Of a stretch of DNA of 64,000 nt, positions 1 through 64,000 are shown piece after piece. The translations under genes and the position numbers were made by a program. Under the pieces are notes generated by a model that did not search any database, was not told the DNA's origin, and saw nothing but the letters and a program-made list of their open reading frames with translations. Numbering within the stretch: position 1 is the first letter of the stretch; every line of letters begins with the position of its first letter. Source of the DNA: Mycosarcoma maydis (taxonomy: Eukaryota; Basidiomycota; Ustilaginomycetes; Ustilaginales); assembly GCF_000328475.2 (NCBI RefSeq), contig NC_026481.1, forward strand, positions 62,001 through 126,000. The letters run 5' to 3'.

Positions 1-753
1 GCGGTTGTCCTCGAATACAAATGACGAAGGGTAGCTGCAGTGTGGGAGCAGCAATCGAGGATCCAGAAAGGCGGGTGTCAGAGATCGAATCGGATCGAAT
101 TGGGCCAGGAGCAAGCGTTAAGCAGGCAAAGGTGCAACTTACGCCATGACCATGTTTCGGCCTTCGTCACTACCACGGTATCAGCACAGAAAGCAACAAG
201 ACGCAACGACTTGTCAGCATGTGTTCGCAATTGGCTTGCACAAAACGAGCGATGCAGTTGCAAAGTACGCACGCCATCGGACTGCGACAGTTTCGACAGC
301 TGATCTTGCACGGCACGCTGTGTTCGCTGTGGCGTTGCTGGGTGCTGAAAAAGTCGAGCTGAAGCAGATCGCAATGCTGTGCAAGTCGCACCGACGTCTT
401 GTGGAACAGCGCCGCCCACTGGAACGGCGCCCCGTCCAGGCGTTGGCACTGAGTGCAGTGGCAGTGCTTGGCGTCGATGGGATCGCCGTGGTATTCGAAC
501 TCGACTGTTCGCAGCAAACCACGCCAGAAACATGGTGCGAACGTGATAGTCCGCATAAGTGCATGTGTCAGATGGATTTACTTGCTCTGTCAACTGTCTC
601 CCGGCGGCTCGGATGGATGATGCACCTACGCTTTCCGCACCAACATTGGGCGCGGTACTTGACTTGGAACTCTTCCGACTTCCAAACGTATGGCGGCTGG
701 CAGAAGACACAAAGCAAAGCGGTCAAAAGCGGTCAACCGTCAGATCGCACCAT
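1..753 (-). CDS. GFA/CENP-V (DUF636) domain zinc protein, partial at left edge
   Basis: Not visible as one ORF; I rebuilt it by splicing. Proposed exons on the minus strand: 751-753 (ATG alone, tentative), 630-696, 273-504, 143-169 (27 nt) and 34 to beyond base 1. Introns are about 54, 125, 103 and 108 bp, all GT...AG with consistent phase. The joined protein shows the order expected of the glutathione-dependent formaldehyde-activating-like fold: CWCGK, FEYHGDP, the zinc-binding CHCTQCQ, GAPFQWAALFHK, SCRNCRSPMADEGRN, then a start of the hydrophobic C-terminal strand (YPSSFVFED). The Cys clusters bind structural zinc in this family. Most fungal members have no proven substrate, so formaldehyde activation should not be assumed. 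The domain assignment is firm. The 54-bp first intron and the single-codon first exon are the weakest part, and the 3' end lies outside the window. Confidence 0.72.
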
Positions 754-1728
754 CTCACAACATAGCGCTCGCTCTCTCACACCTTTTGCAGGTACCCTTC
801 CTCGCGACCACCCTTGCTAGCCGGGATGTCGCCCTTCCAACCAGCTGTTGTGCAAAGCCAACCATTCAGAGCACGCGGCGTCAGTCACGAGTATGGATCC
901 TGAGTCCAGAGCGCGCGCTCAGAGAATTCGCGTGGGAAGCGTTGCTCACTGTTGGGAGGCTTGCTCAGCTGGTGTCCTTGGCTGCTCTGCGCGCCGCTGT
1001 TTCGATCAGCGCTGCTGCGGTAATCGTTGCTGTTCTGACTCGGCATGGTGGACAAAGACGCTTGCTGTGGCGAAGCCAGGTTGACTCGAGATGGAACAAC
1101 AGCGTTGGTGTGAGTGCGGAGGCAAGCGTTGGGCGAGCAAAGTGCAAAACGTCGTCGAACGCAATGCAATCACGAATGCAGAAGAACGAACAGCAAGTCA
1201 CGAGTGTCGAGACAAGAAGCTAGCTGTATGCTCCACCTCACATAGCGAAGATCAGTACTTCCAAACTCGAGAGCCAGCAAGCAGCAGGCGACGTGATTAT
1301 ATCGGCTCGTTAGGCACAAGCACGAAACCCCGCATCCGCGAAGCAGCAAGTCTCGCAACTTGGGCATAATCATCGCCGACAAACGGCCACGCAGGAAGGA
1401 ATGGCGGCGACGCTTCTGCTCACATCATCACACTGAGCCACCGACGCCAGAAGCTGAGTGTTCACGCAGCTGAACCGCATGTCGCGTGACAGCCTATGCA
1501 GCTGAACCTTGTGAAATGGAACTCCAGAAGCGAGCAGCAGCCGAACCATAGGTGGAGCAAACATCAGTCATCAATGGCAAAACGAATTCTCGATCTCGAA
1601 TCACACATGCCGCACCGGCTCGCATACGTTGACACATCCATCCCATCCATCCTTTCCACTTCCGCGAGAAGAAAACGTCAGCAAGGTCCAGAAGCAGGAC
1701 ACAAAAGGGTGACCTGCCAAAAAAGAAT
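754..1728. other. Intergenic, no gene recognised
   Basis: Several overlapping short ORFs exist on both strands, but none shows a domain, a plausible splice structure or coding-like composition. It separates the GFA-like gene start from the tRNA. I see no repeat arrays of the 7-bp type here, in contrast to the region after 5.6 kb. Confidence 0.5.
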
Positions 1729-1838
1729 TGCTCCGTACTGGGCTCGAACCAGTGACCTTCCGTTGTTAATATTAGACTCAGCAGAACTGAGGCACCGTGT
1801 ATTAGACGGATGCGATAATCCAACTACGCTAACGAAGC
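1729..1838 (-). tRNA. tRNA-Ile (anticodon AAT), with a 35-nt intron
   Basis: On the minus strand a full cloverleaf can be drawn. The acceptor GCTTCGT pairs with ACGGAGC (one G-T pair). There is a D-arm, an anticodon stem TCCGT/ACGGA, and a T-arm ACTGG/CCAGT with the loop TTCGAGC; the discriminator base is A. The anticodon loop reads CTAATA before the interruption, so positions 34-36 are AAT (inosine-modified in eukaryotes, reading isoleucine codons). The intron (1765-1799) starts after position 37, the canonical place, and contains ATATT, which could pair with the anticodon. A run of T on the minus strand just past the 3' end (1721-1727 region) fits a Pol III terminator. Mature length is about 75 nt. 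The tRNA call is solid; the amino-acid identity rests on the anticodon alone, since the acceptor does not begin GG as in yeast tRNA-Ile(AAU). Confidence 0.85.
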
Positions 1839-2246
1839 GGTGGAAAAGATGTTTAGAATTTGTATTTATATACACCTCCATACTTTAATTTGGAAGCACT
1901 CACGACAGACGCCAGGTCGGAGTCAAGACATTGGACATTTGCGGTATGAGGTTAGGCGCTGAAAGACCATTCATGTTTCTTCATAGCCAGATACTTGTCA
2001 GAGACGCCGCATAGCCTTGAACGTGATTTATAATAAACAACGGAACGGCTACTTGGCGCTATCATCGCAAGTTACTCAAGAGTGTGTAGTCTCGTTTCAG
2101 GTAAAGAACAAACACAGCGCAGCGACGAGATGGGGCTTGCTCGCTCTCCTCCGTCCTGCAGGCCACATTCTAACAAGCACTGGTGTTGTATTTCATGGCG
2201 ATGTACGCGCCAACTGATCTATCGACATGAGGCGGAAATTGCCGAT

Positions 2247-3235
2247 TTAAAGAGCCGAAGCACCGGTGATAATGTCGACCAAATCGTTAGTGATAGCGGC
2301 CTGTCGACCACGGTTGTAGATCATGTTGAGCGACGAGATCATGTCACCGGCATTCTTGGAGGCGTTGTCCATGGCGTTTCGCTTCGAGTTGATCTCAGAG
2401 GCGTGACCCTCGACCAAAGCAGCGTAGATGGCGTTAGCAAAGGAGAACTCGGCAAGATCCTTGGTGACATCGTCCTCCTGCTCGTACAGCTTGAACTGGG
2501 GGGCATTTCGCAGAGCGTCCTCCGAGTAGACCTCCATGACGTCCGACTCGAACGAGAGAGCCGAGACGTACTTGTTGTAGATAAGGTTGACCTTGTCAAA
2601 CTTGATGCCAGACTTGATGATCTGGTCGGCGATGGCCGAGGCATCGGCAAACGTGGGAACGTCCTTGCCGATCTGGTTGAATGAGAGGGCAAGGTTCTTG
2701 GGCAAAGCACGACCGAGCTGAGCCTTGGACTTTTCACCTAGAACCACAACGGCGGGACCCTCGGAAGAGGAGGCGTCTCCAGCGGAAGCGCCAATCTTGA
2801 GGAACTCAGCCTTGGTGCGCTTGGTGACGGACGAGTGAATACCGCCGCAAAGACCCTTGTCCGAGGAAACAACGATGAACAGCTGACGTCCACCTTCAGG
2901 AGCAACGGCCTCGGAGTTGGTGAAGATTTCTGTGTTGATGCAGCAGAACGTATGCGTCGTTTAGCGCCAAATTGTGACGTGATGTAATGGTCGGCTAAAG
3001 AAGATCGGTGAAAAACTTACCAGTGTTGGCAGCACCGTAAGCCTTGGCAGCAGCCATGGCACGCTGAGCCTTGTTGAGCTTGGTGGAGGCAATCATCTTC
3101 ATGGACTGTGGTTTGTAACAAAAGGTAGCAGACGAACGAGCACATAACAAAGAGTCGAGTCAGACACAGGTGTTCGAGGTATGTGTACAGAAGCAATGGA
3201 TGAGGCGGAGGCTGTGTATGTGTGTATGTGTGTGT

Positions 3236-3301
<66 letters not shown>

Positions 3302-3609
3302 CGCTGAGTGGGTCGGAGTGACTGTGCGTGTTGGTTGTTGGTTGGTTGGTGGTTGGATGCTGAATTTGACGTCGAACAGTCCCGATGCGTGTTTGAATTT
3401 CAAGTGGTGGTTGGTCGAACGGCATGTGGATAACCTACCTTTGTGATCTTCTCAATGTTCTTGACCGACTTGATTCGCTGTTCGGTCTCACGAAGAGGAG
3501 CAGGCTGAGCCGAGGAAGAGTGGAAGCCGGCACGAGCTGCAATGGCGACAGGAGCAGCCGAGTTGAGCGCCATCATGGCGGGGCGGGCAGCACGAGGAAG
3601 CATCGCCAT
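2247..3609 (-). CDS. ATP3: Mitochondrial F1-ATP synthase subunit gamma
   Basis: Central rotor stalk of the F1 sector, turning inside the alpha3beta3 head. Exons on the minus strand are 3439-3609, 3021-3105 and 2247-2929; splicing is GT...AG and in phase, giving 312 residues, normal for the family. The N-terminus (MAMLPRAARP..., rich in R, A, M and lacking acidic residues, then AGFHSS) is a mitochondrial presequence. The family's N-terminal helix spans the first splice (KNIEKITK then SMKMIASTKL). The conserved SSDKGLCGGIHS is in exon 3 and the C-terminal helix reads RQAAITNDLVDIITGA. The start at 3609 (CAAAATGGCG context) is preferred over the in-frame upstream TTG. Intron 1 (3106-3438) carries a long GT microsatellite. 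It is divergent from the eIF2 beta gene. Confidence 0.95.
3213..3299. repeat. (GT)n microsatellite inside the ATP3 intron
   Basis: Nearly pure GT dinucleotides with a few TATG interruptions fill the middle of the first intron of the ATP synthase gamma gene. On the gene's own strand it reads (CA)n. Any ORF translated from it (His/Thr or Cys/Val repeats) is an artefact. Confidence 0.95.
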
Positions 3610-4530
3610 TTTGAAGGACAATTAAGCGAAAGGGGGTAGGAAAAGATGGTGGATGAAGGGAGGATGTTGATAGTGGAACGACGACGACGACGACGACGAA
3701 GGCCAAATCTCCAAAACGACCGAATCGAGATTGTGACTTCTCAGAGAGGCACCAGGCGGGCAAGGCGGGAGAGAGTGACGCTTTGGCACTGCGACGGTTC
3801 TTCTCACGTTGGACTTGAACTTTCTGTCTCTTTTTTTTGGCACACACCCTCGCAGTCTTGTCTCTGCTCTTTGGTTTACTCACAACTGTGGCTCCTGCGT
3901 CGACCGTGTTCTGAATTCGGTTCCGGCTTTTTCCTCTGCTTGGTTGTTCGTGCTTGAATGAATTTCGGCTTGAACTCAGTCAATCAGTCGACTTGAATTC
4001 TCGCTCGCGCCCGAAAATCGATCACGAATTCAGCCTGCACGTCCTTTGGTATTGCACCCGGCGCGTGCCTGTACAGGAAAGGCAATCACGAATGAAAACA
4101 TAATCAACTTCCAAAGAATTCGTGAATGTCTCGTGCGAATGAAGTTGGACTGGCCATGACCAATTCACGCTTCACATTCGTGATTGATTCGTGATTCACG
4201 ATTGCGATGCGCGTACGGCTTTTCTTCTCGCCTTTTTTTTTTTTTTTCCTCTTCTTTCACTGTTAGCAAAAGGCAAAGCTGAGTCGTGTGGTGGTGCTTG
4301 GAAGCGTCTGCTGTTCTGACTCGGACATTCAATGCCATCATCCTCGTCATCACGCCTCTCGTCGCTTCTTGCCCCTCTCCATCATCCTCGACCCTCAAAT
4401 CACGACACACAGCGCATCTTTTCATCCCACTTGGGCATACCGCACCACACCAAGCACTCGCGCTCTACCGCTTCTCACACATCCTTTCGACTGGCTCGAT
4501 TTCCATCACACTTCTCTTTCCTCTTCCACC
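3610..4530. promoter_or_regulatory. Divergent promoter region of ATP3 and eIF2 beta
   Basis: About 0.9 kb separates the two start codons, so both promoters and 5' UTRs must lie here. The side next to eIF2 beta is strongly pyrimidine-rich (about 4370-4530), as is common just upstream of fungal start codons. Between 4080 and 4205 there are several TTCGTGA/TCACGAA-type motifs. I cannot place a TATA box or a transcription-factor site with confidence. Confidence 0.5.
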
Positions 4531-5582
4531 ATGTCTGACGCCGATACACTCCACAATGCCGCTTCCTCCGCTGCGCCAGTAGAACAGAAAAACGATTCTG
4601 CAGACCTCTTCGGAGGAATGAAGAAGAAGAAGAAAGACAAGAAGAAGCTCGACCTCGACCTCGACCTTGACCTCGACGAGGAAGACAACCAGGAGGACAC
4701 CGCCGATGCCGAGCAGTCCAACGCAGCAGCCGCGGAGGACGATGAGCTCAACGTGAGTAACCTTGCATCTCGCTGCTCATCTTGAAACCATCGCTGACAT
4801 GTTTCTTCATATTTGTGCACCCTATCATTATACCTCGCCTTGCCCGCTTCCAGTTTGGCGAGTTGAAGAAGAAGAAGAAATCCAAGAAGAAGGTCGCACT
4901 CGACCTAGACGCCTTCGAAAAGGAAATCGGCGAGGCCGATGATCAAGCAGACGATGGAGCAGAGCCCACCAACGATGCATACGCCGACGTGGATGACGAG
5001 GAACTCGGCGAGAATCCTTTTGCTCAAGACGAAGTAGACGACATCGACGCAGCGCCAAAAGATGACTCGATTGAAGCATGGCAGGGCACAGACCGCGATT
5101 ACACATACCAGGAGCTCCTCGGCCGCGTCTTCAAGACGCTTCGTGCACAGAACCCCGCCCTCTCCGGCGACAAGAAGAAGTTCACCATGGTCCCGCCTCA
5201 GGTCGCCCGAGATGGTTCCAAAAAGACCGTATTTGCCAACGTCGTCGACATTTGCAAGCGTATGCACCGTCAGCCAGAGCACGTCATCCAGTTCCTCTTC
5301 GCTGAGTTGGGTACCATTGGTTCCGTCGACGGCTCCCAACGTCTCGTCATCCGTGGTCGTTTCCAGCCCAAGCAGATCGAAAACGTTCTTCGAAGATACA
5401 TCACCGAGTACGTCATTTGCAAGACTTGCAAGCGTCCAGAGACCAAACTCACAAAGGAGAACCGTATTTTCTTTGTCACCTGCGAAAAATGTGGTTCTCA
5501 GCGTTCCGTCAGTGCTATCAAGAGCGGTTTCCAGGCTCAAACTGGCAAGCGTTCAAAGACTAGGGCTGCTGCAGGTGCGTAA
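4531..5582 (+). CDS. SUI3: Translation initiation factor eIF2 subunit beta
   Basis: Part of the eIF2 GTPase complex that brings initiator Met-tRNA to the 40S ribosome; cytosolic. Two exons, 4531-4752 and 4854-5582, joined at a GTGAGT...CCAG intron in phase 0, give 316 residues. The N-terminal half carries two lysine blocks ([10 protein letters not shown] and [10 protein letters not shown]) separated by acidic stretches. In eIF2 beta these K-boxes bind the eIF2B epsilon and eIF5 C-termini; yeast has three, and only two are clear here. The C-terminal half has the conserved alpha/beta domain ([23 protein letters not shown]) and a zinc ribbon made of CKTC and CEKC. The ATG at 4531 follows a pyrimidine-rich leader in a CCACC context. 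Confidence 0.96.
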
Positions 5583-5927
5583 ATGCCGGACCGCCCAACG
5601 AATCGCCCCGCCGGCTCATCACCATAACAGCCAACCATCGTTGCCAGCTGCTGCCTACTATCGCATACAGCCTACACTCATTGCATGTTCATTCCGACAT
5701 CTGTATTTGTTCATTCATTCCCCGCATGGTCTCGAGTTTCGCTCATGTGCAATGGTGACTGCGTCTTTTTGTGCTTATTCGCTTCACTTGGTCTTAAGAG
5801 TCAAAGCGTTGACAGGTTGCTGAGCCAGCAAGCCTGTTACAAGAACACACAACCACATCGAGCTGTGATCCACGGCTGCTGAGTTCGCGGTCTAGACAAC
5901 TATGCCAAGCGATGCTTGTGTGCCATC

Positions 5928-5951
5928 ATTCATGATTCACGATTCGTGATT
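5928..5951. repeat. 7-bp motif array, ATT family
   Basis: Four ATT triplets with exact 7-bp periodicity, separated by CATG, CACG and CGTG in that order. The core flips orientation (CACG versus CGTG) while the flanking triplet does not, so this is not a simple tandem repeat of one heptamer nor a plain palindrome. Confidence 0.85.
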
Positions 5952-6894
5952 GCTGGGATGCGATTTCTGCAAAGCACTTGTACCATTGTCTCACGAGCTT
6001 GTTGACCCTGTCCGAGCAGCGAAATGAGAAGTCTGCCAGCGGCACGTTCTCTACCGCACAGAACGCACCGCCAAGCTCGTCATGCTTCCGGCAGGTTAGG
6101 AATCACGAATGTCGATAGCTTGCCATGCTCCTTATCTGCCAAAACGCAACGCAGTCCCGCTGGAACCGCGGCGAGCTCAGTCTTCTTCGGAGTCCCACGG
6201 AATAAGGGTAGCAGCGTGCAAAATCGGGTCCGGACAGCTTGCTTATGTCCCTTCGAATCACTAGTCACGAGTGTGGCTCGACTCCATTGGACCTTTCATC
6301 GTCGACTGAACCGACAATATTGACGCCAGCAGCTGCAATGTAGCACTGTTCCGGTAAACTGTTCATGTGCCTTCCAATCCGACAACAAAGCGCTACTCAG
6401 ACCGGCGATAGCAGCGAGGGTTGCCGGGTGAGACAAGCACGAGTCTCGCCAGCTGGCACCTGCTATTGCTTAGACGGTGCACACTATAACTGCATTCATG
6501 ATTAGCTTTACCGCGGCTGCAAATATCGTCCCACAGGCGACTCTTCGCCATCGACGGAACGTCCGTCGAGCAAAGAAGGACGCCTATAAGGTGCTCAGCC
6601 CAGCTTTAGAGATGGCTCTTGTCGAGCGCACCAGCCGTCGTTCCTGTAGCAGCTTTCCTGTGGCACAAACAAGAATCCTGAATACAGGCGTGTGCACAGC
6701 AAGTCTCAAGTGTGTTTGCTGGTCGCCATCAGCCCTTCGATATCTTAAGAGCGGCTACAGGTGTTCCTCCTGCGGCACGCCTCGACACGTTCGAATTTAT
6801 GATTACCGGTCTTGCTTTCTGAATAGCCACACTGTGGAGAGACACAGGTTTTACCCCTAAGCCACCCTCGTATTCCATCGTGCAAGCCTCACCG

Positions 6895-6918
6895 AGTCAT
6901 GAGTCATGAGTCATGAGT
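6895..6918. repeat. 7-bp motif array, AGT family
   Basis: Four AGT triplets separated by three CATG cores, period 7. It has the same architecture as the ATT arrays but a different triplet, showing that the triplet is site-specific rather than part of a fixed repeat unit. Confidence 0.85.
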
Positions 6919-7126
6919 GGCTCGGGTTGGTCCAGCCGGTGGGGCTTCGAAGCATGAAGTCACGAGTCGATACAGAGCAATTTGTTGAAGCCCAATTCAC
7001 GATTAGCAACGGAACTCGCGTCAGCCGTCGATTCATGATTCGTGATTGTCTGTCGTCACCATTCACGATTCATGATTGGTCTCTTTCACTTGTCAATCAC
7101 GAATCTCCCTCGTTGGTCTCTCTCGC

Positions 7127-7447
7127 TCGTTTGGCTGCTGGCCCTTAACTCACGACTCGTGACTCACTCGTCCATCTCACGTGCTCGCTCGCTCGTTGGC
7201 TTAGATTAATTTATTGTATCCATGATTGTATCGACAACAACTGTGGCGCATTGAGCTGTATGTTGGGACCGGTTGATTATGATTGATGGGGGGTGGTTGC
7301 TCATCGGAAGCCGCCCCAGCAACCACCCAAGGTAGCTCCCCCTGAAGAGTCACCCGAGCAAGGACCACCAGTTGATTATGATTCATGATTGATGGGGGGT
7401 GGTTCCGAAGACGACTTTTTTCCTTTTTTCACGATATATTTTAGATG
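7127..7447 (+). repeat. Dispersed repeat R, copy 1
   Basis: Shares about 320 bp of clear similarity with 16225-16555, including TTTGGCTGCTGGCCC, TTGGCTTAGATTAATTTATT, ACCGGTTGAT, GGGTGGTTGCTCATCG and the right-hand GGTGGTTCC...GACGA...TTTTTCC. Partial similarity to 12560-12715. It is probably a non-autonomous mobile-element or LTR fragment; I see no coding capacity. Relative to copy 2 it carries a 14-bp insertion of the ACT/CACG/ACT/CGTG/ACT type near 7150. Confidence 0.7.
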
Positions 7448-8178
7448 GGGCGGCCGGCCTCACAAAAACCTCACTGGCGAAGACGTTCTAGATCTCTTCG
7501 ATCTTGCCAGTATCGGTGTTCCGACACACGAGGAGTCATAGTTGGCTCCTCTAGTGCTGGAAGTCCTAAGCGAGGTCAGTAGCCTTGGAACGGTTGATGG
7601 TGCATTAACGATTGTGACTGCGTTCCAGAACCGACCTTGGAGGCACGACCTCATACACGATACCTCAAGGCACACAAAGTCCCGGGTAAGACTGACAGGC
7701 ATGAGGTGCGAGTCACGACTCCTGCAAGGCCCGAGAAGACCCCCTGCACTTCCTTCTCTGCGACAATCTCGCCCTTTCATGAAATGAGCTCAAGGTGTTC
7801 TTCGCAAGGTTGGTCACCTGAACAGAAACCAGCGCCTCACAACCTTCAGATCGAGTCTAAACGAGCCCAAGTCGTGAGTTCCTTCTGTCGATGGCAACTA
7901 CCTTCGTGCGAGGTTCGCAGCGCATGGGTCAGCGCAGACGCCGATCATTGACCACAATCGTGAATCCCCACCTCCTCCCCTTCGTCAACTACTCTTGACC
8001 TGAAAGCGACACATGATATCCTCATTTTATATAGTTACGTTATCACGAATCGTGAATAATGAATCATGAATTTATGACAAACAAGCCCACAGCATAAAAA
8101 GGCCTCGACTCGCGACTGTTTTGCCAGTCACGAGTCATGAGTTTGTAACGTTGGTGGCCACCAACGTCCTCTTCTTGG
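7448..8178. other. Intergenic, no gene recognised
   Basis: Between dispersed repeat R and LTR copy A. Frames around 7540-7790 stay open for 80-105 codons on both strands without any recognisable domain, and I do not call them. Motif arrays of the TCACGAATCGTGAAT kind occur at about 8043-8070. Confidence 0.5.
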
Positions 8179-8765
8179 TGTAGAATATTCCAATTCTTGG
8201 TGAATCTTTAGCGGGCGCTAGATGATCGAAGTCTCCCTTTCCTTAGAGAGGCGAGTTGGGACTGAGTAGTGGTCGAGAATGGTTTGGAATGTATTTGGAT
8301 AGTGTGAATTGGACAAGGGACTAACTACAAAGTGTGAGCGTTCCCTCTGTGTTTATGTACATGAGTCGACTGGAGTATCCTACATGAGCTTCTCCCTATA
8401 CGTCGCCTGCTCATACAACTGACTAGCTGTGGCCACAACTGGCCAGATGCGTGAGTCTGTTCTCTTTCAGGTTCTATCACTTGGTGCGAGTCGTGAGTCT
8501 GTAGCCAACGGCATATTCCCACAGTCGTCCAGCAACTTGTGTGAATTTACCCTGGGCTTCTCGCTACCAGCGCTATGTTATGGACCGGGTAAAACCCCGG
8601 CGTTCTGAGACACCTACTCGTACCCGTCCGGTGACTGAGAGGGTTGCGGACATTCCGCGAGCTTACTCGTTCCCATCCGGTCACTCATGTGTACCGTTTG
8701 GGTAACTGCAAGGGCTGCATGATTGTGGGCGATCAGACTAAACGCCAATCGTAGATATTCTAACA
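8179..8765 (-). mobile_element. Ty1/copia-type solo LTR, copy A (inverted)
   Basis: Read on the minus strand it begins TGTTAGAATATC and ends GGAATATTCTACA, so it has TG...CA termini with an imperfect inverted repeat. It aligns along its length to the 5' LTR of the copia insertion at 9726-10477 but lacks that copy's 77-bp GC-rich tandem. No internal region is attached on either side, so it is a solo LTR. The flanking pentamers (CTTGG and TAGAA) do not match, so the target duplication has been lost or one boundary is misplaced. It mostly lacks the 7-bp insertions and serves as a good reference for the unmodified sequence. Confidence 0.8.
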
Positions 8766-8963
8766 TAGAAGAACCGTCTTCTAACAAATCATGAGTATAT
8801 GCTACGGGCATAACATGCGTTACGCTGTGTCCCTAAAGCATTCATGATTGCGGGCATTAGTTTCTGATATTCGTGATTGTGTCTCGCTGCTTGAGGCGAC
8901 GATTTGCGATCCATTCGTGATTAAATCTATGCATACACGCTCATGATTCACGATTCGTAATTT

Positions 8964-9655
8964 TGTTAGAATATCTGCAATTCGTGATTGGAGCTTAGTC
9001 TGATCGTCCACAATCACGAATCGTAAATCATTCACGATTCATGATCCCTCCTGTCACCCGACCGGGACACATGAGTGACCAGACGGGAACGAGTCTATCC
9101 TCAACAATTTCATCTCCCCGACGGGAACGAGAACCACAAATTATCCTCAACAATCAAATTCACTGATTTACCCGACGGGAACGGGCAAGCCCGCGGTATG
9201 TCCGCAATCGTAAATATGCCCGCAAGTAACGTAGCTCACCAGAGTCGTGAGTCAAGAGTTTCCACGATTCATGTCACAGCGCTGGTAGTGAGAAGCCCAG
9301 AGTAGATTCACGATTCACACAAGTCGCTGGACGACTGTGGGAATATGCCGTTGGCTACAGACTCGCACCAAGTGGTGGAACCTGACAGATAACAGACTCA
9401 TGTATCTGGCCAGTTGTGGCCACGGCTAGTCAGCTGTATGAGGAGGCGACGTATAGGGAGAAACTCATGTAGGATACTCCAGTCAGCTCATGTACATAAA
9501 CACAGAGGCGCTCACACTTTGTAGTTAGTCCCTTGTCCAATTCACACTATCCAAATACATTCCAGACCATTCTCGACCACTACTCAGTCCCAACTCGCCT
9601 CTCTAAGGAAAGGGAGACTTCGATCATCTAGCGCCCGCTAAAGATTCACCAAAAT
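8964..9655 (+). mobile_element. Ty1/copia-type LTR, copy B (degraded)
   Basis: Starts TGTTAGAATATCTGCAATTC like copy C and can be followed through the shared blocks (GCGCTGGTAG...AGCCCAGAG, GGCCAGTTGTGGCCA, CTCTCTAAGGAAAGGGAG) to about 9655, where similarity ends. It carries two precise 7-bp insertions relative to copies A and C: near 8980 (ATT to ATT-CGTG-ATT) and at 9307-9316 (ATT to ATT-CACG-ATT). Confidence 0.75.
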
Positions 9656-9720
9656 CTCAATAATCCACCCCTTTTCAGGGAACATGTCGGAGAAAAACAT
9701 GATTCACGATTGCACGAGGA

Positions 9721-9725
9721 CAGCC
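9721..9725 (+). repeat. Target-site duplication, left (CAGCC)
   Basis: The five bases before the 5' LTR read CAGCC and recur directly after the 3' LTR at 11894-11898. Five base pairs is the usual target duplication for Ty1/copia elements. Confidence 0.8.
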
Positions 9726-10477
9726 TGTTAGAATATCTACGATTGGCGTTTAGTCTGATCGCCCACAATCATGCAACCCTTGCAGTAACCTAACCGGTAT
9801 ACACGAGTGACCGGACGGGAACGAGTAGGTGTCTCAGTACGCGCGCTATACGCGCGCGACACGCACTCAATACACCAGCGGTACGTCCGCGGTACGCGTG
9901 CGATACACTCGCAGTACGCGCGCCATACGCGCGCGACACGCGCTCAATGCACCCGCAGTACGTCCGCGGTACGCGTGCGATACACTCGCAGTACGCGCGC
10001 CATACGCGCGCGACACGCGCTCAATGCACCCGCAGTACGACCGCGGTACGCGCGCAAGTATAGTAACTCGCCAGAGTTTCCCCGCTTCACAACATAGCGC
10101 TGGTAGCGAGAAGCCCAGAGTAGATTCACACAAGTCGCTGGACGACTGTGGGAACACGCCGTTGGCTACAGACTCGTACCAAGTGGAAGAACCTGAGGGA
10201 GAACAGACTCATGCATCTGGCCAGTTGTGGCCACAGCTAGTCAGTTGTATGAGGAGCTGACGTATAGGGAGAAGCTCATGTAGGATACTCCAGTCGACTC
10301 ATGTACATAAATACAGAGGGAACGCTCACACTTTGTAGTTAGTCCCTTGTCCAATTTACACTATCCAAATACATCCCAAACCATTCTCGACCCTACTCAG
10401 TCCCAACTCGCCTCTCTAAGGAAAGGGAGACTTCGATCATCCAGCGCCCGCTAAGGATTCACCGAGAATATTGAATA
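9726..10477 (+). repeat. 5' LTR of the copia insertion (copy C)
   Basis: Starts TGTTAGAATATC and ends AATATTGAATA. The right end is fixed by the target duplication following the 3' LTR, giving TG...TA rather than TG...CA termini. It includes a GC-rich 77-bp tandem repeat that copies A, B and D lack. It should hold the element's promoter and polyadenylation signals; I cannot pinpoint them. Confidence 0.85.
9835..10060. repeat. 77-bp tandem repeat inside the LTR
   Basis: About 2.9 copies with a 77-bp period: the marker CAGTACGCGCGC recurs at 9835, 9912 and 9989. The units are rich in ACGCGCG and CCGCGGTACGCG, far more GC-rich than the rest of the LTR. The frames across it stay open only because of its composition and are not genes. 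Confidence 0.9.
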
Positions 10478-10489
10478 GGTTATGAGCCC
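10478..10489 (+). promoter_or_regulatory. Primer-binding site (half-tRNA type), overlapping the gag start
   Basis: The 12 bases right after the 5' LTR, GGTTATGAGCCC, are the complement of the initiator-Met tRNA anticodon region (GGGCTCATAACC). Copia of Drosophila and Ty5 of yeast prime from an internal cut in this tRNA, so this element probably does too. The ATG within the site (10482) is the gag start codon. Confidence 0.75.
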
Positions 10490-11671
10490 AATCAATGATC
10501 AAGACCTTGCCTTCTCCTCTATGAGGGTTGGACTACCCAAACGGCTGATGTCCTCGGAGGACTACTTCGAATGGGCGACCTCGATGCAAAATGTCCTTTC
10601 GTGCAAAAACGCGAACTTATGGTTCATCATCGAGGGACGACTCGTCAAACCCGAGGAACATCTGGGTGAGGGAGACCTTAAGGAAGTGAAGCTCGGCAAC
10701 AAATTCCCTACTAAGGATATCGCCGAGTACTATCGAGCTGACGTGGAAGCACGCAGCATACTCCTCAACTCCCTTGGACCCGCCCAACAAGCCCTGGTCG
10801 ATACGTCAACTACTGCTCGAAAAGTCTGGGAGAAACTTCGCGAGAACTACGCGCAGAACGTTGCTCAGCAGATTGCTTCACTCGAAGCGCAGTTGGCGAA
10901 CCTCTACCAAGGAGATGACAAGATCAACGTCTACTCCTACAAGTTGGAGACTATCTGCAGGAAACTTGACCACGTGGATGCTCCGGTTAGCGGACTTCGC
11001 AAACTGAGAACCTTTCTGCGTGGCCTCGGTCCCCAGCACGATGTCTGGCGAAAGATCTTCTACTTCAACACTCGTCTCTTCTTCCAGAAGGAAGGAGATT
11101 CCGACGAAACAGCCAACAAGAAGGCCCTGGAAGACTACGAAATTGCCGTCAGCACGATTATGGCTGAAGAAGCCGAGCAAAAGTCTTTCCGGCGCCAATA
11201 CCCAGCTCGGGCCATGCAAGCCCAGTCGCAGGCCTGTCAAAAAGGGCAAAGACAAATTCTGCACTAACTGCAAGAGGGATAACCATAACCTCGAAGACTG
11301 CTTCATGGAAGGAGGTCCCAAACACAAGGATCGCACCGAGAAGCAAAAGCAGAAGAAAACCAAGAAAGTGACGGGAAACCTGGTATCAAGTCGACTCCGA
11401 CGAGATGAATCTGTGTCTCCACGTGTCCACACCCGATGACAACGTCGCTCCCCAAAATGAAACCTGGATCATTGACTCTGGCGCAAGCCGACACATGACC
11501 GGCGACAAGACCCTCTTCTCGACGTACGGACCATCTCCTGTCCAGGAGGTATTCGTCGCTGACAACAGAGGAGTTCCGGTTGCTGGCATGGGCAACGTCA
11601 GACTGGTGATGAGTAACTCGAAGGGATCGCGGAAGTCGATTACACTTCAAGATGTCCTCCACGTTCCAGGA
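10482..11671 (+). pseudogene. Copia gag and start of protease, two frameshifts, cut by gap
   Basis: The first frame runs 10482-11267 (261 codons) and is a copia-type Gag (UBN2-like: DYFEWATSMQNVL, ARKVWEKLRENYA, LGPQHDVW). Around 11215-11235 the coding signal moves to the +1 frame, which carries the zinc knuckle CTNCKRDNHNLEDC (C-x2-C-x4-H-x4-C). Near 11378 it moves again to the frame with the retropepsin motif WIIDSGASRHMTGD, which stays open to the N gap. Copia elements normally encode one continuous polyprotein, so two shifts suggest an inactivated copy or sequencing errors rather than programmed frameshifting. Integrase and reverse transcriptase are not visible in this copy. Confidence 0.85.
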
Positions 11672-11771
11672 NNNNNNNNNNNNNNNNNNNNNNNNNNNNN
11701 NNNNNNNNNNNNNNNNNNNNNNNNNNNNNNNNNNNNNNNNNNNNNNNNNNNNNNNNNNNNNNNNNNNNNNN
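11672..11771. other. Assembly gap (100 N)
   Basis: Exactly 100 undetermined bases, the conventional placeholder for a gap of unknown size. It replaces the body of the copia element; flanking LTR sequence shows that several kilobases are probably missing. Confidence 0.98.
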
Positions 11772-11893
11772 TTACACTATCCAAATACATCCCAAACCAT
11801 TCTCGACCCTACTCAGTCCCAACTCGCCTCTCTAAGGAAAGGGAGACTTCGATCATCCAGCGCCCGCTAAGGATTCACCGAGAATATTGAATA
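11772..11893 (+). repeat. 3' LTR end of the copia insertion
   Basis: As read by eye, 122 bp identical to 10356-10477, immediately after the gap and ending AATATTGAATA, followed by the right target duplication CAGCC. Confidence 0.9.
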
Positions 11894-11898
11894 CAGCC
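11894..11898 (+). repeat. Target-site duplication, right (CAGCC)
   Basis: Matches the pentamer at 9721-9725 and fixes the right end of the element at 11893. Confidence 0.8.
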
Positions 11899-12559
11899 AC
11901 AATCACGAATCGTGAATCATGTAATCACGAATAAATGCGCGATCAACTGTATTCATGATTCGTGATTGCAGTTTTAGTGAATTTTAGCAAGCGCTATATG
12001 ATCGAAGTCTCCCTTTCCTTAGAGAGGCGATTTGGGACTCACAGACTGAGTTGGGCGATAATCACGAATCACGAATGATTTGGAATGTATGTGCGTTTTG
12101 GACAGTCACGAGTCACGAGTGATTTCTGGACGAGGGACTCGCGACTAACTACAAGTGTGGGTCTACCTGTGTTTATTTATGTACATGTATCCTGCATGCG
12201 ATGAGCTTCTACCCATACGTCGGCTCCTCATACAACTGACTCACGACTAGCTGTGGCCACAATTGGCCAGATGCGTGAGTCTGTTCTCTTTCACGTTTCA
12301 GGTTCTATCACTCACAGACCCACGATTGCAATAGCCGGAAAGAAAGGAGTTCGCACAACTGATCAGTTCTGGTCACGGCTGGTCAGATGTACGAGGTGCT
12401 AATCACGAATCACGAATGTATAGAGATCAGCTCATGGGCGATACTACGGTGAGCTCATATACACAAACCAGGAGAAATCATGAATATATGTGCTTTGTAA
12501 ATTTCCTCGTCAACACAGTTTAAGTTTATATAAAGTATATACATTACTAACATTCGTGA

Positions 12560-12715
12560 TTCGTGACTGGCCGATGAGCTATTGAGAGGATGGTCGTCCT
12601 CGAAACCGCCCTAGGAGCCACCTGCCAGGGGTGCTTGCTGCGAGAAGCCATCTAGGAGCCGCACAGGTGGTTCGGTGGTTCCTAGGACGACTTTTTCCTT
12701 TTTTACGACGTGACT
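12560..12715 (+). repeat. Dispersed repeat R, partial copy 3
   Basis: Ends in GGTGGTTCCTAGGACGAC followed by TTTTTCC like copies 1 and 2, with CCGCCCTAGGAGCCACC-type blocks upstream. It is nested inside LTR copy D. Confidence 0.55.
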
Positions 12716-13008
12716 CGTGACTTGATGCGGGTCTGTAGCCAACGGTATATTCGTGATTCCCACAGCGAGTCGTCCAGCGACTTGTGTGAATTTACTCTGG
12801 GCTTCTCGCTACCAGCGCTGTGTCATGAACCGTGTAAAATCTGACGAGCTACGTTACTCGTCAGCGTATTCGTGATTGCGGACATAACGTGGGCTGACCC
12901 GTTCCCACCCGATCACTCGCGACTTTTGTGTTTCCGTCGGGTAAATGAAATTGTTGCGGACTAACTCGCTCCCGTCTGGTCACTCGTGTGTTCCAGTCGG
13001 GTAACCTA

Positions 13009-13039
13009 AATCATGAATCATGAATGACGAATCGTGAAT
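13009..13039. repeat. 7-bp motif array, AAT family, inside LTR copy D
   Basis: Five AAT triplets separated by CATG, CATG, GACG and CGTG at exact 7-bp spacing. The corresponding place in LTR copy A has a single triplet next to GATTGTGG. Confidence 0.85.
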
Positions 13040-13083
13040 GATTGTGGACGATCAGACTAAACGCCAATCGCAGATATTCTAAA

Positions 13084-14963
13084 AATCATGAATCGTGAAT
13101 GTCCCTCACAAGAAATTGAAATAGTGGGTGGCTTCGTTGGTAGAATTCAAGAATAATTTTTCCGTTTTTTTGTAAATGTTTTTTCACCTGTGTGTACTTT
13201 CGTCCACAAAATTTGCTGTATCGTAATCACGAATCATGGTTTAGTCACAAGTCGTGAGTCGTGAGTGGAACCACACATCAGTAGCCGATCAACGAACCTG
13301 TCAGCAACCCATAACTCCAACTGATTCGGTGTATGATGCGGGAAGGTCCGGCTACACAGCAGGGGAAATTCTCGCACTCTTTGCTTTGTAGAAATCATTC
13401 GTGATTCCTAGATTTTGTGTGGGCTCCAACGCTTCGGGTCATCATGACCTTGCATGACTGCGTCGTGAACATAATTGTGAATCAGAATCACGAATCTGCC
13501 AGAGCGTGAGAGATTTGCTGCGTTGAATGCCATCCGACGTCGTTTTTGCGTTGAACCTGTGTGAGGGTTACGGCCATCCTCTCATTAGCTTGTCGGCCAG
13601 TCGCATTGGAGATCACTCACAAGACATGGTATTGGAGCAAAACAATAATCACGAATGAATGCATGTATTTGTAGCCTAGCAATTCGAGAAGGTACTCATG
13701 ACTCACGACTGTTGCAAGAGAGTTAATAACAAAGCCAGCAGCTTGCGGGAGCATCGATCACAGAGGAGAAGTACGTACCCATGACTGAAAGCGCAGCGGA
13801 TCTCAAACATCCGAAGGAGGTCGATAGTCACGAGTGGAGGACCAACGAGATGTTGTGGTCCTTCCATACCGAGACCAACACTCGTGACTATGCCACCGAG
13901 TCCAACAGTGGGCAGGCCAGCTTCTGCCGGATGTAGCATCAGGGCTAGACCAAGACGAGCAGACTTGAAGACGAAGCCAATCATGAATTGTCAGCGGATA
14001 GATGTATGTCCGCATGATACCTTGCTGATCGAGAGACGGCAGCATGCACAAACTGGCTCAGCGCGAGGCTGCTGCGAAGTGTAGAGAGGGAGGATCGGCA
14101 TGCTGCCGCTGCGGGTGTGGTGCTGCGGATACTGCCAACGCTGTTGATACTGCTGATGCTGTGCGTGCTGCTGCTGCTGCCGACGTTGCTGATACTGACG
14201 CTGCTGGAGCCACACCAACAGATCTTGTCCTCGCCTCTTCTGCTAAGCGTCGATACTCTCTCATTCGTGATTGTCTCGTGCCATCTCCACTGCTCGTAAG
14301 TGAAGGTCTTGCCACCCTCACCACACTGGTCGCATCTATAGAGGCGATGTTTGTGGCTCCATTGAGAGCGCGATAAGCTGCTCATGGTGATGGCGAGGTG
14401 AGGGGTGAGTGGGACAGACTGGCAGCGGGAGCAACGGCAGACTAAGAGAGTCGGAAAGTGAGAGGCATCGGAGGTGAGCGACGTTGACGATGGCAGGCAA
14501 GAATTCTTTCAGCAGGCAGACAACGGAGCAACAACAACGCGACTGGACGAGAGCATAGACACCAGAGCACCAGAGCAGGAGCAGCGTGAGGACGCCTGAT
14601 ACAAAGGTGCTGCAATCGACGGTCAATCTACGTCGGTTGATACTGCGAAGCTGCTGCGACTGAAAAGGAGTGTTGAGAGAAAGGTTGTCGCTGCTGGGAT
14701 CAAAGAAGGAGTGGACAGGCCGAGCGCACAAGACTGCTGTTCGCCGACAGACAGACTACCACACATGGGTGTTCCCGGCGTGTCAAGCCCGGGGGCGCGA
14801 TACCTCTTGTGTGTCGAAGAGGCCTGTCGGTACAGTATTCCTGTTCCAAGGGCTGTACGGTCGTGCCGCTCTCAATGACAGCCAGCTAACACAGCGACTA
14901 ACTCTGCGAAGTGAGGGGGCCCTCTGTGCGAGGGTTGTCGAAGTTCGGGGCTTTAACTCTAGG
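13084..14963. other. Intergenic, no firm gene
   Basis: Contains motif arrays and low-complexity CTG/GCT stretches (14110-14215) that open frames on both strands. A minus frame near 14270-14385 reads CDQC...HET and superficially resembles a zinc finger, but has one half-site only and a 7-bp motif inside it; I do not call it. No other support for a gene. Confidence 0.45.
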
Positions 14964-15474
14964 TCATGCTGCCCACAAATACAAGAAATCAAGCCACAGA
15001 GCGACCAACTCTGGCAGCGGGGGCGGCTGGATGTGGACGATAGTGTCAATCAGATCTTGTATGCTAGACTGTGACTCGGGCTGACTCGACTGCCAGCTGC
15101 CACGGGTAGCTTGGCTGGACTCGGCCCGGTTGATGGAGTCGGATACGGCATCCTCTCCAATAGTGCTCAGCGACGAGTCTCTCATGAGGCCAATCGGATC
15201 GAGGCTTTCTCTCTCCTCTTCCGACTCTGTTTTGTTGCTTCGGCGTGCTCTGGCCTGTCGAGTGTGCCTACTGACACCATCTTGCTTTCTCTTTTGGTTT
15301 CGACGTTGTACCATCTTCCTCAACGCAAAAGCTAATACGATCTTATTCATGAATGGCGGTGGACGGTGGCATGAAGGAGGAAAGTACAGCGAATCATGAA
15401 TCTTGGCACCAGCGGCCAAGGGAAGCGCAGAAAAAGGATAAGGCTTCTCACGAAACGGCTCAGCTATCAACGGC
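14964..15474 (-). CDS. Hypothetical protein, weak candidate
   Basis: An open frame of about 169 codons starting at an ATG (MPLIAEPFREKPYPF...) and ending LDFLYLWAA. It has a basic patch (KMVQRRNQKRKQ, RARRSNKTESEEE) and a Ser/Gln-rich stretch, with no domain I recognise. The frame continues upstream of the ATG without a stop. Part of it (KIHDS) is the translation of a 7-bp insertion motif (ATT-CATG-ATT), which suggests either that the motif entered a gene or that the frame is accidental. The surrounding region is repeat-rich, so I lean towards a decayed or spurious gene. Confidence 0.2.
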
Positions 15475-16224
15475 ATGGTCGAAATCGACGTGCTGAAAGT
15501 CCTTCTCAATTGCTTTGAACGGCAGACGATGCAGCAGTAAAGGTGAGTCAGACGGTGAGTCAGACATTTGGGCACTACAAGACTGTCTAGGCGGGGTTGC
15601 TGAATCATCGCAACTGGGGAAGAGGAATAGGCCCAAGCGCTCCAGGAGATCGAAAGTTTTCAAGAGATCCGCTCGCCATTCATCCGTCGCCTGGCTGAAA
15701 AAAGGTGCTTGCCAATTTGTGAATGGTGCGACGAATTCTTGTTTTGTCGACCACACCCACTCGCCTGCGCTAGCTGTGTGACTTGTCGCACTTGTCATTG
15801 CCACCCGAGACCACTCCAAAGCAGGATCCGAGCCCGCAGAATTGGCGCACTGGCAAATATGTCTACAGGCTGACTCATGACTGCATTCGGGGTTTGTTGA
15901 GATTCACGATTTGGTCATGAAATTTTATTAGAGACTCGTGACTTTTGTCAAGCATCAAGTCGCGAGTTACTTGCGTCACTGCGTCACGATCGTGAATCAC
16001 GAATTTCAATCGTGCATCATGACTGGCCACAAAATCCCCTTCGTCAACTGCCTAGTTGGGTAAGCATCATCCTATTTATGATTCCTTGTCGCCAGCTTTC
16101 CCGCACATCATTGTAACCTGCTAACCCGTCCCATTCATCTCGCTGGTCTCGCTCGCTCGTTGGTCTCTTTCACTCGTCGATGTCACTCATCGATGTCACT
16201 CGTTGGTCTCACTCACTCTTTGAG
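15475..16224. other. Intergenic, no firm gene
   Basis: A minus frame of about 120 codons at 15460-15819 has protein-like composition (FTNWQAPFFSQATDEWRADL) but no start context, splice partner or domain. Motif arrays at 15900-16010 (TCACGATCGTGAATCACGAA kind) and TCACTCGTTGGTCTC repeats near 16140-16230 precede dispersed repeat R. Confidence 0.4.
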
Positions 16225-16555
16225 CTCGCTCACTCGTTTGGCTGCTGGCCCTTTATTCACTCGTCCATCTCACTTGCTCACTCGCTCGTTGGCTTAGATT
16301 AATTTATTATATTGCATTGACAACAACAGTGGTGTTTTGAGCTGCATGCTGGAACCGGTTGATTGATGGAGGGTGGTTGCTCATCGTGCGTCGGAAGCTA
16401 CCCCAGCAACCGCCCAGGGTGGCTCCTCCTGAAGAGCCACCCGAGGAAGCTACCCCGATCTAGGCTCCTCCTCAGGTGGCTTTCAATAAGCAAACACCAT
16501 GGGTGGTTGCCGGAGTGGTTCCGAGGACGAATTTTTCCTTTTTTCAGGATGTGAA
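16225..16555 (+). repeat. Dispersed repeat R, copy 2
   Basis: Homologous to 7127-7447 over most of its length. It has the uninterrupted GGCCCTTTATTCACTCGTCC where copy 1 has a 14-bp motif insertion. It abuts a decayed copia pol fragment, so R may be part of a retroelement's terminal region; that link is inference. Confidence 0.7.
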
Positions 16556-16576
16556 TGTATTTTGGACAACGGAATA

Positions 16577-17110
16577 ACTACAAGCACTTGCTGTTGTTGC
16601 CACTGGCATCGCGCTTGGTCTTCAAAACCTACTTGGCAGTGACACCCTTGCGATGCTCGGGTAGATCCACGATGCTCCATGTGCAGGTATCGTCGAGCGA
16701 GTCGAGTTTTTCCGTGTGAAGCGCCTCCTCCTACTTTGTCCAATCGGCAGGCGCTTAGGTATCCGCGTTGCATCCGCCGGTCGGGGCGAAAAGCTGCAAG
16801 TCGAGCTTATCGAGGTTATCGAACTTCCAGCGGTGGGTGAGGTCCGTCGGCTTGAATCTGACCAGGTCAACGCTGATAACAGCATCGGAGAGCCTTCCAG
16901 CCTCGAACTTGACGTGCCGGGTCGTATAGGCCTTGGATGGTCGTCAGTAAGCATGAGCGTCCTTTTAAAATCCGAGCGAGCCGTGCAACAGCCTGCGAGG
17001 CCTGTAGCCAACTTTTGGATGTTCAGCAAGTTAGCTCGGCTGTCTACCACAGCGCCAAATGTGGCGTTGCCGATATCCTTGCATGTGTGACTGCCGGCAA
17101 GGGTCAATTG
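16577..17110 (-). pseudogene. Decayed copia pol fragment (integrase end to start of reverse transcriptase)
   Basis: On the minus strand, pieces of copia Pol can be read in changing frames: TTRHVKFEAG (the C-terminal end of integrase typically reads SRHVxFDE), then about 16625-16730 LDSLDDTCTWSIVDLPEHRK, followed by GVTAK, an in-frame TAG where the family has Trp, and VLKTKRDASGN. The last part matches the conserved start of copia reverse transcriptase (TWxLVxLPxGRKxIxxKWVxKxKRxxxG). Stops and frame changes make it nonfunctional. It is a different copy from the insertion at 9.7 kb. Confidence 0.8.
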
Positions 17111-17381
17111 GATGTGCTTAACACGTCGACGTCAGTTACGACTTTGTTAGATGTTCAGGTCATGCATCCTACTCACTCCACCATTGACTCATGACTCGTG
17201 ACTTGTCGGTCGCTGCGGTCGTGAAACTTAAATGGTGATCTGCCTCTTTCCCATCAACAAAGAAAACGTAGTTAAATGTATCTATACAAGAGCAAAGTGA
17301 GATTCACGATTTACGAATGACAAGTAGTTCGATATGTAAGACAGATTATAAAGATGAGAGGGGACCGCAAGCTACTTGCAA
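17111..17381. other. 3' flank of the ABC transporter gene
   Basis: Short intergenic stretch containing ACT/CGTG motifs near 17188-17200 and the presumed 3' UTR of the transporter. No gene seen. Confidence 0.5.
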
Positions 17382-20300
17382 CTAGAGTTGCTGCTCCATG
17401 AGCTCGCGATATCTGCCGCCACGGGCGATGAGGTCTGCGTGCGTGCCGCTCTCACGGATTTTGCCATCTTCGACCACAAAGATCCAATCGCATTTTCTTA
17501 GGCTGCTCAATCTGTGCGCTATCGTTACGGTGGTCCTGTTGAGGGCGGCACGGTCGAGCGCACGTTGTACCTGGATTTCGGAATCAGCGTCGAGGGCCGA
17601 CGTTGCTTCGTCGAGGAGCAGGATCTTGGGGTCGCGCAACAGCGCTCGTGCGATGCAAAGACGCTGCTTCTGACCTCCTGAAAGCTGTGAGCCTTTGAAG
17701 CCAATCTCGGTGTCGAAGCCATTCGGAAGACCACGGACAAAGTCGAGGATGTAAGCGTCCTCGCAAGCTTTTTCGATCTGCTCCTGTGTGACTGAGTCGG
17801 GATCGTTGGAGCCAAGCGAGAGGTTCCAGCGGATGGTGCCTTCATACAAGATTGGATCTTGGGAGACGTAAGCCATTTGCTGACGCAGAAGGTGAATTGG
17901 AACCTGACGCACGTCGACACCTCCAAACTCAATGCTTCCCTGACAGGGGTCGTAGAAGCGCTGTAGCAGAGCCAGAATGGAGCTCTTTCCCGAGCCTGAG
18001 GTACCGCAGAAGGCAACACTCTTTCCGGCAGGGATGATGATGCTGAGCTCCTTGAGCGCTGGATGGTTGGGTCTCTGAGGGTAGCGGAGCTCGATGGAGC
18101 TGAGCGTGATGTCTCCCGACGCATAGCTGCCATCGAGCACTTTGGCTCGGGAGGACTTGTCGAGCTCGGGCAGACCGCTTTGATCGGCGACCAAAGGTTT
18201 GCGATTGATCCAGCCGGAGATGGTCTTGAACGAATTGGAGGCGCGTCCATAATCGGGCACAAATGTAAAGAGGCGACCAGCGGAGAAAGCAGCAATAACG
18301 ACAGCCTCGAAAGACGCATAGAGCGCGGTGATACTAACCTCGTTCTTGCTAAGGAGAGTACCGCCCCAGTAGAAGACCAGGGCAGAGAGCAACAGGACCA
18401 TAGCCTGAGAAACGGCGAAGCCGCCTGCCCCAAAGATGAGGTATCCCGTGCGCTTGGGATCGGCGCGAGCACGTTCATCAAAAATTCGCATCGTCTCTGC
18501 TTCTCGACCCAGTGCAGCGACCGTCTTGATAGCGTCCACATTTTCGGAGACGTACGAGGCAGCACGGTCAGCTGGTTTCTGGGCCACAGCTTCGTACTTT
18601 TCGAGCATGGCAATGTTGAGCCAGCCAGAGAGGAAGAGCACGAAGACAGGAGCGAGACAAACCACCGATGTCTTCCAAGAGAGCACGAGACCAAGAATGA
18701 CAGAGCCAATGAGGTTGACGATACCAATAATAACCTGTGCCAAAACCAAACCGGTGGCTGCTGCGACGTTGGCGGGATGACTAGAGACAGCCGCACTCAT
18801 GGCACCACTGGCGTGCTCCTCGGCATCGAAAAAGCCGATTTCCTGTCGGATCAGCGAGGAGAAGCCATCTTTCTTAAGTTTCCTCATGACATGCTCGGAG
18901 GCAGTTTCGAGGAAGAAGCTTCCTATCAGGACGATGACTAGATCAGCCAAGGCCAAGGTGAGGAACCAGAGGGCCCAGCGGTTGGTTTCGCTCTGGAGCC
19001 TCGCGTTGTCGCCTTCGATCGAAAGCGAGTTGACTGCGTTTCCCGTCAGCCACCCGGCGACCGGGAAACTGGCACCAGTCGCAGCGGCACCAACGACACC
19101 AATGCAGAACCAGAGCTTTTGGTCGTTGACGTATCGAAGGAAAGTTTTGCGGAGGCGACGCTTCTCTTCCCTTCGTTCTATCTTGCTACGACGTCCGCTT
19201 TCTCCCTCGTCTCTTGGCAGGCTTTTTGCGTCTTCGCTGTCGGCCTTGACATATTGTGCTGCAGCAGCTGGAGAAGGAACGGTAAGCTGCGCATCCTTGA
19301 TGCCCAAGGTCGCTTCTTGGGCAGGCTCGTGAAGGCCCAATGCGGTGCCTGTGCGCCCTGAGAAGGCACGGTGCGGGTTGTCTGAGGCGCGGCTGCTTCG
19401 GTGCAGACGCGTGTCGAGGGCAGGGTGAGCATCATGACGAGAAAGAGGCGCTTCCGGAACAATAGATGCGGAACCACTGGTCGAGGTACAGTCGACCCTA
19501 GTCCTCGTATCGTCTGATAGCGCGTACATGGACCTAGCCCGATCTTCGGGCTCGAGCTTGTTGTTCTTCTCTGACTCGTCAGGGAGGGCGACCGACGAGT
19601 CGCCAGATGCCTTCTTTCCGTCAATGGTGAGGTGCTTCTCTACTTTCTTGAAGTCTGAGTCGTCGTCACCATTATCAGCCTCGTATTCAGCGAGGTGTCT
19701 TTGCTGCATGACCATGCTGCGATAGAGACCTCTTTCGGCACATGCCCTGCTCTGCATCAACGACTCGTGGTTGCCTTGCTCGACGACTCGTCCGTTCTTG
19801 AGCACGACAATGCTGTCAGCGTGCTCAATGGTGCTAAGACGATGGGCAATGAGGATGGTGGTCATGCCGCGCTCTTCCTGCTCTCTCTGCAATGCAAGTT
19901 TGATCTTGCTCTCGGTGTCCGAGTCCAAGGCCGAGGTGCCTTCGTCCAGGCACAGCAGACGAGGCTCTCGAACAAGAGCGCGAGCGATGGCGACACGCTG
20001 ACGCTGCCCTCCTGAGAGCAGACCAGTACGACCACCAGAAACGGGGGTGTCCATGCCTTGTGGAAGCCTGGAAACAAAGTGCCAGGCCTCTGCTTTCTGT
20101 AGGGCACGCATAACCTTGTTGCGGATAGCGGCAGTTCGAGCAGCATCATGTTCAGGTGCGCTTGGATCGCCGTCAACATCCGGAAGGTACTCCCATTCGG
20201 TGCCTGTGAGTCCGGTCGCAACGTTCTCAAAAACAGAGGCTGTGAAGAGCTGTGGGTGCTGCTGCACGATAGCAATCTGCGATCGCAACCATCGAGTGTT

Positions 20301-22007
20301 GAGGTCGCGAACATCATGGCCAGCGAAACGAACCATGCCTGAGCCCTGAATCCGACCCTTGACGTCGGCACTAGGGACGGACTTTTCTGTGTCCTCGCTG
20401 ACCGTCGAATTCTTCGCTGAGCGTTTTCTCGAGAAGAATGGGACCGACCTTTTCTTTTCGCTCGCCTGTCCTTCCGCAGCGTCGGCGGCTTTGTCGTCCC
20501 TGGCTGCGACCTCATCATCGGCATCGTGAGGATGAGGGATGTTGGCAGTCTCGGGGTCATACTCACGAAGCAAAAGGCTAGTGATGGTGGACTTGCCGGA
20601 GCCCGAGGGACCAACGAGGGCGGTGACCTTGCCAGGCTGGAAGAAGATGGAGACGTCCTTAAGACTGGCGACGTTGGCCCTGGAAGGATACGAGAAGGTG
20701 ACATGATCAAGTTCGAAGCTCGGGGACCAACCTTTCGCCTCGGAAGCAGGAACGATGCCGTGTTCCTGGCGAATGTCGATTTTGGGCTCGCGCTCGATTG
20801 CCTTCCTGACTTGCTTGAGAGCAGTCCATGCATCAAAGATGCTAGCAATATGGGGCACGATGTTGGCGAGGGCGAACAACGAGTTGAAGTAGTTCCAAAA
20901 GGTAGTGAGCAGGTCGCCAACGAGAACATTGCCATTGACAACGTTGATGGCACCCCACCAGAAAGCAAGGGAGTAGGTGAGGTTGAGCATAAAGTAGACT
21001 GCACTGGTCTCGAGACCTCGGATCGCCGATTTGCGCATGCCAAGCTTTTCGAGCGGCTTGAGCATGACCCTGTCAAAGTGTCTAAGCAGCTGTGCATCCA
21101 TTCCGAAAGACTGAACTACGCGGACCGAGCCGAGAACCTGTTCGAGGAAGGTAGAGGATCGAGCCTCGATACGGAGGGCGGGGGCTCCAACGACCTCGGT
21201 TGCTTTGCCAAGAACAGCAAAGATGATCATGGTGAGAGGAAGAAGAGCAAAAAGGACACCGGCGACCCTGGGCGCTTTGGTGAAACCAACGATAGCGGCG
21301 ACGAGCAAGGTGGCACCGGACCAACAAAAGTAGCCGAGCTTTTCGCCAAAGCCAGCGCGGATGACCGAGATGTCCTTGCTGGCGCGATTTGCGATCTCAC
21401 CAGCACCGTGGAGGTCAAAATGAGATGCATCCTGAGCCAAGACCGACGCGACGTAGGAGTGTCGGAGGCGCTGTGTGAGATCATGCGAGGCGGAGGAGAA
21501 GCACGTAAGGAAGAGCCAAGCTAAGAAGAATTCGCCGAAGCCGACAATTGTACAGACCCAGCCGATGTAGGAAGCAGCGTCGCGGATGGACTGTGGACTA
21601 GCTGCACTTGTCGTTACTCTGTTGGTATAAATACCGTAGAGCAGGTCGAGAGCGGGCATACCACATCCTGCCAAGAGCGCTGCAACGAAACCGATGGCAT
21701 AGAGGACGCCTGGATGTCTTAAGAATGCGCGCGGTGCTGTGAAAGGGGACGGTACGGATGGGCAGAAGGAGAAGAGGTAGAAGAGTGTCGGAAGTTGAGT
21801 CCGATGAGATTCGAAAGGGAGTCGCGCAATGGCGCGAGAGGCGCCTTTGTTGTGTTGCATGGTCGGCGCTGGCTGCTGCTGCTGCTGCTGCTGTTGATAA
21901 CTCATGGCGTCGTTGATGGAAGCATCGGCGTGGGTAGCTGAGAGGTGAGAAATCTCGTGATGTTCCAAAGAGACTCTTTTCGGCTGCTCCTGAAAACGAG
22001 GTTGCAA
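17382..22007 (-). CDS. Full-size ABC-B (MDR/STE6-like) membrane exporter
   Basis: A 1541-residue single-exon protein of the order TMD1-NBD1-TMD2-NBD2. NBD1: Walker A GPSGSGKST (about residue 467), signature LSGGQRQRVAIARAL, Walker B LLCLDEGTSALD, H-loop LIAHRLST. NBD2: Walker A GTSGSGKSS (about 1333), signature LSGGQKQRLCIARAL, Walker B ILLLDEATSALD, H-loop TIAHRLSS. Both catalytic glutamates are present, so both sites look competent. NBD1 carries an extra charged insert of roughly 70 residues between Walker A and the Q-loop, and the linker between halves (about 740-955) is long and acidic. The N-terminus has a polyglutamine run from a CTG/CAG repeat. Such proteins export lipopeptides (yeast a-factor by Ste6) or drugs; substrate unknown here. 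The first ATG at 22007 is assumed; ATGs at about residues 35 and 50 are alternatives. Confidence 0.93.
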   Translation of the reverse strand: MQPRFQEQPKRVSLEHHEISHLSATHADASINDAMSYQQQQQQQQPAPTMQHNKGASRAIARLPFESHRTQLPTLFYLFSFCPSVPSPFTAPRAFLRHPGVLYAIGFVAALLAGCGMPALDLLYGIYTNRVTTSAASPQSIRDAASYIGWVCTIVGFGEFFLAWLFLTCFSSASHDLTQRLRHSYVASVLAQDASHFDLHGAGEIANRASKDISVIRAGFGEKLGYFCWSGATLLVAAIVGFTKAPRVAGVLFALLPLTMIIFAVLGKATEVVGAPALRIEARSSTFLEQVLGSVRVVQSFGMDAQLLRHFDRVMLKPLEKLGMRKSAIRGLETSAVYFMLNLTYSLAFWWGAINVVNGNVLVGDLLTTFWNYFNSLFALANIVPHIASIFDAWTALKQVRKAIEREPKIDIRQEHGIVPASEAKGWSPSFELDHVTFSYPSRANVASLKDVSIFFQPGKVTALVGPSGSGKSTITSLLLREYDPETANIPHPHDADDEVAARDDKAADAAEGQASEKKRSVPFFSRKRSAKNSTVSEDTEKSVPSADVKGRIQGSGMVRFAGHDVRDLNTRWLRSQIAIVQQHPQLFTASVFENVATGLTGTEWEYLPDVDGDPSAPEHDAARTAAIRNKVMRALQKAEAWHFVSRLPQGMDTPVSGGRTGLLSGGQRQRVAIARALVREPRLLCLDEGTSALDSDTESKIKLALQREQEERGMTTILIAHRLSTIEHADSIVVLKNGRVVEQGNHESLMQSRACAERGLYRSMVMQQRHLAEYEADNGDDDSDFKKVEKHLTIDGKKASGDSSVALPDESEKNNKLEPEDRARSMYALSDDTRTRVDCTSTSGSASIVPEAPLSRHDAHPALDTRLHRSSRASDNPHRAFSGRTGTALGLHEPAQEATLGIKDAQLTVPSPAAAAQYVKADSEDAKSLPRDEGESGRRSKIERREEKRRLRKTFLRYVNDQKLWFCIGVVGAAATGASFPVAGWLTGNAVNSLSIEGDNARLQSETNRWALWFLTLALADLVIVLIGSFFLETASEHVMRKLKKDGFSSLIRQEIGFFDAEEHASGAMSAAVSSHPANVAAATGLVLAQVIIGIVNLIGSVILGLVLSWKTSVVCLAPVFVLFLSGWLNIAMLEKYEAVAQKPADRAASYVSENVDAIKTVAALGREAETMRIFDERARADPKRTGYLIFGAGGFAVSQAMVLLLSALVFYWGGTLLSKNEVSITALYASFEAVVIAAFSAGRLFTFVPDYGRASNSFKTISGWINRKPLVADQSGLPELDKSSRAKVLDGSYASGDITLSSIELRYPQRPNHPALKELSIIIPAGKSVAFCGTSGSGKSSILALLQRFYDPCQGSIEFGGVDVRQVPIHLLRQQMAYVSQDPILYEGTIRWNLSLGSNDPDSVTQEQIEKACEDAYILDFVRGLPNGFDTEIGFKGSQLSGGQKQRLCIARALLRDPKILLLDEATSALDADSEIQVQRALDRAALNRTTVTIAHRLSSLRKCDWIFVVEDGKIRESGTHADLIARGGRYRELMEQQL

Positions 22008-22807
22008 GCCGAGAATTTAAGGAATTGAATCCCGAGATGTTCGGCAGCAACGTGGAGCTTCGCTCACCGAGAAGGGCTCGAGGCGGCAGAAGTGGTGCAG
22101 GCAAGGAGACCGATGGTGTGATGTTAAATGAGGGACAGACTCAACCTCGATGTGATCTCTTGCGGTGTCGGAAGCGAACCCTCGCGGATCGAGTCAAATG
22201 AAGCAGATAGAAGAATGGCGCAGCAATCGTGTATGCAGATACATGTGACAGCTTCAAGACTGTTAGTGGCAGTTCGGATGATCCGAGGGAGGTTGGAATA
22301 ATTTGACTCTCTGGCTAGAACCATTTTATCCGTTTCCTGAAATGCTCAGAGCCATTCGTGATTCGATTCCTGCACGCTCTAGTTACGAGTTGCAGGTGCG
22401 CTTTCCGCGGCAAAAACTGTTTCGACGTGTTCCTGCGACTTGGTTGGCGCAAAATTACACACAGTCGTGAATCACAAAGTCAGTAACGAAATTTCGCCTG
22501 AACGCGTGAACCGCTAAAGGCGCTCTTGTCGGCTGCGATTCGCGGTTAATTTGTCGAAACGCGCTCTTAACTAGCTTGAATTTGGCGAGAGCGCGAATCG
22601 AGTCACACAATCGCCTGTTCTTGTGTATCATCAGCACGATAAGGGGCTGCATCGGCAAGCTGTCTGAGAATGCATTCACCCGGAGCAGCTGTCATACACT
22701 GATATCGCAAATAGAATGTGTGGCGAATGTACAACAAAAGCACTTTTGAGGCGGGTGTTCACGGCCTGTTTGCCACCCGCGCTCGCGCTACTTCCGTCAT
22801 CACCGCC
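22008..22807. other. Intergenic, ABC transporter promoter and protease 3' flank
   Basis: About 0.8 kb. The right part should hold the 3' UTR of the aspartic protease and the left part the transporter's promoter and 5' UTR. Short ORFs only; no domain seen. Confidence 0.5.
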
Positions 22808-24049
22808 CTACAATAACGGCGCGAGCCCTATCCAGTCACCTGATTCGGTCCTGCTTAACACCGTGTAGATGCTCCTGAGCATAGGCGTGCCCGCTACGGA
22901 TGGCAGAAAAGGGTTTGTGGTTCCAACCAACAGACTCAGACAACCTGGCATCGTGGCATCATTGCTCTGCATCAAGATGTCCGAATCCTTGACGGGAATC
23001 CTTGTGCCATCCGACAAAATCATGTCTATGTCTAGTTTGGTATCGCACGGCATCGAATACACGATCGGTTCTGTTGTCGTTTTCTTCACATTGAGACCTG
23101 TCCGATTCATGATGGCATCCACTTGTGATGCAGGTAACATCGAGACCGACGATCCGGTATCCACCAGCAAGTCCACGGAGTCGGTCGCTGCAGCGCCTGG
23201 AGCTGTCAGACTGCTGTCCGATAGCAGCCAACCATCGTCACTGTCTACGTTGATGTGTAATAGCTTGGGATACTTTTCGAAATCGTATCCGCCGATCTCC
23301 AATGTCGCCTGGATACCCAAGTCCAGCGCGATGGTCTGGATGAAAGAATTGTTCTCCTTGCTCAGGCTATCTAGCACCGGTTCTGGAGCCGCATTTACTC
23401 TTCGTCCGAGTCCAAAAAGGCCGTCGTGTTCGAGCTTGCTGTCCCTTTCAAATGTTTTGTTTGCGCCTCCGATCGTAGCCGTCTTTATCGTCATGTTTCC
23501 CAAGCTTACCATGTCGGTGTAAAGCGTCAGATCTATCTCGCCATCTCCATATGCTTCGTGATCACTACCTAGTTCCTTGCTCGTGGTCGACTTGGCGGGG
23601 TTGTACGTCTTTTTGACACCGACTCCAGGGCAGTCTTGTATTTTGCATGAAGCCTGCACCGCCCAAGTGAGCATCGAGCCTGTGTCGGCCGTCAAGTTAA
23701 AGAATTGAGCAGGCGTGCCTACGCCCACCTGAACGTTGTAGGTTTGACCAAGCATCTTGGGATATCCGCCCACAGCGTTGAGCGGTAGAATTGTGCCCCG
23801 CTGATGGACGGCAAGTGGAAAAGAAGGTGAAGCCAGCTTCAGACTCCCATAGATTCCACTACTCTTGGCAGCTCCATGCTTCTTGTTGTTTCCATACCAT
23901 GTTTCATAGCGTGCTGCTAAATGGTCGCAGCCCGCCTTGATGTCTGCAACGTTGATTGTTGTCTGCTTGATATGCTCTGCGCGAGATAGTCCGAGGCTGA
24001 TCAAGCTAAGAAGCAGCAAGGCAGATATCGCTCCAAAGTCGATGCTCAT
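22808..24049 (-). CDS. Secreted pepsin-like aspartic protease (family A1)
   Basis: 413 residues from the ATG at 24049. The longer frame upstream starts without an ATG and would put a basic tail before the signal peptide. Residues 1-24 (MSIDFGAISALLLLSLISLG...) are a signal peptide. The two catalytic motifs of a bilobal pepsin-like enzyme are present: ADTGSMLTW (Asp122) and VDTGSSVSM (Asp297), with the usual preceding YNVQVGVGTPAQ block and a likely Cys pair around 132-137. The protein acts outside the cell or in the vacuole. The C-terminus (WIGLAPLL) has no evident GPI signal. Smut fungi secrete several such enzymes; I cannot name an orthologue. The upstream base run TTTTTTTT at 24058-24065 lies just before the start. 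Confidence 0.92.
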   Translation of the reverse strand: MSIDFGAISALLLLSLISLGLSRAEHIKQTTINVADIKAGCDHLAARYETWYGNNKKHGAAKSSGIYGSLKLASPSFPLAVHQRGTILPLNAVGGYPKMLGQTYNVQVGVGTPAQFFNLTADTGSMLTWAVQASCKIQDCPGVGVKKTYNPAKSTTSKELGSDHEAYGDGEIDLTLYTDMVSLGNMTIKTATIGGANKTFERDSKLEHDGLFGLGRRVNAAPEPVLDSLSKENNSFIQTIALDLGIQATLEIGGYDFEKYPKLLHINVDSDDGWLLSDSSLTAPGAAATDSVDLLVDTGSSVSMLPASQVDAIMNRTGLNVKKTTTEPIVYSMPCDTKLDIDMILSDGTRIPVKDSDILMQSNDATMPGCLSLLVGTTNPFLPSVAGTPMLRSIYTVLSRTESGDWIGLAPLL

Positions 24050-24589
24050 TGTGGGGGTTTTTTTTGGTGGAGATTTGCCATCCGATACTTTCAAATTGGC
24101 TCCTCTACTTATACACACACGAACCACACTGCACGAGGGGACAAGCAAGGAAGGTTTGATACTATAAGTTAATACCAAGAACAGACCTCGGCAACACTGT
24201 GTTCAACGCCCCGCACGGCACCACATGCATACTCATTTCGGCCCGGTGTAGTTCACAAATGCATTGTGGGCCACTTTCAGGAGGCAACTTCATATTCACT
24301 TCCAAGCGATCTGTGTGAAACACCCGCCAGAGCCGCGCGTACTTGGGGGCAAAGTTCTTCGACGCGGTGGAGCGTCCCGTCAATAGACATGAGGGAGGCA
24401 TTCAGTTGCTCCGGCTCGCACAATGCAGACGAGCTGAGAGGAGCTCCGTCATATTAGCGATCTGCAACGAAAGGTTTACTTAGCCTTGTGCATCCGACCG
24501 GTTTTGGTGGTGACATGGCTTCATTAATGCAAACGAGTTCGCATTTTGGTATCGCGATGCAGAGAGGCCACAGGCCAACAATTTCCGCC
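24050..24589. other. Intergenic, protease promoter
   Basis: The 5' side of the aspartic protease gene, with CTTATACACAC about 60 bp upstream of its start codon, a possible but weak TATA-like element. No gene seen. Confidence 0.4.
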
Positions 24590-26059
24590 TCACTCGCCTG
24601 AAACGGTTGCCAGAGGATGCCTGGCCTGCTTATCCGACTCAATCTTGGCATCCTTGTAGCCTTTTCTCTGCCAGTCGTCGACAACGAGCCCGGCGCTTTC
24701 TTTTAGATCAGTCGCTTTGACAGAGTCGGTCTCGTGGGCGCTATTTTGCGAATGTTAGGGGGGACGATAGGGACTGACAGGGTCAGTAATCTGCGTGCTG
24801 AGAGCTAGTTGGTCTGAAGGGCTGAAGACTAACAGAACGACCATGACATCGGAGTACGCCTTCATGCAACATAGCGCCGCAAGCGTCCGTATTGCCTTGT
24901 CTGGAAAAGTTTGCGTGCACGAAACCTTGCCAATCAGGATGGCGCGGTCCGTAATGGCCTCTGTGCTGGTGCGGTCAAAATAGTCGGGCGTGGCACATCG
25001 ATCAATTTCGGCGGAATACAAATGGTCGTACTTCGCAGGTGAAAAGCCGAAGGTTTCAGTGTTGAGCTGCAGAGGGGGCGGGAGTATGTGGTAGAGCGCC
25101 TGCTGGTGGGCCGCGTCTCCTGATGACAGCACATAGGTGGGATTGGGTCCATAAGTAGTTTTGGCAGATAGCACCATATGACCTTGGCAATGCTGCATGT
25201 GACACAAGTTAACGAGTTGAATTCAGAAGGCAAACTGCAGGAACTGGACAGGTAGGACAATAGAATCTTCTCACCAGAGCATATTTAACCCTTCAGCCGA
25301 AGCGACACTGACACTACCATCGCCGAAGAAATCCCTAGCTTTATCGAATGGCCCAGCTTTGATGTCCTTGATCCGGGTCTTGATCCTTTCGTCTATTTTG
25401 CTGCTTCTGATGCAATCCGTCTCGATAAACGTACAGTCTTTGAGGAAGCTGGTCGAGAACGTCATCAACTCTTTCTCGCCCTTCGGGGCTGCATCTTCAC
25501 CTCCACCGATCCAGTCCATGGTTTCAGGGCCCACAAAGACTGGTAGTGAGGCATCGAGGTCGCGGAGGCTACCATAATGATCCATATGAGCATACGAAAT
25601 CATGATACCTGACAGACCGATCTTGTCGATCGATTCAACGGTGAACTTCTTTAGCAAGACTTCCTGAGCTGTCCAAGTTCGTGCAACTCCGGCGTCAAGA
25701 ATCTGGAAGAACCACTAGAGTAGATTTTTGGTAGAAAAGAGAGGTCCTGAATGATCATTGAATATCAAGCATTCATCGTTCAGGCCCGTTTTAGAGCAGC
25801 ACCGGATTTACTCAGATGCGACTTACACTGCACATGCCCAAGTCCCATAGCCCTTTTCACCCATAGACTCATGCTCGAGGAGCACATTCAGAACAGGCAG
25901 TTCGACAGGGAATTGAGATTCGTTGAGGCATCTGTTCAAGTTAGTATTCCATGTGTCATCTGCCCAAGCTTGACGATAACTGTTGGTGTTGCCAAGATGG
26001 AAAAGCGTTACTGTGACTTTGACCTCCAAAGCAACATTGGCGAGCGCATGGAAGGGCAT
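24590..26059 (-). pseudogene. Metallo-beta-lactamase-fold hydrolase, apparently broken
   Basis: Reconstructed on the minus strand. Exon 1 about 25827-26059 (MPFHALANVALEVKVTVTLF...), exon 2 25275-25702 with the metal-binding YAHMDHYGS (family HxHxDH; first His replaced by Tyr), exon 3 24834-25192 (HCQGHMVL...VLSSGDAAHQ), exon 4 24590-24740 ending LATVSGE. Introns 1 and 3 are clean (AGT|GTAAGT...CCAG; CT|GTTAGT...ATAG) and in phase. Two frame problems exist: in exon 1 near 25840 the family reading GEKxLWDLGM requires one more base, and at the exon 2/3 junction the only good donor (GTGAGA at 25274) and acceptor (ATGCAG) differ in phase by one, where the family expects AEG-HCQGH. The gene is therefore probably dead, unless these are sequencing errors. 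Fungal homologues are uncharacterised MBL-fold enzymes resembling lactonases. Confidence 0.7.
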
Positions 26060-26538
26060 CGAATTGGGATCCACACAAGCCGAAGCAGGAATGTGCTGGG
26101 AGCGCGTGGTGGAGTCGATCGCGACCCAGGATTCGAAGCACACGTCGTTACCTTGCTGATGGTCGAGGAGACGAAGAAGGACGTGACAATGATATCCAGC
26201 GAGGCACTGTCACAACGTGAATGATGCACGAGACATCTCAACACGCAAGCTCACCGGAATGTCCCAAAAAAACCATAGCCGCTGCCGCTGCCGGCAATCA
26301 CGAATCGTGAAGCTTCACAGAAGAACTCACGACTGTAAGTCGGAAAATAAAATTAAACACCCCCCCCGCGGAGGAGCCGAGAATAGTCAACTAACTAACG
26401 TTATGTTGGAATATTCGTGATTGTTGCGTAATGTGTCAAACAACGCGCGTGGCAGCAGACACAAGCTGGACCAAGTTACTATTTTTGATTCTTAACCAAC
26501 TTGTGGCGAGATAAGGACAAGGAAAGAAACCCGGTCGG
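26060..26538. other. Intergenic, no gene recognised
   Basis: Holds the presumed promoter of the broken MBL-fold gene and an AATCACGAATCGTGAA motif near 26297. A C-run at 26361-26367. Nothing else seen. Confidence 0.4.
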
Positions 26539-27060
26539 CTATGCTTTCCACTGTCTTTGTGTTTCAGCAGAATGTTGTTGGTGCGTCTGTTTGGTGACGT
26601 CTGCGGTGTCACAAGCGATGCAAATATATCCGTAAGTCTCTTCACCAGGCGATCGAGGACTGACTCCGGTTTTGATAGCGGCCCGGTGTTTTCCTGCTTC
26701 GACCTCGATCTCTTCGGCGCTGAGCTCGGGCTCGTGTTGTGTAACTCAGTGCGCAAGCCCGGTTAGCAGTCTGTACATGCCTTGAAAAAGAGGAAATCGA
26801 TCTATTTTCGCCACCTACCTGCCCTTTCCGGCTAGAAAGTTGATGGCTGAAACGTAGGTAAAGCAAGCGAAGAGAAGGTACGCCCTGTATCGGATGCATG
26901 CCACATTTTCCGCGGAAAGGCAAAGTGAGAGCTTCAATCTGTGCGTTGTTCTCAGTCTCAGGTCCAGAAAAGTAGGAGAAATGGTGTTAACGAATGCGAT
27001 GCCTTGTTCAGAGGCGCCAATCATGAAAGAGGTCGGCGACTGAGCGTTCAGATCGTGAAA
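26539..27060 (-). pseudogene. MFS sugar-transporter C-terminal remnant
   Basis: Minus-strand pieces resemble the last transmembrane segments and tail of a fungal sugar transporter: FVNTISPTFLD, then YRAYLLFACFTYVSAINF, then in another frame after an interruption PELSAEEIEVEAGKHRAAI (compare the PETxGxSxEEIE tail). The segments are separated by about 22 unrelated codons without a usable GT donor and by a stop, and no earlier transmembrane part is found upstream. I therefore read it as a truncated relic. It sits next to the broken MBL-fold gene, so two neighbouring genes have decayed here. Confidence 0.5.
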
Positions 27061-28311
27061 GAGGACGAAATCGTCGAAAGGGCGGAGAGAAGGTTGCAAA
27101 AAATCTCCTCTGACCAACGAATTCTTTCTTTATTGCTCTAGAGACTCTAGAGACATTCAGAAAAGGTACAGATCTGGGGCCATGTCCCTGCTTTGCCCGC
27201 AGTCGGTAGAGCAAGACGAACGAGGATCGAGAGTCATTATTGTCATTATCCTGTCAACGACGAGCGTCCAAATCTCGCTGGAGCGCAACACGTTGATCAA
27301 TCGTGCAAGCGCTGCAAGCTGAGGAAGCCACATCATTTCTCTTGTTTGCGCATACAATCATGTCATATCGACCTGCTTCATTGAGCTTTGCCACCTTTTG
27401 CATCTCGTTCAAGGCTTCTGATTTGATGGTCCTTGTGTTGCGGAGCGCTGGGTCCAAGCTCTTAGATGGCCGACTGGACCGATGTTGCTGTTCCCACATC
27501 CAGCGCTCGTAATTTGCACGTCGAAAGGGACTTGACACAAGCATCGTTCTTATAGATCGCATGACATGGTATGCTTTATCCTGCTTGATCGTTGGGTATC
27601 ACGGGCTGAAGTGTATGCTCGCCACCGAGTGTTGCTCGGGCTGCGAAAGGATGAAAACACCTAATCAACGAGACTTGTTTCAGAGAGACTGATCTACAAC
27701 AATAGGCGAGACCAGAAAGTGTTTTCCTCGCATACTCCGTGCGGATGCGCAGGTGTAATGAAGAATTTCCCCTACGTACAACGGCGCAGCTCGCCAGAGG
27801 GACGCAGCTGAGCTCTGTAAGTGTCTTGCAGCGCGTGAATCATGGCAAGGATCATTGACGTGCGATGAAGACGTCGCGTTAGTAGTGTGAAGTGTGAGCC
27901 TAACCGAAGCGTACTGCCATCGCAAGAAGGATCTTGGGCACATGTTACGTTCCGAGTCCAGGTACGAGCTAGCGGTTCACAAATTACAAGAAAGCTTTGC
28001 GATCATAGTCTCACCACCTCATAACTCAAGAGGCATCATACCTGTCGCAGCAGTCAGGGACAGATGCCCATATTCGGCTGAAAGGTGTCTGTTGAGTATG
28101 TCCATCAAACGACTGTTGGCCGTCAAACTTCTCCTACTTTCCGACCCAATCCGTTTAATTACATCCAGAGATGAGCAAGCTGACACACACGACTCCAACA
28201 CACAACATCACAGACATCGCAGACATCACAACTGTCATAACAGACAGCATTGGACTAAATCAAAGCCACCAACGACGATATGATTGCAAGCAACACGCAG
28301 TGTTACACCGG
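27061..28311. other. Intergenic, weak hypothetical frame only
   Basis: A minus frame of about 100 codons (27254-27562, starting MRSIRTMLVSSPF) has reasonable protein composition (NYERWMWEQQHRSS...) and a CSAC pair, but no domain, splice partner or conserved context, so I do not call it. The rest contains no recognisable gene. Confidence 0.35.
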
Positions 28312-30975
28312 TTAATAATCGAATGGGACCTCACCCACACCCCCAGCAGAGCCACTGCCACTTGCAGGAGCAACAAAGTCGCTGAGGTCAAAGGCGTTAA
28401 TATCCCTCCTACTACACTTTGCCGCCAGATCGCTCCGGTTCAACAGCTCCAACGCCACCCTGAACGTCTCCCACAAGCTCCCACTGGTCGCGCTGTCCTT
28501 CTCGGCCGCCATGCCCAGCGTCTCCGCTTCAGCTTGCTGCAGCGTCAGCGCCGTGTAGATGTGCTCCGCAGCATCCTGATACATCTTGAGGTTGAGACAG
28601 GAGATCGAGAGGTTAAAGTGACAACGCACAAATTCGGGTTGCAAGTTGAGCGCGTGATGGTAGTACTGAATCGCCTCGGCACTTCGTCCCGAGTTCGAGA
28701 GCGTCGCACCCAGTCGGTTATAGAGCAGCCAGTCTTGTGGCCGAACGGACAGTGCGGTGGAGAAACAATCGACAGCCTTGTCATAGTCTTCGCTCGAGTT
28801 GAAAATGACACCCAGCGCCACTTGGACGTCGGCATCGATCTCGCCCCTCTCACCACCACTACGCACCATGGCAATGAGCAGGCTGGTCAAGCGTGAGTGC
28901 TTCTCCACCACCGAGGCAGAGGTGCTGTGCGACGAAACGCTGTCACTTCGGCCACGCTGCTTGCCTAGGTTTGCGGCATCAACTTCAGCTTTGGCCCGCT
29001 GAACCACCTCGCGGTACTTGTCGTTGCTCTCGATCCATCGTTCGATCGCCTCGTACGCAGCGGTGCGGTCGTTTTCGTTGGTGTAGCTCACAGCGAGCGC
29101 CAACCAAGCGTCCCTAAGGTTGGCGTCAAGATCGAGCGCCTTCCGCAGCGCTGCAATCGCTTGCACCTCTCGTTCGTTCTCCTGCTGCTTGACACCGAGG
29201 TCATACCACGCTGATGCGTTCTGCGGATCCTGCTGCACAGCGGCTTCCTTCTCGAGCACCGACTCGAGACCAGCTGGAAGTCCACCGGCATGTGCGGCAT
29301 GGTGGCGTGTTGAAGCGATGTAAGGATTGTCGCTGAGGAAGCGGTAGACTGGCGCTGGCTGCATGGACGTAGTCGCCCCAGAGCGTTGTGGCAGAGTAAC
29401 GGGTCGGATACCCGCAGAAGTGACCTCGAAGTTGTCCCAATCGCTCTGCAGCTTGTCCCACTCGGCCGTCTGCGCACCCGGATAGCCTCTGCCCTTGGTT
29501 CCTTCCCAGCGGCGACCAACAAAATCGAGCGCTTCGTCCTCCTCCATTTCGTTAGTGGAACGGTTCAGATCTTCCTCCCATCGCCTGTTGAAGGTGCTGG
29601 CGTGCGGAATGTTAGCTCCGAGACGCTGGTATCGCTCGAACTCCTGGGCATCGGCATCATCCTCGCGCATTCGAGCAGTGACATCGCCACCGTCTCCGAC
29701 AAAGGCCCGAGCGCTCTCGCGCATCGCCTGCTTCTCGATAGCCTCGCTTCGTGCATCTTCCTCGGCCCACATATCGTTAAGCGCCTGCTGATTCTGAATC
29801 TGCTGCTCGTTGCGCAGAGCTTGCGGTAGATCGGACTGCTGCACGTTGTTCTTCGCCAGTGATTTTTGTACGCTGGGCGGCAGATGCGAGAGTCCACCAC
29901 TGACTGCCATCTGGTTTGCCCACGAATAGGCCTCTTGTTGCGACTGCGGCTGCGCCTGCTGTGTGGTTGATGACGCGCTGAGATCGTGCGCTCTGGCCTT
30001 GCCCTTATCGAGCGTCGTGGTAGAGGTGCCGGCGTTCTCGACAATGTTGTCACCCTCGATGCCGGCTTGCTTGTCCCGAATCTTGCGCATAAGATCGAGA
30101 AAGTTGCTTTGACGAAACTTTGAGCTTTGGTCATGCTCGACAGAAGAAACGAGTCGACCTGCGGTTCGGGCGAGTTCGTCTCGTTCTTGGGGGTCAGCAT
30201 AGTCGACCTTTTCAGATGGCTTGACATCGGCCGTTGCTGCGGGTGCCTCCGGTGCTGGCTTGGACGAGACTTCGAAAGCTGTGAAGGCTTCTGCCCATCT
30301 TGCATTGTCAAGTTGAGGTGCTGCTATTGCGTGGATCTGATGTTGCTCCTGCAGATGGCTTGGCGAAAAGTGCCTATTAGGTGCAGTGTGAGGCATAGAC
30401 ATCATGCCCATGTGCATCCCCATGGGGATGACGTTGGGATGAATGGCGTGTGAAGAGTGTCGGTCTACGTGCATCTGCTGTGCAGGCTGAGCCTGGACGC
30501 TGGACTGCGAGGCTTCTGCGCTAAGAAAGTCGGAAGCCCAACCGGATTGCACAGCAGCTCGTGGGGCGGCTTGAATAGTCGAGCTCCTCGAAAATGCAGG
30601 ACGGAAGCTGGCTTCGAGATCGGCCATGCTAGGACCTGGTGTGGATCGATGATGTTGGCTCTGCATGGGCATGCGCGAGCCACTCGGCAGGTTGCTACGC
30701 AGCTGCGAGACGTCGAATGCATCGTGGAGATTGCCCTGCGAAGCCAACGGTACTTGCTGCGACGGAGCGTTGAAGAAAGCAGGCTGCTGCTGCTGGGATG
30801 AGGAGGCAGCAGCATTGTGCGATCGGAACGAGGGTGATTGCTGCTGAGCAAATGGACTGGAGGCGAACGTGTCTTGCTGCGCACCGCGATCCTGACCAAA
30901 GCGTTTGCCAATGTTCTGAAGCGGGTTGGAGGGACCGCAGCCTGCGCCACCCGAGACAAGGTCGGACATGGACAT
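28312..30975 (-). CDS. PEX5: Peroxisomal PTS1 receptor PEX5
   Basis: Cycling receptor that binds C-terminal SKL-type signals in the cytosol and docks at the peroxisomal membrane. 887 residues from the ATG at 30975 (CCACCATGTCCATG). The frame extends 31 codons upstream to another ATG, but MSMSDLVSGGAGCGPSNPLQ is the conserved PEX5 N-terminus. Cys13 in GAGCGPSN matches the cysteine that is mono-ubiquitinated for receptor recycling. WxxxF/Y docking motifs include WASDF and WAEAF. The C-terminal half has the TPR array that grips the signal: AWYDLGVKQQENE, AWLALAVSYTNEND, VQVALGVIFNSSEDYDKA, LYNRLGATLSNSGRSAEA, VRCHFNLSISCLNLKMY. The middle is Gln-rich and disordered. Single exon. Confidence 0.95.
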   Translation of the reverse strand: MSMSDLVSGGAGCGPSNPLQNIGKRFGQDRGAQQDTFASSPFAQQQSPSFRSHNAAASSSQQQQPAFFNAPSQQVPLASQGNLHDAFDVSQLRSNLPSGSRMPMQSQHHRSTPGPSMADLEASFRPAFSRSSTIQAAPRAAVQSGWASDFLSAEASQSSVQAQPAQQMHVDRHSSHAIHPNVIPMGMHMGMMSMPHTAPNRHFSPSHLQEQHQIHAIAAPQLDNARWAEAFTAFEVSSKPAPEAPAATADVKPSEKVDYADPQERDELARTAGRLVSSVEHDQSSKFRQSNFLDLMRKIRDKQAGIEGDNIVENAGTSTTTLDKGKARAHDLSASSTTQQAQPQSQQEAYSWANQMAVSGGLSHLPPSVQKSLAKNNVQQSDLPQALRNEQQIQNQQALNDMWAEEDARSEAIEKQAMRESARAFVGDGGDVTARMREDDADAQEFERYQRLGANIPHASTFNRRWEEDLNRSTNEMEEDEALDFVGRRWEGTKGRGYPGAQTAEWDKLQSDWDNFEVTSAGIRPVTLPQRSGATTSMQPAPVYRFLSDNPYIASTRHHAAHAGGLPAGLESVLEKEAAVQQDPQNASAWYDLGVKQQENEREVQAIAALRKALDLDANLRDAWLALAVSYTNENDRTAAYEAIERWIESNDKYREVVQRAKAEVDAANLGKQRGRSDSVSSHSTSASVVEKHSRLTSLLIAMVRSGGERGEIDADVQVALGVIFNSSEDYDKAVDCFSTALSVRPQDWLLYNRLGATLSNSGRSAEAIQYYHHALNLQPEFVRCHFNLSISCLNLKMYQDAAEHIYTALTLQQAEAETLGMAAEKDSATSGSLWETFRVALELLNRSDLAAKCSRRDINAFDLSDFVAPASGSGSAGGVGEVPFDY

Positions 30976-31656
30976 GGTGGGCCACCACGCGCGAGCTTTG
31001 CGTAGTCGAGGGTGTACAATTGAGAGTAGGTGTTGATGCTGATGATGGTGATGGGTTGTGCAAGGCAAGTTGAGGCCATGCGTGAATCACAACGGTTATT
31101 CTGAAGGCAAATCTGAAGAGCCCATTTCGATGGCCATAAAGCCGGTCCTATCAGCCGGTGATACAGCCATGAGCGCTAGACAGTTCGGTCGAAGCCGAAC
31201 GTGGAGCACTCGTGACTGCTCTCCCAAATACTGAGCACAAATCACGAATCGTGGATTTTTGGAGAAACACGCCGTCTCGCGCGACAAGCGTCTCTTTTTC
31301 GTCACTTTCACAGTCATAATTCGGGCGAAGCGTGAAGCACGAAGCGTGAAGGATTCACGATTCGTATATTCACGTCTCTAGGATAAACATTTGCTACATG
31401 TTAGGTGACCTCATACTAACACTCATGTTTAGATTCCCCGGTTCGTGTTCCATGTTCAACAAATCGTAAATCGTCGTAAATCGTAAATCGTGAATCACGA
31501 ATCAACTTTCTCCATTCACGATTCACGATTTCGATGATGTAGCGACAGACTTGCGGCTGTGTGTGGTCACAGATACGATTGTAACGACAGCGACGCTTGC
31601 AAAGGCGATGGCAACAAACGGAGACACGGAAGCTTCAGAAAGAAACAATGAGCTCG
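30976..31656. other. Intergenic, PEX5 promoter, many 7-bp motifs
   Basis: Between PEX5 and the RPEL gene. It is packed with the motif: 31230-31250, 31345-31370, and 31460-31530, where AATCGTAAATCGTGAATC and TTCACGATTCACGATTTC types occur on either side of 31505. No gene seen. Confidence 0.6.
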
Positions 31657-32314
31657 CTACGATTCTTCCTGGTGCGGGAGAATACCCTTCTGTCGGAGCG
31701 CATCTACGTTGGGCCGGGACTCGAGGTCCTTCTGCAGTTGGTCTTCGAGGCGAGCTCTCTCCAGCTCCTCTTTCTTTCCCTGCAGAGCAGGTGCAACTGA
31801 CTGATCCTTGAGGATACCTCGGTTGACGAGGTCGTTCTTGTCGGGTCTCCTCTCGAGTCTTCCTTCCAGCTTGTCTGTCAACTGGTTCTTTTGCAGTTCA
31901 TCTCGCTTGGCTTGCAGAGAAGGTGCCACCGATTGGTCCTTGAGGATTCCTCTGGACACTAGGTCGTCGCGTTCAGGGCGACGCTCAAGTCGTCCTTCGA
32001 GCTTGTCGGCGAGTTGCGACTTTTGCAGTTCGTCGCGAGCAGCTTGCAGAGAAGGGGCTAGGTTGCCAGGCTTGAGGATGTTCTTCTCCTCGAGCTCGTG
32101 ACGGTCCGGGCGATGACCTAGACTTCGTTCCAGTCGCGCACGATCTTCTTCCGAGAGAGGGCTCTTGGGAGGATGATCAGCCGTACCGCTAGCGGCGTTG
32201 GCAGCGGCGATGTCGAGGTTGTTGATCGTGGCTGTCGTGGGCAAGTGCAGGGCACGAGTTCAGCTTTGAGTTGCTGTTTTCGCTTAGCCCGTGGGCTGCC
32301 AGGTACTCACCCAT
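31657..32314 (-). CDS. RPEL-repeat protein, predicted G-actin binder
   Basis: 192 residues. Start codon and one further base lie in their own exon (32311-32314), followed by a GTGAGT...GACAG intron and exon 2 at 31657-32231. The frame visible in exon 2 alone would start at a TTG, so the spliced start is preferred. Four RPEL repeats make up most of the protein: SLGHRPDRHELEEKNILK, RLERRPERDDLVSRGILK, RLERRPDKNDLVNRGILK and DLESRPNVDALRQKGILP, spaced by LQ-rich helices (APSLQAxRDELQKxQL). RPEL motifs in animals (MRTF, Phactr) bind monomeric actin. In this small protein no other domain is present, so a role as a G-actin buffer or sensor is inference. Confidence 0.88.
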
Positions 32315-32873
32315 TGGTGCGATGCGCGAAGTGCAGATGCTGTGGCTGATGATGATGCTTGGGATGGTAGTTGGAATGAGTTGCTAGCTGGCACCATGAA
32401 CGTCACACGTCAAACCTTCAGGGGCTCAGCACAGCCAAATCAGCCGCTAGTTCTACCGCTCGGGCCTCCCTTACGAGACTCTCTCCACATTCACGATTCT
32501 TTTTTATTTTACTGTATTTGTTTGGAGGCATGCGACCTGTGTGTGTTGCGTGTTGTCTCTCGTTTGTGGCTGCACTACACGCTAGCCTTTCCTCTCGGTC
32601 AAGTCGCTCGCATCTTTTAGACTCTACTCTGATATGGGTAGCATTCACGATTCACGCACACGCATGACAATCGTGAATTCACATCAAACTCGTGACTGGC
32701 ACGCTTGCCCGTCCAACCCAACACACAGTCATGACTTTGCCGCTGGAACAGACAGCACTCATCGATCTCAATGCTTTCTAATGACTCTGACATTAGAGCT
32801 TGAAACATGCCAGAAGCGTACAATATATTGTGCGTTGGTGGGCGTGCGCCGAGAAGGAAACGCGAAGCTTGGA
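32315..32873. other. Intergenic between RPEL gene and TOP1
   Basis: Presumed promoter of the RPEL gene and 3' UTR of topoisomerase I. TTCACGATTCACGCACACG-type motif near 32645. No gene seen. Confidence 0.5.
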
Positions 32874-35800
32874 CTAAACTACAGCGGCAAGCGGCTTATC
32901 TTCGTCATCGCTGCTATCGCTGCTTAAATCGTCATCGCTCTCTTCGGTCTTGTCCACCGCCTTGATCGGCTTGCTCATCTTGCGGTCCGCAGAGGTCTGC
33001 TTCTTGAGAACACAGTTGACTTTGGGTTGCGCCTCCTTCGAGTCGGCGGCATCTGTCATGGCTGCCATCGAACCGCCCTTCTGGCCCTTGCGCTCAGCAG
33101 AGTCGAGCTTGCGCATCTTGGACTGGGCATCCTTGACGAAGACCCACTTGGCCGAAATGTCGCGGCCGTCGTCGCCCGAAGCAGCCCACTTGAACTTCTT
33201 CTGCAGCGCATTAGCAAAGAACTGACTGATATTCATCACCTGCAACCCAAGTTCCATCTTCTCGCTGTCGCCCGTCGAGTTGGCAAGACCTGTCTTGGCG
33301 GCTCTCTTCTTGCTAGCGGCGCCCTTGGCGTCTTTCTTCTTGGGCTTGATGTCGTTTTCTTCCTCCTCCTTCTTGACCTTCTTCTTGGGTGCAGCCTTGC
33401 CCTGCCCGAGATCGCTAAGACGGTCGTCCCATTCTTTGAGCCAAGCGAGCGTGATACGAGGATCAATGTAGTTGAGCTTGGACGTGCTCAGCGCCACATC
33501 CGATGTATTGTTCTTGTTGACCAGCTCCGCCTCTTGCTTCTTGATCATCTCATACTTGCTTAGGATCTTCTTGGCCGAACTGACAAAGTTACAGCTGGTG
33601 GCTTGCGACTTGTTGGTCTTGCGTTCCTTTTCAAGTCGTTTAGCCGTCTCGTTGAGCGCTTTGAGCTCCTCGTCGACCTGCTTCTTGTCCTTGAAGCCCT
33701 TGATCGACGATCGCACCTCCTCTTCGACATTTTTGGCCTTCTTGCCCTTTTTGGGTGTACCGTCGTCGCCGGTGAGACCTTTCTGTTCCAGCTGGTACTG
33801 CAGCTCGGACTGCTGGCGCTTAAAAGTCGACTCGAGCTTGGACTTTTTATCTGAGATCATCTGCTCCTCGTACTGCTTGACTTTTTCGGCGTCCAGATCC
33901 TGCTTCTGCATGATCTTGTCAAACTGCTTCATGAAAGGGTGCTCTTTGACCTTGAACTCCTTTTTCAACTCGCTGACTTTGTGGAAGGTCAGGATCTTCT
34001 GCTGCTCCTTCATGATCTCGTAGCGGATCTGGAAGATCTTGTCCTGCGTACGTTCAAGATTGCGGTTGAGTAACATAGGGTTCACCGTCTTTTGATGGTT
34101 GCACAGGATGGCCACCTGTCGATTGGCTTCGTTGTAGGCCAGACGCAGGTTGGTCTGGTTGATCTCGCGCTCGGCTGCGTTGGGCCGTGACTTGAGCCAT
34201 TCTTCGGTCTGCTCGAGCAAGCCCTGGAATGTGACGGAAGCATTGTAGGTACGGAAGACCTTGGCGCTCAAGCCTTTCATGTACTTGGACAGGAACTGGT
34301 TGACCGAGTTCGGCTGAAGCGGCTGCATCTTGCCGCTCCCGGACTCGGGAGCGCAAAAGATGGGATCCGAAGGCTTCTTGCGTACATAGTTGCCACTCTT
34401 GTCCTTCATGCCGTTGCTCTTGAGAAACATGGCAATGTTCTTGAAGACGTCAGGATTGGTGATCTTGAGATCCTCTTCGAACTTCATCGAGTCTTTGCCT
34501 AGGAACTCCAGGTGAATGGTGTCGGGCATCTTGATCTGTGCGTGCTCGCAACGCAACGAACAGACGCCGTACGTCTCGGCCTCATCTTCGCCCTTCTCGT
34601 TACCGGCACGCAGCGAAAAGTTGTCGATCAGCCAGACGATGGTGGCGATCTGTCGTTCGTGTCGCACCTTGGACTTGAGATTCTTGTTGACGTCGCGACG
34701 AATCTGTTTAACAACTGTGTCGAGCTTTCGCGCCTTTTCAAACTTTTCACGGTCCGAGTTGGTCTTGAAGTTGGAAGTGGCGTCGAGGAAGACGTACTTG
34801 TACTGGCCGTTGATGTTTTCCTTCCAGTAGGCGAGCCAGGTGACGTCCTTTTTTTCGACGACTTCGGCCCAATCACCCATGCCTGCCGGAGGCTGTGGAG
34901 CAGGATGATCTGCACTGTGGTTGATGGTAATGTCGCCGGGCGAGATGCGACGTTTGACCTTGCCTGCTTTAGGATGCGCACCGCGACCGAGGAAGAGACC
35001 GGGAGGCTCGACATTGACATTACCCACACGCTGCTCGACGCCATCAACGAGGCAGATCTTCCACTTGGTCTCTTCGGCCTTGCGCTCTTCAATCTCGCGC
35101 TTGCGTGCCGAGGGAGCCAAAGCCTTTTTGCGTTCGAGCTCGGCATCCTTGAGACTGCGCCAGTAGTTGTACATATCACGGAAGTCGAGCTTGTCGAAGG
35201 ACTTGATCTGTGTGCCATCTCTAGGGGGATACTTTTTGAGATCCGTCTTGAAATCGTCAAAGAAATTGCGGTTGAAGATAGCATTTTGGGCATGTTGTGT
35301 CTCGAGTTTGACGGCATAGAACATGGCGATCTCTTCGGTTTGCCATGGCAGATCAACTGGCCTCCCGTCGTACTTGAGCTTGACATCCTTGGGCAAGGGT
35401 TGATATGGATCGGGGAAGCGGGGACCCTTGTGGATGAGTACGTCCCACTTCTTTTCACCTGAGCCGGTGATGGACATGGTCTTGGGGGGCTTTCGATTCG
35501 ACTTGGACGATTTGCTCAATGGTTTATCGTCATCATCATCATCATCATCGTCGTCTTCTTCGTCGTCGTCGTCGCCTTCGTCGTCATCGTCGTCATCGTC
35601 TTCGTCATCATCACTACCGTTGCTCTTCTTGACGAGGGCTGTGAGTGGCGCGTCCGAATCCGAGTCTGAGTCGTCATCGTTGTCATCGTTGTTGCTGCTG
35701 CCGCTGCGTTTTTGGACGCCATTCTGCGATGAGACGGTCGAGGTAAGAGGAGCGTCGCTGTCACTGTCCTCTACCTTTGGCCTTTTGGCGAGAGGCTTCT

Positions 35801-35933
35801 CTTCGTCGTCGTCGGAGCTCACTTCACTACCGCTGAAGAGACTTGGCTTGGCTGAACGTTTTGCCTTTCCATTGGTCGAGGTCGACGCAAACGACGCAAG
35901 CATGGGTTCATTCTTGACTTGAATGCTGTTCAT
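32874..35933 (-). CDS. TOP1: DNA topoisomerase I (eukaryotic type IB)
   Basis: Nuclear enzyme that nicks and relaxes supercoiled DNA through a 3'-phosphotyrosine. 1019 residues from the ATG at 35933 (MNSIQVKNEPML); the frame continues upstream but with unrelated basic sequence. The N-terminal quarter is disordered and highly acidic (an Asp/Glu run from TCA/TCG repeats at 35525-35620 on the plus strand). The core follows: FPDPYQPLPKDVKLKYDGRP, KWKICLVDGVEQRVGN, and the catalytic-arginine segment SLRAGNEKGEDEAETYGVCS. A coiled linker leads to the active-site block SKLNYIDPRITLAW with Tyr822. After the tyrosine the protein continues for about 197 residues, against about 42 in human. A Lys/Glu-rich insert of about 65 residues separates WLKEWD from FFANALQKKFKWA, and an acidic tail follows. 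Confidence 0.95.
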   Translation of the reverse strand: MNSIQVKNEPMLASFASTSTNGKAKRSAKPSLFSGSEVSSDDDEEKPLAKRPKVEDSDSDAPLTSTVSSQNGVQKRSGSSNNDDNDDDSDSDSDAPLTALVKKSNGSDDDEDDDDDDDEGDDDDEEDDDDDDDDDDKPLSKSSKSNRKPPKTMSITGSGEKKWDVLIHKGPRFPDPYQPLPKDVKLKYDGRPVDLPWQTEEIAMFYAVKLETQHAQNAIFNRNFFDDFKTDLKKYPPRDGTQIKSFDKLDFRDMYNYWRSLKDAELERKKALAPSARKREIEERKAEETKWKICLVDGVEQRVGNVNVEPPGLFLGRGAHPKAGKVKRRISPGDITINHSADHPAPQPPAGMGDWAEVVEKKDVTWLAYWKENINGQYKYVFLDATSNFKTNSDREKFEKARKLDTVVKQIRRDVNKNLKSKVRHERQIATIVWLIDNFSLRAGNEKGEDEAETYGVCSLRCEHAQIKMPDTIHLEFLGKDSMKFEEDLKITNPDVFKNIAMFLKSNGMKDKSGNYVRKKPSDPIFCAPESGSGKMQPLQPNSVNQFLSKYMKGLSAKVFRTYNASVTFQGLLEQTEEWLKSRPNAAEREINQTNLRLAYNEANRQVAILCNHQKTVNPMLLNRNLERTQDKIFQIRYEIMKEQQKILTFHKVSELKKEFKVKEHPFMKQFDKIMQKQDLDAEKVKQYEEQMISDKKSKLESTFKRQQSELQYQLEQKGLTGDDGTPKKGKKAKNVEEEVRSSIKGFKDKKQVDEELKALNETAKRLEKERKTNKSQATSCNFVSSAKKILSKYEMIKKQEAELVNKNNTSDVALSTSKLNYIDPRITLAWLKEWDDRLSDLGQGKAAPKKKVKKEEEENDIKPKKKDAKGAASKKRAAKTGLANSTGDSEKMELGLQVMNISQFFANALQKKFKWAASGDDGRDISAKWVFVKDAQSKMRKLDSAERKGQKGGSMAAMTDAADSKEAQPKVNCVLKKQTSADRKMSKPIKAVDKTEESDDDLSSDSSDDEDKPLAAVV

Positions 35934-37998
35934 CGTGCAGGCGCAGGAGTTGCAGTGATCGGTTGGAGCAATGCTGGGTCGAAGGGGGGCCAGCGGCGTT
36001 CGACGATATAGACTTCCGTGGACGATTCGTACGAGGCTGGTGAGATACGTAGACGCGTGCCTCAAGTGGAAGCTGCGATGCGAGTTTGGAAAGAAGCTAG
36101 GATGGTACCAGCTGTGTGTCTTTATTCGGTGGTGGATAATTGGGCTCGATGCTGGGAACAACAGTTACGAACAGGGTCACTTTTTCGGACCAAGCCGCAG
36201 AGCAAGCTGTGGATCGTGAAGTACAGAGAATGTAGAGAGAAAGGGAGCACGCGTGTAGGTCGACGAGCAGCACCGCAAGTATAGAGCAGATGCGGCGATG
36301 AGCTATGTGAGTCAGATGCTATGCGCCTGCGGAGATGTCGTCCGATTGGACCGCGTGTGAGTGTGACTTTGAAGGAAGACTAATGAATTGATTGATCGGT
36401 GAATGCAGGAGTGGGAAGAGCGAAATGCGAGATGCAAAATGCGAGCAGGTGCCGATGTGAAGGTAGAGAAGAGAGGAGCGAGCGAAAGACAAGAGCGTGT
36501 GAGATTTGTGAGCACTGAGGTTGAGTCGGCTGTGTGTTCAAGCCGATGTATATACAAGAGCACAACGCATCGGTAAAGAAAACGCAAATTGGTGACAGAC
36601 GCGGACGGTGTTGTTTGTTTGTGACGGCGGCAGAAGCGTGAAGAGGAAGCAACCTTTTTTGTATTGGGCTGTCTGTCTCTTTTTTCTCGCCCTTTCTTCC
36701 CGCTTCGCGATGGAGTGTGTCGGATTTTGGTTGTAGCAAGTCACGAGTCGTCAGTTCACGTTTCAGTTGTAGGACGCGCGTGGAGGACCGAGCGAGATGG
36801 CTACTCACAAGACTTACGTTAGCGTAGTTAGTCCCACAAAATCACAGACAGAATGGCTGGGTTCTTCTTGAGGACTCACTCTGAGCAATCACGAGCTACG
36901 AATCAAAATGTGGATGTAAGACAGACACTTCCCACGTCACTGAACCAGAGTCTAGATCACGTTGCACTTGACGCGTATATGGTTGATGATGGCTCTTTGG
37001 TTTCCGTCCTATGAAAGGCAACCAGCTCGATCCGTTTTGTACCCCCTTCAAGAATCAGAGTGTCATGGAGCTTCATTGAATTCAGTCAGCTCTTTCCTCT
37101 TTCGTGTGTATTCCAGTCGTCAATCCAGCTAAGGTAGTCCAGCTCGGGTGGACTTCAACGATCAGAAAGAAGCGCTCACTCGTGACTGTTTCGCTCCGCA
37201 AAACGTCTTTCGCGACGGCCTTCACGAAAGAAAACGATGTGCTGACCTGTGCGAGCCAACAACGACGGAGTAACACGACGGTATGAAAATGCCGAATGCG
37301 TCTCGCCGATCGCGCTAAACGAAATGCGTTGGCTCGCAGGCAAGAGGTCTTTTTTGGTCAACTTAGCTGGCAAAGCTCCAAATTTCATCTTGTCTCTCCT
37401 CTCTGTTTCACACTCGCACGAAAAAGCCAACTAATTCGGGTCCGCAAGACCCAATCGACAGCTCCACACAATCGTGAATATTTCACGTCCACTCACCATT
37501 TGATGTTAGTCACATCGTCGATCCTCACCCTCGTCCAATCTCATCTCTGCAAGGATCCCTGCAACTGCCTCGCGAAGCCTCATTGACCGGTAAGTTGAGA
37601 ATCGACAGCCGCATCGAGCAAATCAATCACTCAGCTCGCATCACTCGATCCAGCCTGCAGCAGCAGCAGCAGCAGCAGCAGAAGAAGAAGAAGAAGAAGA
37701 AGAAGAAGAAGAAGAAGACGCACAAGTTATCGAGATAGATCTCGAACCTTAGAACAGACGGAACTGGCCTTGGTGCAGCAGCAGCGCTTGATATGCACAA
37801 CTCGCATCGATGATTCCGGCTCAACCTTGATCTGTTCGACTTGCTCTAGTACATGAATCAAGCTGAACAGTCACCTAACTTCGCATTCGCTCTTGCTTCC
37901 ACTCCTATCGACGATCCTTCTGGCAACGTGATTTCGCCTCGAAACTCGCTTACATCAGGCATCTACAAATACTATCATCTTGACATACACTCGCAATC
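35934..37998. other. Intergenic, TOP1 promoter and NDUFB3 upstream region
   Basis: Two kilobases with no recognisable gene. The TOP1 side is GA-rich on the plus strand (pyrimidine-rich upstream of the gene). At 37654-37717 a (CAG)n run passes directly into an (AAG)n run, about 64 bp in all, some 280 bp upstream of the complex I subunit start. CATTGACCGGTAAGTTGAG near 37582 could be a splice donor of a 5' UTR intron, but I cannot prove it. Confidence 0.45.
37654..37717. repeat. (CAG)n(AAG)n microsatellite
   Basis: Compound trinucleotide repeat, CAG then AAG, in the region upstream of the complex I B12 gene. Frames across it give poly-Gln/Lys or poly-Phe/Cys artefacts. Confidence 0.95.
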
Positions 37999-38214
37999 AT
38001 GTCGCAACTCTACCGCGACCCATGGGCCAAGCGCGAGGCATGGCGCAAGCACCCCGTCTTCTCTCACCGTTTCTTTGCACGTAACATCTTCCCCGGTTTC
38101 GGATTGGGACTCGGCGCGTTCGCAGTGTACCTTGCGATCGACACCATTACACATCCTTCCAACATTGAGAAGCTCAAAGAAGACGCTCGCAAGCAGACTG
38201 GCCGCGATCACTAG
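37999..38214 (+). CDS. NADH:ubiquinone oxidoreductase B12 subunit (NDUFB3 family)
   Basis: Accessory subunit of the membrane arm of mitochondrial complex I. 71 residues in one exon: MSQLYRDPWAKREAWRKHPV is the family's N-terminal DPWARREAWR motif, followed by FFARNIFPGFGLG and one transmembrane segment (GLGLGAFAVYLAIDTI), then a short charged tail. Length and order match fungal B12 proteins. The ATG at 37999 is chosen because it directly precedes the conserved block; an upstream frame starting 37853 is out of register and not conserved. Confidence 0.9.
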   Translation: MSQLYRDPWAKREAWRKHPVFSHRFFARNIFPGFGLGLGAFAVYLAIDTITHPSNIEKLKEDARKQTGRDH

Positions 38215-41683
<3,469 letters not shown>

Positions 41684-42362
41684 AAGCTCATGCTGACGTA
41701 CAACTTAGACCTCTCTGTACTTGCACATCCGCATCAGACCCTCATACACGTTTGCTAAGCAATCCCACAATCCGCCACGACCGCATCCCTTTTTCCCTCT
41801 CGTGTTGTTACTCAAGTGCTTCCTCTTGAACTGCTCATTTCAAACTTTCGTCTTGCAGCGATTCGCAGCAGCACTTCTCCTTGGGATCCTCCTCTCCGAG
41901 CATCTGCATCCCCGCAACATGCTCGGACTCGTGACTTGATTCAGCGAGTATACGGCAACATAACAGACGTGTGTTGAGAGACCAAGGTCTGTCGAAAGAG
42001 GCCCATACAGTGTGCAGGAGCAACAAAGCGGCATCGTTTACCAATCAAAGCCAACAAGGGCGAACACGCGTGCAATGGCAAGCAAACCAACAACTGGGCC
42101 AAATGAATGTATTCACGATTGGATCGCAATTAGGATGACCGTAAGATTGCATGGAAAACCAAGACAGAGACTAGAGCAAAGAGTGTGAGTTGTATAATAG
42201 ATGTACATGAACAATCGAAGACAAAAAAAGAGAGTGAGAGTTGGGGAAAGGACCATAGAGAGCGGGTGCCAGCTGTCGCCTTGCAAAAGGGGAGGCACTA
42301 CGCGCAGCCTCGGTCATCTTCCTCTTCTATGAAAACGAAGAGCTGGGGGGCAACGGGTGCGA
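41684..42362. other. Intergenic between MET3 and the repeat-protein gene
   Basis: Convergent 3' ends of the two genes; about 0.7 kb, presumably both 3' UTRs. Nothing else recognised. Confidence 0.5.
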
Positions 42363-44583
42363 TCAGGCCACGACGTTGACCGTGTTGCCGGTCCAAAGCC
42401 TCTGTCCGAGGGGACGAGCCCTCCTGGCGTGAATGTGGAAGTTGTCGGTTCCGGGAAGACCAATGTCGAGACCCAATCCGGTTCCGATGATGATGTTTCC
42501 ATTACCGTGACCGCTTCCGGACTGGTTGCTGCCGACAGTCTGATCGTTGCCGATGATGATGTTGCCGTTACCGTTGCCGCTGCCTTGGTTGCCGGAGCCG
42601 ACCTTGTTACCCGAACCCAGGATGAGGTTCAAGTTACCGTTGCCAGTTCCCTGACCAGATCCAGTACCACCGTTTCCGTTGTCGGAACCGACAGTGTTGT
42701 CACCGAGCGAGACGTTGCCGTTTCCGGTTCCAGAACCGTTACCCGAGCCAGTGTTGGAGTTACCGTTGTTGCTGCCAATCTTGCCACCACCAACATTGGC
42801 GTTTCCGTTGAGAATACCGTTAAGAGCGCCATCGTTGTTGTTGCCATTGTTGCTGCCGGCATCCTTGGCCAGGTTGAGGTTGCCATCACCAACACCGTTC
42901 AAGAGACCAGAGTTGTTGTTGCCGTTCTTGTCACCGTTACCAGAGCCAGCGTTGAGGTTGCCACCAGCAACACCGTTGCCGATACCGCTGTTGTTGTTGC
43001 CGCTGTCGTTTCCATTGTCGCTGCCCAAGTTGGCGTTACCGGTACCGACGCCATTAGCAATACCGTCGTTCTTGTTGCCGTTGTTGTTGCCATTCTCGGA
43101 TCCAAGGTTGGCGTTGCCATCAGCTACACCGTTTGCGAGTCCGCTGTTCTCGTTGCCGTTCTTGTTTCCATTGTCTGAGCCGGCGTTGAGGTTTCCATCG
43201 GCGACACCGTTGACAGAGCCAGGGTTCTTGTTACCATTCTCGTTGCCGTTTCCGGAGCCAAGGTTGGCGTTGCCGTCGACGACACCATTCAGCAGACCCG
43301 AGTTCGAGTTGCCATTCTTGTCACCGTTGTTCGAGCCAGCGTTAAGGTTGCCATCGACGAGGCCGTTGCCGGAACCGGAGTTGCCGTTACCATTCTGGTT
43401 ACCGTTGTTGGAACCCAGATTGCCGTTGCCCGACAGATCGCCGTTGCCTGAACCCGAGTTATTGTTGCCATTCTGGTTGCCGTTGTTGTCACCAAGATTG
43501 GCATTGCCGTTTCCAGAGCCGTCGAGCGAGCCGCTGTTGTTGTTGCCGTTCTTGTTGCCGTTGTTGTCACCAAGGTTGAGGTTGCCGTTGCCGGTACCGT
43601 CCAGAATGCCAGAGTTGCCGTTGCCATTCTTGTTTCCGTTGTTGTCGCCAATGTTTCCATTGCCGTTCAACGCGCCGTCAAGGATGCCCGAGTTGTTGTT
43701 TCCGTTGTTGTTTCCGTTGTTGTTACCGGGGTTCAGGTTCCCGTTGCCAACACCGTTGCCAATACCGGAGTTGTTGTTTCCGTTGTTGTTTCCGTTGTTG
43801 TCACCGAGGTTGAGGTTCCCGTTGCCAACACCGTTGGCAATACCGGAGTTGTTGTTTCCGTTGTTGTTTCCGTTGTTGTCACCGAGGTTGAGGTTCCCGT
43901 TGCCGACACCGTTGGCAATACCGGAGTTGTTGTTTCCGTTGTTGTTGCCATTGTTGTTGCCAATGTTACCATTGCCGTTTCCGATGCCGTTGCCAATGCC
44001 GGAATTACCATTGCCGTTTCCGCCACCGTTTCCACCACCGTTTCCGCCACCATTTCCGCCACCGTTTCCACCGCCGTTTCCACCACCATTTCCGCCACCG
44101 TTTCCGCCGCCGTTTCCACCACCGTTTCCGCCACCGTTTCCGCCACCATTTCCGCCACCGTTTCCACCACCATTTCCACCGCCGTTTCCACCACCATTTC
44201 CGCCACCGTTTCCGCCACCGTTTCCGCCACCATTTCCGCCACCGTTTCCACCGCCGTTTCCGCCACCATTTCCGCCACCGTTTCCGCCGCCGTTTCCACC
44301 ACCGTTTCCGCCACCATTTCCGCCACCATTTCCGCCACCATTTCCGCCACCGTTTCCGCCACCGTTTCCACCGCCGTTTCCGCCACCGTTTCCGCCACCA
44401 TTTCCACCGCCGTTTCCACCACCGTTTCCGCCACCGTTTCCGCCTCCATTGGATCCACCACCGTGAGAGCCGCCACCACCATTAGATCCACCATCGTGGG
44501 AACCGGAGCCAGATCCAGGGCTCTTGGTGCCGGAACCGGAACCGGAACCGCTACCAGAGCCAGAGCCAGAGCCAGAGCCAAAG

Positions 44584-44644
<61 letters not shown>

Positions 44645-44879
44645 CCCATCCAGCACCGTTGCCGCCCCAAGGACCGTTGGCTGGGTTCCAGCCCGAGGTA
44701 CATGTGCAGTAGCAGCCGGCTAGCGGAGCCTGGGAGTATGTGGGAACGGGGAAGGACTGAGGAACTGGCACAGCCTGAGTAGCATTGGCAGCAGCAGGAG
44801 GAGCACAAGTGTCATCGCCGGCGTAGACGAGCGAAAGAGAGGCCAGCACGAGTGCCGACGAAGAAAGCTTGATCTTCAT
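42363..44879 (-). CDS. Secreted Gly/Asn-rich repeat protein
   Basis: 838 residues from the ATG at 44879, which begins a signal peptide ([20 protein letters not shown]); the longer frame upstream is unlikely. A short Cys-containing head follows ([26 protein letters not shown]). Next come a Ser-Gly run, about 35 GGGN tetrapeptides, then about 14 regular 26-residue repeats of the form NxNxGxxNGNxNGNxNSGxxNGxxxG plus five or six looser ones, ending in IIIG-containing units and a short non-repetitive tail ([17 protein letters not shown]). The regular Asn/Gly spacing resembles solenoid-type extracellular proteins. No catalytic domain and no GPI signal are visible. It is likely a cell-wall or matrix protein; function unknown. 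The antisense Pro-rich frame over the same DNA is a mirror of the repeats. Confidence 0.85.
42700..44660. repeat. Coding tandem repeats (78-bp units, 12-bp GGGN units, 6-bp SG units)
   Basis: Three nested repeat orders within the secreted protein gene: about 78-bp units from about 42700 to 44000, 12-bp units coding GGGN from about 44010 to 44450, and hexamers coding Ser-Gly from about 44530 to 44645. Copy number is likely to vary between strains and assemblies. Confidence 0.85.
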
Positions 44880-46766
44880 CTCCGTTGCGAAAGGCGTAGA
44901 GCCAAGATAGGAGTTGACAGGAGAATCGTATCGCAAGGGAGAGAAATGGAATAAGGGGCAGAGGAAGCTCCTGCGAGAACTAGAGAGTTTGATGAAGAGG
45001 AAGGATGAAGGAGAGAGATGGAGGGGACATAACGACGCTGCTTATATTGCTCTCGAGGTGAGTCCGACAAAGTCGGAAGAGGAGCAACTAACGAGCTGCA
45101 GGGGTCGCAGGGAAAGGGCTGAGAGTTCGCTAGACCAAGCTGCAACTGTGGCAGAGCATTTGCACGGTGGACGCAGACGAGGCCTTTGCTGAGCTTCTGC
45201 CTTTCTGTCCCAGATTTCGACACTTTCAAACAGCTACAAGGAGAGGTGCAGCATCAGACAATCACGGCACACAACCAAGAGGATGGCGCGAGAGCCGGTT
45301 TTGGACACGAGCAAGACTGTAAGCGAGAAAGGGAGACGAGGAGGAGCAACTTGAAAGCGTCAGATCAGGATGATTAGCCATGCATTGTCGCTGGCGCTGC
45401 ATTCGACTCTGACGAAGAAGCTTCCAGGGAAACCATGCCGCAAGAGCGGAGGAGAGTGTGAAATCTTGCGTAGTATCACTGTGCTAGCGAAGCAATCTGA
45501 TGCTGCTGCGAGCTGCATGTGAAGGTGCAAGAGAGATGCATGTTTCAAATCGAATTGCCATCGTCGCATGTGATGGCGATCATGTTGGAGCACTCAGAAA
45601 AGGTAGGGCAAGGCCATGAGAGAGTAGGGGTTACGACCAAGACGCAAACAAATCTGGGGGCTGTCTTGCGGGGAGCCGTGTCTCACAAGAAGGCGCAGAC
45701 ACGGGTGATCAAGACAGTGCGCTGATGGACAGGTGACCCGCATCCAGGAGTCCGACGATGGTGGTGCAGGATGTGATTGGCTGGACGGACAAACACGCTG
45801 AGAGTGAGTTGGGGGCAGATAGTCAAGACCAAAGCGTGAATGTGGGACCTTGACAGGAGCCGAAGTCGGAGTGGGAAAGAAACATGCAAGGCAAGCTGAA
45901 GAGTTGCAGCGGCCGATTTGAATGTCCGAAAGTGGGAAGATGGTGAGTAGACGGCGGCAAAAGGGGGCAGGAAGAGAGACAGAGTCTGGCGAGAAGCGGC
46001 GAGAAGAGAGAGAGGGAAGAGCGAGAAAGGACAAAGAAGGAGTTTAGTTCAGACTAGCTGGTGAAATCTGTGGACCTGCAGACCACGAGATGCAGAGGAA
46101 GAGGGCTCGAAAGAGGAACATGCAGTAGCGTGGGTGACTCTCAAGGGATGACTCTTCCAAGCGCAGTATGGCGAGATGGGTAACAAGCGGCTTTACGCTG
46201 GCATAAAATGCTAGCGAGCACTGCCGAGCAGATGGCAACTTTTGGCAGAAACGGACAGGTGACGGTGGTTGGCTGGGTTAAGCGACTAGCCGAACACGAG
46301 TCGATCAAGATTGGATGGGGACGTGTGGTGACAAGGTTTCATTTGCAACCAACAAAAAGAAAGAAAGGAAAAAAGGCAGAGCTAGGATGGGCTAGCCGTG
46401 TCTCAGCCCCCACGCTCTGATCGCCTCTCTGAGCTGAACCGCACCGGCTGGAGACAGAGTGAGAAAAGAAGGAAAATGTCTCGGTTAACGAAAAAAAAGG
46501 AACGAAATGAAGCCACTGCAGTTGTTGGCACCCTGTGACTGCAGTAGCACAAAGAGCGCATGCGGAGCGTTGAGTTTGGTCATGCAGATCATCCTTGAAT
46601 CACGAATCATAAGTTAGGGCGATCAATCTTTTGGGCTTCTTTTTTCCACGCAGGTCCGTCTCGGTGTGAAACGCGGATCCACCGTTGATCCTGCTGATCA
46701 CTCTGGCGCCACTTGGTTGGTCCTTTCTTTCAAGTCAACACAATCTCGCCATTCAATATCGCTCTC

Positions 46767-46860
46767 AGACGATTGACTTGGCGATTGACTTGGCGATTGA
46801 CTTGGCGATTGACTTGGCGATTGACTAGACGACTGACTAGACGATTTACTAGACGATTGA
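46767..46860. repeat. 12-bp minisatellite (GATTGACTTGGC)
   Basis: About eight units: four nearly exact copies of GATTGACTTGGC followed by variants with GACTAGAC in place of GACTTGGC. Antisense frames give Ser-Pro-Ser-Gln repeats; not called as a gene. Confidence 0.85.
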
Positions 46861-47486
46861 TAAGGCTGAGCTACATCTGACGGCAATGACTCGTCATTCA
46901 CACAGGCTGGTGAGCGGGACAACTACCACTTTTACTCTGGCGCGTGTGTTCCCCGTCCTGTACTGTACTCGTGGTGGAAGGCCACATGTGACCTCCTCGC
47001 TAGTCACGCTGTGAGTACCAAGCCGGAGAGTGTTGGCTCAGCTTTCAACAGCAGGCAAGGAGCCGCGAAGGAGAAACTCATCGTTTGACAGCTCGTCCAA
47101 AGTTTGTGTCGGGATCGGTACAGCACAGCTGTCCAAACGCAGTGACCAAGCAACTTGGCATAGTTCCACCGTTTCAGTCCCAAGGCACCACTCTAAGAAG
47201 TCAACTCAGAGCCGCTGGTCAAGTCGAGATGGGACTGTATGTTTGTTCACAGTACATCACAGTTGGTGCGCCGCCAATTCGCCAATTGGTGCTCAACTCT
47301 AACCGTCAATAATTTGTGAATGTGAAGGATGACCATTTTACTTGATGCGCTGGTCTCTCTCATTTCAGCCCCGCTCTGTGATGCCTGACAGGTCTCCTGG
47401 CGCTAAAGCAAACGCGGAGATTTAATATTTCAATCTCAGTCGTAATTTGCGCTTGTCTGCGCGTTCCCCCGCATTCACGATTCACG

Positions 47487-47523
47487 GCTTGCACCAGCTT
47501 GCACCAGCTTGCACCAGCTTGCA
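47487..47523. repeat. 10-bp tandem (CTTGCACCAG)
   Basis: About 3.5 tandem copies of CTTGCACCAG directly downstream of a TTCACGATTCACG motif. Confidence 0.85.
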
Positions 47524-50500
47524 TTTTTGTGACTCACAATCGTGAATTGTGGTGGTGTGCCATCTGTTGAGACAATTACGAATGGGTTGACCCGCTTCTT
47601 TGGCTTGCCCCAACTTCCCGTCTTGGTCGTCGGAGATCCAATGCATCGTCTGGCTAAGTACGGCACACGGCTTCAGCAGCACATCATCACGACTCACGAA
47701 TCGATAATCATGAATACTGCTCGCCCTGTTCTCGAGCCGATCAACACACAAACTCGAATTCAGCCCAGCCCAGGGGAGATGTTTGCACACACATGTCGAC
47801 CAAACAAAGCCAAGCTGTGCTTTTCCCTTTATCCTTGGCTTTGCACTCCGCATTCGCTAGTTCAACAAGGCCCGCACTCCGCTCTTCCTGATTTCAGACC
47901 CACCTCTCTGCTCCTTGGTTTTGGCGGCTCTGACCCTGCCAATCATCTCGCGGTTCCGCCCATTGTCATCAGATGTAGACCAAACATCAACGCCAGTCAG
48001 GCCGAAGACTGTGGTCAGATCCCGAAATCATGATCGAAAGTTTCAGGTCGGTTCCGCTTTCGTGGCTTCACGATGGTAAAAAGCGACGCACTGCAATTAA
48101 TCGTCACCGCAGAACCGATTCCAGCTGTGGACCGTCGGGTGAGCTTTTACCCCTTGCACATCAGGAACTAGAAGCAAGGAGCTCGCATCAGAGCTAGTCA
48201 CGTCTTGCGTTTGCCGCATCAGTCACGAGTCGGCATGCGAGAATCTCGAATGAGCACAATCGACGGGAAAGCGGAAAGGCGAGTTTATGCATCCAAACTC
48301 GCGAGGGCTTTGCGCAGCTTTCCCGTTGCGTTTTTATGGAGCTAGCTAAGCGATGTTGCCGAACCGACGTTAAGTTATAAAAGTATAAAGCAGACTTGGG
48401 CGAGCTTGGACGGTTGCTGACCGTAGATGGGACCCTGGCGGCCAAAAATCCATACGTTGCCATATGAGGCTGAACGACTCGACTGATCGGGCGAATTTCT
48501 CTTGCTCGAGGCTGCCTCGAAGTGGCGATCAAGTCATCGTATCAGAACCAGCAATTGTATGGTCGTCCAGGAGATCGCAGCTGGTAATACAAAGTCCGTG
48601 TCATTCCATTACGGCAGCTCCTCTTGGCGCGAGTAATTCTGGTCTAGGCTGTGCTTCGAATCAGCAGGGGTATACGCGAGACTCTGTTGAACCTCGACAC
48701 AAAGAGGAAATATCCCCCACCTCGGTCGTTCTGAATCACATGAATTCAACTAGTCCACTGATTGCCGTCACTACCAATGGCTCGTTCCACCCAGAAACAA
48801 GGCTCGCCAAGAACCGAGGCACATCTGAAGCTTCGGCTCTAGTTTGTTCCAAGACGAGACATTGTCAGTGGTAAGAACAGCCATCCGGTCTAGCCCTCGC
48901 TTGGCTATTCGGGTAGCACAAAGGCGCGAGGCGGGATCTGCTCTGAGCTTTGACACGTTGTTACAATTCGCAATCGTGAAGGTTTGAAACGCAACACCCA
49001 ATCACGAATGCGGACCTTTCAAAACTCACGACTCCCTTGGCAAAACTATTCCAAGACGAAAACTTGTCGGTAGGTGCACAAGCAGGTGCACATAGTCACG
49101 AGATGATCAAACGCCGTTGCTTTGTCATGTACGACAATGACCGAAAGCGAAAGAGGTGCAAAGCATGCTCAATCAGATGTACGACAGGTGAGCAGTGACG
49201 AGACAAAGCCGGCGTATCGTTCTCCCCATAGTGGATCATAACGCTCTGTACGGCGCGGGGCGTTCTGTCACAGTGTCTCGAGGTTGATTCGAGTTTGTCT
49301 AGCCGCCAGTGCCGGCGCTGGAGAATCTCGCCAAAGATTTACTATGCAGGCAAGCCATTCCGTAGGCGCTGCAGAGCCGTTTTAGCCGATCTAGCTTCAA
49401 GGCGACTCGCACGTGCAGGTTCCTGAAAGTCAGATTCGTTCACACGATTCACGATTCGTTTGCCACGACACGCAAATCGCGAATTAGTGTGACACTGTTA
49501 AGGACCGATACTCTCACATATCTTTCTTCGACGCACGAGGCGTGAAACGTGAAGTCTACAAATCGCCGATCTGAGTCTAAGCTTTGTAATTTTTTCCACG
49601 ATGGGAAACTTCAAGTATTTATCGATAAACTGAAGGAAATTCAACCAACCTCGTAACAGACGCTCTCACAGGCGGATCTTTCCTTGGTGTTCCGTGTTTT
49701 TGTCAACGAAATCACAGTGTGGAAGCAATCGCCGCCGATTCGTGATTCGTGATTGTTTGCTCTGCTGCAACCTGTTGCTCGTCTCTCGCGTCTCAGTCAT
49801 CAAGCATGTCGGCCAAGCACGCAGCGATTGCGCTTTAAGCCTTGGCAGCGCAAAGCCACAGACTTGTGGTTGCTCATGCTGCGAAAAGAAAGAGTCACAA
49901 GTCAAGAGTCTGACTCAAGCAAGTACGAACTGCGACTTAGCGGTCTGTCCACGTTCTGTTGGGAGGCAGCCTCATGAAGCGTGTGCCTTGATCGGTACGG
50001 CGGGATTCGGAACGAGGCTTGTAAGTCGGACAGACATTCACGATATTTTGGAAATGGATTCTGTGATTCACGAATTCACCGCGCAAGAAGATTCGCAAGC
50101 TCGAAATACAAACCTTTGACGATTCACGATTCAATTTGGCTGACCAATACAAATCCGCGCAACCTCTGCGTCGCGAAGTTTCGAAATTTTGGTTGGCGGC
50201 GGTCGCTGTTTTTCCCTCTGCCCAGTTCCGGTCCTGAACGCTTCTTACCATTCGTGATTGCAATCGTGCATCACATCCTGGCTCGCAGTCGCAGTCACAG
50301 TCACGAGTGATTCACGATTCGTGATTGAGAGAAAGACGAAAATTTGCGGCGAGAGCACCCGCACCACACTGGAGCGCCTTACATGGAACCAATCGTGAAT
50401 CCATCTTGTCACAGAGTGTTGTGACAAATGAGCGTTGCTCCAAGTCAGTCACGAATGTGTGCGTGTGTGTGTGCGTGTTTCCGATGAGATCGACAGCAGA

Positions 50501-50700
50501 GAGAGAATCTCGACAAAGTGTTGCACAAAGCGTCATCGAATAGCCTAGCCAGACGAATCGGCACGCACGGAAACACGCTCTCACTATCTACGATCAGTCC
50601 CTTCTTGTTCACCATCATCATCGTCACCACCTCTCTCTCCCTCCCTATCTCGTTTTTCTTGTATCCCGCTCGGATCTCGAAATCCACACACTCTCAAAAA

Positions 50701-52108
50701 ATGGCCACCTTCACCGAACGTTTCACCAAGGGTACCTACCCCATCCACTCGGTCGCCGAGGCCATCAAGCCCGGTCCCCAGGGTGTCGACCTTTACTCGA
50801 GGTTCTTCCTCGCCGGTGCTCTCTGCTGGTGAGTTCTCCGTTTTGATTGCACAAGGAGAGAAGCGCCAATGGACTTGGCGTTTGTTGAGCAAGTGCGAAA
50901 AGTATACAGACTACGACACTCGAAGGAGGACGGATGTCGAAGCAGTATCTTGCTGGAGACTAGATTCAGTCTCGAAGATGCAGGTAATGCTGTTCATCTT
51001 CAATCGCTCCCTATCGCATCGGTGCACACTCATCTGGTCAGGAGGGGTAGGAACCGAGCAATGCAGATCAAGTTGCTACGAACTGATCCTATTTTTTTCG
51101 TATCGAGGTACCATGTTCCGGACGTGCTAGGGCAAGCGTATGGAACACTCAATCGCCTGGAAATCGAAGATGCGCGCCTTTCCGATGGTTTATAAACAGC
51201 CTCGTGGACGTGTTGAAACTGACTTTGTTGCTTTTCTCTGCCTCACAACCATGCACAGCTCCCTCACCCACGGTGCCGTCACTCCTATCGATGTCGTCAA
51301 GACGCGTATCCAGCTTGAGCCCACCGTCTACAACAAGGGCATGATTGGTGGTTTCCGCCAGGTGATTGCCAAGGAGGGTGCTGGCGCTCTCCTCACCGGT
51401 CTCGGACCCACCGTTCTCGGTTACTTCCTCCAGGGTGGTTTCAAGTTCGGCGGTTACGAGCTGTTCAAGAAGATCCTTGTTTCGCAGATGGACAACGACA
51501 CTGCCGTCAAGAACCGCATGGCTATCTACCTTGGTGCCTCTGCTATCGCTGAGTTCTTCGCCGACATCGCTCTTTGCCCTCTCGAGGCCACCCGTATCCG
51601 TCTGGTTTCGCAGCCCACTTTCGCCAACGGACTTGCCCCCGCTTTCCTCAAGATCGCCCGCGAGGAGGGTCTCGGCGGCTTCTACGCTGGTTTCGGACCC
51701 ATTCTGTTCAAGCAGATTCCTTACAACATGGCCAAGTTCGCCACTATGGAGGTTGTGCTCGAGAAGGCCATCCAGGCATACGGCAAGCCCAAGTCGGAGC
51801 TCTCCGGTGGTGAGGCTACCTTCCTCAACCTTGGCTCTGGTCTGATCGCTGGTTTCGCTGCTGCCACCATCTCGCAGCCCGCCGACACTTTGCTCTCCAA
51901 GATCAACAAGCAGAAGGCTCTCCCCGGTGAGACGATTACCGGTCGTATCACAAAGATGGCTGGTGAGCTTGGTGTCCGTGGTCTGTTCGGTGGTCTTACC
52001 ACTCGTCTCGTCATGGTCGGCTCTATCACTGCCGGTCAGTTTGGTATCTACGGTGAGCTCAAGAAGGCTCTTGGTGCTACCAACACTGTCGAGATCTCCA
52101 AGGCCTAA
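50701..52108 (+). CDS. MIR1: Mitochondrial phosphate carrier
   Basis: Inner-membrane carrier importing phosphate with protons for ATP synthesis. Two exons, 50701-50828 and 51259-52108, joined by a 430-bp GTGAGT...CACAG intron; 325 residues. The splice restores the family sequence [24 protein letters not shown]. The threefold carrier signature is complete: [16 protein letters not shown] and PADTLLSK, with the phosphate-carrier block [18 protein letters not shown] after the first repeat. Six transmembrane helices are expected. The ATG at 50701 follows an A-rich leader. The intron is longer than most in the window, and frames within it are not conserved. Confidence 0.95.
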
Positions 52109-53042
52109 ACAAGAAAACATCAACAACACTATATGTACATTTTTCCTAGATCCGGTTTGTTTCTTGTTGTGTCCGAGGGCTACGAGATTCTCGTCGGTTA
52201 GCTGGCACACATCGCAATCGAATGCCCTTGTTCATAAGGTGCACACGTAATATATATGCAAGAATCACAACAGCATGCATTTGTTGCATTTTGAGCCCTT
52301 CGTTTCAGACGTGAATTTTGTGGTGTGATTTCGAGATTTGTTACAAAAGGGCATGTTTAGCACGAACCAAGCTGGTCGCGTCGAAGTTCTTGGTGAGATA
52401 GTCGAGCACAGTGTGCATCTTGAACATGAGCTTGCCGTTATTGGCGTAGCTTGCTCTCTGGCAGCGACTGAGCGATGCAATACCATCAGGGGCGCTTCTC
52501 TCGCCGTGGTTGCTTGGTTGGGGTCGCGAAATAGTGTACATGTGCTGGGAAAAAAGGTTTCAACCACGAATCGTGAATGTCGTATCGAGGCGAAATTGTG
52601 CAAGTCCGCGGATTGTGCCAGTCTCTTTCGTGCGATAGTCGGCACATCTGCACCGCTCGGCGTCGCACAAGCCATGCGAGATGCAACCACGAATTCGCAA
52701 TTCGAGAACCACGAATCGTGAATTTCTCCACACGTATATGATCCATCATCAAGATCAACATTGTCGGCTCGATCACTGCTCGAGTATCCCACCGCTGCAC
52801 GTACTGCTGCTACTGATACGTTGGAATCGACAGACGGGTCTGGTCTAGGCTACGCGGTGCCAGCGCAGAAGCATTGTTCGAAACCGACGCGCATCACCAA
52901 GCTCGTTTCGCCGGCACTCGATAGCATCGCATTGGTGCGACGCGTTCAACATCGAATCGTGCAACGGTATTGACGGATCCGAATCACGTAGCATACGCGA
53001 GACAACTGCGTGCACCGAGGTGCGGCTGCTCAACGCTTGATC
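52109..53042. other. Intergenic between phosphate carrier and ARPC4
   Basis: No gene recognised. AACCACGAATCGTGAAT motifs near 52563 and 52710. The last part is the ARPC4 promoter. Confidence 0.5.
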
Positions 53043-53735
53043 ATGGTATGTGTGGCTGGCAAGGGCTCGGTGGTGTGTATGTGCAAGGCTGACATTGCGT
53101 GTTGAGACCTCTGCTCTGATTGTCATGTGCATGATGTCGGTGCATGGCTTTTGTTCTGTAGTCCAACACACTGCGACCATACCTGTCGTGTGTGCGCTCG
53201 ACGCTAACAGCGGCGCTGACGCTGTGCAACTTTGCATCGCAACGCGTTGAACGTCACAACCTGCCGGAAATCGAAGCGTCGTCGTCTCTCGAGGTGTTGC
53301 TGACACCGCTCACGATCTCGCGCAACGAAAACGAAAAGGTGCTCATCGAGGCGTCGGTCAACAGCATGCGCGTCAGCATCAAGATCAAGCAGGCCGACGA
53401 GATCGAGCGCATCCTCGCACACAAATTCACGCGCTTCCTGATGCAACGAGCCGAATCGTTTGTGATCCTCCGCCGAAAACCCGTCAAGGGCTACGACATC
53501 AGCTTCCTCGTCACCAACGCCAACACCGAGTCGTTGCTAAAACACAAACTCGTCGATTTCATCATCGAGTTCATGGAGGAGGTCGACAAGGAAATCTCCG
53601 AGATGAAACTCAGCATCAACGCAAGAGCCAGAATCGTCGCCGAAAGCTATTTAACCAGTGTATGTCGCACTCCCCGATTTCACCACTTGCACACATCAAC
53701 AACTGACATGCTTGTTTCTTTGACAGTTCGCGTAA
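53043..53735 (+). CDS. ARC19: Arp2/3 complex subunit 4 (p20)
   Basis: Core subunit of the seven-protein Arp2/3 complex that nucleates branched actin at endocytic patches. Three exons: 53043-53045 (the ATG alone), 53162-53659 and 53727-53735, giving 169 residues (human 168). The splice ATG|GTATGT...CTGTAG yields [16 protein letters not shown], matching the conserved N-terminus. A frame starting at a later in-frame ATG (53192) would lose RPYL. Conserved blocks: [82 protein letters not shown]. The last exon adds only three codons including stop (S-FA-stop). Convergent with MED12. Confidence 0.95.
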
Positions 53736-54176
53736 TCCCCGAGCGCTCCTACAACCCGACTCTTGGTAATCATTCCCAGTCCCAATCCCATCACACAGCC
53801 TTCGCCCGCCTAACCCCTCCATCTCTCCACTCATCTCCCGTCACCCCACCACGTGCAATATCACTCTATGATCCTCTCCCGTAGCATGTCCGTGACTTGG
53901 ACCCACTCATCCTGAGCATTAGTCCCGCACCGTGTCGTCCAAGCATCCATCCAACGCGCCACGTCCGTGCTGCGCGAAGCTTGCAAGTCCCACCTTGGAT
54001 ACCGCGACACGCATTCGTGAATTTCACACGGACGACTCACTGCCAACACGGGCGCAACAACGCAGGCGGTTGCACCGCACGCACGCCGGAGCTTGAACTT
54101 GAGCGTTGGATTGCATCTGCAAGGCGCGCGATGCCGGACGAACAAGTGTGGACTAGAAACAGAGGTTGAGAGGCGG
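53736..54176. other. Convergent 3' region of ARPC4 and MED12
   Basis: About 0.44 kb that should contain both 3' UTRs. No gene. Confidence 0.5.
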
Positions 54177-57100
54177 TCAATCGCGTTTTGAGAGGCGTCG
54201 TTTTCGACTTGTCGTCGCCACTGCAGGGTGGTGTGGATGCGTGGACAGCGGCATTTCTTCATCAGCGTCCCAGGTGAGGTCGATGACATGGCTCGGATCA
54301 TGCGTCGCTGATGAAGTGACGCTCGTATGCGCACCTGCCGGATCCATGGTTGCTCTCGCTGGCTCCTGCGACGTCTCACCGCGCTCATCCCGAGTTCTGC
54401 ACGGCAGATTCGGCTCCACAAGCAAACCTCGTCTCAGATCCCTGGAATACGCAGGCTCGCCCGCTGAACGCTCGCCATACGTCCGTTCCGATTCCACAAA
54501 CATGGGCAACGCCGCAAGCGCTTCCTTGGCATCCATATCCATCGCACTACAAGTACCCACGCCAATCGCCGACGCACCTCCGCCCGTCGTCCAAGGCTGG
54601 CTCGACGCATCGTTGCTTCCCACCGAAACTCCACCGGGCGAAGCCGGAGATGCATAGTTAGGTACCAAATCGCGTGTCACGCGTACCCCGAGCATCGATA
54701 GTGGGATAGCCGTGTTCAGCCAAAGTTTCCCAGTCCAGCCAGTGCGTGCGCCTGGCAGAGAGTTGCATGTTTCTGCATCGTTGACTGTCACCGCTCCTGG
54801 AGACTCCACCGCTGCCCGTGAGTTCACGCCGCTTCTGCCTGTTTCAACGACCCCAGCTCGAGCGTTTCCTCCAGCAGCTGCTCCCGCTGCTCCCGCTGCT
54901 CCCGCTGCAGCCGGGTTTGCCGCCGGCGGCGCCTCAAGATACTCTGCACACTCCCAAGGATTGAGTCCTCCCGAAGTGAACCATCCTTTCTTGAGTGCAG
55001 CTCCTGCACTCGACGCTACCAACCATGCATTGGCTGTAGTCGCATTATCCAGCCGGAACGACAGCTGCTGCAACTTGTCGCTTCGTTCCTGCGTAGCGAG
55101 TTCGATTGTCTGGAGCTGTGTTTCCAGCTCAGGCAAGCATGTACTCAACAGCGTGGGTGGCAATTCGTCGAGTACGAAGCTTAACGAGTCGAGGAGCAGC
55201 GCAAATGACCCACCGCACTCTGTCTTTTCGCCCGCTTGTCGCGTCAATTCGAGCAGAGCTTTGACAAGTCGCAGCGCGAGAGCTCTCATCGTGCCATTCC
55301 AGAGGCAACCAAACCGCAGGACAAGATGCATCAGCTGGAAAGTCATGCTGCCGTGTAAAACTGTCACGAGGCGTGCGACCTTGTCTTGATGAGACGCCGC
55401 CGCCATAGAGCCAAGTGCGTCTTCGAGAGAGGTGACAACGTGGAGCAGCAGCTGTGCGCATGAATCGGCATCGGTAGCGTTGAATATGAAGCTGTGTTGC
55501 TGCTCGCACATTCGCACAACGGAGCGTAGAGTCGATTCGACTTGTTGTTCTCCAACACATGGGCCATGTTTGGCGGCATCCGCCGCGGTCTTAGCTTGAG
55601 CCGGTGCATCCGCTCCATCGTCCGGACCGAAGTTGGTCATTCCTTTGTGTGAGTTGTCCATACGTCTGGGAGTTTTGTCCGCATCTGTACTCGCCGCCTT
55701 GACTTTGTCGGACAATATCTTGATGCCGATATCCGTAAAGCGCGAAACAAGCCCGCTCGACTGACAATCGCGAACGAGCTGCGCTCCGATGTCGGGCAAT
55801 TGCACAAAGAGATCGTCAAAGATGCCCGAAGCTAATGCTTTGGTCTTGCTATCGGCTCTTGTCTGGAAGCTCGACTCGACGAGCTGCAGCCGCTCAAAGA
55901 TCTCGACGAGCTCGGTAGCGACCACCGCTGTATCCCAACCATCTAGCCTATTCTTGACGGAAGCGGCGTCGATAGTTCCAACGTCACGCAGCAACAGGCT
56001 CGTTGGATCGAGACAAGCCATGGCTAGGTCAATGACGCGTGATGGATTGCAGCCCCACATTGACTTGCATGTGTCTTTGATCGCCAAAATGCACAGTCTG
56101 GGTTCCTGCCGGAAGGCGATCTGCATTGGTTGAGACTGCAGCAGTGCGTTGCAAAACGATTCAATTTGCGCCTTCTCCGATGCAGGAACGGTGGAAGTCT
56201 CGTCGAAAGCAGAGATCAAGCACGTAGCAGCGCGCAGGAGTGAAGGAAGATTGACTTGGGCAAACAACAGCTTGGTTTGAGCGCCAAATGCACGCATGTC
56301 TTCATAGGACGTTGCCGGCACAGTCTCTCCGAGGCTGCTCGCGAAGATCTCGCCGAGGCTACTGACGATGGAGCCGATATGCATCGGGACTTCTGTGTTG
56401 CGGGTAGCTGGGTCAGTGAGCCTTCTGACCGAAGATAGCAAATACGGCAATAGGAACGTGTCCATGGCGAGTTGCAGGTTGAGCGTGCCATGCGCGATCA
56501 GTCGAGTCAACAAGCTGAGTAGCGCTTTCATGGATGCGTCGCTGTGCGTACCCTGCTCGATGCTGAGGACGAGATTTGAGAGCCATCGAGCATGACGCTC
56601 GTCGATCTCGAGCGAGGCTTCCAGGTAAAGCTGATCAATGAGACGCACGGCTGAGGGGACGAGCGAGGTGTCGGAGCGTGCGAACACACTGTCGACGATT
56701 GTTCGTTCAATCATCTCGTCGCTCATGGCGTCTGGTTGTACAAAGAGACTGCGGAAGGGTGTGAGCATGTCCGACCCTTCGACTGGCGTGGACGAAGAGG
56801 CGATGCTCCCATCCGATTCAACACTGGATCTTGTAAGTTTGGCAAATCGATCGAGCAGAGCATCGACGTTGGGCCTTAGCGCTTGCACGTGCTGCTGCAA
56901 GGCGTCGTGATCTGCGCCTGGATCGAGTGCTGACGCGCTGATGCGGCTCGGTACGTTTTCAATCAGAGTACGAAGGCGCAGCAGTGTAGTGGAGGCCATG
57001 ACGGCCTGTCGATCGTTTCGAATCGAACTTGAATGGTTGAGTTGCTGACGAACGAGCTGGTTGAGCGTGGCCATAATGTCCATGGATCTCCAAACAAGGC

Positions 57101-59807
57101 TGTATTCGATGACCATATTGAAGGCAGCTCGTGCAAGATTGTCTGAGAGCGGACGAAGCAGCAAGGTCGCCAAAAGCTGAGCTAGACCTTCAAAGTCATC
57201 AGCCATGACGAGTACTGCCGAAATTTGCGAGAGCTGGTCGCCATTGAGACGTTCGACGCGGGCCGTGACAGCTGGAAGCAACTCGCTGCGGAAAAGTCTG
57301 CAGCGCACAAAGCGCGAGGCTGACCACAGGCGTGACAGGGCATGTACCGGATCTGGTGTGGACGGGGACGGGGACACGGCGATGCGCGAGGCTTCAGCTT
57401 GCACCTCTTGCGCAAAGGCGAATGGGAGGAAGGACTGGAGCTGGCGCAGGGCACGACGCTGCGCAGCGTCCTCGTAGGTCTCCTTTGTGCGATCGCCATA
57501 GATAGCCTGTCTTCGTTGCTGATAGACTGAAGCGGGTTGATCGTATAGCGGCAACGAGCGCAAGAGGCGCAGATGCAAAGAGTCGCGGGATGCAGAAACA
57601 GACGAGGGCGTCTGGACGCTGCCATCGGGATTTTGGTGCTGCTCTGTGGCACTCGAAGCTGAAGGAGCAGTCATTCCACGGGCGATCAACCTCTGGAGAT
57701 ATTTCGTGTAGGAGAAGACTCCTCTTCGAGCGAGCTCACCAAGGAGGACAACGATGGCACCGACATCCACAGTTGCCAAGAGAGAAACGCGTGTTTGGGT
57801 CGAAGACTCGTCGAGCTTTTGATTGAGAGATGTTTCGACATCACCGAGCCACTTGATGAGCATGGGCTCAACATTGATCTTGCGCGTCTTGGTGGTATTG
57901 TGCTCTAGATCGAAGGCGGGTAGTGACACCTGATCGGTCTCTTCGCTCGATTCTTCCCACGGGACGCCAAAGCGGATCTTTTCGATGAGTGTTGCTGCAA
58001 GATATTGACGCACGACTCCGGACCGACGATCGGTGCAGGCCCAGGTGAGAATGGTGTCAATCCTGGTAGCCCAAACTGTATCGTCACGGTCGTGTTTGGC
58101 GTAGCGGTGGGTGGCACTTGTATTCTGGAGAAAAACGCGATCGATGGTGGTCATGTCGAACGAATCAAGAGCTTGGATGTCGAGATGGTGTTGTAGCGGG
58201 GATGAAAGCGTTTCCTGCGTTTCCAGACTAGCGTTCTGGGTTGTGTTGCCACTGTGGGGTCGCAAGAGAAGGCGGTCAACTCGTGGCCTGACCGTCTGCT
58301 CGACAAATTCGAAGGCCTGGTGGGAGAGAGGTAACGGAGTTTCAGCGTTGAGCTCGTTCAAAAGCTGGGTGAGACTAGCTGAATGCTCGAACCAAAGACG
58401 TGGACTGATGAGAGATTCGGGACTGTTTTCGCAGACGATGCGGAAGAGGAGTACGAGCTTGGTTCTCAGACCGCCGCTGGATGAAGGATCGAGACGTGCA
58501 TCTACGTTTGGGATCTGAACGAGCAGTGCGGTGAGAAAAGGCTTGACAAAGCATCGACGTCGAAGAACGAGGAGGAGCACTTCTTGGACGAGCTCGAGTA
58601 GAAAGGGTAGCTGAACCAGGTTGGAGGCTGAAAAGGCATCAACGATCCATCGGACCAAGACGGAACGGTCGAGCAAATTCTGTGCATGGAGATGCCGAGC
58701 GAGCGAGAGACTGTAGGACCACTTTGCGATCCATCGCTCTTCGTCGGCGTCATTCTGCAAGACATAGCAGACCTCTTTTGCAGGTGCTAAGGACGGAGAG
58801 GAGGCTGGATTGAGGTTGGAAGGGGTACGAGCGAAATGGGCAGCTGCTACGGAGCGTGAGAGCGAAGATGGAGCAGCGCTTGGCGTGCGAGGAAGATGGG
58901 TGGAGGGAGAAACGGGGGCGGGAGATGCAGTGGCGGTAGAGTTTGATTCGGCGGTATGAACAAGGTTGAGTTCAGCAACCTGCTTGGCCATCCATGCGCA
59001 CAAATTTGAGGTGATCTCGGGGATGATGGTAGCGGCTGACTTGTTGCGGAGCGACGAGAGTTCGGCAGCCCCCAAGGCACGAATGAACCAGACGGCACGT
59101 GGAATGTCGACGCTTTTTCTTGGAGCAGAGGTGGAAGCAGAAGCGGAAGCAGAAGCGGAAGCAGAAGAGGCGGACGGGGGGCCAGCGATTCGGGAATGAA
59201 AGTAGTTGACGGTGGTGGTAGCAGCTGTAGCAGTGGAGGGTAGAGCGCCTCCCACCCAGAGCATTTCAAAGAGCTTCTCGCCACGAAAACCATGTGGAAC
59301 ACTTCTGGAGAGACGCATGAGGGGCACAGTGGGATCTGCGAGGTCTTTGACGTAGTTGGCGAGCTTAGCGTCATTGAGCGTAACACGCGAGGGAGGTTTG
59401 TACTGGTTGGTAGCGATGCTGGCACGGTCGAGTTCGCGGCGGCGCTGCATGACCTCGTCCATCCAATCGGAGAGCGTGTCGAGAGCATCAGGCGATAGGA
59501 GGCGAGTATGGATGGCGTCATGTGCACAAAAGTACTCGTTGTGGACGTAGGTGCGTGGAGCGAAACCTTTGCGCACAGAAATTTGGGACATGTCGTCCTC
59601 GGGTTGACCGGATTTGGTAGGAAAGAGATCGGGAACATGGCGTCGGGCGGCGGTCGGGTGAAGTGGTGGTCTCCATGGTGGCCTCTCCTGTTGGTAAGCC
59701 TCGGGAAGGCGTGTGTCGTCGTGTTTTGACCGTTTTACGCTTGACAAGGACGACGATGGACCACGGCCACCGCCGCTAGATGCACTGGCAGCTCCTGAGC
59801 GAAGCAT
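54177..59807 (-). CDS. SRB8: Mediator kinase-module subunit 12
   Basis: Subunit of the CDK8 kinase module (Med12, Med13, CycC, Cdk8), which reversibly blocks Mediator-Pol II contact; nuclear. 1876 residues in one exon from the ATG at 59807. The Med12 N-terminal domain is recognisable (HVPDLFPTKSGQPEDD, then ISVRKGF, NEYFCAHDAI), the part that activates CycC/Cdk8 in relatives. The rest is a long alpha-helical protein with low-complexity stretches (Ser/Ala repeats near residues 205-220, Ala/Gly near 1630) and a basic C-terminal end (SRKRRLSKRD) that could act as a nuclear signal. The assignment rests mainly on the N-terminal motif and the size (yeast Srb8 1427, animal MED12 over 2000). Confidence 0.85.
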   Translation of the reverse strand: MLRSGAASASSGGGRGPSSSLSSVKRSKHDDTRLPEAYQQERPPWRPPLHPTAARRHVPDLFPTKSGQPEDDMSQISVRKGFAPRTYVHNEYFCAHDAIHTRLLSPDALDTLSDWMDEVMQRRRELDRASIATNQYKPPSRVTLNDAKLANYVKDLADPTVPLMRLSRSVPHGFRGEKLFEMLWVGGALPSTATAATTTVNYFHSRIAGPPSASSASASASASASTSAPRKSVDIPRAVWFIRALGAAELSSLRNKSAATIIPEITSNLCAWMAKQVAELNLVHTAESNSTATASPAPVSPSTHLPRTPSAAPSSLSRSVAAAHFARTPSNLNPASSPSLAPAKEVCYVLQNDADEERWIAKWSYSLSLARHLHAQNLLDRSVLVRWIVDAFSASNLVQLPFLLELVQEVLLLVLRRRCFVKPFLTALLVQIPNVDARLDPSSSGGLRTKLVLLFRIVCENSPESLISPRLWFEHSASLTQLLNELNAETPLPLSHQAFEFVEQTVRPRVDRLLLRPHSGNTTQNASLETQETLSSPLQHHLDIQALDSFDMTTIDRVFLQNTSATHRYAKHDRDDTVWATRIDTILTWACTDRRSGVVRQYLAATLIEKIRFGVPWEESSEETDQVSLPAFDLEHNTTKTRKINVEPMLIKWLGDVETSLNQKLDESSTQTRVSLLATVDVGAIVVLLGELARRGVFSYTKYLQRLIARGMTAPSASSATEQHQNPDGSVQTPSSVSASRDSLHLRLLRSLPLYDQPASVYQQRRQAIYGDRTKETYEDAAQRRALRQLQSFLPFAFAQEVQAEASRIAVSPSPSTPDPVHALSRLWSASRFVRCRLFRSELLPAVTARVERLNGDQLSQISAVLVMADDFEGLAQLLATLLLRPLSDNLARAAFNMVIEYSLVWRSMDIMATLNQLVRQQLNHSSSIRNDRQAVMASTTLLRLRTLIENVPSRISASALDPGADHDALQQHVQALRPNVDALLDRFAKLTRSSVESDGSIASSSTPVEGSDMLTPFRSLFVQPDAMSDEMIERTIVDSVFARSDTSLVPSAVRLIDQLYLEASLEIDERHARWLSNLVLSIEQGTHSDASMKALLSLLTRLIAHGTLNLQLAMDTFLLPYLLSSVRRLTDPATRNTEVPMHIGSIVSSLGEIFASSLGETVPATSYEDMRAFGAQTKLLFAQVNLPSLLRAATCLISAFDETSTVPASEKAQIESFCNALLQSQPMQIAFRQEPRLCILAIKDTCKSMWGCNPSRVIDLAMACLDPTSLLLRDVGTIDAASVKNRLDGWDTAVVATELVEIFERLQLVESSFQTRADSKTKALASGIFDDLFVQLPDIGAQLVRDCQSSGLVSRFTDIGIKILSDKVKAASTDADKTPRRMDNSHKGMTNFGPDDGADAPAQAKTAADAAKHGPCVGEQQVESTLRSVVRMCEQQHSFIFNATDADSCAQLLLHVVTSLEDALGSMAAASHQDKVARLVTVLHGSMTFQLMHLVLRFGCLWNGTMRALALRLVKALLELTRQAGEKTECGGSFALLLDSLSFVLDELPPTLLSTCLPELETQLQTIELATQERSDKLQQLSFRLDNATTANAWLVASSAGAALKKGWFTSGGLNPWECAEYLEAPPAANPAAAGAAGAAGAAAGGNARAGVVETGRSGVNSRAAVESPGAVTVNDAETCNSLPGARTGWTGKLWLNTAIPLSMLGVRVTRDLVPNYASPASPGGVSVGSNDASSQPWTTGGGASAIGVGTCSAMDMDAKEALAALPMFVESERTYGERSAGEPAYSRDLRRGLLVEPNLPCRTRDERGETSQEPARATMDPAGAHTSVTSSATHDPSHVIDLTWDADEEMPLSTHPHHPAVATTSRKRRLSKRD

Positions 59808-60224
59808 TCAAGCTTGCTTGTAGGGGTAACTTATGCCTATGACGGTGTGCGTAACAAGGGCATTTGCATGTGCAGCGGAGTCGACATGATCTATCGTCGA
59901 ACCATTGCGAACATCGAGCGATGCCAAGGATCCGAGCCGCACGGGCTGTTTGCAGATGGGCGAAGCAGTGAAGACGAGATCGAGCGCGCAGTGAGTGGTG
60001 CACGGTGCACCGTGCACGGTCGATGGCAATCAATCGTGAATCGATCGTAAATCACGAATGTAACGCCGTTGGTGACACTCGAATGGCCACTCGATCGAGG
60101 TCAACATGTCCTCAGTCGTGAGTGTCTGTGGCATGTATGGTGAGTTGAGGGTTCAACCACCAACGCCTAAACGCCGCCTCCAAGCCTTAAGCCCGAATCC
60201 CGACCGACGGGAACTACCAAAGCC

Positions 60225-60248
60225 AATCGTGAATCACGAATCACGAAT
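60225..60248. repeat. 7-bp motif array, AAT family
   Basis: Four AAT triplets at exact 7-bp spacing with cores CGTG, CACG, CACG; a further CGTG follows. Confidence 0.85.
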
Positions 60249-60469
60249 CGTGAGATTTGAGGTGGTTGTATCGTACGGCATAAACTGAGCCACTCGTGAC
60301 TCACGCGTGACTTGGTTTTTTGTTCTGGAAGATTGTGAGTCGTGAGTCGGTCGCTATTCACGATTACGCTTGCTTTTTGCATGCTTATTCGTGATCCAAG
60401 TTTGGGCTTTATTGGCTTGGCTGGCTCAGCGCGTTGTATAATATTCACGATTAATACTTGTGACTTTTT

Positions 60470-60508
60470 TTGATTTTGATTTTGATTTTGATTTTGATTT
60501 TGATTTTT
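60470..60508. repeat. (TTTTGA)n microsatellite
   Basis: About six hexamer units; the minus frame gives a Lys-Ser run that is not a gene. Confidence 0.9.
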
Positions 60509-60925
60509 GTTTGGTGTTCAGAGTCAGAAATCGTGAACGAGTTTTGTGCTGTGTGCTGCGTAGAAGAACCGATGAAACACAAACCAAGTCAGAGTCGTGA
60601 GTTCCACCAAAGTTGAAATCCACACTCACTCGTGACTGATGAGAGAGAGAGTCTTGATCTTCATCCTCACCATCATCATCTCTGTGGCATCGCGTACAGC
60701 CGACACATTGCTCCAATATCAGTCATCGTCTCGCTCTGGTGCAGTCGATCAGCGCCTACACAGATCACGACGACGTCGACCCTTTGTCTGTTCCGCTCTT
60801 TGGCGCTGAAGCCGCGTACAGGGCCTCTTGCTCGCTTTCTGCATCGTCCTTCTACCTACTCTCCAACTCTCGCAGCAACACCGCACCCCTTGAGCTCCGC
60901 TAGATTCATCTGTAATAACGCCAAC

Positions 60926-63900
60926 ATGCCACCCAAGGACGCTGCAAAGGATGCCGCAGGTCCCATCCAGCTCGAAAACACGTCTAAGCGTGACTTTCTC
61001 CAAAAGCTCGAAAAGGAGTCGCAGGACTTTTGGGCACAGCAGCACGTCTTTGACGTCGATGCTCCTACTCAGGATGATGGCCTCATCGATATGACTCCAG
61101 AAGAGGTGCGCGCAAAGTATCCCAAATGGTTCGCCACTATCCCATACGCCTACATGAACGGTTCCCTCCATCTTGGTCACGCCTTCACCCTCTCCAAGGT
61201 CGAGTTCGCTGCCGGCTACGAACGCATGCAGGGAAAGCGTGCCCTCTTCCCATGGGCTTTCCACGTTACTGGCATGCCCATCCGTGCTGCTGCCGACAAA
61301 CTCGTTCGCGAGATCGAGCTGTTTGGCCCAGACTTTTCCGGATACAAGGACCCCGCAGACGAGCCAGACCACGACGATGCTCCTGAACCACCAGCGCCTA
61401 CCGCCAACACTTCGAGCGTTACCAAGACCAACGTTGCCAAAGCCACCAAGGGTAAGCTCGCCGGAAAGGACACCGGTCTCAAGTACCAATTCCAGATCAT
61501 GCTCAACTCGGGTGTGCCCAAGGACGAGATCAAAAAGTTCGCCGATCCCAACTACTGGCTCAGCTATTTCCCTCCCATCGCCAAAGCTGACTGTACCGCT
61601 TTCGGCTCTCGCATCGACTGGCGACGCGCTTTCATCACCACCGACGTCAACCCTTACTACGACAGTTTCGTTCGCTGGCAGATGAACAAGCTCCACGCAA
61701 TGGACAAGATCAAGTTCGGCGAGCGTTACACCATCTATTCGCCTAAGGATGGCCAGCCATGCATGGACCACGACCGATCCGACGGTGAAGGTGTCGGCCC
61801 CCAGGAGTACACCGGTCTCAAGATGGAGCTCGTTCAGTGGGGTGCGCTCGCCGCTCCCGAGCTCGACGCCAAGCTCCAGGGCAAGAATGTCTACTTTGTC
61901 GCCGCTACCCTCCGTCCAGAGACCATGTACGGTCAGACCAACTGCTACGTCGGCCCTTCAATCGACTACGGCGCCTTCCAGATCAACGACACGGATGTCT
62001 ATATTTGCACCCAGCGCGCTGCGCGAAACATGGCTTTCCAAGGTATCACCAAGGAGCGCGGCCAGGTCAACTCGCTTGCCACCGTCAAGGGCTCCCAGCT
62101 GATCGGCACCAAGATCAAGGCTCCTTTCGGTCTCTATCCGGAAGTCTACGTGCTCCCCATGGAGACCGTGCTCGCTACCAAGGGTACCGGGGTTGTCACT
62201 TCGGTTCCTTCCGACTCGCCCGACGATTATGCTACGCTCATGGATCTGCGCAAAAAGGCCGAATACTTCAAGATTGACCCGCAGTGGGCCGCATTCGAGC
62301 CTATCCCCGTCATTCGTACCCCCGCCTACGGTGACATGACTGCCGAGACGCTCGTCAAGCAGCTCAAGATCCAAAGCGCCAAGGACAAGAACCAGCTGGC
62401 CGAAGCCAAAGAGCTTGCCTACAAGGAAGGCTTCTACAATGGCACCATGCTCGTCGGCACCTACAAGGGCGAATCCGTTCAAGATGCCAAGAACAAGGTG
62501 CGTGACGAGATGATCAAGGCAAACCTCGCTTTCGCCTACGCTGAACCCGAGGGCAAAGTCATCAGCCGAAGTGCCGACGAGTGTGTCGTGGCTCTCTGCG
62601 ACCAGTGGTACATGGACTACGGCGAGGAGTCGTGGAAGGCACAGGCTAGCAAACTAATTGCTCAAATGAACACGTTTGGCTCCGAGGTCCGGAATGCCTT
62701 TGAAGGCACCATCGACTGGCTCAAGCAGTGGGCTTGTGCTCGTTCCTACGGTCTCGGTTCCAAGCTGCCCTGGGATCCGCAGTACCTCGTCGAGTCGCTC
62801 AGTGATTCAACCATCTACATGTCCTACTACACCATCGCCCACCACCTCCAGGGCGGTGTTGCCGATGGAAGCAAGGTTGGCCCCATCGGTATCAAAGCTG
62901 AGGAGCTCACCGACGAGATTTGGGACTACATCCTCGGAGATGCCGCTTACCCCACCGACACCACCATCCCTAAGGAGAAAGCCGAGATTCTTCGCCGCGA
63001 GTTCCGCTACTTCTACCCCATGGACCTCCGTTCGTCGGGCAAAGACCTGATCCCGAACCACCTTACCTTCTGCGTCTACGTCCATTCGGCTCTTTTCCCC
63101 GAGCACCATTGGCCGCGTGCCATCCGCGCCAACGGCCATCTCATGTTGAATGGCAAAAAGATGTCCAAGTCGACCGGAAACTCGCTCAGCTTGCGTCAGT
63201 CGGTGGAGAAGTTCGGTGCCGACGCCACGCGTCTGTCGCTCGCCGACGCTGGTGACGGTATCGAAGATGCGAATTTCGAGGAGAAGACGGCCAACGCCAA
63301 CATCCTGCGGCTGCATACGCTTATCGAATGGTGCGCCGAGGTGATCGCCAACAAGGCGACGCTTCGAAGCGGCCCCAAGGACACGTTCTGGGACAGATCG
63401 TTTGAGAACCAGATCAACAACCTCATCCAACTTACCAATGAGGCTTATAACAAGTCGCTCTACAAGGACGCCACCAAATTTGGCTTCTACGAGTTGCAGA
63501 CGGCGCGTGATCTGTACCGTGAAGCGACGTCGGATGTGGGTATGCACGTGGATCTGGTCTTGCGATGGATTCGAACGCAGGCGTTGCTGATCACGCCGAT
63601 TGCTCCGCACTTTGCCGAGCACGTGTGGCGCAAGTTTTTGGGTGAAGAGACGTCGATCCAAAACGCGAGATGGCCCGAGGCTTCGGCGCGCGTGGATAAC
63701 TCGATCACCGAGGCGTTGGCGTACGTTTCCGGGACAGTCAAGACGGTACGTGATGCCGAAATTCTGCTGACTAAGAAGTCCAAGGGCAAGAATGGTGTTG
63801 CTGCGTCGGCGGTTAAATACAACGAACGTGCACCTAAAGAATGCCGCATGTTTGTAGCCAAAAACTTCCCCGCCTGGCAGGACAAGTGCGTTTCGATCGT

Positions 63901-64000
63901 GCAAGCGCACTATGACGCTGGTAGTGGTTCGTTCGACGACAAGGCAATTCGAGAGCAGCTTGCCAAGGATGGCATGCTGAAGGACAAGAAAGTGATGAAC
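60926..64000 (+). CDS. CDC60: Cytosolic leucyl-tRNA synthetase, truncated by window end
   Basis: Charges tRNA-Leu in the cytoplasm. The frame is open from the ATG at 60926 to the last base (1025 codons); the family is about 1090-1200 residues, so the C-terminal end lies outside. Class I signatures: HLGHA (His82 region, HIGH motif) and KKMSKSTGN (about residues 745-753, KMSKS loop). The inserted CP1 editing domain occupies roughly residues 260-520 and shows the conserved LRPETMYGQTNCYVGP (T-rich editing region) and VTSVPSDSPDDYATL. A Pro/Ala/Lys-rich stretch near residues 155-180 interrupts the N-terminal catalytic part, as in eukaryotic cytosolic enzymes. No mitochondrial presequence is visible, supporting the cytosolic form. 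Single exon as far as seen. Confidence 0.95.
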   Translation, partial: MPPKDAAKDAAGPIQLENTSKRDFLQKLEKESQDFWAQQHVFDVDAPTQDDGLIDMTPEEVRAKYPKWFATIPYAYMNGSLHLGHAFTLSKVEFAAGYERMQGKRALFPWAFHVTGMPIRAAADKLVREIELFGPDFSGYKDPADEPDHDDAPEPPAPTANTSSVTKTNVAKATKGKLAGKDTGLKYQFQIMLNSGVPKDEIKKFADPNYWLSYFPPIAKADCTAFGSRIDWRRAFITTDVNPYYDSFVRWQMNKLHAMDKIKFGERYTIYSPKDGQPCMDHDRSDGEGVGPQEYTGLKMELVQWGALAAPELDAKLQGKNVYFVAATLRPETMYGQTNCYVGPSIDYGAFQINDTDVYICTQRAARNMAFQGITKERGQVNSLATVKGSQLIGTKIKAPFGLYPEVYVLPMETVLATKGTGVVTSVPSDSPDDYATLMDLRKKAEYFKIDPQWAAFEPIPVIRTPAYGDMTAETLVKQLKIQSAKDKNQLAEAKELAYKEGFYNGTMLVGTYKGESVQDAKNKVRDEMIKANLAFAYAEPEGKVISRSADECVVALCDQWYMDYGEESWKAQASKLIAQMNTFGSEVRNAFEGTIDWLKQWACARSYGLGSKLPWDPQYLVESLSDSTIYMSYYTIAHHLQGGVADGSKVGPIGIKAEELTDEIWDYILGDAAYPTDTTIPKEKAEILRREFRYFYPMDLRSSGKDLIPNHLTFCVYVHSALFPEHHWPRAIRANGHLMLNGKKMSKSTGNSLSLRQSVEKFGADATRLSLADAGDGIEDANFEEKTANANILRLHTLIEWCAEVIANKATLRSGPKDTFWDRSFENQINNLIQLTNEAYNKSLYKDATKFGFYELQTARDLYREATSDVGMHVDLVLRWIRTQALLITPIAPHFAEHVWRKFLGEETSIQNARWPEASARVDNSITEALAYVSGTVKTVRDAEILLTKKSKGKNGVAASAVKYNERAPKECRMFVAKNFPAWQDKCVSIVQAHYDAGSGSFDDKAIREQLAKDGMLKDKKVMN

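Follow-up and report, generated by a model that had tools for sequence, protein, structure and literature searches.

Short insertions at ANT targets in the Ustilago maydis genome as probable footprints of excised DNA transposons

An LTR family with filled and empty sites

The window analysed here is a stretch of 64,000 bp (G000:C4:62001-126000) of the U. maydis genome, which comprises 19,664,356 bp in 27 contigs. It includes an LTR-rich stretch in which a copia-type gag frame (PF14223) lies about 0.7 kb upstream of an LTR that we call copy D. This copy was aligned with A, B and C, three other LTR copies of the window, and with another eight pieces (L051-L058) that rank second to ninth among the 171 matches of the family. 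The elements concerned are as follows:

5900..16300, no strand: LTR-rich stretch holding 79 of the 143 ANT-CRYG-ANT units in the window, 24 of the 79 having CATG or CGCG as core
8173..8768, plus strand: LTR copy A, reference for empty sites
9236..9662, minus strand: LTR copy B, reference for empty sites, with a filled site of its own at 9306 (ATT-CACG-ATT)
10081..10480, minus strand: LTR copy C, reference for empty sites
11975..13083, plus strand: LTR copy D, 171 family matches in the genome, 14 putative footprint sites scored, including one CACAG and one TTT site

Filled sites differ from empty ones by a unit in which the 3-bp target, A-N-T, is repeated on the far side of a 4-bp core (CACG in either orientation). 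Below, counts of filled and empty copies cover only those copies whose flanks scored well enough at the given site (no site is assigned a strand):

12037..12047: ACT-CACAG-ACT, 8-bp insertion of a second class; five of five comparable copies empty
12060..12076: AAT-CACG-AAT-CACG-AAT, 14-bp insertion; five of five comparable copies empty
12104..12120: AGT-CACG-AGT-CACG-AGT; a single AGT in A, B and C by alignment, though the flanks there could not be scored
12137..12146: ACT-CGCG-ACT; five of five comparable copies empty
12239..12248: ACT-CACG-ACT; empty in A, B and C (3), filled in L051-L054 (4)
12289..12298: TTT-CACG-TTT, 7-bp insertion at a non-ANT target; empty in A, B and C, filled in L051-L054
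12749..12758: ATT-CGTG-ATT; empty in A, B and C (3), filled in L057 and L058 (2)
12915..12924: ACT-CGCG-ACT; empty in the one comparable copy (L058)
13009..13039: AAT-CATG-AAT-CATG-AAT-GACG-AAT-CGTG-AAT; four units (28 bp) longer than L058, the sole comparable copy

Among the remaining sites, those at 12401 and 12476 are filled in all comparable copies (4/4 and 5/5), the one at 12552 is filled in four and empty in one, and those at 12713 and 12868 are empty in the single comparable copy, with a near tie of 0.58 to 0.61 at 12713. Several relatives carry variants of their own. At 12104, L051 is filled, with CACACTGTG as core where D has its first CACG (AGT-CACACTGTG-AGT), and L052, scored empty by its flanks, has one unit there in the alignment; at 12239, L052 has one further unit with the core CAAG. 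The TTT site can alternatively be parsed as TTTCA-CG-TTTCA.

Copy D and its nearest copy, L052, aligned over 593 bases, show 18 substitutions and nine gaps, five of which are of the footprint type (8, 14, 7 and 7 bp in D; 7 bp in L052) and four of which measure 1, 3, 5 and 5 bp. The alignment of D with L051 covers 697 bases, with 39 substitutions and 14 gaps; three of the gaps are plain footprints and one changes a core. Units thus stand against substitutions at 6 to 18 (D/L052) and at about 4-5 to 39 (D/L051), and these LTR pairs hint that the insertion rate may be high. The initial annotation of copy D, which had listed a series of such insertions, placed them correctly in the window sequence. 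The alignment of these LTR copies yielded filled and empty sites differing by 7n-bp units, together with an 8-bp unit and with ordinary indels of 1, 3, 4, 5 and 12 bp. Its statement that a 3+4 division is the only parse fitting all events was too strong, since ACT-CACAG-ACT divides as 3+5, the TTT target is off the rule, and ordinary indels also occur.

The copies also differ on a larger scale. About 390 bp of D at window 12311-12720 (gaps of 323 and 70 bp) are missing in A and largely in B and mostly aligned in L051, L053, L054 and L056, which is possibly the mark of another LTR subfamily. Between two aligned pieces of copy C lies a CGCGCG-rich 77-bp tandem array of 2.8 copies (window 9835-10052), an 18-mer of which was not found in copy A.

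Target, core and core variants

Genome-wide, the pattern ANTCACGANT occurs 27,565 times (13,811 + 13,754 on the two strands) as against 262 times backwards (127 + 135); equality of the two triplets was not a condition of this or the other genome-wide pattern counts, and a hand count found it in 93 of 100 sites among the matches listed. A 264-kb sample, consisting of the window and 20 ten-kb stretches picked before inspection (1.3% of the genome), was used for finer statistics. Here, ANT-CACG or ANT-CGTG is followed by the identical triplet in 315 of 506 cases, compared with 220 of 11,191 for non-CRYG cores, and in a further 35 cases ANT stands on both sides with a differing middle base. When cores of 4-39 bp with CR..YG ends behind ANT were ranked in a 200-kb sample, lengths 4 (216/448), 11 (56/352), 18 (31/291) and 25 (19/285) came out on top, followed weakly by 12 (15/267).

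CACG and CGTG are one duplex in opposite orientations, and the 315 equal-triplet sites are divided almost evenly between them (163 and 152). Relative to the triplet, core orientation is 130:100 for AAT/ATT (p = 0.056) and 41:44 for AGT/ACT. The duplication ends at about three bases, with match runs that are sometimes slightly longer: the base left of the site equals the last core base, G, in 28.3% of cases (background 30.1%), and the base right of it equals the first core base, C, in 36.8% (background 31.6%), a slight rise. Runs of period-7 matches number 124, 95, 38, 16 and 9 for lengths 3-7, and 6, 3 and 9 for lengths 8-10. AAT/ATT triplets are favoured over ACT/AGT, making up 214 of the 307 filled sites where the background is about even, and filled sites tend mildly to have C in front and G behind. 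Besides TTT, AAG is a minor exception to the ANT rule (15 seen, 1.25 expected).

These figures uphold the earlier proposal that 3 bp of target are duplicated around a shared core and that no fixed heptamer is copied around. The triplet does match the local target, as had been claimed, but it is not free, being nearly always ANT. The ANT target, the CACAG class and the scarcity of units in coding DNA go beyond what the initial annotation had recorded. Of the four cores that had been listed (CACG, CGTG, CATG and CGCG), CATG and CGCG are truly frequent in the LTR cluster; in the genome at large there is really one core, CACG/CGTG, together with products of CpG decay. The pattern ANTCATGANT counts 1,768 genome-wide (42 backwards), and ANTCACAANT with its complement (CACA + TGTG) counts 3,023 (259 backwards), again with triplet equality not required; since CATG is the rarer of the two, it lies within what CpG decay of CACG would give.

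The LTR-rich stretch departs from this. It contains 20 CATG, 4 CGCG and 2 CACA + TGTG cores, compared with 13, 3 and 24 in the 200-kb sample (p = 3e-5 and 3e-6), and CATG/CGCG relate to the other cores as 24:55 in the cluster and 16:200 elsewhere (p = 3e-6), the limits of the stretch having been set after the pattern was seen. CpG decay as the sole source of CATG in the cluster was therefore rejected (CATG 20 against CACA + TGTG 2), also because CpG differences between the aligned LTRs show little bias by neighbouring base (A 13, T 9, G 19, C 5 in nine pooled, non-independent pairs with D). Among the matches listed on contig 1, at least 13 CATG sites, one with unequal triplets, lie at C1:672,824-678,489, where other LTR matches are also present.

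A scan of core lengths 1-14 between equal ANT triplets brought out, apart from CACG-type cores, the 5-bp core CACAG (12/43). Other high ratios rest on about four sites each, partly from repeated DNA, and the 3-bp cores CAC and GCC are raised only about 2-fold. In the 264-kb sample, 12 of 13 ANT-CACAG/CTGTG-ANT sites have equal triplets. Genome-wide, ANT-CACAG-ANT occurs 1,177 times (560 + 617) as against 56 backwards (30 + 26). A hand count of 100 rows among the matches listed, four or five of them from one local array, gave 82 with equal triplets. ACT/AGT makes up 49 of these 82, compared with 85 of the 315 CACG sites (p = 8e-8), a difference in triplet preference that suggests a second family. 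Two sites in the window belong here:

47002..47016, plus strand: composite putative footprint AGT-CACGCTGTG-AGT, read as both kinds of end retained
50058..50068, no strand: ATT-CTGTG-ATT, putative footprint of the second class

The composite core CACGCTGTG, which joins CACG and CTGTG, has three exact sites in the genome including the one at window 47002, all three with equal triplets; with one mismatch allowed there are 54 (18 backwards), many of them open to other readings. At L067:1833-1860, ATT-TCGTG units with an 8-bp period stand next to a normal ATTCACGATT unit.

Probable excision footprints and competing explanations

We consider it highly probable that the units are excision footprints of cut-and-paste DNA transposons, an interpretation in which we infer the agent, the lengths of the overhangs and the origin of the cores from element ends. 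The element would insert at A-N-T by a cut staggered by 3 nt and would thereby duplicate ANT. On leaving, it would be cut 4 nt inside its 5' ends, so that each flank would retain a 3' overhang CACG, and end joining would keep one of them, giving ANT-CACG-ANT or ANT-CGTG-ANT. Later rounds would stack further units of the same triplet with an independently oriented core, because each footprint offers two fresh ANT targets. A second, rarer family with 5'-CACAG ends would do likewise and leave a 5-nt core. By analogy, the chemistry may well be of the Tc1/mariner type, with a Tc1/mariner-superfamily-like transposase, although we would stop just short of calling this probable.

As expected of footprints, a duplicated target flanks a short remnant, and the remnant occurs in both orientations. 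There is one constant core in either orientation, as in footprints of the Sleeping Beauty type, and it would correspond to one 3' overhang. The TA duplication of that type of Tc1/mariner element is replaced here by ANT. TTT and AAG targets depart from the ANT rule and count against the interpretation. CACTA/EnSpm elements likewise make a 3-bp duplication and have ends starting with CAC; an ANT-only target is, to our knowledge, not typical of them. The unusual uniformity of the scars also speaks against footprints, given that Tc1/mariner footprints are described as ranging from 2 to 4 bp and the ZB element as leaving 0-3 bp.

The search for a source element, which turned up none with CACG or CACAG ends, covered 298,420 bases plus the window at the sequence level (about 2% of the genome) and the rest by pattern or family. 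A scan of 59 sequences for inverted repeats (same ANT, 30-6000 bp apart, 11 of 12 matches) found no CACG-ended element; of its 20 hits, 14 were made by the heptamer, four partly so (one place, overlapping loci L021-L024), and two were unrelated. ANT-CACG without a second ANT is barely above similar words, and therefore few unexcised ends can exist. Profile matches in the genome number four for DDE_3, 13 for DDE_1 and three for DDE_4, and CACG ends were absent in the three transposase regions inspected (two of the four DDE_3, one of the three DDE_4), whose ends are of other types or not distinct. The DDE_3 genes at C10 and C17 (L067 and L068) were rejected as sources on this ground, and the DDE_4 element in L045 was set aside on account of its ends, which are by eye of the AGAGGTTTTGG type. 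PF02992 and PF18759, used as profiles for a CACTA-type transposase, gave no matches in the genome, the controls of that search being silent as well. The families searched were DDE_3, DDE_1, DDE_4, Transposase_21 and Plavaka.

The DDE_3 element in L068 provides a filled/empty pair of its own, as its right inverted repeat carries ATTCACGATT and its left one a single ATT. Its gene (310-aa frame) lies at L068:73-1415 between inverted repeats starting with CGGGCTAGATCATC; alternatively, the element may be an insertion at TA within the palindrome CGGGCTAGCCCG.

Direct insertion of a 4-bp CACG duplex into ANT broken with a 3-nt stagger, a process needing no transposon as intermediate, would agree with the extreme uniformity of the core and with the lack of a surviving element in the DNA examined. 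We regard it as improbable, as the 5-bp CACAG class with its different triplet preference and the composite core both fit element ends better.

Spread of a heptanucleotide minisatellite through replication slippage, with single units as seeds, is to be judged by the arrays. Single units make up 254 of the 300 arrays in the 264-kb sample. In two-unit arrays the triplet is kept and the core is the same in 14 of 36, where 13.8 are expected under independence; cores in doublets are thus drawn independently, which argues for repeated insertion and not for slippage. Over all array pairs the core is the same in 32 of 59 (23.4 expected), and equal cores are favoured in arrays of three or more, so that slippage seems to add units there; long arrays of one core do exist, for example at C1:609103-609168. 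The preponderance of single units, the independent doublet cores (at variance with the uniform unit and fractional copy ends of a minisatellite) and a triplet that follows the local site nevertheless make slippage a quite unlikely origin of the units. Outside long ORFs 307 of 5,908 ANT are filled, i.e. 5.2% per ANT for a first insertion (decayed cores counted), and 16% of filled sites have a further unit, corresponding to 8.0% per ANT copy; the arrays are close to the expectation of random re-insertion, with a local excess of about 1.5-fold.

Arrays of AATCACG in viral contigs (eight IMG/VR loci, L059-L066) offer a contrast with respect to slippage, being single-core runs of which several end off the ANT boundary. 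They were taken to be unrelated tandem repeats. The arrays by which these loci were picked contain 31 of their 36 units, a second array in L063 being counted with arrays of three or more, and the other five comprise a doublet in L060 and three units that stand alone. A unit in the opposite orientation is present in two of the loci, and four of the contigs (L059, L062, L064 and L065) share the same flanks around the array.

The units are almost absent from coding sequence. With ATG ORFs of at least 200 codons as a stand-in for annotated genes, 5 of 5,570 ANT are filled inside them, compared with the 307 of 5,908 elsewhere (p = 4e-82), and none of the window's 143 units falls in its eight long ORFs (22,332 bases). 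Long ORFs nearly free of the motif could mean that selection maintains TCACGA in intergenic DNA as a functional binding site. This explanation is very improbable: it gives no account of the identical flanking triplets of four kinds, of the filled and empty paralogs in the LTRs, or of the independent doublets, and the depletion fits purging from genes, because a 7-bp insertion shifts the frame. Least credible, to the point of being negligible, is the idea that motif-free copies are deletion derivatives, which gained no support in the comparisons made; six sites are empty in 3-5 LTR copies with one ANT left (ancestral states here rest on paralogs within one genome) and the roughly 27,500 ANT-CACG-ANT sites show equal triplets in 93 of 100 among the matches listed.

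Returning to excision footprints, the hybrid CATG and CGCG cores of the LTR cluster would fit base-by-base repair of an annealed pair of CACG and CGTG overhangs. Extending this, we tentatively propose, as a scenario that is on balance doubtful, that at least two ANT-targeting families made tens of thousands of insertions, of which nearly all were excised to leave scars of 4- or 5-nt overhangs and no resident element, and that in the LTR cluster the heteroduplex overhang was resolved base by base to CATG or CGCG.

Comparison with known systems and implications

The initial annotation had known of no description of such insertions. Numerous 10-bp repeats in U. maydis are, however, mentioned in PMC4081816, where they are suggested to be footprints of transposable elements, with reference to Laurie et al. 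(2012) and Schirawski et al. (2010). They resemble our units in their length, which is that of ANT+CACG+ANT, in their scatter across the genome, and in the footprint reading; the relevant passage of PMC4081816 differs in giving no sequence, ANT target, CACAG class, re-insertion rates or core statistics. Matched by length and description, ANTCACGANT is likely to be that 10-bp repeat.

A mechanistic parallel comes from Sleeping Beauty, whose footprints are reported as TACAGTA/TACTGTA, the same as its 3' overhangs; PMC520745 prints the two canonical forms as ATGTCAT and ATGACAT, which are TACTGTA and TACAGTA backwards. As reported for this Tc1/mariner element, a target duplication flanks one 3' overhang in either orientation. 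The target there is TA and the core has 3 nt, whereas the smut scars have an ANT target and a core of 4 or 5 nt; with ANT substituted for TA, and CACG or CACAG for CAG, the smut scars follow from the same scheme. A 3-bp ANT target-site duplication is also described, in PMC4724952 and PMC12242761, for the TBEs of Oxytricha, which are Tc1/mariner-type elements. Their inverted repeats are given as starting with CAAAACCCC, in contrast to the smut core CACG, and the title of a work cited there calls their developmental excision precise, in which case no scar of this kind would remain.

Within the open-licence literature, no paper was found for 14-mers of the motif, the titles and abstracts surveyed yielded no description of the ANT rule or the CACAG class, and an ANT target rule was seen in print, as far as the accessible texts go, only for ciliate TBEs. 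A U. maydis primer in PMC7358432 contains the same motif. The accessible text of PMC8120014, on 22 U. maydis isolates, does not mention such indels, and its alignment filter excludes any window in which indels are shared. Unless the primary papers contain them, four points are apparently new: the restriction to ANT targets, the class with a CACAG core, the arithmetic of re-insertion and the excess of CATG and CGCG in the LTR cluster.

If the more far-reaching scenario of at least two nearly completely excised families is true, the insertions would be due either to an element that is extrachromosomal or almost erases itself, or to a transposase tamed by the host and still adding 7 bp at a time to intergenic DNA. 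CACG annealed over CGTG would form a heteroduplex with two A.C mismatches, and the scars would be a genome-wide record of local mismatch repair. Putative footprint sequence amounts to about 1% of the genome (27,565 × 7 bp). The target and both cores of the scars are defined, their rate can be measured, and they provide a countable insertion clock for intergenic DNA. The missing elements are predicted to have 5'-CACG and 5'-CACAG ends, and their scars may show how mismatch repair acts at double-strand breaks across regions of the genome.
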